Shown here piece after piece: positions 1-64,000 of a DNA stretch of 64,000 nt; within the stretch, counting starts at the first letter, position 1, and each line of letters starts with the position of its first letter. The DNA is from Mycobacterium sherrisii (GTDB taxonomy: Bacteria; Actinomycetota; Actinomycetes; Mycobacteriales; Mycobacteriaceae). Made by a program: the position numbers and the translations under genes. Location: assembly GCF_002102355.1 (NCBI RefSeq), contig NZ_LQPT01000077.1:1-64000 (forward strand), given 5' to 3'. Below the pieces are notes generated by a model. The model saw only the letters and a list, made by a program, of their open reading frames with translations, made no database searches and was not told the DNA's origin.

Positions 1-1320
1 GTCCGGCATGGGCGGCGGGGCTGGGTTGGCCGGTGGCGGGGGGGCGCCGGCATCGGCAGGCGGCGGCGGCACGTCCTGCGGCGCCTGAGTCTCCGGCGCT
101 TGCGGGGCGGTCGCGCGCGGCGGCGTCACGACGGGTTGCTGTTGAGGCAGGTGCTGGTTACCCGGCGGCATCTCGGGCGGGGTGTTGGACTGCTGGGGCG
201 GGCTGGCGGGCACCTGCACGGGGATCGGCGGCAACGTGAGCCGCTCCTCGGGAATGTCCGGCGGCGGCACCGGCGCCTGACCGTTGATCAGCAGCCGCCC
301 CTTGGCGCTGTTGACCAATGTGGCCCAGCCGCCGTTGCCCAACGTCGCGCCGATGCTGCAAGCGACCTCGCGGCTGCCCGCAGACCAACTCGGCAGCGAT
401 ACGGTCGGGTAGATCAGCGTCAGTGTGGTGGTGCGCAACTTGACCGGCGACAGGTAGGCGCCGGTCATCTTGGTGCAGGCGTCCTTGATGTAGCCGTCTT
501 GCTCCGGTTCGGTCGGCAGCCCGCCGGGGAACTTCTCGCCCAGGTTGACCGTGCCGGTGACCTCCATCGCATGCGGGGCCTTGCAGTCGACCGGGACGTC
601 GATGGGTTGGTTGGCGGTGGTATCGATGCCCAGGCAGGTCCCGGCGGGCCACACCTTGGACTGGTCGACATCGGCGACCTTGCCCTTGAACGCCGCCTGC
701 TCGTTGTTGGACCCGGGCATCTGCAGCCCGCACAGCATGCGGCGCTCACCGGCCTGCCGCCAGGCGCGGTCACCCGCCCACAGCAGGCTGACACTGAACT
801 TGCTGTTGGGGTCGTACTTGGGTCCCATGTAGCGGCGCACCGCCGCCTCGCACTGTTCCTGGCTGATCTGCTGAATCCGCGCCGGCGACGGCGGCGCGGC
901 GGTGGGCCCGTACTCCGACCCGGGGAAGGTCCGCATGTCGATGGACTCGGCCACCTCGAACTTGTGATCATCCGAGCACTTGACGATGGTCGCCGCCTCC
1001 GGGGTGAGATCCGGCCACATCAGGCAGTCGCCGGACTTGGCGCGGTTGAAGGTGGCGTCGCTCTTCGCGCCGGTGCTGGGCACCGGATTGCTGTCCAGGT
1101 AGCCCGCAAGCCGGCCCTGGCCCGGACCGCCGACCGGCAGCGCGGTGACCAGCCCCGCGATCAACAGCCCGCCGAGGGCGAACAGCAGCAGGGCCCGTCG
1201 GGTCGCGGCCGCCTGCAGCGTGCGCGGCCACCGGAAGCTGGCCAGCTGTTCCTCCGCCTCGGCGGCGGGTGGGCTGGGTGCAGAAACTTCCGTCTGGAGG
1301 GCGTCCGACATCGCCTCCAT
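1..1320 (-). CDS. Rv3835-like septum-formation-family membrane protein (3' end beyond window)
   Basis: The frame is open from an ATG at 1320 down to base 1, giving at least 440 codons, so the C-terminus lies outside the window. Residues 1-40 are acidic to neutral and cytoplasmic in character. One hydrophobic segment follows at about 43-62 (RALLLFALGGLLIAGLVTAL). The extracytoplasmic part has spaced Cys residues (SGDCLMWPD, VKCSDDHKFEVAE, QCEAAVRRY, RRMLCGLQ, GTCLGID, VDCKAPHAMEV), a pattern of paired Cys and His typical of the Septum_form/DUF4307-like repeats of actinobacteria. The visible end is a long Pro/Gln/Ala-rich tail. It is divergent from serS, as in M. tuberculosis (Rv3835 next to serS). 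An alternative ATG lies at 1311. The exact function is unknown; a role in envelope or septum biology is inferred only from the family name. Confidence 0.8.
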   Translation of the reverse strand, partial: MEAMSDALQTEVSAPSPPAAEAEEQLASFRWPRTLQAAATRRALLLFALGGLLIAGLVTALPVGGPGQGRLAGYLDSNPVPSTGAKSDATFNRAKSGDCLMWPDLTPEAATIVKCSDDHKFEVAESIDMRTFPGSEYGPTAAPPSPARIQQISQEQCEAAVRRYMGPKYDPNSKFSVSLLWAGDRAWRQAGERRMLCGLQMPGSNNEQAAFKGKVADVDQSKVWPAGTCLGIDTTANQPIDVPVDCKAPHAMEVTGTVNLGEKFPGGLPTEPEQDGYIKDACTKMTGAYLSPVKLRTTTLTLIYPTVSLPSWSAGSREVACSIGATLGNGGWATLVNSAKGRLLINGQAPVPPPDIPEERLTLPPIPVQVPASPPQQSNTPPEMPPGNQHLPQQQPVVTPPRATAPQAPETQAPQDVPPPPADAGAPPPPANPAPPPMPD

Positions 1321-1428
1321 TCTGACAGCACCCCCCGTCGGGCGTGACAAAAGTTACAGATGTGAGTCCTGGGGAGCACTCGCGGATGCTGCGCGCGCCC
1401 GTTGTGGGGAAAAAGTAGTCTTCAGGCC

Positions 1429-2682
1429 GTGATCGACCTCAAGCTGCTCCGGGAAGACCCCGACATCGTCCGCGCCTCTCAACTCAGCCGCGGCGAGGAC
1501 CCGGCGCTGGTGGACGCGCTGCTGGCGGCGGACGCCGCCCGTCGGTCGGCGATCTCGACCGCGGACGCGCTGCGCGCCGAGCAGAAGTCCGCAAGCAAGA
1601 GCGTCGGCGCTGCGTCACCCGACGAACGCCCCGCCCTGCTGGCGCGCGCGAAGCAACTCGCCGAGCAGGTCAAGGCGGCCGAGGCCGCGCAGGCCGACGC
1701 GGAGACGGCGTTCACCGCCGCCCACATGGCGATCTCCAACGTCGTCATCGACGGGGTGCCGGCCGGCGGCGAGGACGACTTCGCCGTACTGGACGTCGTC
1801 GGCGACCGCCCCACGATCGAGAACCCCAAGGATCACTTGGAGCTGGGCGAGTCGCTGGGCCTGATCGACATGCAGCGCGGCGCCAAGGTGTCTGGTTCGC
1901 GGTTCTACTTCTTGACCGGGCAGGGTGCGCTGCTGCAGCTGGGCCTGCTGCAGCTGGCGCTGCGACTGGCCGTCGAGCACGGGTTCACGCCGATGATCCC
2001 GCCGGTGCTGGTACGCCCCGAGGTGATGGCCGGAACGGGGTTCCTGGGCGCCCACGCCGACGAGATCTACCGGGTCGAAGCCGACGATCTGTACCTGGTG
2101 GGCACGTCGGAAGTGCCACTGGCGGGCTATCACTGGAACGAGATCATCGATTTGTCCGGGGGGCCGTTGCGCTATGCGGGCTGGTCGTCGTGTTTTCGCC
2201 GTGAGGCCGGCAGCTACGGCAAGGACACCCGGGGCATCATCCGGGTCCATCAATTCGACAAGGTCGAGGGCTTCGTTTACTGCACGCCCGCCGACGCCGA
2301 GGCCGAGCACCAGCGGCTGCTGGGCTGGCAGCGCGAAATGTTGGCCCGCATCGAGGTGCCGTACCGCGTAATCGATGTGGCCGCAGGCGATCTGGGGTCG
2401 TCGGCGGCCCGCAAGTACGACTGCGAGGCGTGGGTGCCCACCCAGCACACCTACCGCGAGTTGACGTCGACCTCGAACTGCACCACGTTCCAGGCGCGCC
2501 GGCTCTCGACGCGTTACCGCGACGAGAACGGCAAGCCGCAGATCGCCGCCACGCTCAACGGCACGCTGGGCACCACCCGGTGGCTGGTGGCCATCCTGGA
2601 GAACCACCAGCAGCCCGACGGCAGCGTCCGCGTCCCCGCGGCGCTGGTGCCCTTCGTGGGCACCGAAGTGCTTGAGCCCTAA
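1429..2682 (+). CDS. serS: Seryl-tRNA synthetase
   Basis: Cytoplasmic class II aminoacyl-tRNA synthetase that charges tRNA-Ser (and tRNA-Sec in general) with serine. The product is 417 aa, close to the 419 aa of M. tuberculosis SerS. The N-terminal part ([14 protein letters not shown] onward, about 1-110) is the two-helix coiled-coil arm that grips the tRNA long arm. Class II motif 2 is seen around [22 protein letters not shown] and motif 3 near the C-terminus ([17 protein letters not shown]). The GTG at 1429 is chosen because its first residues match the conserved SerS start; the frame is open further upstream to a TTG at 1402 but that adds non-conserved residues. It ends by overlapping the stop codon of the convergent membrane-protein gene by three bases. 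Confidence 0.97.
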
Positions 2683-3164
2683 GCGTTTACGGCGGCGCGG
2701 TCCTGTTCGTGGCCGCGCTGGCGCTCGATCGTCGCGAAGTAGAAGGCGAACGCGAACGCGAAGCTGGTGAACAGGCTGGACACGAAGTACAGCCACGGGT
2801 GGCGCAGCCCGCGGCGGTATCCGTCGACGATCGTAAAGATCGGCAGCAGAATCACATTCGCGATCGTGTAGTCCTGGCTGGCCGAACTTGCGGCGGGGTT
2901 GGTGAACATCAACTTGATGTACTCCAGCCAGCTCCCGTGTTCACCCCACAGCGGGTTGGTGGAGCCTTGCGAGTACTCCCGCACGAAGGTGATGTTGAAG
3001 TACCAGCCGAGGGCGATCGACGCGATGCCGACGACGTAGTACACGATCTCCATGGGCGAGAACAGCCCACCATTGGTGGGGCGGGCGAAAACCGTTGGGT
3101 TGGCCCGGACGATCCAGGTGATGACGGCGAGGCCGAGTACCGCGTGAGTGAGTAGCGAGACCAT
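2679..3164 (-). CDS. Small four-helix membrane protein (DUF2834-like, Rv3831-like position)
   Basis: A 161-aa integral membrane protein with hydrophobic segments at about 3-20, 39-60, 100-117 and 127-147, charged ends and no signal-peptide cleavage motif. Order and topology resemble DUF2834-type proteins; position between a TetR regulator and serS matches Rv3831 of M. tuberculosis. Start ATG at 3164 was preferred to the upstream codon at 3254, because the extra 30 residues would run through the operator-like palindrome and the divergent promoter. The gene is divergent from the TetR gene, with only 88 bp between start codons and a shared operator candidate there, so TetR control is plausible. 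Function unknown. Confidence 0.7.
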
Positions 3165-3187
3165 GGGCGCAGTCTCACCCCGTGCGC

Positions 3188-3212
3188 AAAGTTTTGTCAA
3201 CATTGACATAAC
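3188..3212 (+). promoter_or_regulatory. Candidate TetR operator, site 1 (divergent promoter)
   Basis: The segment contains TGTCAA-CA-TTGACA, an inverted repeat with perfect 6-bp arms and a 2-bp centre, inside AAAGTTTTGTCAACATTGAC. It lies in the 88-bp gap between the divergent membrane-protein and TetR genes. A second copy in the other orientation lies at 3886-3910, with 20 of 25 positions identical. Two matching copies at both promoters next to a TetR gene make an operator for that regulator the simplest reading; binding is inferred. Confidence 0.65.
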
Positions 3213-3252
3213 AGGCGCAATGGCGGTGCGCGTGACTTGATACCTTACTGAC

Positions 3253-3897
3253 ATGGTCAGGCCGGCTCAGACGGCGCGCAGCGAACGCACGCGCGAGGCA
3301 TTGCGGCAGGCTGCCCTGGTGCGGTTCCTGGCCCAGGGTGTGGAGGACACCTCCGCCGAACAGATCGCGGCCGATGCCGGGGTGTCGCTGCGCACGTTCT
3401 ACCGGCACTTCAGCTCCAAGCACGATCTGTTGTTTGCCGACTACACCGGACTGCACTGGTTCCGCGCCGCCCTCGATGCCCGACCCGCCGACGAGGCGAT
3501 CATCGATTCGGTGCAGGCCGCCGTGTTCTCCTTTCCGTATGACGTTGACGCGGTGGCCAAGATCGCCGCACTGCGCCAGGACGAGCTGGACCCCGTCCGC
3601 ATCGTTCGTCATATCCGGGAGGTGCAGGCCGACTTCGCCGATGCCATTGCCACGCAGTTGCACCGGCGGAGCAAGGCCGTCAATGGGACGGCCCGCACGG
3701 CCGACGAGCAGGTCCGTACCGCGGTGACGGCGCACTGCATCGCGGCCGCGGTGTTCGGTGCGATGGAGGTCTGGATGACCGGCGGCGACCGCTCGCTCGG
3801 CGAACTTGCGCGGCTGTGCCACGTCGCCCTGGAGGCGCTGCGGGTGGGGATCACCGATACCTGGCGGACCGCAACCGATCGCCAAGTTTCGTCATAA
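3253..3897 (+). CDS. TetR/AcrR-family transcriptional regulator (Rv3830c-like)
   Basis: A 214-aa cytoplasmic repressor-type protein. The N-terminal helix-turn-helix is clear at residues 15-60 (REALRQAALVRFLAQGVEDT, then SAEQIAADAGVSLRTFYRHF, ending SSKHDLLFADY). The C-terminal helical domain, which binds ligand and dimerises in this family, has no recognisable ligand signature. It is flanked on both sides by copies of the same palindromic element (3188-3212 and 3886-3910), so it probably controls itself, the divergent membrane-protein gene and the downstream oxidoreductase. The second site overlaps its own stop codon. Order and direction match Rv3830c, next to Rv3829c and serS in M. tuberculosis. 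Confidence 0.88.
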   Translation: MVRPAQTARSERTREALRQAALVRFLAQGVEDTSAEQIAADAGVSLRTFYRHFSSKHDLLFADYTGLHWFRAALDARPADEAIIDSVQAAVFSFPYDVDAVAKIAALRQDELDPVRIVRHIREVQADFADAIATQLHRRSKAVNGTARTADEQVRTAVTAHCIAAAVFGAMEVWMTGGDRSLGELARLCHVALEALRVGITDTWRTATDRQVSS

Positions 3898-3910
3898 TTG
3901 ACAAAACTTT
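3886..3910 (-). promoter_or_regulatory. Candidate TetR operator, site 2 (upstream of oxidoreductase)
   Basis: Read on the minus strand this begins AAAGTTTTGTCAATTATGAC, sharing its first 13 bases and 20 of 25 positions with site 1. It overlaps the TetR stop codon and ends 35 bp before the oxidoreductase ATG, a reasonable place to block a separate promoter for that gene. The half-site TTGACA is exact; the other half is degenerate (CGTCAT). Confidence 0.6.
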
Positions 3911-3945
3911 GTGGCCATGCGAGCCTCCTTTGCGGAGGGCAGGAC

Positions 3946-5502
3946 ATGACTGACTTTGACGCGATAGTTATCGGTGCCGGGCACAACGGGCTGACCGCCG
4001 CCGTCCTGCTGCAAAAGGCGGGACTGCGAACACTGTGCCTGGATTCGAAGCTCTACGCCGGCGGAATGGCTTCTACGGTAGAGCTTTTCGACGGATACCA
4101 GTTCGAGATCGCGGGTTCGGTGCAGTTCCCGACGGCACAGGTGGTGGTCGACGAGCTGGGCCTGGACACCCTGCCGACCATCGACCTCGACGTGATGTCG
4201 GTGGCGGTACGCGGTGTCGGCGACGACCCGCTGGTGCAATACAGCGATCCGATCAAGCTGTTCACCCACCTCAACGAGGTGCACGGCGCGGACGCCGTCA
4301 ACGGTATGGCGGGCCTGATGGCCTGGGGCCAAGGCCCGACCCGCGCCCTGGGCCGATTCGAGGCCGGGGCACCGCCCAAAAGCATCGACGAGATGTATGC
4401 CTGTGCCACAAGCGAATTCGAACGCGCAGCGATCGACGACATGCTGTTCGCCTCGGTGACCGACGTGCTGGACCGTTACCTGCCGGACCGCGAGAAGCAT
4501 GGTGCGCTGCGCGGCTCGATGACGGTGCTCGCGGTCAACACGCTGTATCGGGGCCCGGCGACCCCGGGCAGCGCCGCCGCGCTCGCGTTCGGGCTCGGCG
4601 TGCCCGATGGCAGCACCATGCAGATGAAGAAGCTACGGGGCGGTATCGGCGCGCTCACGTCCCACCTGTGCGACGTGCTGACCGGTCACGGCGGCGAACT
4701 GCGGTTGCGCACCAAGGTGACCGAGGTCTTGGTCGACGACGGTCGGGTCGCCGGTGTGCGCACCGAGGCTGGTGACACGGTGACGGCGCCCATCGTGGTC
4801 TCGGGCATCGCCCCGGACGTCACGCTCAACGAGCTGGTCGATCCCGCCGCGCTGCCGGCTGACCTGCGTGAGCGCTATGCCCGCATCGACCACCGGGGCA
4901 GCTACCTGCAGATGCACTTCGCCCTGGACGAGGCACCGCTTTTCGCCCCTCCCTACGAGGCGCTCAACGATCCGGCGATGCAGGCGTCGATCGGCCTGTT
5001 CTGCACGCCCGAAGAGGTTCAGCAGCAATGGGAGGACGCGCGGCGCGGGATCGTCCCGGCCGACCCGACCGTGGTGTTGCAGATTCCCTCGCAGAACGAT
5101 CCGGACCTGGCCCCGCCGGGCAAGCACGCCGCGTCAGCGTTCGCCCTGTTCTTCCCGATCGAGGGGGAGGTGGATTACGGGCAGGCCAAGGTGGAGATGG
5201 GGCAACGCGTGATCGACAAGATTACCCGGCTCGCGCCGAATTTCGAGCGGAGCATCATCCGGCACACCACCTTCACCCCACGGCACATGGGGGTGATGTT
5301 CGGCGCACCCGGCGGCGACTACTGCCACGGACTGTTGAACGCGAACCAGATCGGCCCCAACCGACCCGGGCCGAAAGGCTTTCTTGGCCAACCTATCCCG
5401 ATCAAAGGACTGTACCTGGGAAGTGCGGGCTGCCATGGCGGCCCGGGCATCACCTTCACCCCGGGGTACAACGCCGCGCGCGCGGTGCTCGACGATCGCT
5501 AG
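3946..5502 (+). CDS. FAD-dependent phytoene-desaturase-like oxidoreductase (Rv3829c-like)
   Basis: A 518-aa protein of the NAD(P)/FAD-dependent amine-oxidase/phytoene-desaturase superfamily. The N-terminal Rossmann dinucleotide fold is explicit (AIVIGAGHNGLTAAVLLQKAG, with the acidic end of the second strand and the following YAGGMAST). A C-terminal FAD-binding stretch ends in GLYLGSAGCHGGPGITFTPG, near residues 485-510. Substrate is unknown; relatives desaturate or isomerise polyprenoids and retinoids. Start ATG 3946 follows GGAGGGCAGGAC; a longer frame to 3898 would begin inside the operator and add cysteine-rich non-conserved residues. It is probably repressed by the adjacent TetR protein. 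No signal peptide or membrane segment is seen. Confidence 0.87.
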   Translation: MTDFDAIVIGAGHNGLTAAVLLQKAGLRTLCLDSKLYAGGMASTVELFDGYQFEIAGSVQFPTAQVVVDELGLDTLPTIDLDVMSVAVRGVGDDPLVQYSDPIKLFTHLNEVHGADAVNGMAGLMAWGQGPTRALGRFEAGAPPKSIDEMYACATSEFERAAIDDMLFASVTDVLDRYLPDREKHGALRGSMTVLAVNTLYRGPATPGSAAALAFGLGVPDGSTMQMKKLRGGIGALTSHLCDVLTGHGGELRLRTKVTEVLVDDGRVAGVRTEAGDTVTAPIVVSGIAPDVTLNELVDPAALPADLRERYARIDHRGSYLQMHFALDEAPLFAPPYEALNDPAMQASIGLFCTPEEVQQQWEDARRGIVPADPTVVLQIPSQNDPDLAPPGKHAASAFALFFPIEGEVDYGQAKVEMGQRVIDKITRLAPNFERSIIRHTTFTPRHMGVMFGAPGGDYCHGLLNANQIGPNRPGPKGFLGQPIPIKGLYLGSAGCHGGPGITFTPGYNAARAVLDDR

Positions 5503-5825
5503 CGGGCCAGCAGCTCGTCGAACAGGGCGATGAACTCGTCCGGGCGGGCCGGGGTGAACGCGGGGCTGGGCCGGGTGCCCGGCACGTCCAGGATGATCAA
5601 CCGCGACTTGAGGGGCCGTTGCACGTCCAGCGGCAGCCAATAACGCGGATCCGTCCCGCCCCAGAAGGTGAAGCGCGCGGTGAACCAGCCGAGCGGCTGC
5701 GCCTTGTACCCGCGGATCGCGTCCAGCGCGATGATCTTCGAGGTACCGTCCGGAAAGTGGTAGCGCCGCAGCGTGATCGCCGTGCGGTCGAGTTGAACTA
5801 CCCCGTCTTCGTAGGTATCGCTCAT
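5499..5825 (-). CDS. Small hypothetical protein (Rv3819-like)
   Basis: A 108-aa soluble protein starting MSDTYEDGVVQLDRTAITL. The alternating hydrophobic/charged pattern (ITLRRYHFPDGTSKIIALDA, then WGGTDPRYWLPLDVQR) resembles the beta-rich short PH-like proteins of actinobacteria, but no catalytic motif is seen. Its ATG overlaps the stop of the MBL-Rieske gene in an ATGA arrangement, so the two are translationally coupled and probably act together. The longer reading to 5969 would run inside the upstream gene. The 3' end overlaps the end of the oxidoreductase gene by 4 bp. Function unknown. Confidence 0.75.
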   Translation of the reverse strand: MSDTYEDGVVQLDRTAITLRRYHFPDGTSKIIALDAIRGYKAQPLGWFTARFTFWGGTDPRYWLPLDVQRPLKSRLIILDVPGTRPSPAFTPARPDEFIALFDELLAR

Positions 5826-7387
5826 GTACGACGGCTTCGCAGCTGGTGACCGCGGGTGGTCAGGCAACGACCATCTTCCAGTCGCCACTGCCAGCCGTGC
5901 AGGTTGCACGTCAGTGTATTGCCTTCTACCACACCAAATTTCGATAGGTCCGCCTTCAGGTGCGGACAACGGCGCTGGATCTCCCAGCCGTCCAGAGTGA
6001 TCGACGCGGAATCGTCGTGCGACTCGGCGAACCAGCCGTCGGCGTACGCGATCCGTTCATCGGTGAGGCACTTGAAGAAGGTGTACAGGTACTCGTTGTA
6101 GCCGCCGACGCGCCAGGCCCGGAACCGGGTCGACAAGAAGATGGTGTTGACCCAGTCCGGTTCGCGATCGCGCAGCACCGTGCGGACCAGCTCCGGCGCG
6201 ATTTCGAACCCGTAGCGGACCTTCTCATGCGGAATTCGTTCGCGCACAGTTCGTTTAGGAAAGTCCAAGACCACCGTCTCCGGGCCGATCACCAATTCGA
6301 CGGGGTAGCCGATGCCATCGCAGATCTCGTCGCTTTGCGACATGATCGGCTCGAACAATGCCCGCATCGGTTCCAGCAGTGGCTCGCCGGTGGCTGGTGC
6401 CCAGCTCTGCCGCTCGGCGGCCAGAACCGGCGCCATGCGCTCGGCGTAATCGGCGATATAGGTGGCCTTGCCGGTGGTGAAGATTGCGTCCACCTCCGGC
6501 AGAGGTAACGGATGCTGCAACGAGTTCAGTTGCTTACCAGTGAAATCCGCGACCGAACCGGGAATCATCAACAGGCCGCGGTCATGTCCGTGACGGCGCA
6601 TTTGGTCGAGGAAAACCATTTGATCGGGGAAGATGTTGGCCGGGTCCCCGTGGTCGTCGTTGAGGTGCCGCAACTGCGGATCCAGGAAACACGGGGGACC
6701 TGCGGACGGGACCACCCAGGTCGCGTCGACCTGCGCGATGTACTGACGGGCGCGGTCCATCTGACGCTGCCGCTTCTGGGTACCGAACGACTCCTTGGCC
6801 CGGGCCGGCATGTCGTAAACCATCGGATACCAGATCGCACCGGAGTATTGCAGCAGGTGCACGTCGATGTGCCCGAACTCGGTGGCCAGCATGTCCAGGT
6901 CGACCGGGCGGGCGTCGTTCATGTTGAAAACCGTTGTCTGACCGTCGGACACGACCAGGGCCGAGTCACCGATGGGTCCGTCGGCGGGCGCCCGGAGCGC
7001 GACGATCATGATGTCGAGCGCACCCTTGGGTCCGTCGACCCGATGTTTGATCGAATCGCTGGTCTCGAAGAAACGCCAGAAACCCAACTCCTGCAACGCA
7101 TTCCGGAGATCTGGAACCGGAAAGTCGGGCAGCAGTACCATCGCGTCCTTGTTGACGTGGTCCCGCAGCAGTTTGGCGTCGAAGTGATCCTTGTGCAGGT
7201 GCGAGACGTACAAATAGTCGCAGTCGCCCAACGCGTCCCAGTCCAGCCCGGAGTTGTCCGGAAACGGAAACCAGGAGGCGAAGTAGGCCGGGTTGACCCA
7301 GGGGTCGCACAAGATGCTGCCTGCCCGGGTCCGGATCAGAAATCCGGCGTGGCCTACGCTCGTGACCTGCACAAATGCCTTTCGCAT
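5822..7387 (-). CDS. Metallo-beta-lactamase fold protein with C-terminal Rieske domain (Rv3818-like)
   Basis: About 521 aa. The N-terminal half is a UlaG-like MBL domain: SVGHAGFLIRTRAGSILCDP and the metal motif SHLHKDHFD at about residues 60-70. The C-terminal 100 residues contain a Rieske [2Fe-2S] site, CPH at one loop and CNLHGW at the second (C-x-H, 16 residues, C-x2-H). The MBL plus Rieske pairing recalls CMP-N-acetylneuraminate hydroxylase, where the two domains occur in the opposite order. No sialic-acid function is implied. The ATG at 7387 is chosen because conserved sequence starts there; a GTG at 7426 is possible. Translationally coupled to the small downstream gene. It is probably a redox or oxygenase enzyme of unknown substrate. 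Confidence 0.82.
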   Translation of the reverse strand: MRKAFVQVTSVGHAGFLIRTRAGSILCDPWVNPAYFASWFPFPDNSGLDWDALGDCDYLYVSHLHKDHFDAKLLRDHVNKDAMVLLPDFPVPDLRNALQELGFWRFFETSDSIKHRVDGPKGALDIMIVALRAPADGPIGDSALVVSDGQTTVFNMNDARPVDLDMLATEFGHIDVHLLQYSGAIWYPMVYDMPARAKESFGTQKRQRQMDRARQYIAQVDATWVVPSAGPPCFLDPQLRHLNDDHGDPANIFPDQMVFLDQMRRHGHDRGLLMIPGSVADFTGKQLNSLQHPLPLPEVDAIFTTGKATYIADYAERMAPVLAAERQSWAPATGEPLLEPMRALFEPIMSQSDEICDGIGYPVELVIGPETVVLDFPKRTVRERIPHEKVRYGFEIAPELVRTVLRDREPDWVNTIFLSTRFRAWRVGGYNEYLYTFFKCLTDERIAYADGWFAESHDDSASITLDGWEIQRRCPHLKADLSKFGVVEGNTLTCNLHGWQWRLEDGRCLTTRGHQLRSRRT

Positions 7388-7525
7388 CGGTTTGGGAATT
7401 GCTTGCAGCTTACCGTGCGGGGACACCGTCGGCCCGCCACCGCCGCCGCGCGGCTACCGATCCGGCCGGCGTCTGTTTTCCCCACTTTCCGCGGCGCGCC
7501 GGTGGTGGCACTAGGCTGAGAACCT

Positions 7526-8293
7526 GTGGAACCGGTATATGGGACGGTCATCTTCCTCGCGCGCACGATCTGGCGGCTTCAGGGGCTCAAGATCACCGTC
7601 TCGGGTGTGGAGCATTTGCCGGCCACCGGTGGCGCGGTCATCGCGATCAACCACACCGGCTACCTCGACTTCACCTTTGCCGGGCTGCCGGCCTACCAGC
7701 AGGGCCTCGGCCGCAAGGTGCGGTTCATGGCCAAGCAAGAGGTGTTCGACAGCAAGACCACCGGACCGCTGATGCGCAGCCTGCGGCACATCCCGGTGGA
7801 TCGGCAGGACGGCGCCGCCTCCTACGAAGCGGCGGTCAGAAACCTCAAGGACGGCGAACTCGTCGGCGTCTACCCCGAAGCCACCATCAGCCGCAGCTTC
7901 GAGATCAAGGAATGCAAGAGCGGCGCCGCACGCATGGCGGTGGAGGCGGGCGTGCCGATCATTCCGCACATCGTGTGGGGTGCCCAGCGGATCTGGACCA
8001 AGGGCCACCCCAAGAAGCTGATCCGGCCCAAGGTGCCGATCACCGTGCTCGTCGGCGAACCGATTGAGCCGACGCTGGAAGTGCCCGAACTGCGGGGCCT
8101 GCTGCACTCGCGCATGCAGCATCTGCTGGAACGAGCGCAAGAGCAGTACGGCCCGCACCCGGCCGGCGAGTTCTGGGTACCGCACCGGCTCGGCGGCGGG
8201 GCCCCGTCGTTGGCCGAGACCGCCCGGCTGGACGCCGAGGAAGCGGCCGCGCGGGCGGCCCGGCGCGCCCAAGCCGCGGGGGCGCCGGAGTAG
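7526..8293 (+). CDS. 1-acyl-sn-glycerol-3-phosphate acyltransferase family protein (Rv3816c-like)
   Basis: A 255-aa PlsC-type acyltransferase, first of three tandem paralogues. Motif I is NHTGYLDF (H-x4-D, with Tyr-Leu in place), motif II lies near GRKVRFMAK, and motif III is the conserved GVYPEATISRS stretch (usually FPEGTRS in PlsC). The family transfers acyl groups from acyl-CoA to lysophosphatidate or related acceptors at the inner membrane face; the acceptor here is unknown. The start is GTG 7526, which gives a length near the 259 aa of Rv3816c. The C-terminal 40 residues are Ala/Arg-rich and not conserved. The following gene starts 6 bp after its stop, so the three are likely one transcript. 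Confidence 0.88.
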   Translation: MEPVYGTVIFLARTIWRLQGLKITVSGVEHLPATGGAVIAINHTGYLDFTFAGLPAYQQGLGRKVRFMAKQEVFDSKTTGPLMRSLRHIPVDRQDGAASYEAAVRNLKDGELVGVYPEATISRSFEIKECKSGAARMAVEAGVPIIPHIVWGAQRIWTKGHPKKLIRPKVPITVLVGEPIEPTLEVPELRGLLHSRMQHLLERAQEQYGPHPAGEFWVPHRLGGGAPSLAETARLDAEEAAARAARRAQAAGAPE

Positions 8294-8299
8294 TCGCCG

Positions 8300-9049
8300 A
8301 TGGTGGAGCCGACCTACCGCACCCTCGAGATCCTGGCCCAGCTGGCGGTGTTGGCCACCGGAACCAAAATCACCTACGGCGGGATCGAGCACATCCCCGA
8401 ACGCGGTGGGGCGGTGGTCGCGATCAACCACACCAGCTACGTCGACTGGCTACCGGCCGGGTTGGCCATGCGCCGCCGCAACCGCCGGCTGCGGTTCATG
8501 ATCAAGGCCGAGATGCAGCAGGTGAAGGTGGTCAACTTCCTGATCAAGCGCACCGGCTCCATTCCGGTGAACCGCAAAGCCGGCGCCGGCGCCTACGCCG
8601 AGGCGGTCCGGCGGCTGCGCGCGGGCGAGCTCGTCGGCGTCTATCCGGAGGCCACCATCAGCCGCAGCTTCGAACTCAAGGAGTTCAAAAGCGGCGCCGC
8701 ACGCATGGCGCGCGAGGCCGAGGTGCCGATCATCCCGGTCATCGTCTGGGGCGCGCAGCGGATCTGGACCAAGGACCATCCGCGACGCCTGGGCCGCCGC
8801 AACGTCCCGATCACCGTGCTGGTCGGCCCGCCGGTGCGCGCCGATGACGACATCGCGCGCACCGATGACGCGCTGCGCGCAGCGATGACCGACCTGCTGC
8901 ACGCGGCCCAGCAGCACTACCCGCACCCCGCGGGACAATATTGGGTGCCGCATCGGCTGGGCGGCGGGGCGCCGACGTTGGCCGGGGCGGCTCGGATCGA
9001 GGCCGACGAGGCCGCGGCCAGGGCGGCAAACCGGGCACCGCGCCAGTAG
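8300..9049 (+). CDS. 1-acyl-sn-glycerol-3-phosphate acyltransferase family protein (Rv3815c-like)
   Basis: A 249-aa acyltransferase, second of three. The H-x4-D motif is NHTSYVDW and the third motif region reads GVYPEATISRSFELKEF, near identical to its neighbours. Substrate-facing residues between the motifs differ (RRRNRRLRFMIKAEMQQVKV), so the paralogues may use different acyl donors or acceptors. ATG 8300 is 6 bp downstream of the previous stop; the next gene is 23 bp downstream. A soluble or peripheral membrane enzyme; no clear transmembrane span. Confidence 0.88.
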   Translation: MVEPTYRTLEILAQLAVLATGTKITYGGIEHIPERGGAVVAINHTSYVDWLPAGLAMRRRNRRLRFMIKAEMQQVKVVNFLIKRTGSIPVNRKAGAGAYAEAVRRLRAGELVGVYPEATISRSFELKEFKSGAARMAREAEVPIIPVIVWGAQRIWTKDHPRRLGRRNVPITVLVGPPVRADDDIARTDDALRAAMTDLLHAAQQHYPHPAGQYWVPHRLGGGAPTLAGAARIEADEAAARAANRAPRQ

Positions 9050-9072
9050 CCTTAAGGGGCGAAGGAGAAGAC

Positions 9073-9858
9073 ATGGCAGAGCCGTTCTATCGGTTCGGGG
9101 AATTGGTCGTTCCCTCACTTGTCGCGATGAACGGGACGAAGTTCACGTTCCGCGGACTCGAGAACATTCCGCAGCGCGGTGGCGCACTGCTCGCGCAGAA
9201 CCACACCAGCTACCTGGACTGGCTGCCGCCGCTGTTCGCGGCGCGGGAGCGGGGCCGACGGATGTACTTCATGATCAAGGCCGAGATGGCCGACGTGAAA
9301 GCCGTCGACTACGTGATCAAGCACGCCCGGCTCATTCCGGTGGACCGCCGCAACGGACACGACGCGCTCAGCGTGGCGGTCCAGCGGTTGCGCGCCGGCG
9401 AGTTGATCGGGATGCATCCCGAGGCCACCATCAGCCGCAGTTTCGAGCTGCGGGAATTCAAGACCGGGGCCGCGCGGATGGCGCTGGAGGCCCAGGTGCC
9501 GATCGTTCCGGTGATCGTGTGGGGCGCCCACCGGATCTGGCCGAAGGATCATCCGAAGAAGGTGTTTCGCAACAAGGTGCCGATCACCGTCGCCGCGGGG
9601 AGGCCGATCCCGCCGCACGGCACGGTCGAGCAGCTCAACGTGACGCTGCGGCAGGCCATGAACACGCTGCTGTATCAGGTGCAGGAGGAGTATCCCCACC
9701 CCGAAGGTGAGTTCTGGGTGCCGCGACGGCTGGGCGGCAGCGCGCCGACCCGGGATGACTCGCAGGCGATCCGGCTGGCCGAACTGCAACAGCGGGTGCA
9801 GAAGTACGGAACCGACGGTGTGACCCGGCCCGGGCAGTCGCAAAGTGGACGGCATTGA
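9073..9858 (+). CDS. 1-acyl-sn-glycerol-3-phosphate acyltransferase family protein (Rv3814c-like)
   Basis: A 261-aa acyltransferase, third of the tandem set and equal in length to its M. tuberculosis counterpart. H-x4-D is NHTSYLDW and the third motif reads GMHPEATISRS. Start ATG 9073 follows a strong GAAGGAGAAG ribosome-binding site; the frame is open further upstream to 8941, but that stretch is the end of the previous gene in another frame. Clustered triplication with conservation of all catalytic motifs argues that each copy is active and has its own substrate. Confidence 0.88.
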   Translation: MAEPFYRFGELVVPSLVAMNGTKFTFRGLENIPQRGGALLAQNHTSYLDWLPPLFAARERGRRMYFMIKAEMADVKAVDYVIKHARLIPVDRRNGHDALSVAVQRLRAGELIGMHPEATISRSFELREFKTGAARMALEAQVPIVPVIVWGAHRIWPKDHPKKVFRNKVPITVAAGRPIPPHGTVEQLNVTLRQAMNTLLYQVQEEYPHPEGEFWVPRRLGGSAPTRDDSQAIRLAELQQRVQKYGTDGVTRPGQSQSGRH

Positions 9859-9914
9859 CGAGCGTGCCTGGCCGGCCGGGTGGATCGGCCCAGTGACCGC
9901 TCGATGACACCTAA

Positions 9915-10742
9915 ATGACGGGGCCGACTTCCAGGCCGGCGCTGATTGCGTGCGATGTCGACGGCACCCTGTTCGACGACAACGAGGCCATCACTCCGCG
10001 TACCCGTGACGCCGTGCGGGCCGCCGTCGGCGCGGGCGCCACCTTCGTGGTGGCAACCGGTCGGCCGCCGCGCTGGATACGCCCCATCGTCGACGAGCTG
10101 GGGTTCGCGCCAATGGCGGTGTGCGCCAACGGCGCGGTCGTCTACGACCCGGCCCACGACCGGGTGGTGTCGGCACGCACCCTGTCGGTGGACACCTTGG
10201 CCGAATTGGCCGAGGTCGCGATGCGTGTGATTCCGGGCGCCGGCCTGGCGGTGGAGCGCATCGGTCGCAGCGCCCACGACACCGCCACGCCGCAGTTCGT
10301 CAGCTCCCCGGGCTATGAGCATGCGTGGCTGAACCCGGACAACACCGAGGTGTCCATCGAGGACCTGCTCAGCGCGCCGGCGATCAAGCTGTTGATCCGC
10401 CAAGCCGGCGCGCGCAGCGCGGACATGGCGGCCGAACTCGCCAAACACGTCGGCATCGAAGGCGACATCACCTACTCGACCAACAACGGGCTGGTGGAGA
10501 TCGTGCCGCTGGGCATCAGCAAGGCCACCGGCATCGAAGAGATCGCCGTCCCGCTGGAGATCGGTAACGACGAGGTGGTGGCGTTCGGGGACATGCCCAA
10601 CGACCTGCCGATGCTGCGCTGGGCCGGGCGCGGCGTGGCGATGGGCAACGCCCATCCCGACGTCCTGGCCGCCGCCGACGAGGTGACCACACGAAACAAC
10701 GACGACGGGGTGGGACGGGTGTTGGAGCGCTGGTGGAGCTAG
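9915..10742 (+). CDS. HAD-superfamily hydrolase, Cof subfamily (Rv3813c-like)
   Basis: A 275-aa haloacid-dehalogenase-type phosphatase. Motif I is ACDVDGTLFDDN, with the nucleophile Asp and acid/base Asp two residues apart. Motif II is VVATGRPP. The late Lys (GISKATGIEE) and motif IV (VVAFGDMPNDLPML) are all present. The middle is the large C2-type cap. Cof enzymes dephosphorylate sugar phosphates and pyridoxal phosphate; the substrate is not predictable. It lies 56 bp after the acyltransferase trio on the same strand and may be co-transcribed. It marks the left border of the accessory polyamine-type cassette. Confidence 0.9.
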   Translation: MTGPTSRPALIACDVDGTLFDDNEAITPRTRDAVRAAVGAGATFVVATGRPPRWIRPIVDELGFAPMAVCANGAVVYDPAHDRVVSARTLSVDTLAELAEVAMRVIPGAGLAVERIGRSAHDTATPQFVSSPGYEHAWLNPDNTEVSIEDLLSAPAIKLLIRQAGARSADMAAELAKHVGIEGDITYSTNNGLVEIVPLGISKATGIEEIAVPLEIGNDEVVAFGDMPNDLPMLRWAGRGVAMGNAHPDVLAAADEVTTRNNDDGVGRVLERWWS

Positions 10743-10908
10743 CGCAGGGCCGTGCTGGTAGCCCCGCCGAGCTCCGCCACAGCCGTAGCAAAATGTGGCA
10801 GACTGCCCGCGTGCCCGCCTTCTGGCCCGTCGCTGTCCGTCAGGTGTTCGCTCGCCTGACCGGCAGGGGTGCTGGGGGCGGCCTGGTGTCCGGACCGAAG
10901 GACCGGTA

Positions 10909-11550
10909 ATGGTGTCCGACGAAGAGCCGCCCAAGGGTGGCGAGCGCGCGGACGACAAGTCGCAGCCGTCCAGCGCCGGCGACGCGGCCGAGGTGGAAGA
11001 GCAACCGACGCAGCAGGACGACGACTCGGACGAGTTCGCCGCCGGCGGCAGCATGCAGTTTCAGGACGCGGAGACGACCAAGCCGCGCCCCCCGACCCCG
11101 GCCGAGGTGCGGGCGCGGGACAAGTACGCCAAGAAGCAGCAGGAGCTTGAACAGGCGCGTCTGGAAGCCGAGGAGAAACGCCGCCGCCAGCGCCGCGTCT
11201 TGATGGGCGCCGCGGCGGGGGTCGGAGTGGTCGGTTTGGTGGCCGGCCTTGGATATTGGATGTTTTCGTCGCCCACCGTCACCGCGCAATGCGTCCGGGA
11301 TGATCCGAGTGGTCAGCCGATCATCGTGCCGGACAGTTACTGCACCGGGCACACCGCGGGGCTCAACGGCTTTTTCTTCTTTGGCGGACACCAATACCGC
11401 TACTACTACGGCAGTTCCGGGACGATAGGGTCGCGGCCCACCGGCGGCAGCACCGTCGCGCCCAAGGGTGCCACCATCACCACGAAGTCCGGAACCACCA
11501 TTTCGCGCGGCGGGCTAGGCGGCTCATCGAGTAAGAGCAGCGGATCGTGA
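10909..11550 (+). CDS. YgiB/DUF1190-like single-span membrane protein of the polyamine-type cassette
   Basis: A 213-aa protein. Residues 1-95 are acidic, Gln/Glu/Asp-rich and predicted cytoplasmic. A coiled-coil-like charged stretch follows (KKQQELEQARLEAEEKRRRQ, about 85-105). One membrane helix is at about 108-126 (VLMGAAAGVGVVGLVAGLGYW). The outside part has two Cys (QCVRDD, DSYCTG), an aromatic run (QYRYYYG) and a Ser/Gly-rich tail with ISRGGLG. The order Cys pair, low-complexity part, terminal RGG-F/L-G motif recalls E. coli YgiB/YjfM (DUF1190), whose genes also sit next to a YgiC/YjfC ATP-grasp gene. ATG 10909 has AAGGA upstream. Its stop overlaps the next start (GTGA), so the two are coupled. 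It is possibly the acceptor or anchor for the ligase product; this is inference. Confidence 0.7.
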   Translation: MVSDEEPPKGGERADDKSQPSSAGDAAEVEEQPTQQDDDSDEFAAGGSMQFQDAETTKPRPPTPAEVRARDKYAKKQQELEQARLEAEEKRRRQRRVLMGAAAGVGVVGLVAGLGYWMFSSPTVTAQCVRDDPSGQPIIVPDSYCTGHTAGLNGFFFFGGHQYRYYYGSSGTIGSRPTGGSTVAPKGATITTKSGTTISRGGLGGSSSKSSGS

Positions 11551-12713
11551 AGCGTGCCAGGCACCAGCCGCGGCCGACGTGGCAGACGATCGTGGAATCG
11601 CAAGGGCTGGTGTACGGGACACCCGCGCGCGACGCCCGGGGCCGGGCCCGGCCATATTGGGACGAATCGGTTCACTACGTGTTCGACATGGACGAGATCC
11701 TGGCGCTGGAGGCCGATGTCGAACTGCTGCACTCGATGTGCCTGAACGCCGTCGAGCAGGTGGTGCTGATGGAACGGTTCGCGGATTTCGGTCTGCCGGA
11801 ATGGAGTTGGCAGGCCATCGCCGAGTCGTGGCGGCGCTCCGACCCGCATGTGTACGGCCGTTTCGACTTGCGTTACGACGGGCGCCGGCCGGCGGTGCTG
11901 CTCGAGTACAACGCCGATACGCCGACGACGCTCTTGGAAGCCGCTATCCTGCAATGGTATTGGCTCAAAGACGTCTTCCCCGCGGATGACCAGTGGAATT
12001 CCCTGCATGAGCAACTGGTGGACCGCTGGAAGCAGCTGCGAGATCTGCTGCCCAGCAACGAATTACACCTGAGCTGGTCCGGGGTGGAAGCCACCGGCGA
12101 GGATCAGATCACCACCACCTACATGCAGGAGACCGCGGCGGAGGCGGGTTTTGCAACGGTAGGGCTGATGATCGAGGACCTCGGCTGGGATTCCGCCCTG
12201 GAGCGTTTCGTCGACCTGGAAGAGGCCCCGATCGACGCGGTGTTCAAGCTCTACCCGTGGGAGTGGGTGCTCGACGACGAGTTCGGCAAACACGTGGTGT
12301 CCAGCCTGCCGCAGACGGCGTGGATCGAGCCGCTGTGGAAGACCCTGCTGTCGAACAAGGCGATTCTGGCGGTGCTGTGGGAAATGTATCCGGGACACCC
12401 AAACCTGTTGCCCGCCTACATCGATGATCCGCATGAGCTGACCGAGTACGTGCGCAAGCCCAAGCTCGGGCGGGAGGGGGCGAACATCACCGTCGTCGGC
12501 GCCGGTATGCAGGCCGCGACCGGTGGTGTCTACGGCGAGGAGGGCTACGTCTATCAGTTGCTGGACCCGTTGCCCGAATTCGACGACATGCGCCCCGCGC
12601 TGGGGGCCTGGATCGTCGGCGATTCGGCGGCCGGGCTCGGTATTCGCGAGACCGCGGGGCTGATCACCGACGACGGCGCGGCCTTTGTCCCACACCGGAT
12701 TCCCCGGAAGTGA
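11547..12713 (+). CDS. ATP-grasp ligase of the YgiC/YjfC (glutathionylspermidine-synthase-like) family
   Basis: A 388-aa carboxylate-amine ligase homologous to the synthetase half of glutathionylspermidine synthase. Family blocks seen: YWDESVHYVFDMDEI near the N-terminus, GRFDLRYDG then LLEYNADTPTTLLEAAILQW, FKLYPWEWVLDD, EPLWKTLLSNKAILAVLWE, and RKPKLGREGANITVVGAG with GEEGYVYQLL and GIRETAGLITDDGAAFVPH. The Lys/Arg/Glu of the ATP-grasp fold (RKPKLGREG) are intact. There is no CHAP amidase domain as in E. coli Gss, and length matches stand-alone YgiC/YjfC. The family joins an amine such as a polyamine to a carboxylate at the cost of ATP; here the amine could come from the neighbouring decarboxylase-spermidine synthase fusion. 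Start GTG 11547 overlaps the previous stop by 4 bp. Confidence 0.85.
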   Translation: MKRARHQPRPTWQTIVESQGLVYGTPARDARGRARPYWDESVHYVFDMDEILALEADVELLHSMCLNAVEQVVLMERFADFGLPEWSWQAIAESWRRSDPHVYGRFDLRYDGRRPAVLLEYNADTPTTLLEAAILQWYWLKDVFPADDQWNSLHEQLVDRWKQLRDLLPSNELHLSWSGVEATGEDQITTTYMQETAAEAGFATVGLMIEDLGWDSALERFVDLEEAPIDAVFKLYPWEWVLDDEFGKHVVSSLPQTAWIEPLWKTLLSNKAILAVLWEMYPGHPNLLPAYIDDPHELTEYVRKPKLGREGANITVVGAGMQAATGGVYGEEGYVYQLLDPLPEFDDMRPALGAWIVGDSAAGLGIRETAGLITDDGAAFVPHRIPRK

Positions 12714-12742
12714 ACTTCTGAGCAAGTGAACGGAGTTGATCG

Positions 12743-13216
12743 ATGACGACAACAACCATCGTGGCGCTGAATCCGAGTTATTGGGACCACGGCTACTGGT
12801 CCGTGCTCGGCCGGGGCGCCGGGGCCATCGTCTTGTACGCCGTGGTGGGCCTGATCCTGATGCTGGTCGGGTTCTACGCCATCGACCTGACCACGCCGGG
12901 CCCGCTGCGCCGGATGGTGAGCGCGGGCAAGCCGAACGCGATCGTCGTCTCGGCGGCGGGCATGGTAAGCATGGCGTTGATCGTGGTGCTGGCCATCTAC
13001 TCGTCGTCGGGAAAACTGCTCGAGGGCCTGGCGGGGTCGGCGGTGTTCGGCCTGGTCGGGATCGTCGCCCAGGTCGTGATGATGCGGATCGCGACGCTGG
13101 CGATCGGCATCGACATGGACGCGGTGTTCAACTCCGATGAATTCGAGTACGAGGCGCTCATGGTTGCCGCCGCGCAGGTCGCGCTGGGCATCGTGGTAGC
13201 GGTTGCAATTCTTTGA
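12743..13216 (+). CDS. DUF350 integral membrane protein (YjfL-like)
   Basis: A 157-aa protein with four predicted membrane helices (about 25-47, 66-85, 92-115, 135-156) arranged as two similar halves. The family signature GFYAIDLTTPGPLRRMV lies at the end of helix 1. DUF350 proteins are small polytopic membrane proteins of unknown mechanism that recur next to YgiC/YjfC ATP-grasp genes and, in mycobacteria, next to speE (Rv2600-Rv2601). The gene starts 29 bp after the ligase, with GGAG upstream, and ends 9 bp before the 86-aa gene, so it belongs to the same operon. It may provide the membrane platform or a channel for the modification system; this is inference. Confidence 0.85.
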   Translation: MTTTTIVALNPSYWDHGYWSVLGRGAGAIVLYAVVGLILMLVGFYAIDLTTPGPLRRMVSAGKPNAIVVSAAGMVSMALIVVLAIYSSSGKLLEGLAGSAVFGLVGIVAQVVMMRIATLAIGIDMDAVFNSDEFEYEALMVAAAQVALGIVVAVAIL

Positions 13217-13225
13217 GGTGCCAAC

Positions 13226-13486
13226 ATGTTTGAGGCGGGCGAGCAGCTGCGCGTTGCCGTTGACGTGATGACGGCGTGGACGACGGATCCAGACAACGTG
13301 GATTTTGCGATCGGCCGGGCCAAGGGGTACCTCGACGAGGGGCCCGACGGCTATCAGACCCTGCTGGCCGGGTTCGTCGGGCTCTCCGGGTGGCTGCTGA
13401 TCCGGCTGGCCAAGGCCGAGAGCGGCAAGGCCACTCGGGACGAGATGAGGACGATTCTGCAGGACATCGCGCGCAGGTCCATCTAG
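13226..13486 (+). CDS. 86-aa hypothetical protein of the polyamine-type cassette
   Basis: A short protein, MFEAGEQLRVAVDVMTAWTT at the start, with acidic and helical character and one weakly hydrophobic stretch (TLLAGFVGLSGWLLIRLAKA, about 46-65). GAGGTG precedes the ATG. It lies 9 bp after the DUF350 gene on the same strand and its stop overlaps the stop of the convergent fusion gene by 4 bp. No family recognised. Tight spacing makes it a real operon member rather than a chance frame. Confidence 0.6.
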   Translation: MFEAGEQLRVAVDVMTAWTTDPDNVDFAIGRAKGYLDEGPDGYQTLLAGFVGLSGWLLIRLAKAESGKATRDEMRTILQDIARRSI

Positions 13487-15423
13487 GTTTCGCGCAGGCT
13501 TTTCGGTGGCACGCAGGCCGCTCTCAGGGTGTCGGCGTCGATGCTGCGCGGCCGGTAGGGCAGCGCCGGCAAGCGCGCCACCATCACCGCCAGGGGATCG
13601 ATTTCGGCGTCGGTCAGCCCGCACAAAAACGACCATTCATGTTCGTCGCTGCCGAAATAGCTTACGGTTGCGAAGGATTGGCGAAAGCGCAGCCACGATT
13701 GGCGCAGCGACTCGTTGCGCCAGAGCGTCGGGCAGCCGGCCTGTGCGACCACGACGCGACCGATCGCACCGCAGCGCTGCAGAAATGCCGTGTCGTAGAG
13801 GCGGTTGTGCTGGGCGGGCTCGAGCCGCTCGTCGGGAAGGTCGATGACCACGATGTCGTAGGTCGCGCCGGCGCGCTCGACGAATTCCCAGCCGTCGCAA
13901 TAGTGCATTCTGATCGGGCCGAATCCGGCTTCGGCCCGGCACAATTCGTCGGCACTGTAGCCGTAGGGCAGGTGTCGTGCGCACAGCCGCACCGCGTCGC
14001 GGTCGATGTCGACGTGATCGACGTGGGTGGCGCCGGCCGCCACGGCGAGCTGGCTGATCACGCCCTCACCCGAGCCGATGACCAGGACCCGGGTCACCGT
14101 ACCGGCCAGCAGCAGCGCAGGAACCAGCAGCGCCTCGTGATACACGAGCTGGCTGAATTCGGTGCTCTGCCGTTCCCCGTCGCTGAACAGCGCGACACCC
14201 TGGTGGGTACGGCCGATCACCAGGTGCTGGAATCCGGTGTGCACGTCGCAGCTGACCTCGCTGATCCGCCAGCTTCGGGTCAGCCCCGGTGCCAGCGGCT
14301 CGACCACTTCCCGGTGCGGCGCGGCGGGCGTGTCGACGAAATATGTTGGCAATGCCGGAAACCCGTTGAACGACACGGAGGCATAGCTGAAGGTGTAGGC
14401 GCCGGTGTCCGCAATCTCGACTCGGTCGCCGGGGACCAGGGTGACGGGGAGGGGATAGCTGCGGTACAGCACGTCGTCGCCGTCGCAGGTCGGTCCCGCG
14501 ACGACCGCATCGGCGAATCGATCGCCGTCACGGTCGGTGCGGAGTCGGTACCGGATGTATTCGTTCTCGGTCTCGGCCAGGCCACCGTAGCGCCCGATGT
14601 CGAGGTATACCCACCGCCGGGCATCGGTGCCGGTGCGCACGGCCACCACCTGGCAGGTGATGGTTCCCGCCGCGGCCACCAGCAACCGGCCGGGCTCCAG
14701 CACGAGCCGGGGCGGACGGGCACCGAAATGCCGGGCCAGCGCGTCGGTGATGGTTGCCGCGATGGTGTCGAGATCCGGCGCGTCCTGCGCGTAGGAAACC
14801 GGGAAGCCGCCCCCGATGTTGAGCGTGTCGAGTCCGTCAATTGCGTCGAATATCTGTGCAGCGCTTTGTATTCCGAGGGCCCAGGCCGTGGGATCCAATT
14901 GTTGGGAGCCCACATGAAAGCAGACGCCTTCCGGCCGCAGTCCCAGTCGCGCCGCGTGCGTCAGCAGCTCCGCCGCGGCCTGCGGCGCGCAGCCGAACTT
15001 ATGCCCGAAGGGCGTGACCGACGCCGGAAAGTCCGCTGCGATGCGGCATTCCACGCCCGCACCCGGGGCGTGCTCGGCAATGGCGATCAAGCCCTGCTCG
15101 GTATCGAAGGCGAAGTGCCGGACCCCGCGCGCGTGTGCCCGGGCGATGTCGGTCGGCTTCTTGATGGTGTTGCCGAACGTCAGCCTCGCGCCGTCGATGC
15201 CTGCGGCGCCACACGTCTCGATCTCACCGACGGAGGCGACATCGAAAGCGCAGCCCTCGCCGGCGAGCAGTCGCAGGATCGGCTCGGACGGATTCGCCTT
15301 GACCGCATAGCGGATTTGCGCCCCCGGCAACGCGGCGCGCAGCGCGCGATAGTTCTGCCGTACCCGGCCGAGATCGAGGCTCAGGTACGGGGTCGCGGCG
15401 CTCCGATCGGGCACAGCTCGCAC
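13483..15423 (-). CDS. Bifunctional fusion: PLP ornithine/lysine-decarboxylase-type domain plus spermidine-synthase domain
   Basis: One 646-aa frame carrying two enzymes. Residues 1-380 are a fold-III PLP decarboxylase: Lys42 (YAVKANP) for the Schiff base, His170 in CFHVGSQQ, Gly204-206 (NIGGGFP), LEPGR at 242-246, the Cys313-Asp314 pair (GPTCDGDD) and Tyr343 (TGAYTF). The Cys-Asp pair and HVGSQ fit ornithine/lysine or carboxynorspermidine-type enzymes better than diaminopimelate decarboxylase. Residues 390-640 are a SpeE-type aminopropyltransferase: LFSDGERQS, YHEALLVPAL, VLVIGSGEGVISQ (aminopropyl-donor loop, usually GGGDGG), VDIDRDAVRL, YCDGWEF, and Asp528 in VVIDLPDE, where the catalytic Asp is expected. 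Likely role: decarboxylate a basic amino acid, then add aminopropyl from decarboxylated SAM. No SAM decarboxylase is in the window. It is convergent with the ATP-grasp operon. Start GTG 15423; GTG 15414 is an alternative. Confidence 0.86.
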   Translation of the reverse strand: MRAVPDRSAATPYLSLDLGRVRQNYRALRAALPGAQIRYAVKANPSEPILRLLAGEGCAFDVASVGEIETCGAAGIDGARLTFGNTIKKPTDIARAHARGVRHFAFDTEQGLIAIAEHAPGAGVECRIAADFPASVTPFGHKFGCAPQAAAELLTHAARLGLRPEGVCFHVGSQQLDPTAWALGIQSAAQIFDAIDGLDTLNIGGGFPVSYAQDAPDLDTIAATITDALARHFGARPPRLVLEPGRLLVAAAGTITCQVVAVRTGTDARRWVYLDIGRYGGLAETENEYIRYRLRTDRDGDRFADAVVAGPTCDGDDVLYRSYPLPVTLVPGDRVEIADTGAYTFSYASVSFNGFPALPTYFVDTPAAPHREVVEPLAPGLTRSWRISEVSCDVHTGFQHLVIGRTHQGVALFSDGERQSTEFSQLVYHEALLVPALLLAGTVTRVLVIGSGEGVISQLAVAAGATHVDHVDIDRDAVRLCARHLPYGYSADELCRAEAGFGPIRMHYCDGWEFVERAGATYDIVVIDLPDERLEPAQHNRLYDTAFLQRCGAIGRVVVAQAGCPTLWRNESLRQSWLRFRQSFATVSYFGSDEHEWSFLCGLTDAEIDPLAVMVARLPALPYRPRSIDADTLRAACVPPKSLRET

Positions 15424-15451
15424 ACTAGTACGCGTCGGTCGCGGCCCGGCG

Positions 15452-17104
15452 TCAGCTGTCCGGGTGGGCCGGTAACGAGAAGTGTTCGGGCGGCACCTCC
15501 GGGGCGCTGGGCTCCTGCCCGGACAGTTGTGTGGTGATGCCGTGAAGCACCTGGTTGACGTTGCCGGTGAGACGGTTGTAGTTCAATGTCCCGTGCTGGA
15601 AGTTCTGTGTGATCTGCAGCGGCTCTTGTATTTCGGCGCTGGTCGGCAAGCCCAACGGACCGCGCTCATAGCTTTGCGCCGCCCAGGCGTCGTAGATGGC
15701 ACCCGTGACGGGCTGTGCACCGGTGGCCGGCGACCAGTACATGGCGCCCCTGGCGAAGGTGGAGTAGCGGGCACCGCCTTCGGCGTTGTCCTCGGGTGAC
15801 GTCGGCGCACCCAGCACGCTGTTCATCCCGCCGAGTTCCTGCCAGCGCTGATAAATCGCGCCACCGGCCAGCGCCTGGATCAGTTCCTCCGGCGGGTCGT
15901 TGAAATGCGATGCGATATCCCGGATTTCGTCCATCAACGCGTACGCGGCATTACCCGGGCAGTCGGTGTTGCCGACATCGCGGTGGGTGAAGATGGTCGG
16001 CAGCGTGGCGAGGGCGCCCGCCGGGAAGGTGGTGTAGTGGCTGCCCGCGGACTCCAGCGTCACCGTGCCTTTGGGGTCCACACCGTCCAGGCCCAGCCGC
16101 CAGCCCAGCAGCCGGCCGACGGCCCGCAACTGCAGGGGCGTCGGGGGGACGTCGTCGAAGTTGCCGATCATCGCCACGCCCCAGGTGTTGCGGTTGAAGC
16201 CGCCGGTATGGAAGCCCTCGACCGCCTTGGTCAGCCCGCCGGCACTGCCCTCGAACACCTGACCGTACTTGTCGACCAGCGCGTTGTATGCGATGTCGCA
16301 CCAGCCCAGCGTCTTGCTGTGGTAGGTGTAGATCGCCTTGACGATGCCCGCCGATTCCAGCGGCGAATAGTCGTTGCTGCCGGCGGTGTGGTGAATGACG
16401 GCGGCGCGCACCCCGTTGTCGTACTGCGGGGCCCCGCAGCGCAGCGACTCATCGGCGCCCCACTCCGCACGGCTGATGATGGGGGGCGCCTGGCCGGGCA
16501 TCACGACTCCGGACGGCGGCGTCCATTGGGTGTCGACCGGGGCCTGCGGTGGGGAGATCAGGATCGCGGAGATGTTCTGTCCGAACGGCTGTTCGCGGGA
16601 CGCGGGGCGATAGCCCAGGTCGGTGTCCGGTTTCGGGATCAGCGGAGGCAGGCTGGGAGCGGCGTCGAGCGGGCGGGTGACCGCGATCTGCACCGTGGTG
16701 GTGGTGCCGACGAACAGCGGGTCGGTGCTGCGGGGGCCTTCGGTGGGACCCGGCTGGGCCGACTCTGCTTCGGCCGCCTTGTCCGGAGCCGCGGTTTCGT
16801 ACTCGGTCTGATACCACGGCCCCCAGGAGCCGTCGGCGTGCTTGGCCCGCACCCGGGTCGACGTGCCGGCCAGGTCGCCGGTCAAAGCGACCAGCGAGAA
16901 CGGCGTCGGTTGGGTGAGTTCGCGGACCGTGACGCCGCCGGTGAGTCCGACCAGCGGCTGTTCGGCGAGCTGGGTGTCGCGGGCCGGTGCCGCCGTGGCG
17001 GGACCGCCGTGCTCGCGGGTTAGATCCGCCACCGCCGAAACGAGGACAACCGTCGCCGCGACGGCGGTGAGCAACGTCGTGGGCGCGCGGCGACGAGACG
17101 ACAC
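15452..17104 (-). CDS. Secreted PGRP/amidase_2-domain protein with LGFP repeats (Rv3811-like)
   Basis: A 550-aa exported protein. Residues 1-30 form a signal sequence (RRRAPTTLLTAVAATVVLVS). The peptidoglycan-recognition/amidase domain spans about 195-390: SRAEWGADESLRCG, VIHHTAGSNDYS (His pair for zinc), YHSKTLGWCDIAYN, FEGSAGGLTKAVEGFHTGGF, and IFTHRDVGNTDCPG (third His and Cys). Three LGFP-type repeats follow (GGAIYQRWQELGGMNSVLG, GARYSTFARGAMYW, GAIYDAWAAQSYERGPLGLP), associated with cell-wall attachment. The family cleaves N-acetylmuramoyl-L-alanine bonds with zinc; the ligands look complete. It sits next to erp as in M. tuberculosis. Start GTG 17104. Confidence 0.9.
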   Translation of the reverse strand: MSSRRRAPTTLLTAVAATVVLVSAVADLTREHGGPATAAPARDTQLAEQPLVGLTGGVTVRELTQPTPFSLVALTGDLAGTSTRVRAKHADGSWGPWYQTEYETAAPDKAAEAESAQPGPTEGPRSTDPLFVGTTTTVQIAVTRPLDAAPSLPPLIPKPDTDLGYRPASREQPFGQNISAILISPPQAPVDTQWTPPSGVVMPGQAPPIISRAEWGADESLRCGAPQYDNGVRAAVIHHTAGSNDYSPLESAGIVKAIYTYHSKTLGWCDIAYNALVDKYGQVFEGSAGGLTKAVEGFHTGGFNRNTWGVAMIGNFDDVPPTPLQLRAVGRLLGWRLGLDGVDPKGTVTLESAGSHYTTFPAGALATLPTIFTHRDVGNTDCPGNAAYALMDEIRDIASHFNDPPEELIQALAGGAIYQRWQELGGMNSVLGAPTSPEDNAEGGARYSTFARGAMYWSPATGAQPVTGAIYDAWAAQSYERGPLGLPTSAEIQEPLQITQNFQHGTLNYNRLTGNVNQVLHGITTQLSGQEPSAPEVPPEHFSLPAHPDS

Positions 17105-17185
17105 CAGCTGATGTTACGTGTGTTTCTGGTGTTATTTATGTGACGACACGTCGTCGGTGTGTCCTCGACGCGGCCCAAACGTTCG

Positions 17186-17221
17186 ACGGCACCGCAGAGT
17201 GTGGTGGCTCTGCGGTGCCGT
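17186..17221 (-). terminator. Strong hairpin downstream of erp
   Basis: Perfect 14-bp inverted repeat (ACGGCACCGCAGAG paired with CTCTGCGGTGCCGT) around an 8-base loop, 24 bp after the erp stop. There is no long T-run on the minus strand after it, as is common for mycobacterial terminators. It separates erp from the downstream amidase gene. Confidence 0.75.
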
Positions 17222-17244
17222 CAGGTGACAGGACCCCCAAAGGT

Positions 17245-18246
17245 CTAGACGGGAGGCAGCGCCGGCGGAAGCGCGGCACCGGCCGCCGGCAGGGCAGCGC
17301 CCGCGGCGGGCAGGGCGGCACCGGCCGCCGGCAGGGCACCGGCGGCATGCGGGAGCGCGGCCGCCGCACCAGGCAGGGCACCCGCCGCGCCAGGCAGGGC
17401 ACCCGCGGCGCCGGGCAGGGCCCCGGCGGCACCGGGCAGGCCCGCACCACCTTGCGCCTGCGCGATGGCCGGCATCACCAACCCCTTGAGCAGGTCGATG
17501 GCCTGGCCGGCACCCAGCTGGTTGGCGGCCTGCATCACGTCATTGACGAGTCCGCCGCTACCGCTGCCGCTGCCGCCGCCGACCGGCGAGGTGCCGCCGA
17601 GCGTCGAGGGGTCACCCAGGATCGGATACGTGCCGTCGACACCCGGGTCCAGCGGAGCGCTGATCGGCACTTCGCCGGGGGTGCCCACGCCCGGGGTGAG
17701 GCCGGCCGGGCTGGTCAGTGCCGGGTTTAGCCCTGCTGCCGGTGTCGTCGGCAGGCCGGGGGTTGGCACACCGGGCTGCGGCAGCGCGCCCGGGCTGGAC
17801 AGGCCCGTGGCGCCCGGCGTCAGGCCGGGACTCGTCAGGCCGGGGCTGGTCAGCCCCGGATTCGTCAGGCCGGGTGTGCCCAGCCCAGGCGTTCCCAGCC
17901 CCGGGCTGGTCAGGCCGGGACTGGTCAAGCCCGGGCTGGTCAGACCGGTGGTCCCCAAGCCGGGAGAACCGAGCCCCGGGCTGGTGAGGCCCGTGGTGCC
18001 GGTGCCACCCAGGGCGGGCACCGGGGGCAGGTTGATCCCGAACGAGGACAGACCCTGGGTCAGGGCTCCCATGAGCTCACCCGGCAGGTCGGACATGACG
18101 GCGGCCTGCTTGAACTCGTGGTGCTCCACCGGTTTGTTGGCGGCGGTCGATTCGTAAACCAGGAAGTACGCGCAAGGACTCGCCACTGCCAGGGCGGCGA
18201 CCGCGCTCATGGCTGTCGAGAGCTTGCGACGGCGTCGGTTCGGCAC
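17245..18246 (-). CDS. erp: Exported repetitive protein Erp/PirG
   Basis: Surface-exposed virulence-associated protein, 333 aa against about 284 in M. tuberculosis. Signal sequence at 7-29 (RKLSTAMSAVAALAVASPCA). The middle holds about a dozen PGL-[TS]-[SNT/P] five-residue repeats (about residues 80-150), the family hallmark. A conserved globular part follows (PLDPGVDGTYPILGDPSTLG, then VNDVMQAANQLGAGQAIDLL). The C-terminus is a second, Ala-rich repeat array: four GAAGALP-type units, then PAAGAAL units. No typical C-terminal hydrophobic anchor was recognised after the repeats, where M. tuberculosis Erp has a hydrophobic end. Start GTG 18246 with GGAG six to eight bases upstream. Divergent from glf across 250 bp. 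Confidence 0.93.
   Translation of the reverse strand: MPNRRRRKLSTAMSAVAALAVASPCAYFLVYESTAANKPVEHHEFKQAAVMSDLPGELMGALTQGLSSFGINLPPVPALGGTGTTGLTSPGLGSPGLGTTGLTSPGLTSPGLTSPGLGTPGLGTPGLTNPGLTSPGLTSPGLTPGATGLSSPGALPQPGVPTPGLPTTPAAGLNPALTSPAGLTPGVGTPGEVPISAPLDPGVDGTYPILGDPSTLGGTSPVGGGSGSGSGGLVNDVMQAANQLGAGQAIDLLKGLVMPAIAQAQGGAGLPGAAGALPGAAGALPGAAGALPGAAAALPHAAGALPAAGAALPAAGAALPAAGAALPPALPPV
17262..17452 (-). repeat. Ala/Pro-rich tandem repeats in the erp 3' end
   Basis: In-frame tandem units of about 21 bp coding GAAGALP and AAGAALP. Units differ at a few positions, so the array is old or under selection. Such arrays change copy number easily and could make Erp length strain-variable. Confidence 0.75.
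17810..18005 (-). repeat. PGL-type pentapeptide repeats in the erp centre
   Basis: Fifteen-base units coding PGLTS and variants (PGLGT, PGLGS, PGLTN, PGLTP). About a dozen copies in tandem. This array defines the Erp family and varies in number between species. Confidence 0.85.
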
Positions 18247-19714
<1,468 letters not shown>

Positions 19715-19763
19715 TGCGCGCCCACCACGATGCACCGCGACGCATGATGAGGAGTGGCGCCCA

Positions 19764-21650
19764 ATGACTGCCGTGAGCTTGCTGTCTCGTATCATCTTGC
19801 CCCGGCCGGGTGAACCGCTCGACGTCCGAAAGCTCTATCTGGAGGAGTCGACCACCAACGCGCGGCGCGCGCACGCGACCAGCCGTACCTCGCTGGAGAT
19901 CGGCAAGGAATCCGAGGTGTCGTTCGCCACCTACTTCAACGCCTTCCCGGCCAGTTACTGGCGACGCTGGTCGATCTGCACGTCGGTGGTGTTGCGGGTC
20001 GAGCTGACCGGAACCGGGCGCGTGGACGTGTACCGCACGAAAGCCACCGGGGTGCGGATTTCCGTGCAAGGCCGCCAGTTCGTCGGCACCGACGAACAAC
20101 CCGCCGTCGTCGAGATCGAGGTGGGGCTCAAGCCCTTCGAGGACGGCGGCTGGATCTGGTTCGACATCACCACCGACACCGAGGTCACCCTGCGCAGCGG
20201 CGGGTGGTATGCGACCGAGCCCGCCCCCGGCACGGCCAAGGTCGCCGTCGGCATCCCCACCTTCAACCGCCCCGCGGACTGTGTCAACGCACTGGCCGAT
20301 CTCACCGCAGATCCCTTGGTGGACGCGGTAATCGGTGCGGTCATCGTGCCGGATCAGGGGGTCCGGAAGGTGCGCGACCACCCCGACTTCCCGGCCGCGG
20401 CCGCGGGCCTGGGCACCCGGCTGTCCATTCACGACCAGCCCAACCTCGGTGGCTCCGGCGGCTACAGCCGGGTGATGTACGAGGCGCTGAAAAACACTGA
20501 CTGCGAACAGATTCTGTTCATGGACGACGACATCCGCATCGAGCCGGACTCGATCCTGCGGGTGCTGGCCCTGAGCCGCTTCGCCAAAACGCCGATGCTG
20601 ATCGGCGGCCAGATGCTCAATCTGCAGGAGCCCTCGCACCTGCACATCATGGGCGAGGTGGTGGACCAGTCGAACTTCATGTGGACCGCCGCGCCGCACG
20701 CCGAATACGACCACAACTTCGCCGAATTCCCGTTGGGGGACAAGAACGAACGCAGCGCGCTGCTGCACCGGCGCATCGACGTCGACTTCAACGGTTGGTG
20801 GACATGCATGATCCCGCGGCAGGTCGCCGAGGAACTCGGCCAGCCGCTGCCCTTGTTCATCAAATGGGACGACGCCGAATACGGTCTGCGCGCCGGCGAA
20901 CACGGCTACCCAACCGTCACCCTGCCCGGTGCGGCGATCTGGCACATGGCCTGGAGCGACAAGGACGACGCGATCGACTGGCAGGCCTACTACCACCTGC
21001 GCAACCGGCTGGTGGTCGCGGCGTTGCACTGGGACGGCGACATCACCGGACTGGTCCGCAGCCACCTCAAAGCAACGCTGAAACACCTTGCCTGCCTTGA
21101 GTATTCGACTGTGGCGATCCAGAATCGCGCCATCGACGACTTCCTGGCCGGACCGGAGCACATCTTCTCGATCTTGGAATCGGCGCTGCCGGAAGTGCAT
21201 CGGCTGCGCAAGGAATACCCGGACGCCGTCGTGCTGCCCGCGGCCAGTGAGCTGCCGCCACCGCGGGACAAGACCAAGGCGATGAAGCCGCCGGTCAACC
21301 CGGTGTCGATCGGCTACCGGCTGGCCCGGGGAATCCTGCACAACCTCAAGGCCGCCGACCCGGAAAGCCACCGGCGTCCGCAGTACAACGTGCCGACCCA
21401 GGACGCGCGCTGGTTCCGGCTGTGCACCGTCGACGGCGTCACCGTCACCACCGCCGACGGATGCGGCGTGGTGTACCGGCAGCGCGATCGACGCAAGATG
21501 TTCACCTTGCTGCTGCAGTCGCTGCGCCGGCAGCGTCAGCTGTTGCGCCGGTTCGATGAGATGCGCCGGGTCTACCGCGGTGCGCTGCCGGTGCTGTCCA
21601 GCAAGCAGAAGTGGGAGACGGCGTTGCTGCCCGCGACACAGCATGGCTGA
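19764..21650 (+). CDS. glfT2: Galactofuranosyltransferase GlfT2
   Basis: Processive GT2 enzyme that elongates the galactan with alternating beta-1,5 and beta-1,6 galactofuranose from UDP-Galf at the inner membrane face. 628 aa (637 in M. tuberculosis). An N-terminal beta-barrel domain (about 1-150) precedes the GT-A domain. VAVGIPTFNRPADCVNALAD begins it; the metal DDD is at 254-256 (FMDDDIRIEPDS); FNGWWTCMIPR and KWDDAEYGLRAGEHG hold further catalytic residues, and WHMAWSDKDD the metal His. A C-terminal helical domain follows. ATG 19764 is favoured; 20 extra codons to 19704 lie inside glf. Its 3' end overlaps the PAP2 gene by 8 bp. Confidence 0.96.
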   Translation: MTAVSLLSRIILPRPGEPLDVRKLYLEESTTNARRAHATSRTSLEIGKESEVSFATYFNAFPASYWRRWSICTSVVLRVELTGTGRVDVYRTKATGVRISVQGRQFVGTDEQPAVVEIEVGLKPFEDGGWIWFDITTDTEVTLRSGGWYATEPAPGTAKVAVGIPTFNRPADCVNALADLTADPLVDAVIGAVIVPDQGVRKVRDHPDFPAAAAGLGTRLSIHDQPNLGGSGGYSRVMYEALKNTDCEQILFMDDDIRIEPDSILRVLALSRFAKTPMLIGGQMLNLQEPSHLHIMGEVVDQSNFMWTAAPHAEYDHNFAEFPLGDKNERSALLHRRIDVDFNGWWTCMIPRQVAEELGQPLPLFIKWDDAEYGLRAGEHGYPTVTLPGAAIWHMAWSDKDDAIDWQAYYHLRNRLVVAALHWDGDITGLVRSHLKATLKHLACLEYSTVAIQNRAIDDFLAGPEHIFSILESALPEVHRLRKEYPDAVVLPAASELPPPRDKTKAMKPPVNPVSIGYRLARGILHNLKAADPESHRRPQYNVPTQDARWFRLCTVDGVTVTTADGCGVVYRQRDRRKMFTLLLQSLRRQRQLLRRFDEMRRVYRGALPVLSSKQKWETALLPATQHG

Positions 21651-22179
21651 ACCCGCGGTCGAGGCGCCCACCGGCGAGGTGGCCGCGATGGTCGCCGTGC
21701 AATCGGCACTGGCCGGCCGCCCCGGGGCGCTGGCCGTCGCCCGCGCCATGTCGCACTTCGGCGAGCACAGCCTCGGCTGGCTCGTCCTCGCGGCGTTCGG
21801 TGCGCTCGTGGTACCCGCGCGCCGCCGCGACTGGCTGGTCGCCGGGACGGGCGCGTTCACCGCGCACGCGAGTGCGGTGCTGATCAAGCGGGTGGTGCGC
21901 CGCAAGCGCCCGCATCACCCCGCCGTCCAGGTCAACGTCGGCACCCCCAGCCAGCTGAGTTTCCCGTCCGCGCACGCCACCTCGACCACGGCCGCGGCGG
22001 TGCTGATGGGACGGGCCGCCGGGCTGCCGCGGGGACTGAGCGCGGCGGTGCTGGTGCCGCCCATGGCGCTGTCGCGGATACTGCTGGGCGTGCACTATCC
22101 CAGCGATGTCGCTTTCGGCGTGGCGCTCGGCGCCACCGTCGCACGCCTTGCACTCTGGCTCGATAGGAAGTCGAGATAG
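21643..22179 (+). CDS. PAP2-family membrane phosphatase (Rv3807c-like; decaprenylphosphoryl-phosphoribose phosphatase)
   Basis: A 178-aa polytopic protein with all three PAP2 signatures: KRVVRRKRP (K-x6-RP), PSAHATS (PSxH), and SRILLGVHYPSD (SR-x5-H-x3-D). In M. tuberculosis the homologue Rv3807c is the proposed phosphatase converting decaprenylphosphoryl-5-phosphoribose to decaprenylphosphoryl-ribose, between UbiA and DprE1. It overlaps the end of glfT2 and stops 2 bp before ubiA, so it is translationally coupled in the operon. Confidence 0.9.
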   Translation: MAEPAVEAPTGEVAAMVAVQSALAGRPGALAVARAMSHFGEHSLGWLVLAAFGALVVPARRRDWLVAGTGAFTAHASAVLIKRVVRRKRPHHPAVQVNVGTPSQLSFPSAHATSTTAAAVLMGRAAGLPRGLSAAVLVPPMALSRILLGVHYPSDVAFGVALGATVARLALWLDRKSR

Positions 22180-22181
22180 GT

Positions 22182-23102
22182 GTGTCGGAGATGAGCGAAG
22201 ACGTGGTGACCGGACGGCCACCGGCGAACCTGATCACCGGAGTGATCAAGGCGATGCGCCCGCGCCAGTGGGTCAAGAACGTGTTGGTGGTGGCGGCCCC
22301 GGTGGCCGCGGCCGGGCGCGGCGGCCGCTACGACTACGCCGAGGTAGCGACAAAGGTGGGCGTGGCGTTCGTCGTGTTCAGCCTGGCGGCCTCGGCGATC
22401 TACCTGATCAACGACGTCCGCGACGTGGAGGCCGACCGCGAGCATCCGACCAAGCGGTTCCGGCCGATCGCGGCCGGTGTGGTGCCCGAGTGGCTCGCCT
22501 ACCTGCTGGCGGCGGTGCTGGGCATCGCCTCGCTGGCCATCTCCTGGTGGCTCACCCCCAACCTCGCTGTGGTGATGGCCGTCTACATCGCGATGCAACT
22601 GGGCTACTGCTTCGGGCTGAAACACCAAGCGGTGATGGACATTTGCATCGTGTCGTCGGCGTATTTGCTGCGGGCCATCGCCGGAGGCGCGGCCACCGAC
22701 ATTCCGCTTTCCCGGTGGTTCCTGCTGACCGCGGCGTTCGCGTCGCTGTTCATGGTGGCCGGCAAACGCTATGCCGAGTTGCAGCTGGCCGAGCGCACCG
22801 GCGCGGCCATCCGCAAGTCGCTGGAGAGCTACACCAGCACGTATCTGCGGTTCGTCTGGACGTTGTCGGCGACCGCGGTGGTGATGTGCTACGGCCTGTG
22901 GGCTTTCGAGCGGGACCGCTACTCGGGTTCCTGGTTCGCGGTGTCGATGGTCCCCTTCACGATCGCGATCCTGCGCTATGCCGTCGACGTCGACGGCGGA
23001 CTGGCCGGCGAGCCCGAAGACATCGCACTGCGTGACCGGGTGTTACAGCTGCTGTTCCTGGCGTGGATCGCAACGGTTGGTGCCGCGGTTGCCTTCGGCT
23101 AG
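22182..23102 (+). CDS. ubiA: Decaprenylphosphoryl-5-phosphoribose synthase (UbiA prenyltransferase family)
   Basis: Integral membrane enzyme that moves 5-phosphoribose from PRPP to decaprenyl phosphate, the first committed step to the arabinose donor. 306 aa, about 302 in M. tuberculosis. The prenyl-phosphate Asp motif is NDVRDVEADREHP and the second Asp-rich loop is YAVDVDGG. About eight to nine hydrophobic helices. GTG 22182 is used; ATG 22191 is an alternative. Mutations in this gene are known to raise ethambutol resistance in M. tuberculosis; resistance cannot be judged here without an alignment. Confidence 0.95.
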   Translation: MSEMSEDVVTGRPPANLITGVIKAMRPRQWVKNVLVVAAPVAAAGRGGRYDYAEVATKVGVAFVVFSLAASAIYLINDVRDVEADREHPTKRFRPIAAGVVPEWLAYLLAAVLGIASLAISWWLTPNLAVVMAVYIAMQLGYCFGLKHQAVMDICIVSSAYLLRAIAGGAATDIPLSRWFLLTAAFASLFMVAGKRYAELQLAERTGAAIRKSLESYTSTYLRFVWTLSATAVVMCYGLWAFERDRYSGSWFAVSMVPFTIAILRYAVDVDGGLAGEPEDIALRDRVLQLLFLAWIATVGAAVAFG

Positions 23103-23133
23103 TCCCGGCCTGGAGGCCATCAAGCGTGAGGTG

Positions 23134-25059
23134 ATGCGCCGCCGGGCCGGGGGCAGGCGGCGTGGTCGGTCGCCGTTCCCGTACGACACCGTGGTGCGGG
23201 CCAGCCTGTGGATTAGCGTGGCGGTGGTCGCGGTGCTGTTCGGGTGGGGTGCCTGGCAGCGGCGCTGGATTGCCGACGACGGACTGATCGTGCTGCGCAC
23301 GGTGCGCAACCTGCTGGCCGGCAATGGCCCGGTGTTCAACCAGGGCGAGCGGGTGGAGGCGAACACCTCGACCGCCTGGACCTACCTGATGTACGCCGGC
23401 GGCTGGGTCGGCGGACCGCTGCGGCTGGAGTACGTCGCGCTGACGTTGGCGCTGGTGCTGTCGGTGACCGGAATCGTGCTGCTGATGCTGGGCACGGGCC
23501 GGCTCTACGCCCCCAGCCTGCGGGGCCGCCGCGCGATCATGCTGCCCGCCGGGGCGCTGGTCTACATCGCGCTGCCGCCGGCGCGTGACTTCGCCACCTC
23601 CGGCCTGGAAAACGGCCTGACGCTGGCGTATTTGGGGTTGCTGTGGTGGATGCTGGTCTGCTGGTCCCAGCCGGTGCGCAACCGTCCCGACAGCGAGCTG
23701 TTCCTCGGGACGCTGGCCTTCGTCGCGGGATTCAGTGTGCTGGTCCGTCCCGAGCTGGCGCTGATGGGCGGACTGGCGCTGATCATGATGCTGACAGCGG
23801 CCCGAAGGTGGCGACGCCGGGTGCTGATCGTGGTGGCCGGCGGGCTGCTGCCGGTGGCGTACCAGATTTTCCGGATGGGCTACTACGGGCTGCTGGTGCC
23901 CGGCACCGCGCTGGCCAAGGACGCCGCAGGTGACAAGTGGTCGCAGGGCATGATTTATCTGTCCAATTTCGTCCACCCCTACGCGGTGTGGCTGCCGGTG
24001 CTGCTGCTGGTGCCGCTGGGGGTGATGGTGATGGCCGCGCGACGCCGGCCGTCGTTTCTGCGCCCGATGCTGGCGCCCAATTACGGCCGGCTGGCCCGCC
24101 GCGTGCAGAGCCCGCCGGCGGTGGTCGGCTTCGTCCTGGTCAGTGGGCTGCTGCAGGCGTTGTACTGGACCCGGCAGGGCGGCGATTTCATGCATGCGCG
24201 AGTGCTGTTGGCGCCCCTGTTTTGTTTGCTGGCACCCGTCGCCGTGGTGCCGGTACTGATTCCCGACGGACAGGATTACTCCCGCGAGACGGGGTACTGG
24301 CTGGCCGGCGCCGCCGGCCTGCTGTGGGTAGGTCTGGCGGGCTGGTCGCTGTGGGCAGCAAACTCACCGGGGATGGGCTACGACGCCACCCACGTCACCT
24401 ACACCGGCATCGTCGACGAGCGGCGGTTCTACGCCCAGGCGACCGGGCACGCCCACCCGCTGACCGCGGAGGACTACCTGGATTACCCGCGCATGGCCGC
24501 CGTGCTGACCGCGCTGGATAACACGCCGGAGGGAGCGCTGCTGCTGCCGTCCGGCAATTACACGCAGTGGGACCTGGTGCCCATGCTGCAAGCGCCACCC
24601 GGCCAGCCTCCGCAAAAGCCCCAGCACGCAGTGTTTTTCACGAATTTGGGGATGCTGGGCATGAACGTCGGGCTCGACGTGCGGGTGATCGATCAGATCG
24701 GGTTGGCCAACCCGCTTGCCCAGCACACTCAGCGCCTGACGCACGGGCGGATCGGGCACGACAAGAACCTCTTCCCCGACTGGGTGATCGCCGACGGGCC
24801 CTGGGTGAAGCTGTACCCGGGTGTTCCGGGCTATCTGGACGTCAATTGGGTCGCTCAGGCGGTGGCTGCCCTGCAGTGCCCGGAGACCAAGGCCGTGCTG
24901 GCCTCGGTGCGCGCGCCGATGACGGTGCATCGGTTCGTCTCAAACTTCTTGCACTCCTTCGAATTCACCGCCTATCGGATCGACCGGGTACCCCGCTACG
25001 AACTCGCTCGGTGCGGTCTTCCGGTGCCACCGGAGATTCCCCCGCCGCCCCGGGAGTGA
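23134..25059 (+). CDS. aftB: Terminal beta-(1,2)-arabinofuranosyltransferase AftB
   Basis: GT-C membrane enzyme that adds the terminal beta-1,2 arabinofuranose from decaprenyl-phosphoarabinose, capping arabinan branches that carry mycolates. About 641 aa from ATG 23134; the M. tuberculosis homologue starts near the internal VRASLW (GTG 23191/23194), so the true start may be downstream. The GT-C acidic motif is RRWIADDGLIVLRTVRN in the first periplasmic loop, followed by FNQGERVEANTSTAWTY. About ten membrane helices, then a soluble C-terminal domain. It begins about 30 bp after ubiA and is the last gene of the run; a 323-bp gap precedes fbpA. Confidence 0.92.
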   Translation: MRRRAGGRRRGRSPFPYDTVVRASLWISVAVVAVLFGWGAWQRRWIADDGLIVLRTVRNLLAGNGPVFNQGERVEANTSTAWTYLMYAGGWVGGPLRLEYVALTLALVLSVTGIVLLMLGTGRLYAPSLRGRRAIMLPAGALVYIALPPARDFATSGLENGLTLAYLGLLWWMLVCWSQPVRNRPDSELFLGTLAFVAGFSVLVRPELALMGGLALIMMLTAARRWRRRVLIVVAGGLLPVAYQIFRMGYYGLLVPGTALAKDAAGDKWSQGMIYLSNFVHPYAVWLPVLLLVPLGVMVMAARRRPSFLRPMLAPNYGRLARRVQSPPAVVGFVLVSGLLQALYWTRQGGDFMHARVLLAPLFCLLAPVAVVPVLIPDGQDYSRETGYWLAGAAGLLWVGLAGWSLWAANSPGMGYDATHVTYTGIVDERRFYAQATGHAHPLTAEDYLDYPRMAAVLTALDNTPEGALLLPSGNYTQWDLVPMLQAPPGQPPQKPQHAVFFTNLGMLGMNVGLDVRVIDQIGLANPLAQHTQRLTHGRIGHDKNLFPDWVIADGPWVKLYPGVPGYLDVNWVAQAVAALQCPETKAVLASVRAPMTVHRFVSNFLHSFEFTAYRIDRVPRYELARCGLPVPPEIPPPPRE

Positions 25060-26423
<1,364 letters not shown>

Positions 26424-26438
26424 ACACAGCACGACCGA

Positions 26439-26468
26439 GCGGCGGGAACCCTTGCGGGTTCCCGCCGC
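26439..26468 (+). terminator. Terminator after fbpA
   Basis: Perfect 13-bp stem (GCGGCGGGAACCC / GGGTTCCCGCCGC) with a TTGC loop, 15 bp after the fbpA stop and followed by TTCGTCGTTTG. A G+C-rich rho-independent hairpin that should separate fbpA from fbpD. Confidence 0.85.
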
Positions 26469-26572
26469 TTCGTCGTTTGCGGGGGTGTGACGTGTTTCAC
26501 TACCCTGCGGGTCGGCCGTACTTCGGCGCTGGTTACTGTGCAAACACAGCGACTACACGATGGAGGGTGGAC

Positions 26573-27484
26573 ATGACGGTCGTGCGGGGTGTGCCAGCGG
26601 TTCTCCGGGTGCTCTGCGTGGCGGTGCTGGCGGCCGGGCTGGCCTTGGCGCTACAGCCGGCCGGACTCGTCGGCAAAGCCAGGGCGGCAGGCTACGAAAG
26701 CCTGATGGTGCCATCGGCGGCCATGGGTCGCGATATCCCGGTGGCGTTCTTGGGCGGCGGACCGCACGCGGTGTACCTGCTGGACGCTTTCAACGCGGCG
26801 CCCGATGTCAGCAACTGGGTGACCGCCGGCAACGCGATGAACACGCTGGCCGGTAAGGGCATCTCGGTGGTGGCCCCCGCGGGCGGCGCGTGGAGCATGT
26901 ACACCAACTGGGAGCAGGACGGCAGCAAGCAGTGGGATACCTTCCTGTCCAGCGAGCTACCCGACTGGCTGGCCGCCAACAAGGGCCTGGCCCCCGGTGG
27001 TCACGGCGCAGTCGGCGCCTCGCAGGGCGGGTACGGCGCGCTGGCGCTGGCGGCGTTCCACCCCGACCGCTTCGGTTTCGCCGGCTCGCTGTCCGGGTTC
27101 GTCTACCCCTCGAGCACCAACTACAACGGCGCGATCCTGGCCGGCCTGCAGCAGTTCGGCGGTATCGACGGCAATGGCATGTGGGGAGCACCGCAGCTGG
27201 GCCGCTGGAAATGGCACGACCCCTACGTGCATGCCGCACTGCTGGCGCAGAACAACACCCGGGTGTGGATCTACAGCCCGACAACCCAGGCCGGTGACGA
27301 TGCCGCCATGATCGGGCAGGCGGGGGCCGCGATGGGCAGTTCGCGAGAGTTCTACCAGCAGTACCGCAGCGTCGGCGGCCACAATGGGCACTTCGACTTC
27401 CCGGCCGGCGGCGACAACGGCTGGGGCTCGTGGTCGGGCCAGCTGGGTGCCATGTCCGGCGACATCGTGGGTGCCATCCGCTAA
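26573..27484 (+). CDS. fbpD: Antigen 85-like secreted protein MPT51/FbpD
   Basis: A 303-aa exported alpha/beta-hydrolase relative of antigen 85 (299 aa in M. tuberculosis). Signal peptide 1-39 ends ARA before AGYESLMVPSAAMG. The fold is conserved (WEQDGSKQWDTFLSSELPDW, FHPDRFGFAGSLSGF, GRWKWHDPYVHAALL, YRSVGGHNGHFDFPAGGDNGW). The catalytic His region of FbpA (NGTHDW) is replaced by GGDNGWGSW. The nucleophile-elbow reads GASQGGYG with Ser150, although MPT51 is usually described as lacking the catalytic triad. It is likely non-enzymatic, binding sugars or fibronectin. GGAGGGTGG lies before ATG 26573. Confidence 0.95.
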   Translation: MTVVRGVPAVLRVLCVAVLAAGLALALQPAGLVGKARAAGYESLMVPSAAMGRDIPVAFLGGGPHAVYLLDAFNAAPDVSNWVTAGNAMNTLAGKGISVVAPAGGAWSMYTNWEQDGSKQWDTFLSSELPDWLAANKGLAPGGHGAVGASQGGYGALALAAFHPDRFGFAGSLSGFVYPSSTNYNGAILAGLQQFGGIDGNGMWGAPQLGRWKWHDPYVHAALLAQNNTRVWIYSPTTQAGDDAAMIGQAGAAMGSSREFYQQYRSVGGHNGHFDFPAGGDNGWGSWSGQLGAMSGDIVGAIR

Positions 27485-27615
27485 CCCCGAGACCGGTTTG
27501 CCAGCACGGACGGCGCTCCGCGCCGAGCCGGTACCGTGTATTGGAAGCAGCAGAGGGCCCGCCGGCCGCTTGACCGTATTCGAGCTGCGACCACCGACTC
27601 TGCTAGCAGGAGAAC

Positions 27616-28629
27616 ATGGCCACGAACTCCCGGCGCAATAAGCGCCGCCGCATCCTCGCCTGGGCCGCCGCGCTCAGCATGGCCGGAGTCGTCCTGTTGG
27701 TCATCGTTGCGGTGGTGACCATGCTGCGCAGCTCCGAAACCCCACCGAGCGCGGTCCCGCCGGGCGTGCTGCCGCCGTCGTCCACCAGCACTCACCCGCA
27801 CAAGCCGCGGCCCGCGTCGCAGGATGCGTCGTGCCCGGACGTCGAAATGATGGTCATTCCCGGCACCTGGGAGTCGTCCCCGCAGGACGACCCGCTGAAC
27901 CCGGTGCAGTTCCCGAACGCGTTGCTGCACAAGGTCACCGGGGCGATCGCCCAGCAGTTCCCATCGTCGCGGGTGCTGACCTACACCGTCCCGTATACGG
28001 CGCAATTCCGTAATCCGTTGAGCGGTGACACCCAGATGTCCTACAACGAGAGCCGGGCCGAGGGCACCCGCGCGGCGGTCCAGGCCCTGACCGACATGAC
28101 CAACAAGTGCCCGCTGACCAGCTACGTGTTGATGGGGTTTTCCCAGGGCGCGGTGATCGCCGGCGATATCGCCAGCGACATCGGTAACGGCCGCGGCCCG
28201 GTCGACGACGACCTGGTGCTCGGCGTGACGCTGATCGCCGACGGCAGGCGCCAGCAGGGCGTCGGCAACGACATCGGGCCCAACCCGCCCGGCGAGGGTG
28301 CCGAGGTCACGCTACACGAGGTCCCGGTGCTGTCCGGACTGGGGCTGACCATGACCGGGGCGCGGCCGGGCGGTTTCGGCGACCTGAACAGCAAAACCAA
28401 CGAGATTTGCGCGCCGGGCGATCTGATCTGCGCCGCCCCGAACGAGGCGTTCAGCATCGCGAAGCTGCCGAATACACTCAACACCCTGGCCGGCGGTGCG
28501 GGACAGCCGATCCACGCCATGTACGCCACGACGCAGTTCTGGAATCTGGACGGCGCCGCGGCGACGGATTGGACGCTGAATTGGGCGCGTAACCTCATCG
28601 AAAACGCGCCACACCCCAAGCACGGATGA
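27616..28629 (+). CDS. culp6: Cutinase-like lipase/thioesterase Culp6 (Rv3802c-like)
   Basis: Essential cell-wall esterase with phospholipase/thioesterase activity. 337 aa; one N-terminal membrane anchor at 13-36 ([20 protein letters not shown]), then a Pro/Ser-rich linker, then the cutinase fold. Nucleophile motif [10 protein letters not shown], an Asp in the [20 protein letters not shown] loop, and a His in [13 protein letters not shown] form the expected triad, with Cys pairs (CPDVEMM to NKCPLTS and the [10 protein letters not shown] disulfide). It sits between fbpD and fadD32 in the mycolate block, as in M. tuberculosis. Start ATG 27616 with GGAGAA upstream. Confidence 0.93.
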
Positions 28630-28903
28630 CTGGTCGGGGACACAGCGGTCAGGTGGCCGGTACCGGCGGCAATCGGCGGTACCTTGAGATTTGGTCTGCC
28701 GCGCGCCGCCACCTAACATTAAGAGAAAACTAAGAGCTATTAGAGTTTGGTGGATTTCCTACGACGGGTCGTAGCTCGCACGGACCGGCGCACAGTGCGC
28801 CCCGGACGAGGCTGCGGAGCTGGCCCGCGCAGACAGACGGTCGGCGAAGCCGACACCAGAACCGCCGGAGCTGCTGACCGGCGAGCGTGAAGGAGAGAGC
28901 GGC
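28630..28903 (+). promoter_or_regulatory. fadD32 upstream region
   Basis: A 274-bp gap before fadD32. It holds an unusually A/T-rich patch at 28714-28747 (TAACATTAAGAGAAAACTAA, then GAGCTATTAGAG), including an imperfect palindrome CTAAGAGCTATTAG at 28730-28743. This is the likely promoter zone of the fadD32-pks13-accD4 operon. No gene is supported. Confidence 0.5.
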
Positions 28904-30802
<1,899 letters not shown>

Positions 30803-30813
30803 ATCCAGGAATC

Positions 30814-33800
30814 ATGGCTGACACAGAATCTGACCTGCCAGACCCCGCCGATAACACCGCCGACAACACCGCTGAAGACGCCGTCCCCGGCGGCCAGGTG
30901 CCTGCCAAGAAGACGGACATGACCGTCGCCGAGATGCGGGCGTGGCTGCGTAACTGGGTGGGCCGGGCCGTCGGCCAGTCGCCCGACGCGATCGACGAGT
31001 CCGTTCCCATGGTCGAGCTGGGCCTCTCGTCGCGCGACGCCGTGGCCATGGCCGCCGACATCGAAGACCTGACCGGCGTGACGCTATCGGTTGCCGTGGC
31101 GTTCCAGCACCCGACCATCGAGTCGCTGGCAACCCGCATCATCGAGGGCGAACCCGAACGCCCCGACTGGGATTCCGGCGACCTCGACGGCGTCGACTGG
31201 ACCCGCACCGGCCCGGCCGAGCGCGTCGACATCGCGATCGTCGGGCTGTCCACCCGGCTGCCCGGCGACATGAACAGCCCGGACGAAACCTGGCAGGCGC
31301 TGATGGAGGGCCGCGACGCCATCACCGACCTGCCCGAGGGCCGCTGGTCGGAATTCCTCGAGGAGCCGCGCATCGCCCAGCTGGTCGCCAAGGCCCGCAC
31401 CCGCGGCGGCTACCTGAAAGACGTCAAGGGCTTCGACTCGGAGTTCTTCGCGATCGCCAAGACCGAGGCCGACAACATCGACCCGCAGCAGCGGCTGGCG
31501 CTCGAGCTGACCTGGGAGGCCCTCGAGCACGCCCGCATCCCCGCGTCGAGCCTGCGTGGTGAGGCCGTCGGCGTGTACGTCGGATTCTCCAACCACGACT
31601 ATCAGTTCCTGGCGGTGGCCGACCCGACCGTCGCGCACCCCTACGCCATCACCGGCACCGCGAACTCGATCATCGCCAACCGGGTGTCCTACTTCTACGA
31701 CTTCCGTGGCCCCTCGGTGGCGCTGGACACCGCGTGCTCGAGCTCGTTGGTGGCGACGCACCAGGCGGTGCAGGCGCTGCGCAACGGCGAATGCGACGTG
31801 GCCCTGGCCGGCGGCGTCAACGCGCTCCTCACCCCGCTGGCGACGTTGGGCTTCGACGAGATCGGTGCCGTGCTCGCGCCGGACGGCCGGATCAAGTCGT
31901 TCTCCAAGGACGCCGACGGCTATACCCGCTCCGAGGGCGGCGGCATGTTCGTGCTCAAACGGGTCGCCGACGCCCGCCGCGACGGCGACCAGATCCTGGC
32001 CGTCATCGCCGGCAGCGCGGTCAACCACGACGGCCGCTCCAACGGTCTGATCGCCCCCAACCAGGACGCTCAGGCCGAGGTGCTGCGCCGGGCCTATAAG
32101 GACGCCGGGATCGATCCGCGCAACGTCGACTACGTCGAGGCGCACGGCACCGGAACCGTTCTCGGTGACCCGATCGAGGCCGAGGCGCTGGGCCGCGTCG
32201 TGGGCCGCGGCCGGCCCGCCGACCGGCCGGTGCTGCTGGGAGCGGTGAAAACCAATGTGGGCCACCTGGAGTCGGCCGCCGGCGCGGCCAGCCTGGCCAA
32301 GGTGGTGCTGTCCCTGCAGCACGACAAGCTGCCGCCGTCGCTCAACTTCTCCGGGCCCAGCCCCTACATCGATTTTGACGGCATGCACCTGAAAGTCGTT
32401 GACACCGCCACCGATTGGCCTCGTTACGGCGGCTACGCCCTGGCCGGCGTGTCGAGCTTCGGCTTCGGTGGCGCCAACGCGCACCTGGTGGTGCGCGAGG
32501 TGTTGCCCAGCGACGTCGTCGAGCGCGAGCCCAAGCCGGCGCCGGAGGCCCAGCCGTCCGCGCAAGCCGAGCAGACCCAAGCGCCCGCGTCCGAGACCCA
32601 CTCGCTGCGGTTCGACGATTTCGGCAACATCATCACCGACGATTTCGCCGTCGACGATTTCGAACCCGAGCTGCCCGGTCTCACCGAAGAGGCGCTGAGC
32701 CTCAAGGCGGCCGCCTTGGAAGAGCTTGCGGCACAGCAGGAAGCGGAGCCGACCAAGCCACTGATCCCGCTCGCCGTGTCGGCGTTCTTGACCTCGCGCA
32801 AGAAGGCCGCCGCCGCCGAGCTGGCGGATTGGATGGAAACCCCGGAGGGCCAGGCGTCGTCGCTGGAGGCGATCGGGCGGTCGCTGTCGCGGCGCAACCA
32901 CGGCCGGTCCCGCTCGGTGGTGTTGGCCCACGACCACGCGGAGGCCATCAAGGGTCTGCGCGCGGTGGCCGAGGGCAAGCAGCGGCCCGGAGTGTTCAGC
33001 GTCGACGGGCCGGTGGCCAACGGCCCGGTGTGGGTGCTCGCCGGATTCGGTGCGCAGCACCGCAAGATGGGCAAGAACCTGTATCTGCGCAACGAGGTTT
33101 TCGCCAAGTGGATCGAGAAGGTCGACGCCCTGGTCCAGGACGAGCTGGGCTACTCGGTGCTCGAGCTGATCCTCGACGACTCCCAGGACTACGGCATCGA
33201 GACCACGCAGGTCACCATCTTCGCGATCCAGATCGCGCTGGGTGAGCTGCTCAAGCATCACGGCGCCAAACCCGCTGCGGTGGTGGGTCAGTCGCTCGGC
33301 GAGGCCGCGTCGGCCTACTTCGCCGGCGGCCTGTCGCTGCGCGACGCCACCCGGGCGATCTGCTCGCGTTCGCACCTGATGGGTGAGGGCGAGGCGATGC
33401 TGTTCGGCGAATACATCCGGCTGATGGCGTTGGTGGAGTATTCCGCCGACGAGATCAAGACGGTGTTCTCCGACTTCCCCGATCTCGAGGTGTGCGTTTA
33501 CGCGGCGCCCACCCAGACCGTCATCGGCGGCCCGCCCGAGCAGGTGGACGCAATCATCGCCCGCGCCGAGTCGGAGGGCAAATTTGCCCGCAAGTTCCAG
33601 ACCAAGGGCGCCAGCCACACCTCGCAGATGGACCCGCTGCTGGGCGAGCTGAGCGCCGAACTGCAGGGGATCAAACCGATGAGCCCCACCGCCGGCATCT
33701 TCTCGACGGTGCACGAGGGCACCTACATCAAGCCGGGCAGCGAGCCGATCCACAACGTGGAGTACTGGAAGAAGGGCTTGCGCCACAGCGTGTACTTCAC

Positions 33801-36252
33801 CCACGGGATCCGCAACGCCGTGGACAGCGGGCACACCACCTTCGTGGAGCTGGCGCCCAACCCGGTAGCGCTGATGCAGGTGGGGCTGACCACCGCCGCG
33901 GCGGGATTGCATGACGCGCAACTGATCCCGACGCTGGCGCGCAAGCAGGACGAGGTCGAGTCGATGATCTCGGCGATGGCCCAGCTCTATGTCTACGGTC
34001 ACGACCTGGACATCTGGACGTTGTTCAGCCGCGCTTCTGGGCCGGCAGGCCCAGAAGACTTTGCGAACATCCCGCCGACCCGCTTCAAGCGCAAGGAACA
34101 CTGGCTCGACGCCCACTTCACCGGCGACGGTTCGGTTGTCATGCCGGGCGCCCACGTCGCGTTGCCGGACGGCCGGCACGTCTGGGAGTTCGCGCCGCGT
34201 GGTGCCGAGGTCGACCTGGCGGCGCTGGTGCGAGCCGCTGCGGAGCAGGTGATTCCGGACGCCCAGTTGACCGCCGCCGAGCAGCGCGCGGTACCCGGCG
34301 AGGGTGCCCGGTTGGTGACGACGCTGACCCGGCATCCGGGCGGCGCCGCCATTCAGGTGCATGCGCGCATCGACGAGTCGTTCACGTTGGTGTACGACGC
34401 GCTGGTGGCCCGGGCGGGTCAAACCGTCGGCGCACTGCCCACGGCGGTGGGCGCCGGCTCGGCGATCGCGCCAACGCCCGCAACGGGATTGGCAGAAACG
34501 CCAGCCGCCGCGCCGGCCGAGGACCAGGCCGAGGACGCCGAAATCCTGTCGGACAGCCTGACCAACCGGTACATGCCGAGCGGCTTCACCAAATGGTCGC
34601 CGGAGTCCGGGGAGACCATTGCCGAGCGGCTCGGCGCGATCGTGTCGGCCGCCATGGGATACGAGCCCGAGGACCTGCCCTGGGAGGTTCCGCTGATCGA
34701 GCTGGGCCTGGACTCGCTGATGGCGGTGCGGATCAAGAACCGGGTGGAGTACGACTTCGACTTGCCGCCAATCCAATTGGCGGCGGTGCGAGACGCCAAC
34801 CTCTACAACGTCGAGAAGCTGATCGAGTACGCGATCGAGCACCGCGACGAGGTGGAGCAGCTGCACGAGTATCAGAAGACGCAGACGGCCGAGGAGATCG
34901 CCCGCGCGCAGGCCGAAATGCTCAGTGGCGCAACGCCGTCGTCGGTGGTGCCTGCACCGGACCCGCAGGCCGAGCCGCAGACCCAGCCATCGGCCCCGGC
35001 CTCGGATACGCCGATTCCACCGCCGCCGACGGATCCGTCCGGTCCGGCGGGCAGCGGTTCGGTTAACGGTTCAGTCAATGGTGCGCAGTCGAACCTGACC
35101 CCGGATTTGGGCAAGGCGTCCGCGGCACTCAGCCAGGAGACCGTCGCGCAGGCGCTCAACTCCGACGTACCGCCGCGCGACGCCGCCGAACGGGTCACCT
35201 TCGCCACCTGGGCGATCGTGACGGGCAAGTCGCCGGGCGGCATCTTCAACCTGCTGCCCAAGCTGGACGAGGACACCGCCGCCAAGATGGCGCAACGGCT
35301 TTCCGAACGCGCGGAGGGGCCGATCACGGCCGAGGACGTGCTCACCTCGGAGAACATCCAGGCGCTGGCCGAGAAGGTGCGCCAATACCTGGAGGCCGGG
35401 ACGGTCGACGGGTTCGTGCGCACGCTGCGGGCCCGCCCTGAGGACGATCCCACCAAGGTGCCGGTGTTCGTGTTCCATCCGGCCGGCGGCTCGACGGTGG
35501 TGTACGAGCCGCTGCTCAATCGGCTGCCGGCGGACACGCCGATGTACGGCTTTGAACGGGTCGAGGGCACCATCGAAGAGCGTGCGGCGCAATACGTTCC
35601 GAAGCTGATCGAGATGCAGGGCGACGGGCCCTACATCCTGGCCGGCTGGTCGCTGGGCGGGGTGCTGGCCTACGCGTGCGCGATCGGCCTCAAGCGGCTC
35701 GGCAAGGACGTTGCGTGGGTCGGCCTGATCGACGCGGTCCGCGCCGGCGAGGAGGTGCCGCAGACCAAGGAGGAGGTCCGCAAACGCTGGGACCGCTACG
35801 CCCGGTTCGCCGAGAAGACCTTCCAGGTCACCATCCCGGCGATCCCCTACGAGCAACTCGAGGAGCTCGACGACGAGGGCCAGATCCGGTTCGTGCTGGA
35901 GGCCGTCAAACAGAGCGGGGTGCAGATCCCGGCCGGCATCATCGAGCACCAACGCACGTCGTATTTGGACAACCGGGCGATAGACACCGCCGAGATTCAG
36001 CCATACGACGGGCACGTCACGCTCTACATGGCCGATCGCTACCATGACGACGCGATCATGTTCGAGCCGCGCTACGCCGTGCGCAAACCGGACGGCGGTT
36101 GGGGTGAGTACGTGTCCGACCTCGAGGTCGTCCCGATCGGTGGGGAACACATCCAGGCCATCGACGAGCCGATCATCGCCAAGGTCGGCGCGCACATGAC
36201 CCAGGCGTTGAACGAGATCGTGCACCGCCGCACAAGTGAGGTAGGCAAGTAG
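30814..36252 (+). CDS. pks13: Polyketide synthase Pks13, mycolic acid condensase
   Basis: Condenses the meromycoloyl chain with a carboxylated fatty acid to make the mycolate beta-ketoester. 1812 aa, longer than the 1733 of M. tuberculosis. Domain order: N-terminal ACP (about 38-110, phosphopantetheine Ser73 in [10 protein letters not shown]), KS (about 137-565, Cys308 in DTACSSSL, His in EAHGTGT and NVGHLES), AT (about 720-1060, Ser827 in GQSLGEA), C-terminal ACP (Ser1301 in LGLDSLMAV), a Pro/Ala/Gly-rich linker, and a thioesterase (Ser1613 in GWSLGGVL, His in GGEHIQ). Catalytic residue shifts of +18 to +26 over ACP-KS-AT, rising to +80 at TE, put most of the extra length in linkers. It is followed directly by accD4, overlapping 1 bp. 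Confidence 0.97.
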
Positions 36253-37832
36253 TGACGGATGTAGCGCCTGGACCGGCTCCTGTCGTCCACACCACGGCCG
36301 AAAAGCTGGCCGAGCTCAACGCTCGACTCGAGCTGGCCAAGGAGCCCGGCGGCGAGAAAGCCGCCGCCAAGCGCGACGCCAAGGGCATCCCGAGTGCCCG
36401 CGCCCGCATCCACGCGCTGGTCGACCCGGGCACCTTCTTGGAGGTCGGCGCGCTGGCCAAGACGCCGAACGACCCCAACGCGCTCTACGGGGACGGGTGC
36501 GTCACCGGCCACGCCATGATCGACGGCCGGCCGGTCGGGGTGTTCTCCCACGACCAGACCGTGTTCCAGGGCACCGTCGGGGAGATGTTCGGGCGCAAGG
36601 TGGCCCGGCTGATGGAGTGGTGCGCCATGGTCGGCTGCCCGATCATCGGCATCCAGGACTCCGGCGGCGCTCGCATTCAGGACGCGGTCACGTCGTTGGC
36701 CTGGTACGCCGAGCTGGGCCGCCGCCACGAAGCGCTGTCCGGGGTGGTGCCGCAGATTTCCCTGATCTTCGGGAAATGCGCTGGGGGAGCGGTGTATTCG
36801 CCGATCCAGGACGATCTCCTGGTCGCGGTGCGCGACCAGGGCTACTTCTTCGTCACCGGGCCCGACGTGATCAAAGAAGTCACCGGCGAGGAGATCACGC
36901 TCGACGAGCTGGGCGGCGCCGACATCCAGGCCCGGCACGGCAACATCCATCACGTCGTCGACACCGAGGCCGAGGCGTTCCAGTACGTCCGTGACTTTCT
37001 GTCGTTCCTGCCGTCCAACGTGTTCGACCAACCGCCGATCGTCAACCCCGGGCTGGAGCCGGAGGTCACGCCGACCGATCTGGAACTCGACACAATCATC
37101 CCGGACAACGACAACGCCGCCTACGACATGCACGAGATCCTGCTGCGGATCTTCGACGACGGCGACTTCCTCGACGTCGCCGCGCAGCAGGGGCCGGCCA
37201 TCATCACCGGTTTCGCCCGGGTCGACGGTCATCCGGTCGGCGTGATCGCCAACCAGCCCATGCACCTGGCGGGCTCGATCGACAACGAGGCATCCGACAA
37301 GGCCACCCGGTTCATCCGGTTCTGCGACATCTTCGAGCTTCCGCTGATCTTCGTCGTCGACACGCCCGGGTTCCTGCCGGGGGCCGAGCAGGAGCGCAAC
37401 GGCATCATCAAGCGTGGCGGCCGGTTCCTGTCCGCCGTCGTGGAGGCCGACGTGCCGAAGGTGACGATCACCGTCCGCAAGTCCTATGGCGGTGCCTACG
37501 CCGTGATGGGATCGCGCCAGCTGACCGCCGACTTCAACTTCGCCTGGCCCACCGCGCGCATCGCGGTGATCGGCGCCGAGGGGGCGGCCCAGCTGCTGAT
37601 GAAGCGGTTCCCCGATCCGACGACGCCCGAGGCGCAGCAGATCAAGAAGGACTTCATCGAGGGCTACAACCTCAACATGGCGATCCCGTGGACGGCCGCC
37701 GAACGCGGCTTCATCGATGCCGTCATCGATCCGCACCAGACCCGGCTGCTGATACGCAAGTCGCTACATCTGTTGCGCGACAAGCAGATTTGGTTCCGCG
37801 TCGGCCGCAAGCACAGCCTGCTGCCGCTCTAG
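36252..37832 (+). CDS. accD4: Acyl-CoA carboxylase beta subunit AccD4
   Basis: Carboxyltransferase subunit that, with AccA3, AccD5 and AccE5, carboxylates long acyl-CoA for Pks13. 526 aa. The two crotonase-like halves are visible: N-terminal [14 protein letters not shown] and [13 protein letters not shown]-terminal [33 protein letters not shown] and [21 protein letters not shown] 36252 shares its first base with the pks13 stop, so translation is coupled. Ends convergent with the methyltransferase gene, 21 bp apart. Confidence 0.95.
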
Positions 37833-37853
37833 CCGAAAACCCAGCCGCGGCCG

Positions 37854-38720
37854 CTACTTGCGCAGGGTGAACTGGTTGAGATCGGTGTAGCCCTTGCGGA
37901 ACAGGTTCGCGCAGCCGGTGAGGTACTTCATGTACATCTCGTAGACCTCTTCGGACTGGATCGCGATGGCCGCGTCCTTTTGTGCTGACAGGTTAGCGGC
38001 CCAGACGTCCAGCGTCTTGGCGTAATGCCGCTGCAGCGATTGGCGTCGCTTCAGCTTGAAGCCGGCCTTCTGTGAGAACTCCTTGACCATGTCGATGGTC
38101 GGCAGGTACCCGCCGGGGAAGATCTCGGTCTTCATGAAGTCGCTGAACTCGACGATCGCCGGTGTCAGCGGCAAGCCGGACGCGATGATTTCCTTTTCCG
38201 ACAGGACGGTGATGGTGTGCAGTAAGAACGTGCCGCCGGCGGGCAACAGTTCGTACGCCCGCTCGAAGAACGCGGTGTAGCGGTCGTAGCCGACATGCTC
38301 GAGCGGCCCGATTGCCACGATGCGGTCGACCGGCTCGTGAAACCGCTCCCAGCCCTCGAGCAGCACCCGCTTGGAGCGCGGGCTGTCCAGTTCGTCGAGC
38401 ATCTTCTGGGCGTGGGTGGCTTGGTTCTTCGACAGCGTCAAGCCGATGACGTTGACGTCGTAGCGTTCGATGGCCCGCTTCATGGCGGCTCCCCAGCCGC
38501 AGCCCAGGTCCAGCAGTGTCATGCCGGGCCGCAAGTCGAGCTTGCCGAGCGACAGGTCGATCTTGGCGATCTGCGCCTGTTCCAGCGTCATGTCCTCACC
38601 GCCGAGCCAGTACGCGCAGGTGTACATCTGGGTGCGGTCGAGAAACAAGCGGAAGAAGTCGTCCGAGAGGTCGTAGTGCGCCTGCACGTCTTCGAAATGC
38701 GGCGTCAGCTCCTCAGCCAT
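37854..38720 (-). CDS. Mycolic-acid cyclopropane/methyl-transferase-family protein
   Basis: SAM-dependent methyltransferase of the CmaA/MmaA/UmaA family, 288 aa, typical family length. The N-terminus reads HFEDVQAHYDLSDDFFRLFL, with YTCAYW; the SAM loop is LDLGCGWGAAM; LTLSKNQATHAQ follows; the EH pair is IGPLEHVGYDRY. C-terminal HYAKTLDVWA and FRKGYTDLNQFTL are family blocks. These enzymes modify double bonds of meromycolic chains (cyclopropane, methoxy, keto). It lies between accD4 and fadE35, where M. tuberculosis has IS1557 (Rv3798), so it is an extra lipid enzyme in the core locus. Start ATG 38720 has AAGGTG six bases upstream. Confidence 0.9.
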   Translation of the reverse strand: MAEELTPHFEDVQAHYDLSDDFFRLFLDRTQMYTCAYWLGGEDMTLEQAQIAKIDLSLGKLDLRPGMTLLDLGCGWGAAMKRAIERYDVNVIGLTLSKNQATHAQKMLDELDSPRSKRVLLEGWERFHEPVDRIVAIGPLEHVGYDRYTAFFERAYELLPAGGTFLLHTITVLSEKEIIASGLPLTPAIVEFSDFMKTEIFPGGYLPTIDMVKEFSQKAGFKLKRRQSLQRHYAKTLDVWAANLSAQKDAAIAIQSEEVYEMYMKYLTGCANLFRKGYTDLNQFTLRK

Positions 38721-38780
38721 ATGCATCACCTTAAGACGAACACGATTGCGGCGCGCCCCGCAGGGCGCCGGCGTCCGTGA

Positions 38781-40583
38781 CTATCGGTGTTGTAGTCGCA
38801 GCGCCCCGTTCGCCAGCTCGTCGAAGCGCTGCAGCGCCTCGTCGGTGTCGGCGTCGATGCCGCGCAACGGTCCGGGATCGGCGAGGTAGCGGCGTGCAAA
38901 CAGGGCGGCCACCAACGCTTTGCGTGCGCCGGCACAGGTTTGTCGCTCCCAGGCGGCCTGCTCGATCAGCAGGGCGCCCGCGTACACGTCGCCCATGAAC
39001 TGGGCCAGCGGGAACAGCCGCGCCTCGGCCACCGCGCCGTCGAGCTTCGTCCAGGCGGTGATCGCGGCGTCGAGGTCCTCGATGCGGCGGGCGACCAGCG
39101 CGGTGGTCTCCCCACCGTCCCCGCCGTCGTCGGCCACCGACACGGCGTCGCGCATGCGCGCCAGCAGCGGCTCGTGCGCTCGGGTCTGTTCGATGCCGCG
39201 GCGCACGTCCAGGCACAGGATGTTGTCGGGGCCCTCCCAGATCGTGTTGACCTGTGCGTCGCGCAGAATCCTTGCCACCGGCCAGGTTTCGATGTAACCG
39301 TTGCCGCCGTGGATCTCGATCGCGTCCGAGGCGGCGGTGATGCCCAATCGACACACCTTGAGCTTGGTGACGGGCACGGCGATGCGCTGCCGCAGGCCTT
39401 TAGGCTGGCGATGATTGACGGCGCCGGTGCCGTCGAACACCATGGCCTGGGCGGCTTCGACGTCGACGATCAGCTCGGCGAGCTTGCGGCGCATCAGCGG
39501 CTTGTCAATCAGCGCGCTGCCGAACGCTTCCCGTTGCCGCGCGTAACACAGCGATTCGACCAGGGCGCGGCGCGCGTTCGCCAGGCCGAACAACGCGATG
39601 CCCAGGCGGGCGGCGTTGGTCAACTCCATCATCCGGCCCAGCCCCTTGCCGTCGGAGGGGCCCGCGTCGCGGCTCGGTTCCCCGGATAGCAGGAACGCCT
39701 CGGCGTCGACGAACTCGACCTCGCCGGAGGCGACCGAGCGGGTGCCGAGCTTGTCCTTCAACCGCCGCACACGCACCCCGTTGCGGGAGCCGTCGCGACG
39801 GGTGCGCAACACCAGGAAGTTGGCGACGCCTCGCGAATTATCCGGGGCGCCTTCGGGTTTGGCCAGCACGACGAAGGCCTGGCCCGCGCAATTGGAGGCA
39901 AACCATTTGAATCCGTTCAACACCCAGGCGTCGCCGCTGCGGCGAGCCGTCGTCTCCAGCGCGCCGAGGTCGGAGCCGCCGGTGCGTTCGGTCAACAGTT
40001 GCGCGGTCTCGCCCGCCCACTCACCGGAGGCGAACTTGCCCAGCACGTACTCGGCCACGTCGGCCGGCGCATACGCCGACACCAGCGACTGGACCATGCC
40101 GCCGCCGGTGCCCAGCGCGCAGCCCATCCCGATGTCTGCCTGATTGAGCAGATAGTTGGACGCGAACAAGGCCAGCCCGGAGCTCACTTTGGCCGCGCGC
40201 GCGTCGGCGCGCAGCGCCTGTTGTGCGTCCAGCACCGCGCGTTTGGCCCGGGTGAACGACTCCGGCATGACGACCTGGCTGATGTCGTGTCCCCACCGGT
40301 CATAGCGCTCCAGCCGCGGCGGGTTGCGGTCGGTCTCCTCGGCCCAGCGCGCCACCCGCCCACCCATCAGCTCGCCGACGTTCTCTAAATGTGGTTCCAG
40401 GACCGATAATTCGTCGGGCTGCAGGTAGTACGCCATGATGAATTGCAGGGTGGGATCGGTGCGATACCAGTTGAGCCCGACGGCGCCGCGGTAGTGGTCC
40501 GTTTGATAGCGCCGCGACTTCTCCGGTGTCGAGAAGGGCAGCCGGTCCACGGCCTCGAGGTCATAGCGCGGGTCGTCGCTCAT
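38781..40583 (-). CDS. fadE35: Acyl-CoA dehydrogenase FadE35
   Basis: AidB-like acyl-CoA dehydrogenase, 600 aa. FAD/substrate motifs: AGETAQLLTERTGGSDLGAL, LNGFKWFASNCAGQAFVVLA, and IHGGNGYIETWPVARILRDA with NTIWEGPDNI. The long N- and C-terminal extensions set it in the AidB/FadE35 group, whose substrates are uncertain. On the same strand as the methyltransferase gene (60 bp downstream) and downstream of embB as in M. tuberculosis. The catalytic base could not be assigned by eye. Confidence 0.9.
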   Translation of the reverse strand: MSDDPRYDLEAVDRLPFSTPEKSRRYQTDHYRGAVGLNWYRTDPTLQFIMAYYLQPDELSVLEPHLENVGELMGGRVARWAEETDRNPPRLERYDRWGHDISQVVMPESFTRAKRAVLDAQQALRADARAAKVSSGLALFASNYLLNQADIGMGCALGTGGGMVQSLVSAYAPADVAEYVLGKFASGEWAGETAQLLTERTGGSDLGALETTARRSGDAWVLNGFKWFASNCAGQAFVVLAKPEGAPDNSRGVANFLVLRTRRDGSRNGVRVRRLKDKLGTRSVASGEVEFVDAEAFLLSGEPSRDAGPSDGKGLGRMMELTNAARLGIALFGLANARRALVESLCYARQREAFGSALIDKPLMRRKLAELIVDVEAAQAMVFDGTGAVNHRQPKGLRQRIAVPVTKLKVCRLGITAASDAIEIHGGNGYIETWPVARILRDAQVNTIWEGPDNILCLDVRRGIEQTRAHEPLLARMRDAVSVADDGGDGGETTALVARRIEDLDAAITAWTKLDGAVAEARLFPLAQFMGDVYAGALLIEQAAWERQTCAGARKALVAALFARRYLADPGPLRGIDADTDEALQRFDELANGALRLQHR

Positions 40584-40631
40584 GTCGCGACGGTATAACA
40601 GCCGGGGCGCCGGGTGAAGGTGCGGCGCGGC

Positions 40632-41138
40632 TTACACCGGTGCGACGAACTCCGACGTGTAGTACTCGGCCGGGGTCTGGGAGTTGGGGTTCGGGCGCTG
40701 GATGATCACCCAGACGCCGGTCGTGCGCGGCCGCAGGGTGTCCGACACGGTCACCGTACCGTTGCCGGCGCCGTCGGTGTCCAGGCCGGTGAAGGCGGTG
40801 CCGGGCGCACCGGGACCGCAGTTGCCCGCGGCCGGCCGGGGCGTCTGGATCAGGCCGACGTCGAAATGCGTGCCCGGTTGCGGGGAGTCGGACAGATGCA
40901 CTTCCGCGACCGCCTGCCCGCCGAGCTTGCGGACGATGACCGATCCGGTGCCCAGCGCGTTCTGCGGCACCATGGGCACGGTGCTGATCAGGCTGAAATC
41001 GCAGCGACGCAGCTTGGCGTCCAGGACGACGATCGTTCCGTTCTCCGCTGCGGCGGTGGCGATCCCCCCCGTTGTAACCGGGCACAGCGCCGCGGTGAAA
41101 GCCGCCCCGACCGCGCCCAGTCGTTTCCAAGTCGCCAT
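40632..41138 (-). CDS. Secreted hypothetical protein, 168 aa
   Basis: N-terminal signal peptide (KRLGAVGAAFTAALCPVTTG ... ATAAA, cleavage near residue 31). Mature part of about 137 aa is beta-rich with two Cys (LRRCDFSL, NCGPGAPG), a pattern seen in small mycobacterial exported proteins. It takes the place of Rv3796 between embB and fadE35, but no resemblance to that protein was recognised. It has its own A/T-rich upstream region (41150-41280), so is probably transcribed separately from embB. Function unknown. Confidence 0.75.
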   Translation of the reverse strand: MATWKRLGAVGAAFTAALCPVTTGGIATAAAENGTIVVLDAKLRRCDFSLISTVPMVPQNALGTGSVIVRKLGGQAVAEVHLSDSPQPGTHFDVGLIQTPRPAAGNCGPGAPGTAFTGLDTDGAGNGTVTVSDTLRPRTTGVWVIIQRPNPNSQTPAEYYTSEFVAPV

Positions 41139-41191
41139 CGGACCCCCAACCTCCCCGCCGTGTTACTCAAATCACAGCGGAGTAGATATGA

Positions 41192-41248
41192 CCATTTATT
41201 GCGCGAATTAAACCGAATACCAAGGCTTACTCAAGCGTCAATAAATGG
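41192..41248. repeat. Inverted repeat in A/T-rich embB downstream region
   Basis: Arms CCATTTATTG (41192-41201) and CAATAAATGG (41239-41248), ten bases exact, 37 bases apart. The arms extend with one mismatch to TGACCATTTATTG/CAATAAATGGCCA. The surrounding 120 bp is unusually A/T-rich for this genome. It lies just downstream of embB and upstream of the secreted-protein gene, so may be an operator, promoter-linked site or terminator stem. Confidence 0.55.
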
Positions 41249-41312
41249 CCATTGTTTTACCGATGCCTAATTACCGGCCGCGAATGGACGACGGGTGTTT
41301 TTCCGAGCGCTT

Positions 41313-44300
41313 TTATGGCTTGATCCGGATTTGGCCGGGCGACCACCACCCCGTCCGGGTCGCCTTACCGAGGTCGATCTGTGCGGGTTGGGCATCCGCG
41401 ATCGTGTCGAACTTACGCAGCGATCCCCAGTCACGGCCCCAGTCTTCGGACAGATATGTCGACATCACGTGCGCTCGCAATAACAGGTCGGTGATTCCCA
41501 GCAAACCGCCGTTGACGCCGTCCTGCCAGGTATCGGTGTCTTGTTTCTTCGCGTTGTAGTCCGGGGTAATGCGGAACTTCGGGATTTCGGTGACACCGTT
41601 GGAATGCAGCATCGGCTGTTGGCACGGGAACGCCAATCCGACCGCCCAGTCCATCAACACGGGCTGCGACGAGCCCACATACTCCTGCAACGACCGCAGC
41701 TCTGGAACCCGCGGTGGCGTCACCGCGATCCAGTCGTCCGGAGTCAGGGACAGATCTTCGGCGACCACCCGGACCGCGACCGCGTCGGCGGGCAACTGGG
41801 AGCGGGCGAAGCGCAGGTTTCGCCACACCTTCGGCTGTTCGCCGTACAGGTCGTAGGGCACCAGCCGGCCGGCCGGCAGCACCGAGCCGTCCGGGCCGGG
41901 TCGACCGTATTCCAGTTCCACGGTCTGCCCGTTGGTGTGGTGGTGCAGGATGCTGTTGCCGGCGATCGTGCCCGCGGCGGTCACCACGACGAGCGGGTGT
42001 CCGTCGTCGGGCTTCGGCAGTTGATACCACGCCGAGGTAAGCCTGCTCTGCTGCTGGGCGCCGGTGGTGTAGCTGCCCGCGAGGGGCACCCGATCAGGGT
42101 CGAGCCCGTAGGGCAGCGGCACGGTCGAGCCGTTGATGCCCGGCTTCGTCAGCTTGAGCGGTGCATCCCAGTCGTAGTCGGTGCCGGGCTGCGGCACCGA
42201 GGTCTCCTTGACCGACTCGGCCAGAGTGCGATCCGGCACGCCGTTGGGGCTGAACCCGGTCGGGTTGACCCCACCCAACGGCCCCAGCGGACCATAATTC
42301 TCTGGCTCCCCAGTTTTCACCGGCGCCATGAACCCGGCGTTGCTGTCCGGTTCGACCAGGACGTCGTCGGCCAGACCGCAGCCGCCGCTGAACTCGCGCA
42401 GGTTGTCCCAGGCATTGGAATAGGTGGGGTACTGGCGCACGATGCCGGCCGCCATCGACCCGACGAACACCAGCGCCATGAACCCGGCGGCCAGCGGCAC
42501 CGGCGCCGCCGTCAGCGCCCGCGCCAGTCGGCCTTCGCCGTGGCTGGGATCCGCGAAGTGCAGCCAGGCCGCATAGACCGCGGTGATCGCGAAGAGCGCG
42601 AAAAAGATTGTGCTGATCGATATTCCGCTGATTCTCGGCATGCTGTTGTTGAACGGAACGCCATAGCTGGAGACGTACCACCAGCCGTTGGTGGTGGCGA
42701 AGCACAGCGCCAACACGAACAGCACCGCGGACAGAAACGCCATCCGGTTGCGCGACCAGCGCAACACCTTGGGCGACACCAGCACCGTCGTCAGCGCCGC
42801 CATCGCGGCGCCGACGGCGGCGAACAGGCCGAAGTGGTGCACCCACTTGGTGGGGGTGAACATCAGGAAGAACATGGTGCCGAAGATGACGCCCATCAGC
42901 CGCCACGCCGGGCCGCGGGCCACGCCGGGAACCCGCTTGCGGCGCAACATGATGAACACCGCCGTGAACAAGCACAGCGCGGACAGCAGGAACCCGAATC
43001 GGCGGGACAGCGAGCCGTCGACGGTGGGCAGGATCAGGTAGTAGTAGCGCAGGTTTTCGGTGTACCAGGCCTGGCTGGGCCCGATCGCGGTGCGAATCCT
43101 GGTGGCTTCCAACACTGTTGACAGTGTCTGGTCGGCGAACACCACGGTGAGGATGACGAATCCGGCGGCCAGCATCGGTGCCACCAGCGGCCAGGTCCCC
43201 ACCAGGCGATGCCGTTTGACCAGGATGCGCAGGATGGGACGGCCACCGGCAACCAGTGCGGCCACGGCGATCAGGCCGGTCGGCTGCACGCCCAGCGTGA
43301 ACGCCGCGGTGATCACGGCCAGGGCCGCCGGTGTCAGCCGGGATGCGCACATCGAACGTTCGATCAGCACGTAGGTGATCAGCGACCCGAGCGCGATGAT
43401 GGGCTCGGGACGCAGGCCGTTGTCGAACGGCATCCACGCGGTCAGCAGGACCATCGCCGCCGCCCAGTTCGCGGCCTTGGACGAGGTCACCGCGGGCCCC
43501 AGCCGGGGCAGCACCTCACGCGACAGCAGCAGCCAGCACACCAGGCCGGCGACCAGGTCGGGCAGCCGCATCCACAGGCTGTCGTCGCTGACGTGGGTCA
43601 TCAGCGCTAGCAGGTTGTAGTACCACCCGAACGGGTCCTCCGGGCTGCCGAACCAGCGGAAGTAGTTGGACATGTAGCCCGCGCGGTCGGCGACCCGGGC
43701 CATGCCGAGGATGTAGCCGTCGTCGGAGGAGTTCGCCCCGATCACGTGCCACAGCACGAACCCGAAGATGACCGTGGCGTCGGTGAGGGTGAACTTTTTC
43801 CACCGGGTCGGAATCAGCCGATGCATGCGCCGGCCGTCCAGCTGGTCCAGCCGCCACAGCGCGATCAGTGACACGACGGTGGCCAGGATGGCGCCGATTA
43901 TCGCCAGCAACTTCAAAGTCGTTGGCGTGGTGGAGAAGCGGGTGTCGATGGTCGCGGAGAAGTTCAGCCCCGGCGGGGCGGGACCGCGCAGGTCGGTGAA
44001 CACCCCGACGATTTGGGGACGCAGGTTGGGGTCGGCGAAACCACCGGATAGTGGCTTGCCCGCCCGATCGGTGAGCCCGACGAAGGTGGCGAAAGTGCCG
44101 GCGTGGGTGGAGGTTATCTCGATGCGCTGACATTGCGGGGATTCGGCCTGCTCGCGGGCGGCGCTGGCGATCACCACGTTGCGGTCGGTGACGTCGACGC
44201 GTTTGCTGTTCACCACGACGAACAGCGCATTGAGCGCGGCGTCCTTACCTTTCTTGGGTGCGGTGCTCAGCACGACACCGCCGTCGGGTGGCAGGTCGCG

Positions 44301-44555
44301 CACCACGGCGCAGGGCACGGTGACCGTCGCGTCCACCGGGGACAGCGAAATGAGCGGTGCCGTCACGCTATTGAGCTGGCCGTTCTGCGGCCAGCTGAGC
44401 TTCGCCGTCGTCTGCACTACCGGCAACAGCGGCGTCGCGACGGACAGCAGGAACCCGATCAGCCCGGCGACCGTCGCGACCCAGCGCGTCATCCGCACGG
44501 TGTCGCGGGTGCCGGCGCGGGCGGTCGTCTGCTCGTCGTGCTGGACAACGCTCAT
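41313..44555 (-). CDS. embB: Arabinosyltransferase EmbB
   Basis: GT-C enzyme extending the arabinan with decaprenyl-phosphoarabinose; main ethambutol target. 1080 aa. Acidic GT-C motif with the ethambutol-site Met: [20 protein letters not shown], Met285 aligning with M. tuberculosis Met306, unmutated. About 13-15 membrane helices over residues 25-700, then the C-terminal carbohydrate-binding domain ([37 protein letters not shown]). ATG 44555 overlaps the embA stop by 4 bp (ATGA), so the two are coupled. Confidence 0.96.
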
Positions 44556-47500
44556 GGCAGTGCTCGAATCGGTCCCTGCCGGCTCCAGCCGTTCACGGTC
44601 ATCACACCCTGTTCAACGACGGCGTTCGGCGCCTGATCACTGGGCACCAACTGGTGATACTGCTCGACCGATCCCCAGTCGCGATACCAGTCGCCGCGCA
44701 GATAGGTCGAGATGGTGGAGGTGCGTAACAGCGTCTGGGTGAACAGGAACGGGCCGCCGGCCTCGCCGGCCTCCCATCCGTTCGAGGAGGACGCCGTCTG
44801 CTTGTGGTCCGGCAGGATCCGGTATGCCGGAAGTTCGGCAACGCCAAGGTGTTCGGAGAACGGCCGCTGGCACGGGAAGTTGGCGGCGGTCGCGATGTCC
44901 ATCAGCACGGGCGTTTGCGATCCCATCAGCTGCTGCAGGGTCTGCAGCACCGGGACCCGCGGCGGGGTGAACGCGAACCACTGATCCGAACTGAGGTTCG
45001 GGTCGTAGGCGACGATGCGGGCCACGTTGGCCTCGGGCGGCGCCCAGGTCAGCGGGAAACGCAGATTGCGCCACGCCGGCTCCGGTCCGATGTCGATGGG
45101 CTGCACCTCGGTGAGGGGTTGGGTGCTGCCGTCGGGCCGGGTGACCCCCCACTGCAGTTTCAGGGACTGCCCGTAGGTGAAGGTGCCGTCCTCCTTGTAC
45201 GACCAGATGGCACCGGATGCCGAGACCACCACCAGCGGGCGCTCGGCGGTCCGGGGTGGCAGTTGATACCACGCGGAGGTGGCGGTGGCCGCCAGCGAAT
45301 TCTCGCCGTAGCTGCCCATCACCGGTGTGCGCGCCGGGTCGAGGCCGAACGGCAGCGCCACGTTCGAGTTGTTCACCCCGACCGGGCCCCGCCCGCCGGC
45401 CGTGCCCGCGGAGTCGGTCATGGTGGCGTTGGGCTTGTTCGGTGAGGCGTCCGAATTCACCACGCCCGGTTTGGTCACCACCGGGTAGGACCTCAGGTCG
45501 TCACCCACCCCGTCGGGTTTGAAGCCCACCGGGTTGACGCCGCCCAGCGGGCCGTCGGGGCCGAACGTCTGGCCCGGAACCGGTTGCAGCAAGCCAACAT
45601 TGGGGTCAGGCTCGGTGAGCACATCATCGGCCATCGCGCAGCTCGCCGACGATAGGCCGGACGTCAGCGCCGCGAGGTTCGCCTTGCCGGTGGTGTAGAG
45701 CGGATAGCGGAACACCGCGCCCTTGGCCAGCGAACCGACCTCGCCGAGCACCATGATCGTCGCCACCACCAACAGCGGGGTGGACGCCAGGATGCGGTTG
45801 CGTCGGCTTTCCTTGATCTCCGTGTGCCCCGCGTAGTCCATCCGGAAGTGCAGCCAGGCGGCCAGCAGGCCGGTCGCGATCGACAACGCCAAGAACATCG
45901 ACGTCACCGGGTGGCTGGCGATGACGGGCTGGATGTCGTACCACGGCACGCCGTAGTTGCCGACGTAGAACCAGCCGTTGACGCCGGAGGTGGCCACCGC
46001 AAGCACGAACAACAGCGCCGTCACATACAGCGTCAGGTTGCGGCGGCTGTGCAGACCGATGCGGGCGAACGCGAACGCGGTGACGGCGCCGAGGGCGCCG
46101 GCCAGGCCGGCGAACGCGCCGAATTGCACGGCCCATTTCGTGGGCGTGAACGTCAGCACGAGCAGACCGAGTGCCGTGGTGCCGATCAGCCGCCAGGCGG
46201 GTCCGCTAGCCATGCCCGGCACGCGGCCCCGCCGCAGCAACACCATCAGCATCCCGAACAGGCACAGGAACAGCACCAGCACGGCGAAGCGTCGCGCCAT
46301 CGACCCGTCCGGGTTGGATTCCACGGTGAGGAAGTAGTAGCGCAGCCAGTCCTGGTACCAGGCGATCGTCGGGCCGACTTTGTATTTGATGCGGGCCGAC
46401 TCGGCGACCGTGGCCAGGGTCTGACTGCGGAACACCACGACCAGAATCAGCGACAGCGCGGCCGCCAGCACCGCCAGCGGCGCTAACAGTCCGTCGCGGT
46501 CGCGGCGGCGCCGGATGACCGTCGCGATGGCGCGCGCGCCGGTCAGCAGCGCGGCGACGGCGATCAGACCCTGCGGGGCGAGGGTGACGGTCAGCACCGC
46601 GACCACGATGGCCGCGGCGGCCGGCGCCAGCCGCTGCAGGGCGATCGCCCGCTCCACCAGCATCCAGGTGACGATCGCCCCCAGGGCGATCAGCGGCTCG
46701 GGGCGCAGGCCGTTGTTGAACGGCAACCACGCGGCGACGAACACCATGCCGCCGGTCAACACCGCCACCGTGTTGGAGCCCAGGCCGCCCCGACCCGGCC
46801 CCAACCGACGCAACCCCCAGCGGCTGATGACCAGCCAGCAGGCGATCCCGGCGAGCGTGGCCGGTAGCCGCATCCACACCCCCGCGGTGCTCACCGACGC
46901 CAACTTCGACAGCACCGACAGATACCAGTCGAAGGGTGCCTCGGTGGTGCCGAAGTAGCGGTAGTAGTTGGCGACGTAACCGGCCTTCGGCGCCACCCGC
47001 GCAATGGTCAGGTTGTAGCCGTCGTCGGAGGAGGTGGCCCCGATGACGTGCCAGACCAGCAGCGTCGCGACCACACCCAAGTCGGCCAGCACGGTTGCCC
47101 AGCCGGTTCGCCATCGCCCGGCCCAGCCCGCGCCCGCGCGGTTGCGGGACAACCGGCCGAGCGGGGAGCGCCAGCCGGCCAGCGTGGCGCCGCGGCTGTG
47201 CCGGTCCAGCACGACCAGCGCGCAGATGGCGACCAGGACCGCCAGCACACCCCCGGCCATCGCCAGTTTCTTGAGGGCGGTCGGCGCGGTGATGAACCGG
47301 GTGTCGATGTCGACCCGGGCCGACAACCCCGGTTGGGCCGGCACTGTCAGATCGGTGAAGATGCCGCCGACCTGAGGCTTCTTCTCGGCGGACAGTGTTC
47401 CGGCGGCGCCCGGTATGCCGACGAACTCGGCGCCCGTCGCGCCGGTGTCCGCCCACACGTGCAGCACGCTGCAGGCGCCCGCGGCGACGGCCGCGCGCTT

Positions 47501-47875
47501 AGCCACCGCGGCCACGGTGTCCCGGAATGCGACGACGACAACGTCCTTGTCGGCGCGGACGAACAACCCGTTCTTGCCCGGGTCCACGCCGCCGGTCGGC
47601 AGCGTCGAGATCACCAGTCCGCCGCTGGCCGGCAGGGTGGCGATCGCCGCGCACGGGATGGAGATGTCGAGCGCGCGGGGCGCCCCGGACACCAGGGGGG
47701 CGGTGAGTTGGGTGACGTGCCCGTCCACGTCGCCCTGCGGCCAGGCGATGGTGGCGGTGGTCTGCTTGACCGGGAGCAGCGGCACGGTCAGGCACAGCAG
47801 CAGGCCCGCGAGCCCGGCGACGACGGCGATCAAGCGGACGATTCGCTGCGATCGCTCATTACCGTCGTGGGGCAC
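44552..47875 (-). CDS. embA: Arabinosyltransferase EmbA
   Basis: Partner of EmbB in making the branched hexa-arabinofuranoside end of arabinogalactan. 1107 aa. The GTG start gives [19 protein letters not shown], matching the family N-terminus. GT-C motif [20 protein letters not shown], then [15 protein letters not shown]. The multi-span region ends near residue 720; the soluble C-terminal domain has [20 protein letters not shown] and [15 protein letters not shown]. Its upstream neighbour is not embC but the DinB-like gene of an insert, 73 bp away. It therefore needs its own promoter or depends on read-through from the ArsR operon. Confidence 0.95.
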
Positions 47876-47948
47876 GGGGTTCGATGGTAGGGGACGCCCC
47901 TTTGTCGGTTGAGGATGCGGGGCCGCGGGACGATGCTTTTGGCGAACG

Positions 47949-48575
47949 CTATTCGGGCAGCCGTGCGGCCAGCGTCGCGCGACCGGGGCCGGTGAGGTCG
48001 GCCAGGGCGGCGCGACGGCCGCTCATCGTCATCAGTAACGCTTCGCCCGGCCCGGTCACCTCGGGCCCGTCGCCGTGTACCCAGTCGACATCGGTGGCGC
48101 GCAGCCGAAGGCCCCTGATCCGGCGGCCGGCGCCGAGCCGTGGGTTGCCCGGCACCAGTTGCAGCACACGTTCGAGCCGGTCGCGCGGCACGCGGCGCGG
48201 GCGACCGAGCGCTCGGCGGATGTCCTGGTGATGGATCGTGCCGTCGACCAGCGCGATCATGCCGGCAAAACCTGCCGTCAATCCCCTCGGTTGGAAATGG
48301 TCACGCAGGAATGCCAGCAGTTCTGGCGCGCTCAGCACGCTGAACTCGTCGACACCCACCTGGTTCGCCCGGACGACCCAGCCCTTCGCGAAACGCTTCA
48401 CCAGCCCGAGCGGACCGAGTTCCTCGTAGCTAACAACGTGTGCGACAACATCTTTGACCGTCCACTTGGAACAATGGCTGGGCGCCTGCCAATCCTGGGG
48501 TGCCAGCGTGGCCAGAAAATCCGCGAGGTCGGATCGTTCGGCGTGGGCCATGGTCATCAGGGAAGGGGCCGTCAT
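47949..48575 (-). CDS. DinB/maleylpyruvate-isomerase-N-terminal-like protein
   Basis: A 208-aa soluble protein with the TIGR03083/MDMPI_N pattern: [20 protein letters not shown], then [18 protein letters not shown], and [13 protein letters not shown]. The His of KDVVAHV and the HHQD pair are the likely metal ligands of the DinB-like four-helix bundle; many relatives are mycothiol-dependent or of unknown function. ATG 48575 overlaps the SRPBCC stop (ATGA). Third gene of an ArsR operon inserted between embC and embA. Confidence 0.82.
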
Positions 48576-49051
48576 TGCCGCGCTCCGAAGCGAAGCTCGG
48601 CGTAGCGGTGCAGGTACAGCGGCCATCCGGCCTCGCCGTCGACGCCGTCGGCAACCGAGCGCCAACCCGGGCCGTGCCGGTCCAGGTGACGGTGCTCCAG
48701 GTCGACGCGCGTGCGGGATTCCGACTCTGCGGTGAAGCGCACCTCGACCTCGCTGGTGCGCGACAGGTCGGGTTCCAGTTGCCACGACGGACTGATGTCC
48801 CAGGTGAAGACCAGCCGCCGCGGCGGCTCGTAGACCAGCACCCGGGCCCAGCGACACACACTGCCGTCCGCGCCGCGGTCGTAGATGTGGCCTCCGGCGT
48901 GGGGTTCGAACACCGTCTGGACGATCGGCACCGCCAGCAGGTTGTGTTCGCGAGGCTTGAAGTCGCCGAATTGTTCGGTGAAGACGGCGAACGCACGATC
49001 GATCGGGGCGTTGACGACCACGTGATGTCGAACGGTCGGAATGCGCGTCAT
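48572..49051 (-). CDS. SRPBCC/AHSA1-family protein
   Basis: A 159-aa START-like ligand-binding fold protein: HHVVVNAPIDRAFAVFTEQF at the N-terminus, GGHIYDRGADGSVCRWARVL, VFTWDISPSW, and a long C-terminal helix. The SRPBCC plus ArsR pairing is common in actinobacteria, where the SRPBCC protein is often annotated as an activator of Hsp90 ATPase homologue, though its true role is unknown. Overlaps the ArsR gene by 4 bp and the DinB-like gene by 4 bp. Confidence 0.85.
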   Translation of the reverse strand: MTRIPTVRHHVVVNAPIDRAFAVFTEQFGDFKPREHNLLAVPIVQTVFEPHAGGHIYDRGADGSVCRWARVLVYEPPRRLVFTWDISPSWQLEPDLSRTSEVEVRFTAESESRTRVDLEHRHLDRHGPGWRSVADGVDGEAGWPLYLHRYAELRFGARQ

Positions 49052-49374
49052 GACGAGTGTCCTTCGGGCTCATTGAATTTGGCGGCGTAGTCGGTCAGGG
49101 CTTGCGTCCAGAACCGGTCCAGCTCGACGCGCAGCGCTTCCAAACCCACGGGGTCGAGCTGGTAGATGCGTCGGGTTCCCGCCGCGCGATCACGCACCAG
49201 CCCCGCGCATTTGAGCACCTTGAGGTGCTGCGACACGGCGGGCCTGCTGACGGGTAGCTCCCGAGCCAGCTCGCCGACGGCTGCCGGCCCGTGCGCGAGT
49301 CGATCCAGGATGGCCCGGCGGGTTCGGTCGGCCAGGGCGCCCCATGCGTCACCGTCGGCTTGGTAAGTGACCAC
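49048..49374 (-). CDS. ArsR-family transcriptional regulator
   Basis: A 108-aa winged-helix repressor: WGALADRTRRAILDRLAHG, then VGELARELPVSRPAVSQHLK and VLKCAGLVRDRAAGTRRIYQ. No CxC metal motif; Cys occurs singly in VLKCAG, so a metal sensor is not implied. GTG 49374 is used because the reading frame further upstream runs through the palindrome at 49380-49395. First gene of the three-gene operon ArsR, SRPBCC, DinB-like, with 4-bp overlaps throughout. Probably autoregulated. Confidence 0.87.
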   Translation of the reverse strand: MVTYQADGDAWGALADRTRRAILDRLAHGPAAVGELARELPVSRPAVSQHLKVLKCAGLVRDRAAGTRRIYQLDPVGLEALRVELDRFWTQALTDYAAKFNEPEGHSS

Positions 49375-49379
49375 GAACC

Positions 49380-49395
49380 GTAAGTCTATGCTTAC
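49380..49395. promoter_or_regulatory. Candidate ArsR operator
   Basis: GTAAG-TCTATG-CTTAC, an inverted repeat with perfect 5-bp arms, 6 bases upstream of the ArsR start and about 67 bp from the divergent secreted-protein start. A further GGTAAGTG half-site lies at 49362-49369. Arm sequence and spacing suit an ArsR dimer; binding is inferred. Confidence 0.55.
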
Positions 49396-49461
49396 CAATA
49401 AGGCCCGGCAAGGTCATCAATTTTGGGATTGGTAGTGCACCCACCGGTGTGCACTGTTGCC

Positions 49462-49812
49462 ATGAACATTTCGCACCGCATGACGCGGCTCTTCACCGAA
49501 GCTCTGCTCTCGGGCGGCTTGGCCGCCGTCGGGTTGGGGTTGGCCGCGGGCACCGGGCACGCACAGCCCGCGCCGATGGTGTGCCAGGACGGCGGCACCG
49601 TCGCGACCCCGACCAACAGCTGCACCTATCAGTGGTGTCCGGGCTCGCCGGAGCTGAAGAACATGCCGAACTGGGACCGAAGCGTCTGCCACCCCTGGTA
49701 CTTCGACCAGAACAGCCCGCCGACCAATTCGACCATCATCGAGGGGTTCCCGCCGCCACGGCCTCCGTCGCCGCCGTGCATACCGTTCATCAACTGCCTG
49801 CCGGGGCTATGA
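49462..49812 (+). CDS. Small secreted cysteine-containing protein, 116 aa
   Basis: Signal peptide at about 7-36 (RLFTEALLSGGLAAVGLGLA ... GHA). The mature part of about 80 aa has six Cys (VCQDGG, SCTYQWCPG, SVCHPWYFD, PPCIPF, NCLPGL) and a Pro-rich end (EGFPPPRPPSPPCIP). Divergent from the ArsR operon and ending 3 bp from the convergent embC stop. No family with known function recognised; similar short exported Cys/Pro/Trp proteins are common in mycobacteria. ATG 49462 is preferred; ATG 49480 would also leave the signal peptide. Confidence 0.7.
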   Translation: MNISHRMTRLFTEALLSGGLAAVGLGLAAGTGHAQPAPMVCQDGGTVATPTNSCTYQWCPGSPELKNMPNWDRSVCHPWYFDQNSPPTNSTIIEGFPPPRPPSPPCIPFINCLPGL

Positions 49813-49815
49813 GGC

Positions 49816-52800
49816 CTAACCCCGGCGCAGCGGGGCCGGATCCCACAGGCCACTGCGCGTCGCCCTGCCCAGTTGCAGATCCGCCGGCGCGGCGTTGGGG
49901 TAATACGGCGTCAGCCGTTGCAGCGATCCCCAGTCGCGAGACCAGTCGTCCTTGAGATAGGTGGCCATCGTGGTCGCCTTCACCAGCAGGTCGGTGACCC
50001 CCAGCGGGCCGCCCCCGTTGTTGTCCATCACCGGCGAGTTGGCCTCGGCCCCGAACCGGTCGGGCAGGATCCGCCACTTGGGCGTCTCGTCGACGCCGTT
50101 CTGATGGCCGAACGGCCGCTGGCACGGGAAGGCCAGACCGACCAGCCAGTCCAGGAAGACCGGGTCGCGGGAGCCGACGACCTGCTGCAGCGTGCGCAGG
50201 TGCGGGATTCGCGGCGGGGTGACCGCGATCCAGTGCTGTGGCGCCAAGTCCTCGTCGTTGGCAACCAACCGAACCTGGGTCGCGGAGGCGGGAATCCAGT
50301 TCAACGGCATCCGCAGGTTGCGCCACGCCGGTGAGGCGCCCACGTCGAAGAACTGGAAGGACCCGCCCGGGTGTCCGGCCACCGCGTCGGCGTCGGTGGC
50401 CCACTGCACCTGCACCTCCCGTGGATCGAACCGGCCGGCCGCCGAGACCACCAGCAGCGGCCCCGCCTGGTCCCGCGGCGGCAGTCGGTACCAACCCGAC
50501 CGCAACCGGGCGGGTACCTGGATGCCGGATCGCCAGCTGCCTAGCACGGGAGTGCGCGCCGGGTCGAGGTTGTAGGGCAGTTGAGCGCGCGAGCCGTTGA
50601 TCCCCGGCGCGGCGCTGGTGCCGCCCTCGGTGCCGGCCTCGCTGGTGGTTGTCTTGCCGTCGTCGTTGACGAAGCTGCGGTCAGCCGGGCGTTCCATCAC
50701 CGGATCGGCGGAGACGTCGGCCGGAATCCCGTTGGCGGTGAAGGCTTCCGACAAGCCCGCCCCCAACGCGTCGCCCACCGAACCGGCCACCGGCGTCAGC
50801 ATGCCGGCGTTGGGTTCCTGCTCCACCATGACGTCCTCGGCCAGCCCGCACGATTTTCCCGCCAGAGCCTCCAGGTTGGACCGGCCGACCGACCACGCCG
50901 GGTATTGGCCCACCATCGCCAGCGTCAACGACGCCACTTCGAAGGTCACCAGCAGCCACGCCGCAACCGCCAGCGGAGACTGGATGATGCCGGCCGTCCG
51001 CGGCCCGATACGTTGTCGCGCACCAGAACGTCCGTTGGCTGCGGCGAAATGGAACCAGGCCGACACCAGCAGCACCACCACCGTCAGCCCCAGCAGCACG
51101 GTGGCAAACGCGTAGTGCCATGCCGGGAATGAATTCGACCATGGCACACCGAAATTGGAGACATACCACCAGCCGTTGACGCTGGCGAAGGACAACGCGG
51201 CCAGGAACAGCACGGCGGCGGCGAACACGGTACGGTTGCGACGCGAACGCATCGCCACACTGGTCACCGCCACCGCGGCCAACGCGCCCAACGAGCCGGC
51301 CAGCCCGGCGAACACCCCGAAATGGTGCGTCCATTTGGTCGGGGTGAACATCATCGCCAAAAACGAGATGATGGTGATCCCGACGATGCGCCGGCTCGGG
51401 CCGGCCGCGGTGCCCGGGATTCGGCCCTTGCGCAACGACATTGCCACCGTGATGCCGAGCGCGAGCAGCACCGCCAGCACCGCGAAGCGCCGGGCAATGG
51501 ACCCGTCGGGGCTCGCCATGAACAGTCGCTCGTAGCGGATGTGCTCGTCGAACCAGCTCAGGCTGGGCCCGAGCGCACGCTTGAGCGCCGTCGCCTGCAG
51601 CTCGCCGGCCAACGTCTGGTCGCGGAAGATCAGGATCACGGTGACGGTGGCCGCGGCCAGGATCGGCGCCAGCAGCGGCAGCACGCCGAACTGCCGGGAG
51701 CGGCGGTGGATGATCGTGCGCAGCGGGCCGATCGCGACCAGCAGGGCGCCGATGGACGCGATGCCGGTCGGTCCGGAGAACAGGGTCAGCGCGCCGATGA
51801 TGCACGCGATCGCGACCGGCAGCAGCCGGTTGGTGGCGACCGCTCGCTCCACCGAACACCAGGTCAGCAGGATGCCCAGGGCGATGATCGGTTCGGGGCG
51901 CAGCCCGTTGTCGAGCGGCAGCCAGGTCGCCAGGAACAGCCCGGCGGCCGTCCATGCCGCCGCGCGGCTGGTCTTCACGGCGTGGCCCAGGCGCGGCATT
52001 ACCTCGCGGCTGATCGCCCACCAACAGGTCAGGGCCATGGCCAGGGTGGGCAGCCGCATCCACACGCTGCTGGTGCTGACGTGTGCCCACACCGCGAGCA
52101 GGTCGTAGTACCAGCCGAACGGCGCCTCGGGAGTGCCCAACCAGCGGTAGTAGTTCGCCATGTAGCCGGCATGCTCGGACACCCGCGCCATCGTCAGGAT
52201 GTAGCCGTCGTCCGAGGTGTTCGCCCCGACGAAATGCCACCACACCAGCACGCCGATGACGAGGGCGTCGAGGCCGCCGATCGACCACCACCGCGCGGGC
52301 AGGAAGCGGCGGTGCCTGGTGCCCGGGAAGTCGCCGCCGGAGTCGAGGATGTGCAGGGCGATCAGGGCGACGGCCGTCAGCAACACGCCGAGGATCATCG
52401 CCGCCATCTTCAGCGGGGTGGGGCTGCTGCTGTACCGAGTGTCGACGGTCGCCGAGAAACTCAGGCCCGCCGGTGCCGGCCCGGACAGATCGGTGAACAC
52501 GCCGACGATCTGCGGCCGGAAGTCGTACCCGCTCTTCTCGCCGCGCAGCGGGGCGCCGGGATGTTCGGCGTTGGGTCCTTGGGTTAGCCCGACGAATTCG
52601 GCGGTGACCTTGTCGGCGTGGGCGGTGAACGTCAACCGCTGGCAGGCCGGGCTGAGCACCTCGGTCAGCGGCGCGGTCACCACCGGGACGTTGCGCACCA
52701 CCAGCACCAGTTCGTCGTTGGCGCGCAGGATCAGCAGCCCGCGGTCGACGGCCTTCGGCGCTTGTTTGGGCACCGTCGACAGCAGCACCGTCTTGCCGCC

Positions 52801-53094
52801 GTTTTGCCGCCCGGTCAAACCGGCGGCGGCTTGACAGGGCACGGAGATGTTCAGCTCGGGGGCCACATAGCCGATCAGCGGCGCTTCGACGCTCGCGAAG
52901 GTGCCGTGCTGCGGCCAGTTGAGCTGGGCGGTGGTCTGGCTGACCGGCAGCACCGGCGTCAGAATCGCCAGCAGCGTTCCGAGCAGACCGGCCACGACGG
53001 CCACCACACGAGCAACCCGATAGCGTGCGCCCGCGCTCTTCACGGACCTAGATGGTAGTTCTTCGACCAAGTCGCGCGAGGTGTCGGTCGCCAT
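49816..53094 (-). CDS. embC: Arabinosyltransferase EmbC
   Basis: GT-C enzyme that elongates the arabinan of lipoarabinomannan. 1092 aa against 1094 in M. tuberculosis. GT-C motif ANTSDDGYILTMARVSEHAG; the Pro motif region [20 protein letters not shown]; multi-span to about residue 700; C-terminal carbohydrate-binding domain with AGPLLVVSAAGRFDPREVQV and [17 protein letters not shown] 53094 shares one base with the aftA stop (TGATG), so it is coupled to aftA; an open frame to 53367 lies within aftA. It is separated from embA by about 1.9 kb of unrelated genes. Confidence 0.96.
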   Translation of the reverse strand: MATDTSRDLVEELPSRSVKSAGARYRVARVVAVVAGLLGTLLAILTPVLPVSQTTAQLNWPQHGTFASVEAPLIGYVAPELNISVPCQAAAGLTGRQNGGKTVLLSTVPKQAPKAVDRGLLILRANDELVLVVRNVPVVTAPLTEVLSPACQRLTFTAHADKVTAEFVGLTQGPNAEHPGAPLRGEKSGYDFRPQIVGVFTDLSGPAPAGLSFSATVDTRYSSSPTPLKMAAMILGVLLTAVALIALHILDSGGDFPGTRHRRFLPARWWSIGGLDALVIGVLVWWHFVGANTSDDGYILTMARVSEHAGYMANYYRWLGTPEAPFGWYYDLLAVWAHVSTSSVWMRLPTLAMALTCWWAISREVMPRLGHAVKTSRAAAWTAAGLFLATWLPLDNGLRPEPIIALGILLTWCSVERAVATNRLLPVAIACIIGALTLFSGPTGIASIGALLVAIGPLRTIIHRRSRQFGVLPLLAPILAAATVTVILIFRDQTLAGELQATALKRALGPSLSWFDEHIRYERLFMASPDGSIARRFAVLAVLLALGITVAMSLRKGRIPGTAAGPSRRIVGITIISFLAMMFTPTKWTHHFGVFAGLAGSLGALAAVAVTSVAMRSRRNRTVFAAAVLFLAALSFASVNGWWYVSNFGVPWSNSFPAWHYAFATVLLGLTVVVLLVSAWFHFAAANGRSGARQRIGPRTAGIIQSPLAVAAWLLVTFEVASLTLAMVGQYPAWSVGRSNLEALAGKSCGLAEDVMVEQEPNAGMLTPVAGSVGDALGAGLSEAFTANGIPADVSADPVMERPADRSFVNDDGKTTTSEAGTEGGTSAAPGINGSRAQLPYNLDPARTPVLGSWRSGIQVPARLRSGWYRLPPRDQAGPLLVVSAAGRFDPREVQVQWATDADAVAGHPGGSFQFFDVGASPAWRNLRMPLNWIPASATQVRLVANDEDLAPQHWIAVTPPRIPHLRTLQQVVGSRDPVFLDWLVGLAFPCQRPFGHQNGVDETPKWRILPDRFGAEANSPVMDNNGGGPLGVTDLLVKATTMATYLKDDWSRDWGSLQRLTPYYPNAAPADLQLGRATRSGLWDPAPLRRG

Positions 53095-55061
53095 CAGCGG
53101 GTTACCGCCGGTGGGGCCGTGGGCGTGCGGATTGCCAGCACAAAGGGGCCGATTGTTTGCACGGCAAAGCGCGGGTCGTCGAACAGCGCGGCGCGCAGCT
53201 CGACGGTGTAGCGGCGAACGTTGGGCTGATTGGGGTAGACGTCCTCGGCCAGCCGCAGCGTGTAGTTGTTGTTTCCGCCGCGGCGCATCAGGAACACCGT
53301 GGGCGGCTGCCACGGCGAGGTGTCCAGCGCGTGGATGAACTCGTCGGGGCTCTTGAGGGCGGACCACTTTTTGATCTGCTTGGCGCGCAGGTCGAACTGC
53401 GCAAGCGGGTTGGCGTAGTGCGACGTCAACCCCTGGAAGCCCCAGTACGGGTAGTAGGACAGGAAGCTGTAGTCGGCGGTCAGCACCACCGTCTGGTCCC
53501 GGGGTTTGCCGGTGACCCGCCGGATCGCGGAGTCGACGGCGGGGTAGAACTTCTCCGAGCTCGGCGGCCGGCGATCACCGCGCTGGCCCAGGCCGTCGGT
53601 ATCGGTATAGGCGATGGTCAGATCCGGCCGCAGCACGTCGGGGATGTCCTGGCTGAAGGCGATCGCGGCGGTCAGCCCGATGACGCCGGCCACCGGGAGC
53701 GCGGCTCGACTTCGGTGTCGCAGGGCGAGCGTGGCCTCGATGAAGCCGAACACTCCGGCCGCCACCAGCAGCACGCTCAACGTCGGCTGCAGCCGGAACG
53801 ACAGCAGCGTCGTGCGCGCCAGCGTGGTCAGCATCGACAGCAGCGACCACAGGTAGATGGCCAGCACAGCGATCGTCAGCGCGCCGGCCCGCACCGACGA
53901 ACGCGTGCGCACCACCAGCCACAGGGTGCCCAGCATGCAGATCGCGCCCAGCAGCGAGAACTGCAGCATCGGGAAGGTCAGCTCGGCGCCGTCGGCCGGC
54001 AGGTAGTGGAATGCGCTGCCGGAGTTGCTGACCGGATTGCTCGCCGCGCGCAGCAGAAACGGCAGCCAGGTCGTGGCCGCGATGGCCGCGGCGATCACGG
54101 CGATGACGGCCACCCGGCGCAACGGGTCGAGCGCGGCTTTGCGGCCGGATCGTCGCCAGCGGGATACCGCCAATACCAGCGCCATCAGCGCGATCGTGAA
54201 GGCGGTGTAGCCGAACAGCAGCGAGTACCAGGTGGCGGTGAATCCGAGGAACAGCCCGGACCCGACGATGGCGGCCCAACCGCGGGAACCCGCCCCGAGA
54301 GTGAAGTTAGTTTCACGCTCGGCCTCGAGTGTGAAGTTAGTTTCACGCTCGGCACCGAGCACCGGGCGTTCGCCCGCACGCAGACCCGACCAGGTCAACA
54401 CCAACACCGGCGGCAGCAGGACCGTGATCATCGCGGAGTAGGGCTCCGGTGAGCTGTAGGCCAGTGTGACCGCCGCCGTTGCCGTCGTGACGATCAGGGC
54501 GTACTCGAAGCGGATCAGCCGCCACCACAGCACCAGCGCGACGGCCACCGCGATGGTGATCGAGGTGATCGCCCACGGCTTGAACATCTCCCAGGCCGGT
54601 ATCCCGGTCAGCGCGGCGGCGCGCCCGCCGATCCAGAACCAGCCCGGCGGATAGAACGACGGCAGCCCGAGATAGGTCATGTCGTGCAGGGCGGGGCTGT
54701 CGGCAAGCCGGGTCAGGTACTCGGTGCGGAACTGTTGATCGACCGAGATGCCGAACAGATACAGCTTCGTTGCCCCCAGCGGCATGCCCAGTGTCACCAC
54801 GCTGAACGCCGAGACGAACACCAGGGCACCGACCTGGGCGGCGAGCCGCCAGCGGCCGGAGCGCCGCCATAGCCAGCCGACGGCCACCAACCCGATCAGG
54901 CAGCCGACCTGGCCGACGGTGGTGAGGGCGTGCAGTTGATTCGACGACGGAAAGGCCGGCCATTGGACCCGCGCGATGGCGATCAGCGATACCACCGACA
55001 CGACCGCGGCCACCGCGACCGCCACCACCATCTGGCCTGAGGTGGCCAGCGCGTTACGCAT
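53094..55061 (-). CDS. aftA: Arabinofuranosyltransferase AftA
   Basis: Adds the first arabinofuranose residues to galactan from decaprenyl-phosphoarabinose. About 655 aa (643 in M. tuberculosis). Multi-span GT-C protein; the first periplasmic loop carries the acidic motif region near [20 protein letters not shown], followed by [16 protein letters not shown]-terminal soluble part includes [20 protein letters not shown] and [23 protein letters not shown] 55061 lies 2 bp after the dprE2 stop. Residues about 237-256 contain a perfect internal repeat, ERETNFTL twice, made by a 30-bp tandem duplication carrying a palindrome. Confidence 0.92.
54296..54355. repeat. 30-bp tandem duplication with palindrome inside aftA
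   Basis: The 23-base GTGAAGTTAGTTTCACGCTC-GGC occurs at 54301-54323 and 54331-54353, exactly 30 bp apart, preceded in each by CGAG[A/T]. Each copy contains the palindrome GTGAA-GTTAGT-TTCAC. Thirty bases keep the frame, adding ten residues per unit in a region with no conserved motif. Confidence 0.85.
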
Positions 55062-55063
55062 GA

Positions 55064-55828
55064 TCAGATGGGCAGCTTGCGGAAGATGGGCCGCGGGACG
55101 TGTCGCAACACCATCATCACGTACCTGAATGCTGCTGGCGCCCAAACCAATTCCTTACCTTTTGCGGCTGCGGTCACCGCGAGGTTGGCGACGTATTCCT
55201 TGTCGACGGTCAGCGGCGCTTCCTTGACGTGCGCGCTCATCCGGGTCCGGACTTGGCCCGGGCGGATCACCAGGACCCGCACGCCGTATTCGCGCAGCGC
55301 TTCGCCGAGCCCCAGGTAGAAGCCGTCCAGCCCGGCCTTGGTGGAGCCGTAGACAAAGTTGGAGCGCCGCACCCGTTCGCCGGCCGCCGAACTCATCGCG
55401 ATGATCTGACCGAAACCTTGGGCGCGCATCTTCTCACCGAGCAGGACACCCACCGAAACGGCTGCGGTGTAGTTGATCTCGGCGGCTAGGACGGCCTTGT
55501 GCTGGTTTTGCCATAGCTCCTCGGCGTCCCCGAGGATGCCAAACGCCACGATGGCCACGTCGACGTCACCGTCGGCAAAGGCCGCCTCGATCATCTTGGG
55601 GTGACTGTCCGGGGCGGTGGCCTCGAAGTCGATCACCTCGACCGAGCGCGCGCCGGCGGCTTGCATCTGCGCGACGGCGGCCGCACGCCCGGGGTCGTCG
55701 GGCATGGCGGCCAACACGATTCGGGCGCGGGCGTTACGCAGATAACGCTCGCAGATCGCCAGGCCGATCTCCGAGGTGCCACCCAGCAACAGGATGGTCT
55801 GGGGGTTCCCCACGGCGTCTAGCACCAT
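55064..55828 (-). CDS. dprE2: Decaprenylphosphoryl-2-keto-ribose reductase DprE2
   Basis: NADH-dependent SDR that reduces decaprenyl-phosphoryl-2-keto-ribose to decaprenyl-phosphoryl-arabinose, working with DprE1. 254 aa, the same length as in M. tuberculosis. Cofactor motif [13 protein letters not shown], catalytic Ser ([10 protein letters not shown]) and YGSTKAG (Tyr-x3-Lys). The gene abuts dprE1 and aftA with a few bases between, so it is in the same operon. Confidence 0.96.
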
Positions 55829-57220
55829 TTACAGCAGCTCCAAACGTCGGGCCATGTCGGAGGCGAAGACCCGCATCGGGTCGACCTTGCGGCGCACCGC
55901 GATCCATTCGTCAATGCGTGGATACATGGCGTGGAAAGTTTCGGCGCTTACTCGAGAGTCCTTGGCGGTGTACACCCTGCCCCCGAATTCCAGTGCGCGC
56001 CGGTCGAGTTCGTTGAGGAATTCGTTGATGCCAGGCTTGTTGGGAAAGTCCATCGCGACGTTCCAACCGGCCATCGGAAAACTCAGCGGCGCGCGGTTAC
56101 CCGGGCCGAACAGCTTGAACACATTAAGTGCCGAATAGTGGCCACTGGTTTGGATCCAGCGAATGATGGCCTTGAATTCGTCCATCGCATCCGGTGGGAC
56201 CAAGAATTGGTGTTGAGCGAAACCCCTTGGGCCGTAAGCGTTATTCCAACCGCTGACCAGGTCGAGCATGTGGTAGAACTGCGACAAATTCATGATCTTG
56301 CCGGTATAGGTACCACCCAGCCGGTAATACACTTCGCCGATCGCCATAAACGACAGCTTGTTCATCGCGCTCACCGGGAAGACGTCCGGCACCGTCAACA
56401 ACTGCGGCGCATCGAATTTCAGCGGATTCTTCGCCAGCTTCTTCGGCAGCTGCTCCAGGGTGGCCAGGCTGCCCCGGCTAACCGCGGCCCGACCGAGTTT
56501 CGGCGGCGGACTGATCAGGTCGAACCACGCGCTGGAATAGGTGTAGTCGGCTTCACTGCCGTCCAGGTGCACGGCGACGGTTTCGTCGAGGTCTTTCGTG
56601 GCGACCCCGTCGGCGATGAAGTACGCGGTCTCAGTCGGCGTCATGGCGACGGTGGCGCGCAGCACGATCCCGGTCAGCCCGTTGCCCCCGACGGTCGCCC
56701 AGAACAATTCGGCGTCTGCCGCGTTCGGGCCGTCGGGCGTGATGGTGCGGACGGTGCCATCGGCCAGCAGCAGATCCATCGACCGCACGTGGTTGCCGAA
56801 GCTGCCCGCACTGTGATGGTTCTTGCCGTGGATGTCGCAGGCGATGGCCCCACCGACGGTGACCTGGCGGGTGCCCGGCAGCACCGGAACCCACAGTCCG
56901 AACGGGAGCGCGGCCTTCATCAACTGGTCCAGGCTGACGCCGGCGTCGACGTCGACCAGTCGGGTGTCGGCGCTGATCGAGTGGATGCGGTTCAGCACCG
57001 TCATGTCGATCACCAGACCGCCGCCGTTTTGCGCGTTGTCCCCGTAAGAGCGGCCCAGCCCGCGCGCGATCACGCCCCTACCGCCGGCGTCGGCGGCCCG
57101 GGCGACGGCCTTGGCGATCACCTCGGGATCGCGGGTTGACAGCACCTGGGCCACCGACGGTGCGGTGCGGCCAAAGCCCGTCAGCCGGGTGGGCCTGGTC
57201 GGAAAGTCGGCGCTCAACAT
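55829..57220 (-). CDS. dprE1: Decaprenylphosphoryl-beta-D-ribose oxidase DprE1
   Basis: FAD enzyme oxidising the 2-hydroxyl of decaprenylphosphoryl-ribose; target of benzothiazinones. 463 aa (461 in M. tuberculosis). VAO-type FAD site: [51 protein letters not shown] (flavin His). Substrate side: [20 protein letters not shown]. Codon 389 is Ala in GWNVAMDFP, aligning to Cys387 of M. tuberculosis, the residue attacked covalently by nitro-benzothiazinones. ATG 57220 begins [17 protein letters not shown], the family start; the longer frame to 57634 runs through repeats. Confidence 0.96.
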
Positions 57221-57238
57221 CGTCAAAGAGGCTACCGC

Positions 57239-57272
57239 CTGCCGAGGCGACGATGCGGGACGCTTGCGTCCC
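57239..57272. repeat. 34-bp direct repeat, copy 1 (dprE1 upstream)
   Basis: CTGCCGAGGCGACGATGCGG followed by GACGCTTGCGTCCC; identical to 57297-57330. It contains the 16-base near-perfect hairpin GGGACGC-TT-GCGTCCC. On the minus strand it lies 19 bp before the dprE1 start, where it could shape the leader RNA. Confidence 0.9.
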
Positions 57273-57296
57273 GTTGAGGAGGGAGGCGTTTGGACC

Positions 57297-57330
57297 CTGC
57301 CGAGGCGACGATGCGGGACGCTTGCGTCCC
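57297..57330. repeat. 34-bp direct repeat, copy 2 (abuts GtrA-family stop codon)
   Basis: Identical to 57239-57272. The GtrA-family stop codon begins in the very next base (57331-57333, minus strand), so this copy forms the immediate 3' end of that gene. The two copies are separated by 24 bp. The embedded palindrome could act as a terminator or processing hairpin between gtrA-like and dprE1. Confidence 0.9.
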
Positions 57331-57753
57331 TCAGCGGATTCGGAAGATGACGAGCCGCTGCACGACGAAGTTGATCACCGTCGCGGTGCCCTGGGCGATC
57401 ACGAACGCGACGACGGGAGCCCAACCGCGATAGTGCAACAGCACCAAACACAGATGGTTGAGGCCGACCTGGACGGCGAAGGTGATGCCGTAGAGCACCA
57501 TGACCGCGACGAACCGGGCCGTGCTGGGCCCGGCTTGGAAGGTCCACCGGCGATTGATCAGGTAGGCGGTGACGGTGCCCACGACGAAACTGGCGGCCTT
57601 GGACACGTCGACCTGGAGCCCTAGTACCTGCCAAAGCACCATGTAGAGGCCGAAATCGACGATGCCCGCGAGTCCCCCGGTCACCACGAAGCGGGTGATC
57701 TGCGCGGTCAAGCTCAGGCGCACCGGCGCGGTTGCGGACTCGGGGGGAAGCAT
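57331..57753 (-). CDS. GtrA-family membrane protein (Rv3789-like)
   Basis: A 140-aa polytopic protein with four membrane helices (about 20-42, 48-66, 80-100, 108-130) and the GtrA hallmark [15 protein letters not shown] plus [17 protein letters not shown]. The family binds or helps move polyprenyl-phosphate sugars; in M. tuberculosis Rv3789 has been linked to arabinose donor use or to anchoring other Aft/Emb proteins. It is immediately upstream of dprE1 and of the repeat pair. Length exceeds the 121 aa of Rv3789, mainly at the N-terminus. Confidence 0.88.
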
Positions 57754-57792
57754 TGGGGGAGTTTATCGGGGGCGCGCCCGTCCCCGGGTCGG

Positions 57793-58272
57793 CTAACGGG
57801 GCAGCTTCACCGAGATCAGCTCGACCTGGCTTTCGCCCTGTGGCGTCGAGTAGGTGATGGTGTCGCCGGCCTTGTGACCGGCCAGCGCCTGCCCGAGCGG
57901 GCTGTGCGCGGTCAGCGTCTCGGCCTCGCGCCCGGCCGGCGTCTCCTCGACGATGGAGATGACGTGCATGGTGACGACTTCCCCGTCGGCGAACCGCAAG
58001 GTCACCTCGGTGCCGCCGGGCAGCGTCTCGTCCTCGTCGGAGTGCGACGGCCCGGCCCGCAGCCTGCGGTCCAGTTCGTTGATGCGATCGCCGAGCACTA
58101 CTAGCTCCTCGGCCCGCTGAATTGCCTCGGCCGCGTCGCCGTGGTCGCCGATCATGCCGCGATCGTTTTTGACCTCGGCCTCGAGAAGATCGCGCCGCTG
58201 TCGCAGCCGGTCCACCTCCGCGGCGAGGTTCTCCCGCGCCGCGTCGGCCGCTGATTGGACCTTCTTGCCCAC
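57793..58272 (-). CDS. GreA/GreB-like transcription factor (Rv3788-like)
   Basis: A 159-aa protein with the Gre layout: N-terminal antiparallel coiled coil (about 10-75, [20 protein letters not shown]) and a C-terminal FKBP-like globular domain ([20 protein letters not shown], then [20 protein letters not shown]). The coiled-coil tip, which in GreA has two acidic residues, reads [15 protein letters not shown], with Asp residues nearby. The M. tuberculosis homologue is reported to inhibit rather than stimulate RNA polymerase by entering its secondary channel. Start GTG 58272. Confidence 0.85.
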
Positions 58273-58380
58273 GTCGGTGAACCTTTCGCCCAGTTTGCTT
58301 GGGGTGGCGTATCAGTCTCGCACCACGACGGAGTAGCCGCCACCATTATTCGGCAAGCGCTTACACCCGTTTCCGAACCC

Positions 58381-58614
58381 CTATCCAGGCGGCCCCGCGA
58401 CGAGGACGAATTGGGCGAGGTCGACGGCGCGCTGCTCCCATCGGGACGTGACGCCGAGCTTGGCGAGGATGCGCCCCGAATGCCACTGCACGGTGCGTGG
58501 GCTGATGAGAAGCCGCGCGCCGATCTGCGAGTTGGGGTAGCCGTCGCGGGCCAGCCGCTCCGTCAGGGGGCTTTCGCCGTCTGCCGGTTGCATTCCAAAT
58601 GCTCTATCGCACAA
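58381..58614 (-). pseudogene. Remnant of a LuxR-type HTH regulator
   Basis: A 77-codon frame whose middle matches a LuxR C-terminal helix-turn-helix: LARDGYPNSQIGARLLISPR then TVQWHSGRILAKLGVTSR. The usual first helix (PLTPQE-x3-ARLA) is cut to PLTERLA, and the whole N-terminal sensor/ATPase part is missing. The start and upstream do not look like a gene. It is best read as a decayed C-terminal fragment, not a functional small regulator. It lies in a 378-bp gap between the Gre-like and flotillin genes with no other gene. Confidence 0.7.
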
Positions 58615-58650
58615 TGGTATTCAGCGTCTGCATTGCACCTGGTCGGGCAA

Positions 58651-59781
58651 TCAGAGGCTGACATGCCCCGCGTCGTTGTTCGTCGGGACCGGCGGAGCGT
58701 CGTCGTATTCGACGATGTCGCCGCGCAGCGCCTCGTAGATCGCCAGGCCCTGCGACACCAGCCCGGCGGCGACTTGACCGAGGCCCTCGGCGCCGTTGAG
58801 CACCGTGAGGTTGGAGTTTGACAGGCCCAGCGCGGCCTTTTCGACGATCTGCGGCAGCTGGTCGACCAACGCCTTGTCCAGCGCGACGCGGTTGTGCGAC
58901 GCAGCCGCTTCGGCCAGGATCTTCATCTTCTCGGCGTCGGCGACGGCCATGATCCGGACGCGTTCGGCCTCGGCCTCGGCGGGCTTGACGACCTCGGCAA
59001 CCAGTTCCTGCTGGCGCAGTTCGGCGGCCCGCTGCGCCAGCTCGGTCTTCATCTCCAGCACCTCGCGCTGGGCCTGGGCCTCGGCCAGCGGCCCGGCCTG
59101 GGCGGCCTGTGCCTGCGCCTTGTCGACCTCCGCCTTGTACTGGGCCTTGACGATCGCCGTCTCCCGGGCGAACTCCGCCTGCTTGCGCTGCGACTCCTGC
59201 TCGGCCTCGGCGGCCGCCTGGTTCGCCTGGGCCTGAGCGATCTGCGCCTGTTGCTGGATGGCTGCGTTGTGCGGCGCCGACATGGCGTTGATGTAGCCGA
59301 GGCCGTCGTCGTCGATGGACTGGATCTGTAGCGCGTCGACGGCCAATCCGATGCGGGCCATCTCTTCCTTGGATCCGTCGAGTACTTCGGTGGCCAGTTT
59401 CTGGCGTTCCCGGATGATCTGTTCGACCGTCATCGAACCGATGATCGAGCGCAGGTGCCCGGCGAAGATGCGGCCGGTGAGGACGGACATCTGGTCTTGT
59501 TCGGACAAGAACCGCTGGGCGGCGCTGATGATGCTTTCGGTGTCATTGCCGACCTTGAACGCGATCACGGCGCGCACGTTGAGGGTGATTCCCTGTTGGG
59601 TGACGCACTTTTCGGCCACCTCGGACTCACACATGGCGAGCGTCAGGAAGCGCGCCTTTCGGAAGAACGGGATGACGAACGCGCCGTGCCCGGTGACGAC
59701 CCGGAAGGGGGCGTTACCCTTGGCCCGGCCGCCGGAAATCAGTAGCGCCTCGTCGGGGGCGGGCACCTTGTAACCGAGCAT
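58651..59781 (-). CDS. Flotillin/SPFH-domain protein
   Basis: A 376-aa protein from ATG 59781, which has a very good ribosome-binding site (AAAGGAG, 8 bases upstream). N-terminal SPFH domain at about 1-180 (RVVTGHGAFVIPFFRKARFL, VTQQGITLNVRAVIAFKVGN). A long Ala/Glu/Gln coiled coil follows at about 180-330 (AQIAQAQANQAAAEAEQESQ, with repeated AEAEA heptads), typical of flotillins. The N-terminus is not strongly hydrophobic, so association with membrane is probably peripheral. Flotillins organise membrane microdomains. It occupies the place of Rv3784-Rv3787c of M. tuberculosis, so is accessory. The frame upstream is open and may make a larger product (see next entry). Confidence 0.87.
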   Translation of the reverse strand: MLGYKVPAPDEALLISGGRAKGNAPFRVVTGHGAFVIPFFRKARFLTLAMCESEVAEKCVTQQGITLNVRAVIAFKVGNDTESIISAAQRFLSEQDQMSVLTGRIFAGHLRSIIGSMTVEQIIRERQKLATEVLDGSKEEMARIGLAVDALQIQSIDDDGLGYINAMSAPHNAAIQQQAQIAQAQANQAAAEAEQESQRKQAEFARETAIVKAQYKAEVDKAQAQAAQAGPLAEAQAQREVLEMKTELAQRAAELRQQELVAEVVKPAEAEAERVRIMAVADAEKMKILAEAAASHNRVALDKALVDQLPQIVEKAALGLSNSNLTVLNGAEGLGQVAAGLVSQGLAIYEALRGDIVEYDDAPPVPTNNDAGHVSL

Positions 59782-60171
59782 TTGGGGGCTCCTTTCGGTT
59801 GGTTGTGTGCAGCAGCGGGTTTCACTCGCCGGTCGGGCCGGTCCAGGTATGGTGCGGCGTCGGCCAGGCTCGACGACGACGGCCCGCCCGCTACGAATTT
59901 CGACCACCAGGACCTGACTGTCCTTGGGCAGTGGGTCGTCGGACCACGCCAGGAAGGTCTCCTTGGCACCCCGCACGGTCACCAGCACCTCGCCGGGACC
60001 GCGGTCGCCGCGTGTCGCCACGACGAGCCTGCCCACACAACCGATTGCCACGGCGTCGCTCACGATCGCATATTCCCCCATCGACGGGTTCCAGCGTCGA
60101 GTTTCTCCGTCTTTGGCCGTCAGGATGGATCCGCAGGCCGCGATCGGTTCATGGTCGAACAGCATTCGCAT
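59782..60171 (-). other. OB-fold (NfeD-like) segment in frame with the flotillin gene
   Basis: The frame runs without a stop from the ATG at 60171 into the flotillin gene, making a possible 506-aa product; ATG 60081 (MGEYAIVSDAVAIGC) is another start. The stretch GCVGRLVVATRGDRGPGEVL with VLVVEIRSGRAVVVEP looks like the OB-fold of NfeD or YqiJ proteins, which pair with SPFH genes. Normally the two are separate genes with a stop between. The last 30 residues (RRTIPGPARPASETRCCTQP) look non-conserved, so the missing stop may come from a frameshift in the OB gene. Confidence 0.5.
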
Positions 60172-60269
60172 CGCAATCCCCTCGCCGCGTGCCGGTACCT
60201 GGTCAGCACAGCGTCAAAGCGGCGCCTTGGCGGATCCTCAAAGGCTTCTTGGCGCCGGACCGCAACGGG

Positions 60270-61100
60270 TCAGACCCAATAGGGAACCCGGGCGCGGTAT
60301 TGCCGCATCGCGAACGCGGCCAGCAACCAGCCGACGACGGTCAGCACCAGCACCACGGCCCAGTGTCGCAACTCTTGGTGGGCGCCGAGCAGCGGCGCGC
60401 GCACGATGTCGAGATAGTGCAGCAGCGGGTTGAGTTCGACAATTTTCGACCAGCGGCCGGCGCCCTGCTGCCGCAGCGTGTCGTCGTTCCAGATGATCGG
60501 CGTCATAAAGAACAGCAGCTGCACGACCGAAAACAGCAGCGGTCCGATGTCGCGGTAGCGGGTCGCCAGAATGCCGAAGCACAAAGACACCCAGATGCAG
60601 TTGAGCACGATCAGCCCGAGCGCGGGGATCACCGAAAGATCGGCCCACGACCAGGGTTTGGGGAAGATCACTGCGACGACGAAGTAGATGACGATGTTGT
60701 GAGCGAACAAGATCATCTGTCGCCACACCAGCCGGTAGACGTGCACGCTCAACGGGGTGGGCAACTGCTTGATCAGTCCTTCGTTGGCTACGAAGACGTC
60801 GGCGCCTTCCAGGATGGCCGCGTTGATCAGGTTCCAGATGATCAGCCCGAGGGTGACGTAGGGCAGGTGCACCGCCAGGTCGAGATGAAACAGCTTCGAG
60901 TACAGCCCGCCCATCGCGACGGCGGTGGTGCCGGTCGCGATGGTGATCCAGAACGGACCCAGCACCGAGCGGCGGTAGCGCTGCTTGATGTCCTGCCAGC
61001 CCAGATGCAACCACAGCTCGTGCCGGCGGAAACCAGAGACCAGGTCGCCCCAGGCCCGGGCGAATGTCCGCGACTGCGCGGCGGCGTCGATGAAAGTCAT
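60270..61100 (-). CDS. wzm: ABC-2 type permease Wzm for lipid-linked galactan export (Rv3783-like)
   Basis: A 276-aa membrane permease with about six helices; the amphipathic LWLHLGWQDIKQRYRRSVLG precedes the first span. Mycobacterial Wzm-Wzt is reported to export the lipid-linked galactan across the membrane. ATG 61100 overlaps the glfT1 stop (ATGA), with GGGAGG upstream. A longer frame to 61742 lies within glfT1. Confidence 0.93.
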   Translation of the reverse strand: MTFIDAAAQSRTFARAWGDLVSGFRRHELWLHLGWQDIKQRYRRSVLGPFWITIATGTTAVAMGGLYSKLFHLDLAVHLPYVTLGLIIWNLINAAILEGADVFVANEGLIKQLPTPLSVHVYRLVWRQMILFAHNIVIYFVVAVIFPKPWSWADLSVIPALGLIVLNCIWVSLCFGILATRYRDIGPLLFSVVQLLFFMTPIIWNDDTLRQQGAGRWSKIVELNPLLHYLDIVRAPLLGAHQELRHWAVVLVLTVVGWLLAAFAMRQYRARVPYWV

Positions 61101-62008
61101 GATCCTCCCGGCTTGCCGAACTGTTCGCGACGGCCCATGCGGCGCAACCGAATCCACTCCTGCAGGCCCTTGGGATCGCGCCGTGATATCAGGAAGAACC
61201 AGCCGAACCGCAGCCACTCCTGAGCGATCAGTTTGCGCAGGCCCGGCTGGGCCAGCAGATAGCCGCGGTTGCGGTAGGTGTAGAACCGCTTCGTCGGATT
61301 GTCGGGGTACTGGGTGTGCATGCGGCCACCCAGAATCGGCCGGAACTCGTCGGACCCACACGGATGCAGATAGACGGCGTTCAGGCAAGTTCCGAACGGC
61401 AGGCCCGACCGCACCAGCCGGCGGTGCAGTTCCACCTCGTCGCCGCGGATGAACAACCGCATGTCCGGGACGCCGACGGCATCCAGCGTCGACGCCCGGA
61501 ACAACGCGCCATTGAACAGCGACGCGATGCCGGGCAGCAAGTCCTGTCCCGATTCGGTGCGCAATTCGCTTGCGCGCCTGCGCCATACCAGGCCGCGACG
61601 CAACGGAAACGCCAGCCGCTCCGGGTCGTCGAGGTTGCACACCATCGGTGACACCTCGGCCAGGCCGTGTTTGTCGGCGCAGGCCAACAGCGTGGCCAGC
61701 ACCCCGGGGTCCTGCGGGCGGCCGTCGTCGTCGGCCAGCCACACCCAGTCGGCACCCTGCGCCAGCGCGTGCAAAATGCCGAGTGCGAAGCCGCCCGCTC
61801 CGCCGAGGTTGCGGCGTGACGGCAGGTAGGTGGTCGAGATGGGTTGGGCGGCAACCAGTTCGGCTATCCGACTGTCCGCGGCGCCGTCGTTGTCGACGAC
61901 GATCAGGTGATCGGGTAGCCGGGTCTGGGTGCTGAGCATGTCCAGCGATTTGGCGAGTTCTTGCGCGCGCCGGTGGGTGACCACGACGGCGAAGATGGAT
62001 TCACTCAT
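61097..62008 (-). CDS. glfT1: Galactofuranosyltransferase GlfT1
   Basis: GT2 enzyme that puts the first galactofuranose residues on the rhamnosyl-GlcNAc-decaprenyl acceptor. 303 aa (304 in M. tuberculosis). Motifs: SIFAVVVTHRRAQELAKSLD, HLIVVDNDGAADSRI, RRNLGGAGGFALGI, WLADDDGRPQDPG (DDD), and FIRGDEVELHRRLVRSG. Lies between wzt and wzm with small overlaps, indicating one operon: wzt, glfT1, wzm. Confidence 0.95.
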   Translation of the reverse strand: MSESIFAVVVTHRRAQELAKSLDMLSTQTRLPDHLIVVDNDGAADSRIAELVAAQPISTTYLPSRRNLGGAGGFALGILHALAQGADWVWLADDDGRPQDPGVLATLLACADKHGLAEVSPMVCNLDDPERLAFPLRRGLVWRRRASELRTESGQDLLPGIASLFNGALFRASTLDAVGVPDMRLFIRGDEVELHRRLVRSGLPFGTCLNAVYLHPCGSDEFRPILGGRMHTQYPDNPTKRFYTYRNRGYLLAQPGLRKLIAQEWLRFGWFFLISRRDPKGLQEWIRLRRMGRREQFGKPGGS

Positions 62009-62849
62009 CCCCGGAAGCGCTTTGCGCCAGCGGCCGGTCGGTGTGGTTTTGCAGGCGGGTTTCTTCGAGCACCTCGCGCACGTGGCGTGCCGCGTCTTCA
62101 CCCTCGTAGGCGCGCACCACGTCTTCGATGCCGCCCGATTGCCGGATGCTTCCGTGGTCGATCCACATCGCCGTCTTGCACAGCCGGGCCAAAAATTCGT
62201 TGGAATGGCTGGCGAAAACCAGGATTCCGGAACGCTCCACCAGCTTCTGCAGCCGTGACTGCGCCTTCTTCAGAAAGTCGGCGTCCACGGCGCCGATACC
62301 CTCGTCCAGCAGCAGGATCTCTGGATCGATGCTGGTGACCACGCCCATCGCCAGCCGGACCCGCATACCGGTGGAGTAGGTGCGCAGCGGCATCGACAGA
62401 TAATCCCCGAGCTCGGTGAACTCGGCGATCTCGTCGACCTTGCTCAGCATCTGTTTTCGGGTCTGCCCGAGAAACAGGCCGCGGATGATGATGTTTTCGT
62501 AACCGGAGATCTCGGGGTCCATGCCCACGCCGAGGTCGAACACCGGTGCGACCCGGCCGGTCACCCTCGCCCAGCCACGGGTGGGCTCGTAGATGCCCGA
62601 AAGTAACCGCAGCAGTGTCGATTTCCCGGCCCCGTTGTGGCCGACCAGGCCGACGCGGTCGCCCAGCTCGAGCGACATGGTGATGTCCCGCAACGCCTCG
62701 ACGACGACGACGTTGGAGTTGTTGCGTCCGATCGTGCCGCCCGCCTTACCCAGAAAGGCTTTCTTCAACGAACGCGACTTGGCGTCGAAGATGGGAAACT
62801 CCACCCACGCGCTGCTGGTCTCGATATGCGGACCGCCAGGACCGGACAC
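62001..62849 (-). CDS. wzt: ABC transporter ATP-binding protein Wzt (Rv3781-like)
   Basis: ATPase subunit of the galactan exporter. 282 aa. Walker A GHNGAGKSTLL, ABC signature YSTGMRVRLAMG, Walker B ILLLDEGIG, H-loop VFASHSNEF. Short C-terminal extension (about 240-282) without the carbohydrate-binding domain seen in enteric Wzt, which may mean the substrate is recognised differently. Start GTG 62849; an 8-bp overlap with glfT1. Confidence 0.94.
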   Translation of the reverse strand: MSGPGGPHIETSSAWVEFPIFDAKSRSLKKAFLGKAGGTIGRNNSNVVVVEALRDITMSLELGDRVGLVGHNGAGKSTLLRLLSGIYEPTRGWARVTGRVAPVFDLGVGMDPEISGYENIIIRGLFLGQTRKQMLSKVDEIAEFTELGDYLSMPLRTYSTGMRVRLAMGVVTSIDPEILLLDEGIGAVDADFLKKAQSRLQKLVERSGILVFASHSNEFLARLCKTAMWIDHGSIRQSGGIEDVVRAYEGEDAARHVREVLEETRLQNHTDRPLAQSASGDE

Positions 62850-62860
62850 TGACGCTGCTC

Positions 62861-63418
62861 TTACAGGTACTGCCCGGTGCCCGAGCCGTGTCCGTGGCCC
62901 GAGCGCCCGATGCCGGGCGGCAGCGCGCCTTGGCGCATCTGCTCGAGCTGCGCGCGGGCCGCCATCTGCTGGGCGAACAATGCGGTCTGGATGCCGTGGA
63001 ACAGTCCCTCGAGCCAGCCGACGAGCTGCGCCTGCGCGATGCGCAACTCGGCATCCGAGGGTTCGGAGTTCTCGCTGAACGGCAGCGTCAGGCGGTCGAG
63101 CTCCTCGCGAAGCTCCGGCGCCAGTCCGTCTTCCAGCTCGCGGATGCTGGTGGCGTGGATGTCGCGCAGCCGCTTGCGGCTGGCCTCGTCCAGCGGTGCC
63201 GCGCGCACCTCTTCCAGCAGTTGTTTGATCATCGTCCCGATCCGCATCACCTTGGCCGGCTGCTCGACCAGGTCGGTCAGGGAGCGCTCCTCGGAGTCTT
63301 CGTCGTCAGCGCCCGCGCGTATTGCCATGACGCGCGGATCGACGCCACCAATGATTTCGACACCGTCGGCGTCTGGGCCATCAGGGCTACCTGAGCCGTT
63401 ACTCAATCCGGTCACCAT
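62861..63418 (-). CDS. bpa: Bacterial proteasome activator Bpa (Rv3780-like)
   Basis: ATP-independent ring activator of the 20S proteasome. 185 aa. Acidic N-terminus, then an all-helical core at about 45-140 (VMRIGTMIKQLLEEVRAAPL, VGWLEGLFHGIQTALFAQQM) and the C-terminal GTGQYL, the docking tail that opens the alpha ring. The product ends at the GQYL tail. It lies 11 bp upstream of wzt on the same strand; whether it is co-transcribed cannot be seen. Confidence 0.95.
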   Translation of the reverse strand: MVTGLSNGSGSPDGPDADGVEIIGGVDPRVMAIRAGADDEDSEERSLTDLVEQPAKVMRIGTMIKQLLEEVRAAPLDEASRKRLRDIHATSIRELEDGLAPELREELDRLTLPFSENSEPSDAELRIAQAQLVGWLEGLFHGIQTALFAQQMAARAQLEQMRQGALPPGIGRSGHGHGSGTGQYL

Positions 63419-63430
63419 CCTCGTGTGGTC

Positions 63431-64000
63431 CTAGCGGCGGGGCTGATCGGCATCTGCGCGCCATTCGTAGATCTTCGCCCCACCGTTGTCGTAGATCAGC
63501 GCCCACGACTTCGATTTTTCCAGCGACACTAGTCCGTCCGGTACGGCGAATCCGCGGACCGTCGGAGTGCTGGTGAGGATGTACCGAATATTGAGGGCTT
63601 TAATCGCCTCGACCACCCTGGGATCGGATATGCCGCGCCGGGCGAAGGCCCAGAAGTTGTAACGCTGCGGTCCGGGTCCCATTTGTTGCGGATAGTCATA
63701 GTGGGTCCAGAGCGGGTGCAGGTCGGCCACGGCGTACATCCAGGCGGTGCCGTCGGTGTTGGCGTTGCCGATCAGCGTGCTGCGCGCCCCGGGCAACCTG
63801 GCCAGATAGGCCATCGCCATCAGGTCGCGCTGGTCGATCATCACGGAGTCGTATTTGTCTCCCATCAGCCACAGGTGCCGGTAGAAGTAGTGCCGAGCGA
63901 TGAACACGGTGGACAGCACCAGCAGCGCCGCGGTCGCAACCACCCAGATCCGCTCGTGCTGCTTCTCGCTGGTGGGGGAGGGTTTGAGCCGTTCGGTGCC
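63431..64000 (-). CDS. C-terminal part of Rv3779-like membrane glycosyltransferase (5' end beyond window)
   Basis: Open frame of 190 codons with the start outside the window. One hydrophobic segment remains (VVATAALLVLSTVFIARHYF), followed by a soluble domain with HYDYPQQMGPGPQRYNFWAF, RYILTSTPTVRGFAVPDG and YDNGGAKIYEWRA. In M. tuberculosis Rv3779 is a polytopic GT-C enzyme reported to put galactosamine on arabinogalactan. The gene is on the same strand as bpa, which begins 12 bp after its stop, so they may be co-transcribed. Confidence 0.78.
   Translation of the reverse strand, partial: GTERLKPSPTSEKQHERIWVVATAALLVLSTVFIARHYFYRHLWLMGDKYDSVMIDQRDLMAMAYLARLPGARSTLIGNANTDGTAWMYAVADLHPLWTHYDYPQQMGPGPQRYNFWAFARRGISDPRVVEAIKALNIRYILTSTPTVRGFAVPDGLVSLEKSKSWALIYDNGGAKIYEWRADADQPRR

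Follow-up and report, generated by a model that had tools for sequence, protein, structure and literature searches.

In E. coli, the ygiBC and yjfIJKLMC genes place a YgiB/YjfM-type protein of the DUF1190 family directly 5' of a ligase (YgiC or YjfC) annotated as a peptide-spermidine ligase. The yjf set also encodes a DUF350 protein and YjfJ, of the PspA family; no amine-making enzyme is annotated in the ygi and yjf stretches read. Gene groups for GspS-like ATP-grasp, DUF350, DUF1190 and AdoMet decarboxylase (AdoMetDC) proteins have been described by Ravi et al. 2024 (PMC11237479); in the available portions of that paper, ATP-grasp ligase, DUF350, lipoprotein and polyamine genes lie together, some with AdoMet decarboxylase. 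Fusions of the AdoMet decarboxylase SpeD to SpeE are described in Ca. Pelagibacter, and the N-terminal domain of human spermine synthase is traced to a class 1b AdoMetDC (PMC11107197 and PMC11999265, each available in part).

The locus described here lies in a window of 64 kb (the whole stretch of DNA analysed, to which all positions refer). It resembles the E. coli sets, whose pairing of the same families a sequence-only reading of this DNA had pointed out: the ligase is of the same family, with shared residues, a YgiB-like gene precedes it, and a DUF350 gene is present as in yjf. It differs from them in carrying an amine-making enzyme, a fusion of an ODC-type decarboxylase to a spermidine-synthase (SpeE) domain, in a YgiB-like protein that appears to share just the tail of YgiB and YjfM, and in having no YjfJ-like gene among the eight neighbours scanned. 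Compared with the groups in the available portions of Ravi et al. 2024 (PMC11237479), it has as its polyamine gene an ODC-SpeE fusion that contains no AdoMet decarboxylase, and none of the PspA, CesT/Tir and band-7 genes of PSP-linked polyamine operons was found among the same eight neighbours. Since that paper already contains ATP-grasp/DUF350/DUF1190/AdoMetDC groups, the novelty claimed for the joining of all parts was overstated. On balance, the whole would be best explained as a cassette for amine conjugation that brings its own amine source and is built on a YgiC-type ligase system.

The four plus-strand ORFs are closely packed: the first two overlap by 4 bp, the third follows after a gap of 29 bp and the fourth after one of 9 bp. 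A convergent minus-strand ORF shares 4 bp with the last of them. The features are:

10909-11550, plus strand: YgiB-like single-span protein, 213 aa (24-row alignment; predicted model)
11506-11547, plus strand: C-terminal tail RGGLG...SSGS of the YgiB-like protein (hhalign; motif count)
11547-12713, plus strand: ATP-grasp acid-amine ligase, GSP_synth, YgiC/YjfC-like, 388 aa (Pfam; structure relatives; shared residues)
12743-13216, plus strand: DUF350 (YjfL family) membrane protein, 157 aa (Pfam)
13226-13486, plus strand: 86-aa ORF, lineage-restricted, probably outside the conserved system (no family match; locus survey)
15423-13483, minus strand: fusion, 646 aa, PLP decarboxylase plus spermidine-synthase-like domain (Pfam; alignments)
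14320-15423, minus strand: decarboxylase domain, residues 1-368 (nearest solved structure: the Lys/Orn decarboxylase of S. ruminantium)
13486-14316, minus strand: spermidine-synthase-like (aminopropyltransferase) domain, residues 370-646 (PF01564)
14296-14334, minus strand: junction, where relatives have a SpeD domain of ~125 residues (alignments)

ORF calls reproduced the gene set, coordinates, overlaps and gaps, and the converging fusion given by the sequence-only reading, and a Pfam scan matched the families that it had named for three of the proteins: the ligase (GSP_synth, PF03738, E 1.8e-149), the DUF350 protein (PF03994, E 6.1e-17, spanning the whole domain) and the fusion (Orn_Arg_deC_N/Orn_DAP_Arg_deC plus Spermine_synth). 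The eight neighbouring proteins scanned (5.8-10.7 and 15.5-19.7 kb, E<=0.001) matched acyltransferase, HAD hydrolase, Rieske/SCP2-like, amidase/LGFP, GLTT and UDP-galactopyranose mutase families; none matched PspA, CesT/Tir, band-7 or DUF4247/DUF2617 at that threshold.

The ligase and its putative membrane partners

The best solved relatives of the ligase are YgiC (7uk8, 7.4e-89; 42% identity) and YjfC (7uk6, 4.2e-79; 40% identity), with a full-length PF03738 match; glutathionylspermidine and trypanothione synthetases are also among its relatives. Positions identical in the three proteins include R105, D107, E120, N122, D124, K265, K271, K304 and R367, whose precise roles (ATP/Mg, phosphate contact) are presumably those assigned in Gss/trypanothione synthetase work. 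A doubt attached to the original proposal, that ATP-binding residues might be absent, is answered by the alignment, in which the ligase keeps the residues that it has in common with YgiC and YjfC.

The N-terminal part of the YgiB-like protein is charged and includes a conserved stretch, PRPPT..E.RAR.K (24-row alignment); the protein further has one hydrophobic span (~residues 97-119), a short Cys-containing domain with YRYYYG and a Gly/Ser-rich tail. Its predicted model (mean pLDDT 66) gave no match at E<=0.001 in a fold search. DUF1190 (PF06693) matched neither the window's protein (Pfam, E<=1) nor two of its relatives (E<=10), while the positive controls, E. coli YgiB and YjfM, scored 2.9e-55 and 2.9e-17. 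An hhalign comparison aligned 38 C-terminal columns with DUF1190, itself represented by two sequences (probability 26%, P 7e-4), and this tail is the only part found common to the mycobacterial protein and E. coli YgiB/YjfM. The motif RGG[FYLI]G occurs within the last 60 aa of 50/50 YgiB-like ORFs, some of them genes reached twice, against 1/4720 other ORFs. The description "YgiB/DUF1190-like" would hold at most for the ~38-residue tail. In the predicted topology the tail and the ligase lie on opposite sides of the membrane, the tail external and the ligase internal, so the tail would be a strained candidate for the ligase substrate.

The DUF350 protein is the single PF03994 match in its genome. 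The YgiB-like protein, the ligase and DUF350 recur together as a conserved triple, complete in 55 of the 58 actinobacterial ligase loci read (54 plus L127, whose YgiB-like match covers the tail only).

Occurrence of synthase and ligase across genomes

Synthase and ligase are strongly coupled even where they are not neighbours: in related genomes and pairs, whose counts are not independent, a ligase is present in 37/37 fusion genomes and in 37/37 unfused-type genomes searched (those of loci L036-L079, where the flanking DNA examined contains no ligase). Four synthase-bearing genomes of the order, all from one genus (g38), have no ligase; within the genus of the window, two genomes (G117 and G106) keep SpeD-SpeE genes and lack both a close ODC of this family and the ligase. 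The ligase itself is found more widely. Both fusion and split synthase are absent from 39 of 83 ligase-bearing genomes of the genus, and the pair is absent, at the threshold used, from 52 of 81 in the order sample, which indicates that the ligase can use another or an imported amine. In a genome of another family (G356, locus L127), a decarboxylase ORF is followed after 11 bp by a weak YgiB-like match, the ligase and DUF350, and only a decarboxylase is linked to the triple there.

The neighbourhood survey found the cassette genes grouped in other genomes and not scattered, as they might have been had the original proposal failed. Adjacency by accident would fit the opposite strands, the several relatives in which fusion and triple lie up to 9.7 kb apart with intervening genes, and a locus (L026) with no ligase in the 8 kb beyond the fusion; it is disfavoured, and highly improbable, given the co-occurrence of synthase and ligase in genomes where they are not adjacent and the linkage of a decarboxylase to the triple in another family. 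A more serious competitor, which we regard as possible though clearly the lesser choice, is that the ligase product is a small peptide-polyamine serving polyamine storage or detoxification, which the membrane proteins only sense or export. The annotation of YgiC and YjfC and the kinship of the ligase with glutathionylspermidine and trypanothione synthetases speak for such a product; the completeness of the triple in 55/58 loci, however, points to a membrane-bound partner. Ligase identity and residues, synthase-ligase co-occurrence and the L127 linkage agree with the original reading of a cassette that would couple an amine of its own making to a carboxylate.

The fusion enzyme and SpeD

The decarboxylase half has the alanine-racemase fold, is ODC/LDC-like and contains the PLP lysine and the HVGSQ, GGG, EPGR and CDG motifs. 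It shares fold and active-site motifs with the bacterial Lys/Orn decarboxylases SrLDC and VvLODC, from which it differs in being fused to SpeE. Judged by eye, Glu288 occupies what we take to be the position of human ODC Asp332. The spermidine-synthase half, the single PF01564 match in its genome, has the SpeE fold and catalytic motifs. The decarboxylase half dominates the fusion's match list (VIA list), which holds one spermidine-synthase row. Identity with the carboxynorspermidine decarboxylase NspC was rejected: no NspC model was listed in an NCBIfam scan to E<=1, and the best relatives of this half are Lys/Orn and DAP decarboxylases.

Fused and split forms were compared in 84 aligned rows (34 fused, 50 split), leaving out L032/L111 (broken), L034 (undetermined bases), L084, L085, L088 and L090 (repeats of the window or other rows) and L087 and L089 (loci lacking an ODC of this family). 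YHEA, VDID and DLPDE are invariant in 34/34 fused rows and GSGEG shows one Ser-to-Ala change; purifying selection is equal on the two halves. These data contradict a degenerate synthase half. At a 90% threshold the fused rows are set apart from all split relatives at only two positions, while 20 positions over both halves differ from the ten mycobacterial split rows alone (85% threshold), so some change after SpeD loss is possible.

In Nocardia, Mycolicibacterium and other relatives, SpeD lies between the decarboxylase and spermidine-synthase parts, in the SpeD-SpeE order of the known fusions; 30/30 unfused order-level genomes tested carry it. Among 37 sampled genomes of the genus with an intact fusion, PF02675 found no SpeD in 36, the sole match being a divergent homologue in G110 (45 bits), and a dedicated profile found nothing better than E 0.0138 in the 37 (three positive controls, E 8.4e-63 or better). 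The window's genome gave no match to PF02675, in a search whose positive controls matched in 8/14 genomes, and none at E<=1 to the dedicated profile (A2); a PF01536 search, also without a match there, was uninformative since no control responded. Thus, in the window clade, SpeD appears to have been excised from between the halves and the neighbouring enzymes fused into one, with ODC in SpeD's place on the SpeE domain. This apparent excision is what is new here: no description of an ODC-SpeE fusion without SpeD was found in the open-access literature, which omits most subscription papers. A tree of 50 of the 84 rows (all 34 fused and 16/50 split) needs one SpeD-loss change, on a branch with support 44/0, which allows one or more losses; a single loss was not taken as settled. 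A triple ODC-SpeD-SpeE fusion, hinted at by a ~795-aa open frame in family f14, was discarded because the loci show separate ODC, SpeD and SpeE ORFs.

We infer substrates, product, carboxylate partner and membrane role as follows. The decarboxylase half would convert ornithine or lysine to a diamine, which the spermidine-synthase half would extend with a three-carbon amine group from an AdoMet-type donor. The ligase would activate a carboxylate with ATP and join it to the amine, and DUF350 and the YgiB-like protein may provide a site at the membrane at which the product is retained or exerts its action. The "aminopropylated amine" of the sequence-only reading fared less well, as it needs decarboxylated AdoMet, yet no SpeD was found in the genome. 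With no recognisable SpeD, while the synthase half keeps its motifs under selection, no known donor for the second step was found, and the extended amine is not assured.

One way out is that the synthase half is no longer an aminopropyltransferase but a structural or regulatory domain, the cassette using plain putrescine or cadaverine from the decarboxylase half. The SpeD searches in the fusion genomes, the linkage of only a decarboxylase to the triple in G356 and the 20 positions separating fused from mycobacterial split rows lean towards a diamine; the invariant motifs, the equal selection and the mere two positions distinguishing fused from all split rows make it a somewhat unlikely one. 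Alternatively, an AdoMet decarboxylase of another or highly diverged family could still supply the donor from elsewhere in the genome. A conserved SpeE half requires a donor, and the G110 homologue means that diverged SpeDs exist in the genus, but PF02675 and profile A2 drew a blank in the window's own genome, and we consider this unlikely. More doubtful still is a SpeD-independent one-enzyme route, in which the diamine would receive the 3-amino-3-carboxypropyl group of undecarboxylated AdoMet and the resulting carboxyspermidine would be decarboxylated by the decarboxylase half. Carboxyspermidine decarboxylase, which removes the carboxyl group of carboxyspermidine, is a fold relative of that half; were the route true, SpeD loss and fusion in one event would be chemically sensible, and its product would supply the ligase.

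On the favoured reading, an amine-conjugation cassette, the phyletic coupling, which extends over several families of one order, links the making of polyamines to YgiC-type ligases, themselves little understood, and suggests that these actinobacteria produce the amine for conjugation, not as a bulk polycation. The clade is also a natural deletion experiment: with AdoMet decarboxylase lost and a selected aminopropyltransferase domain retained, a donor or a decarboxylase yet to be recognised, or a new use of the domain, is implied. The finding bears on mycobacterial amine use, on which one paper describes M. smegmatis as auxotrophic for polyamines, none being detectable in it (PMC8503589), and another states that de novo spermine synthesis was reported in Mycobacterium (PMC11841054).

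The 86-aa frame and the PE-family gene

The 86-aa ORF, counted in the cassette by the sequence-only reading, matched no Pfam or NCBIfam family. Apart from the copies belonging to the window itself, the loci surveyed have it only in L001 and, in two frames, in M. tilburgii (L032 = L111); it is therefore not a conserved cassette gene and was dropped as a component of the system. The cassette had also been thought to stand in place of PE_PGRS62. In the window the 86-aa gene and the fusion leave no space for a PE gene between them. In 3/3 relatives scanned (L012, L024 and L028), a PE-family gene (PF00934), which judging by synteny may be the PE_PGRS62 orthologue, lies between the fusion and DUF350, so that cassette and PE gene coexist there, and replacement of one by the other was rejected on that ground.

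Gene content of the cassette

Five open reading frames (ORFs) lie where the sequence-only reading had placed them, with the overlap and short gaps it described:

10909-11550, plus strand, YgiB-like protein
11547-12713, plus strand, ligase
12743-13216, plus strand, DUF350 protein
13226-13486, plus strand, 86-aa protein
15423-13483, minus strand, 646-aa fusion of an ODC-like PLP decarboxylase to a spermidine synthase (SpeE)

Profile searches, as that reading had proposed, assigned the second ORF to GSP_synth and the third to DUF350 (Pfam), and its decarboxylase-synthase fusion was borne out by Pfam matches to PLP decarboxylase and spermine synthase in a single ORF. Pfam and NCBIfam scans gave no family match for the 86-aa protein. 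PF01564, DUF350 and the ligase protein each have one match in this genome (5.56 Mb, 128 contigs), all within the cassette. The fusion has its nearest relatives in mycobacteria, among them Mycobacterium sp. 1100029.7, M. triplex and M. montefiorense. The cassette is flanked on one side by a HAD hydrolase and three acyltransferases and on the other by an amidase/LGFP protein and UDP-galactopyranose mutase. Three acyltransferase genes in a row at 7526-9858 (PF01553, E 3e-36 to 4e-34) look like tandem paralogues.

Over most of its length the ligase matches the solved structures of YgiC (7uk8, E 7.4e-89) and YjfC (7uk6, E 4.2e-79), both annotated in E. coli as peptide--spermidine ligases. Its proposed YgiC/YjfC type agrees with the alignment, where residues common to the two are kept, including R105, D107, E120, N122, D124, K265, K271, K304 and R367; these presumably serve in ATP and phosphate binding. 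The first protein had been called YgiB/DUF1190-like. No DUF1190 match was found in Pfam, and the likeness holds for the tail, the sole part aligned with YgiB and YjfM in profile comparison. RGG[FYLI]G occurs within the last 60 residues of 50/50 YgiB-like ORFs (some being the same gene reached twice) versus 1/4720 other ORFs, and the C-terminal residue is Gly or Ser at 48/48 YgiB-like loci versus 21% of other ORFs.

Co-occurrence of synthase and ligase

YgiB-like, ligase and DUF350 genes stand side by side in 54 of 58 actinobacterial ligase loci (tblastn; window copies and repeats excluded). The exceptions include L099, which stops short of DUF350, and L136 and L137, with the ligase alone; beyond the 54, the YgiB-like match of L127 is restricted to the tail. 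L137 (G436:C1:8204745-8205881) is a second ligase copy (66%) with no recognisable YgiB-like/DUF350 neighbour.

Among 297 genomes of the genus, the ligase is present in 83: all 37 whose fusion is one uninterrupted reading frame (the window's genome among them; 69-78% identity to the window's fusion), all six with split ODC and SpeE, G045, whose fusion carries one stop, and 39 with neither fusion nor split ODC/SpeE. Fusion and ligase share a contig, 0.5-9.7 kb apart, in 33/37 and lie on separate contigs in the other four. At the locus level the ligase accompanies 27 of 34 fusion-type loci (L001-L034); four of the others (L013, L019, L020, L027) stop less than 2 kb from the fusion, L032 is broken, and no ligase was found in 3.3 kb (L014) and 8 kb (L026) past the fusion. 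The 44 split-type loci (L036-L079) show no ligase in the flanks examined; it is present in 37/37 of their genomes searched.

In a 200-genome sample of the order, 81 genomes have the ligase and 33 both synthase domains (E<=1e-60); 29 of these 33 also carry the ligase, and the other four all belong to one genus (g38). G117 and G106, within the genus, have SpeD-SpeE genes (SpeD, AdoMet decarboxylase), no close ODC and no ligase match. One locus from another family of the order reads:

4925-8221 of L127 (G356:C45), ODC-like gene, YgiB-like gene (tail match only), ligase and DUF350

Here the decarboxylase ORF is 11 bp upstream of the other three, and SpeD and SpeE lie together on a different contig (L138). 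The pattern holds across families, in counts that come from related genomes and hence are not independent. In M. tilburgii (G089; L032 and L111) the fusion is in pieces, no ligase triple was detected at the locus, and the genome has no ligase match; fusion and triple appear to decay together.

AdoMet decarboxylase and the fusion lineage

The fusion, used as query, had 260 relatives; the analysis kept the best 80, at 79 distinct loci. Among these, in loci of Nocardia, Mycolicibacterium and Actinokineospora a SpeD of about 125 residues separates the two halves and is usually joined to the synthase in one protein. Eleven more loci come from other genomes of the order: nine have SpeD and SpeE in separate ORFs, two (L129, L133) in a single ORF. 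A Mycobacteriaceae metagenome contig (L035), where ODC and SpeD-SpeE adjoin the ligase triple, is an intermediate arrangement. SpeD is present in 30/30 unfused order-sample genomes having both synthase domains and was not found in the two fused ones tested alongside; in the genus it is present in 9/297. Comparison of these loci indicates that SpeD was cut out of the fusion lineage. PF02675 matches in one of the 37 fusion genomes, at 45 bits and far from the cassette:

1961-2473 of L086 (G110:C1, ~4.352 Mb), divergent SpeD homologue, with a 273-aa ORF directly after

The homologue may be a different pyruvoyl-type enzyme.

Proposed mechanism and the aminopropyl donor

Most likely, the fusion would supply an amine, the ligase would join it to a carboxylate, and the membrane proteins would position the conjugate at the envelope. 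The YgiB-like tail is attractive as the ligase's own substrate; because a basic stretch precedes the single span, the sequence suggests that this tail lies outside the membrane, and the idea is therefore topologically strained.

This scheme is weakest at the donor that the SpeE half would need. No hit of a dedicated SpeD profile surpassed E 0.0138 in the 37 fusion genomes (three positive controls, 8.4e-63 or better), and in the window's genome none reached E<=1; that a hidden AdoMet decarboxylase, diverged or unrelated, supplies the donor seems unlikely. We also considered use of an unknown donor. A diamine-only pathway, in which the SpeE domain is kept but silent, is a somewhat doubtful reading. 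In a SpeD-independent route, the SpeE half would transfer 3-amino-3-carboxypropyl from AdoMet and the decarboxylase half would then decarboxylate carboxyspermidine; this we regard as quite improbable.

In the open-access literature searched (most subscription papers lie outside it), neither an ODC-SpeE fusion that lacks SpeD nor this coupling of synthase and ligase in actinobacteria was found described. Passages of Ravi et al. 2024 (PMC11237479) describe ATP-grasp/DUF350/DUF1190 operons, some variants with AdoMet decarboxylase, and attribute the link to Li et al. 2019. SpeD-SpeE fusions are known, according to parts of two further papers, in Ca. Pelagibacter (PMC11107197) and as the origin of human spermine synthase (PMC11999265). 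A SpeD-SpeE fusion of another type lies at L087 1973-3265 (G106:C16). Its SpeD portion shows 40% identity, GGGEG and DMTDP are seen in it by eye, and its genome has no close ODC of this family.
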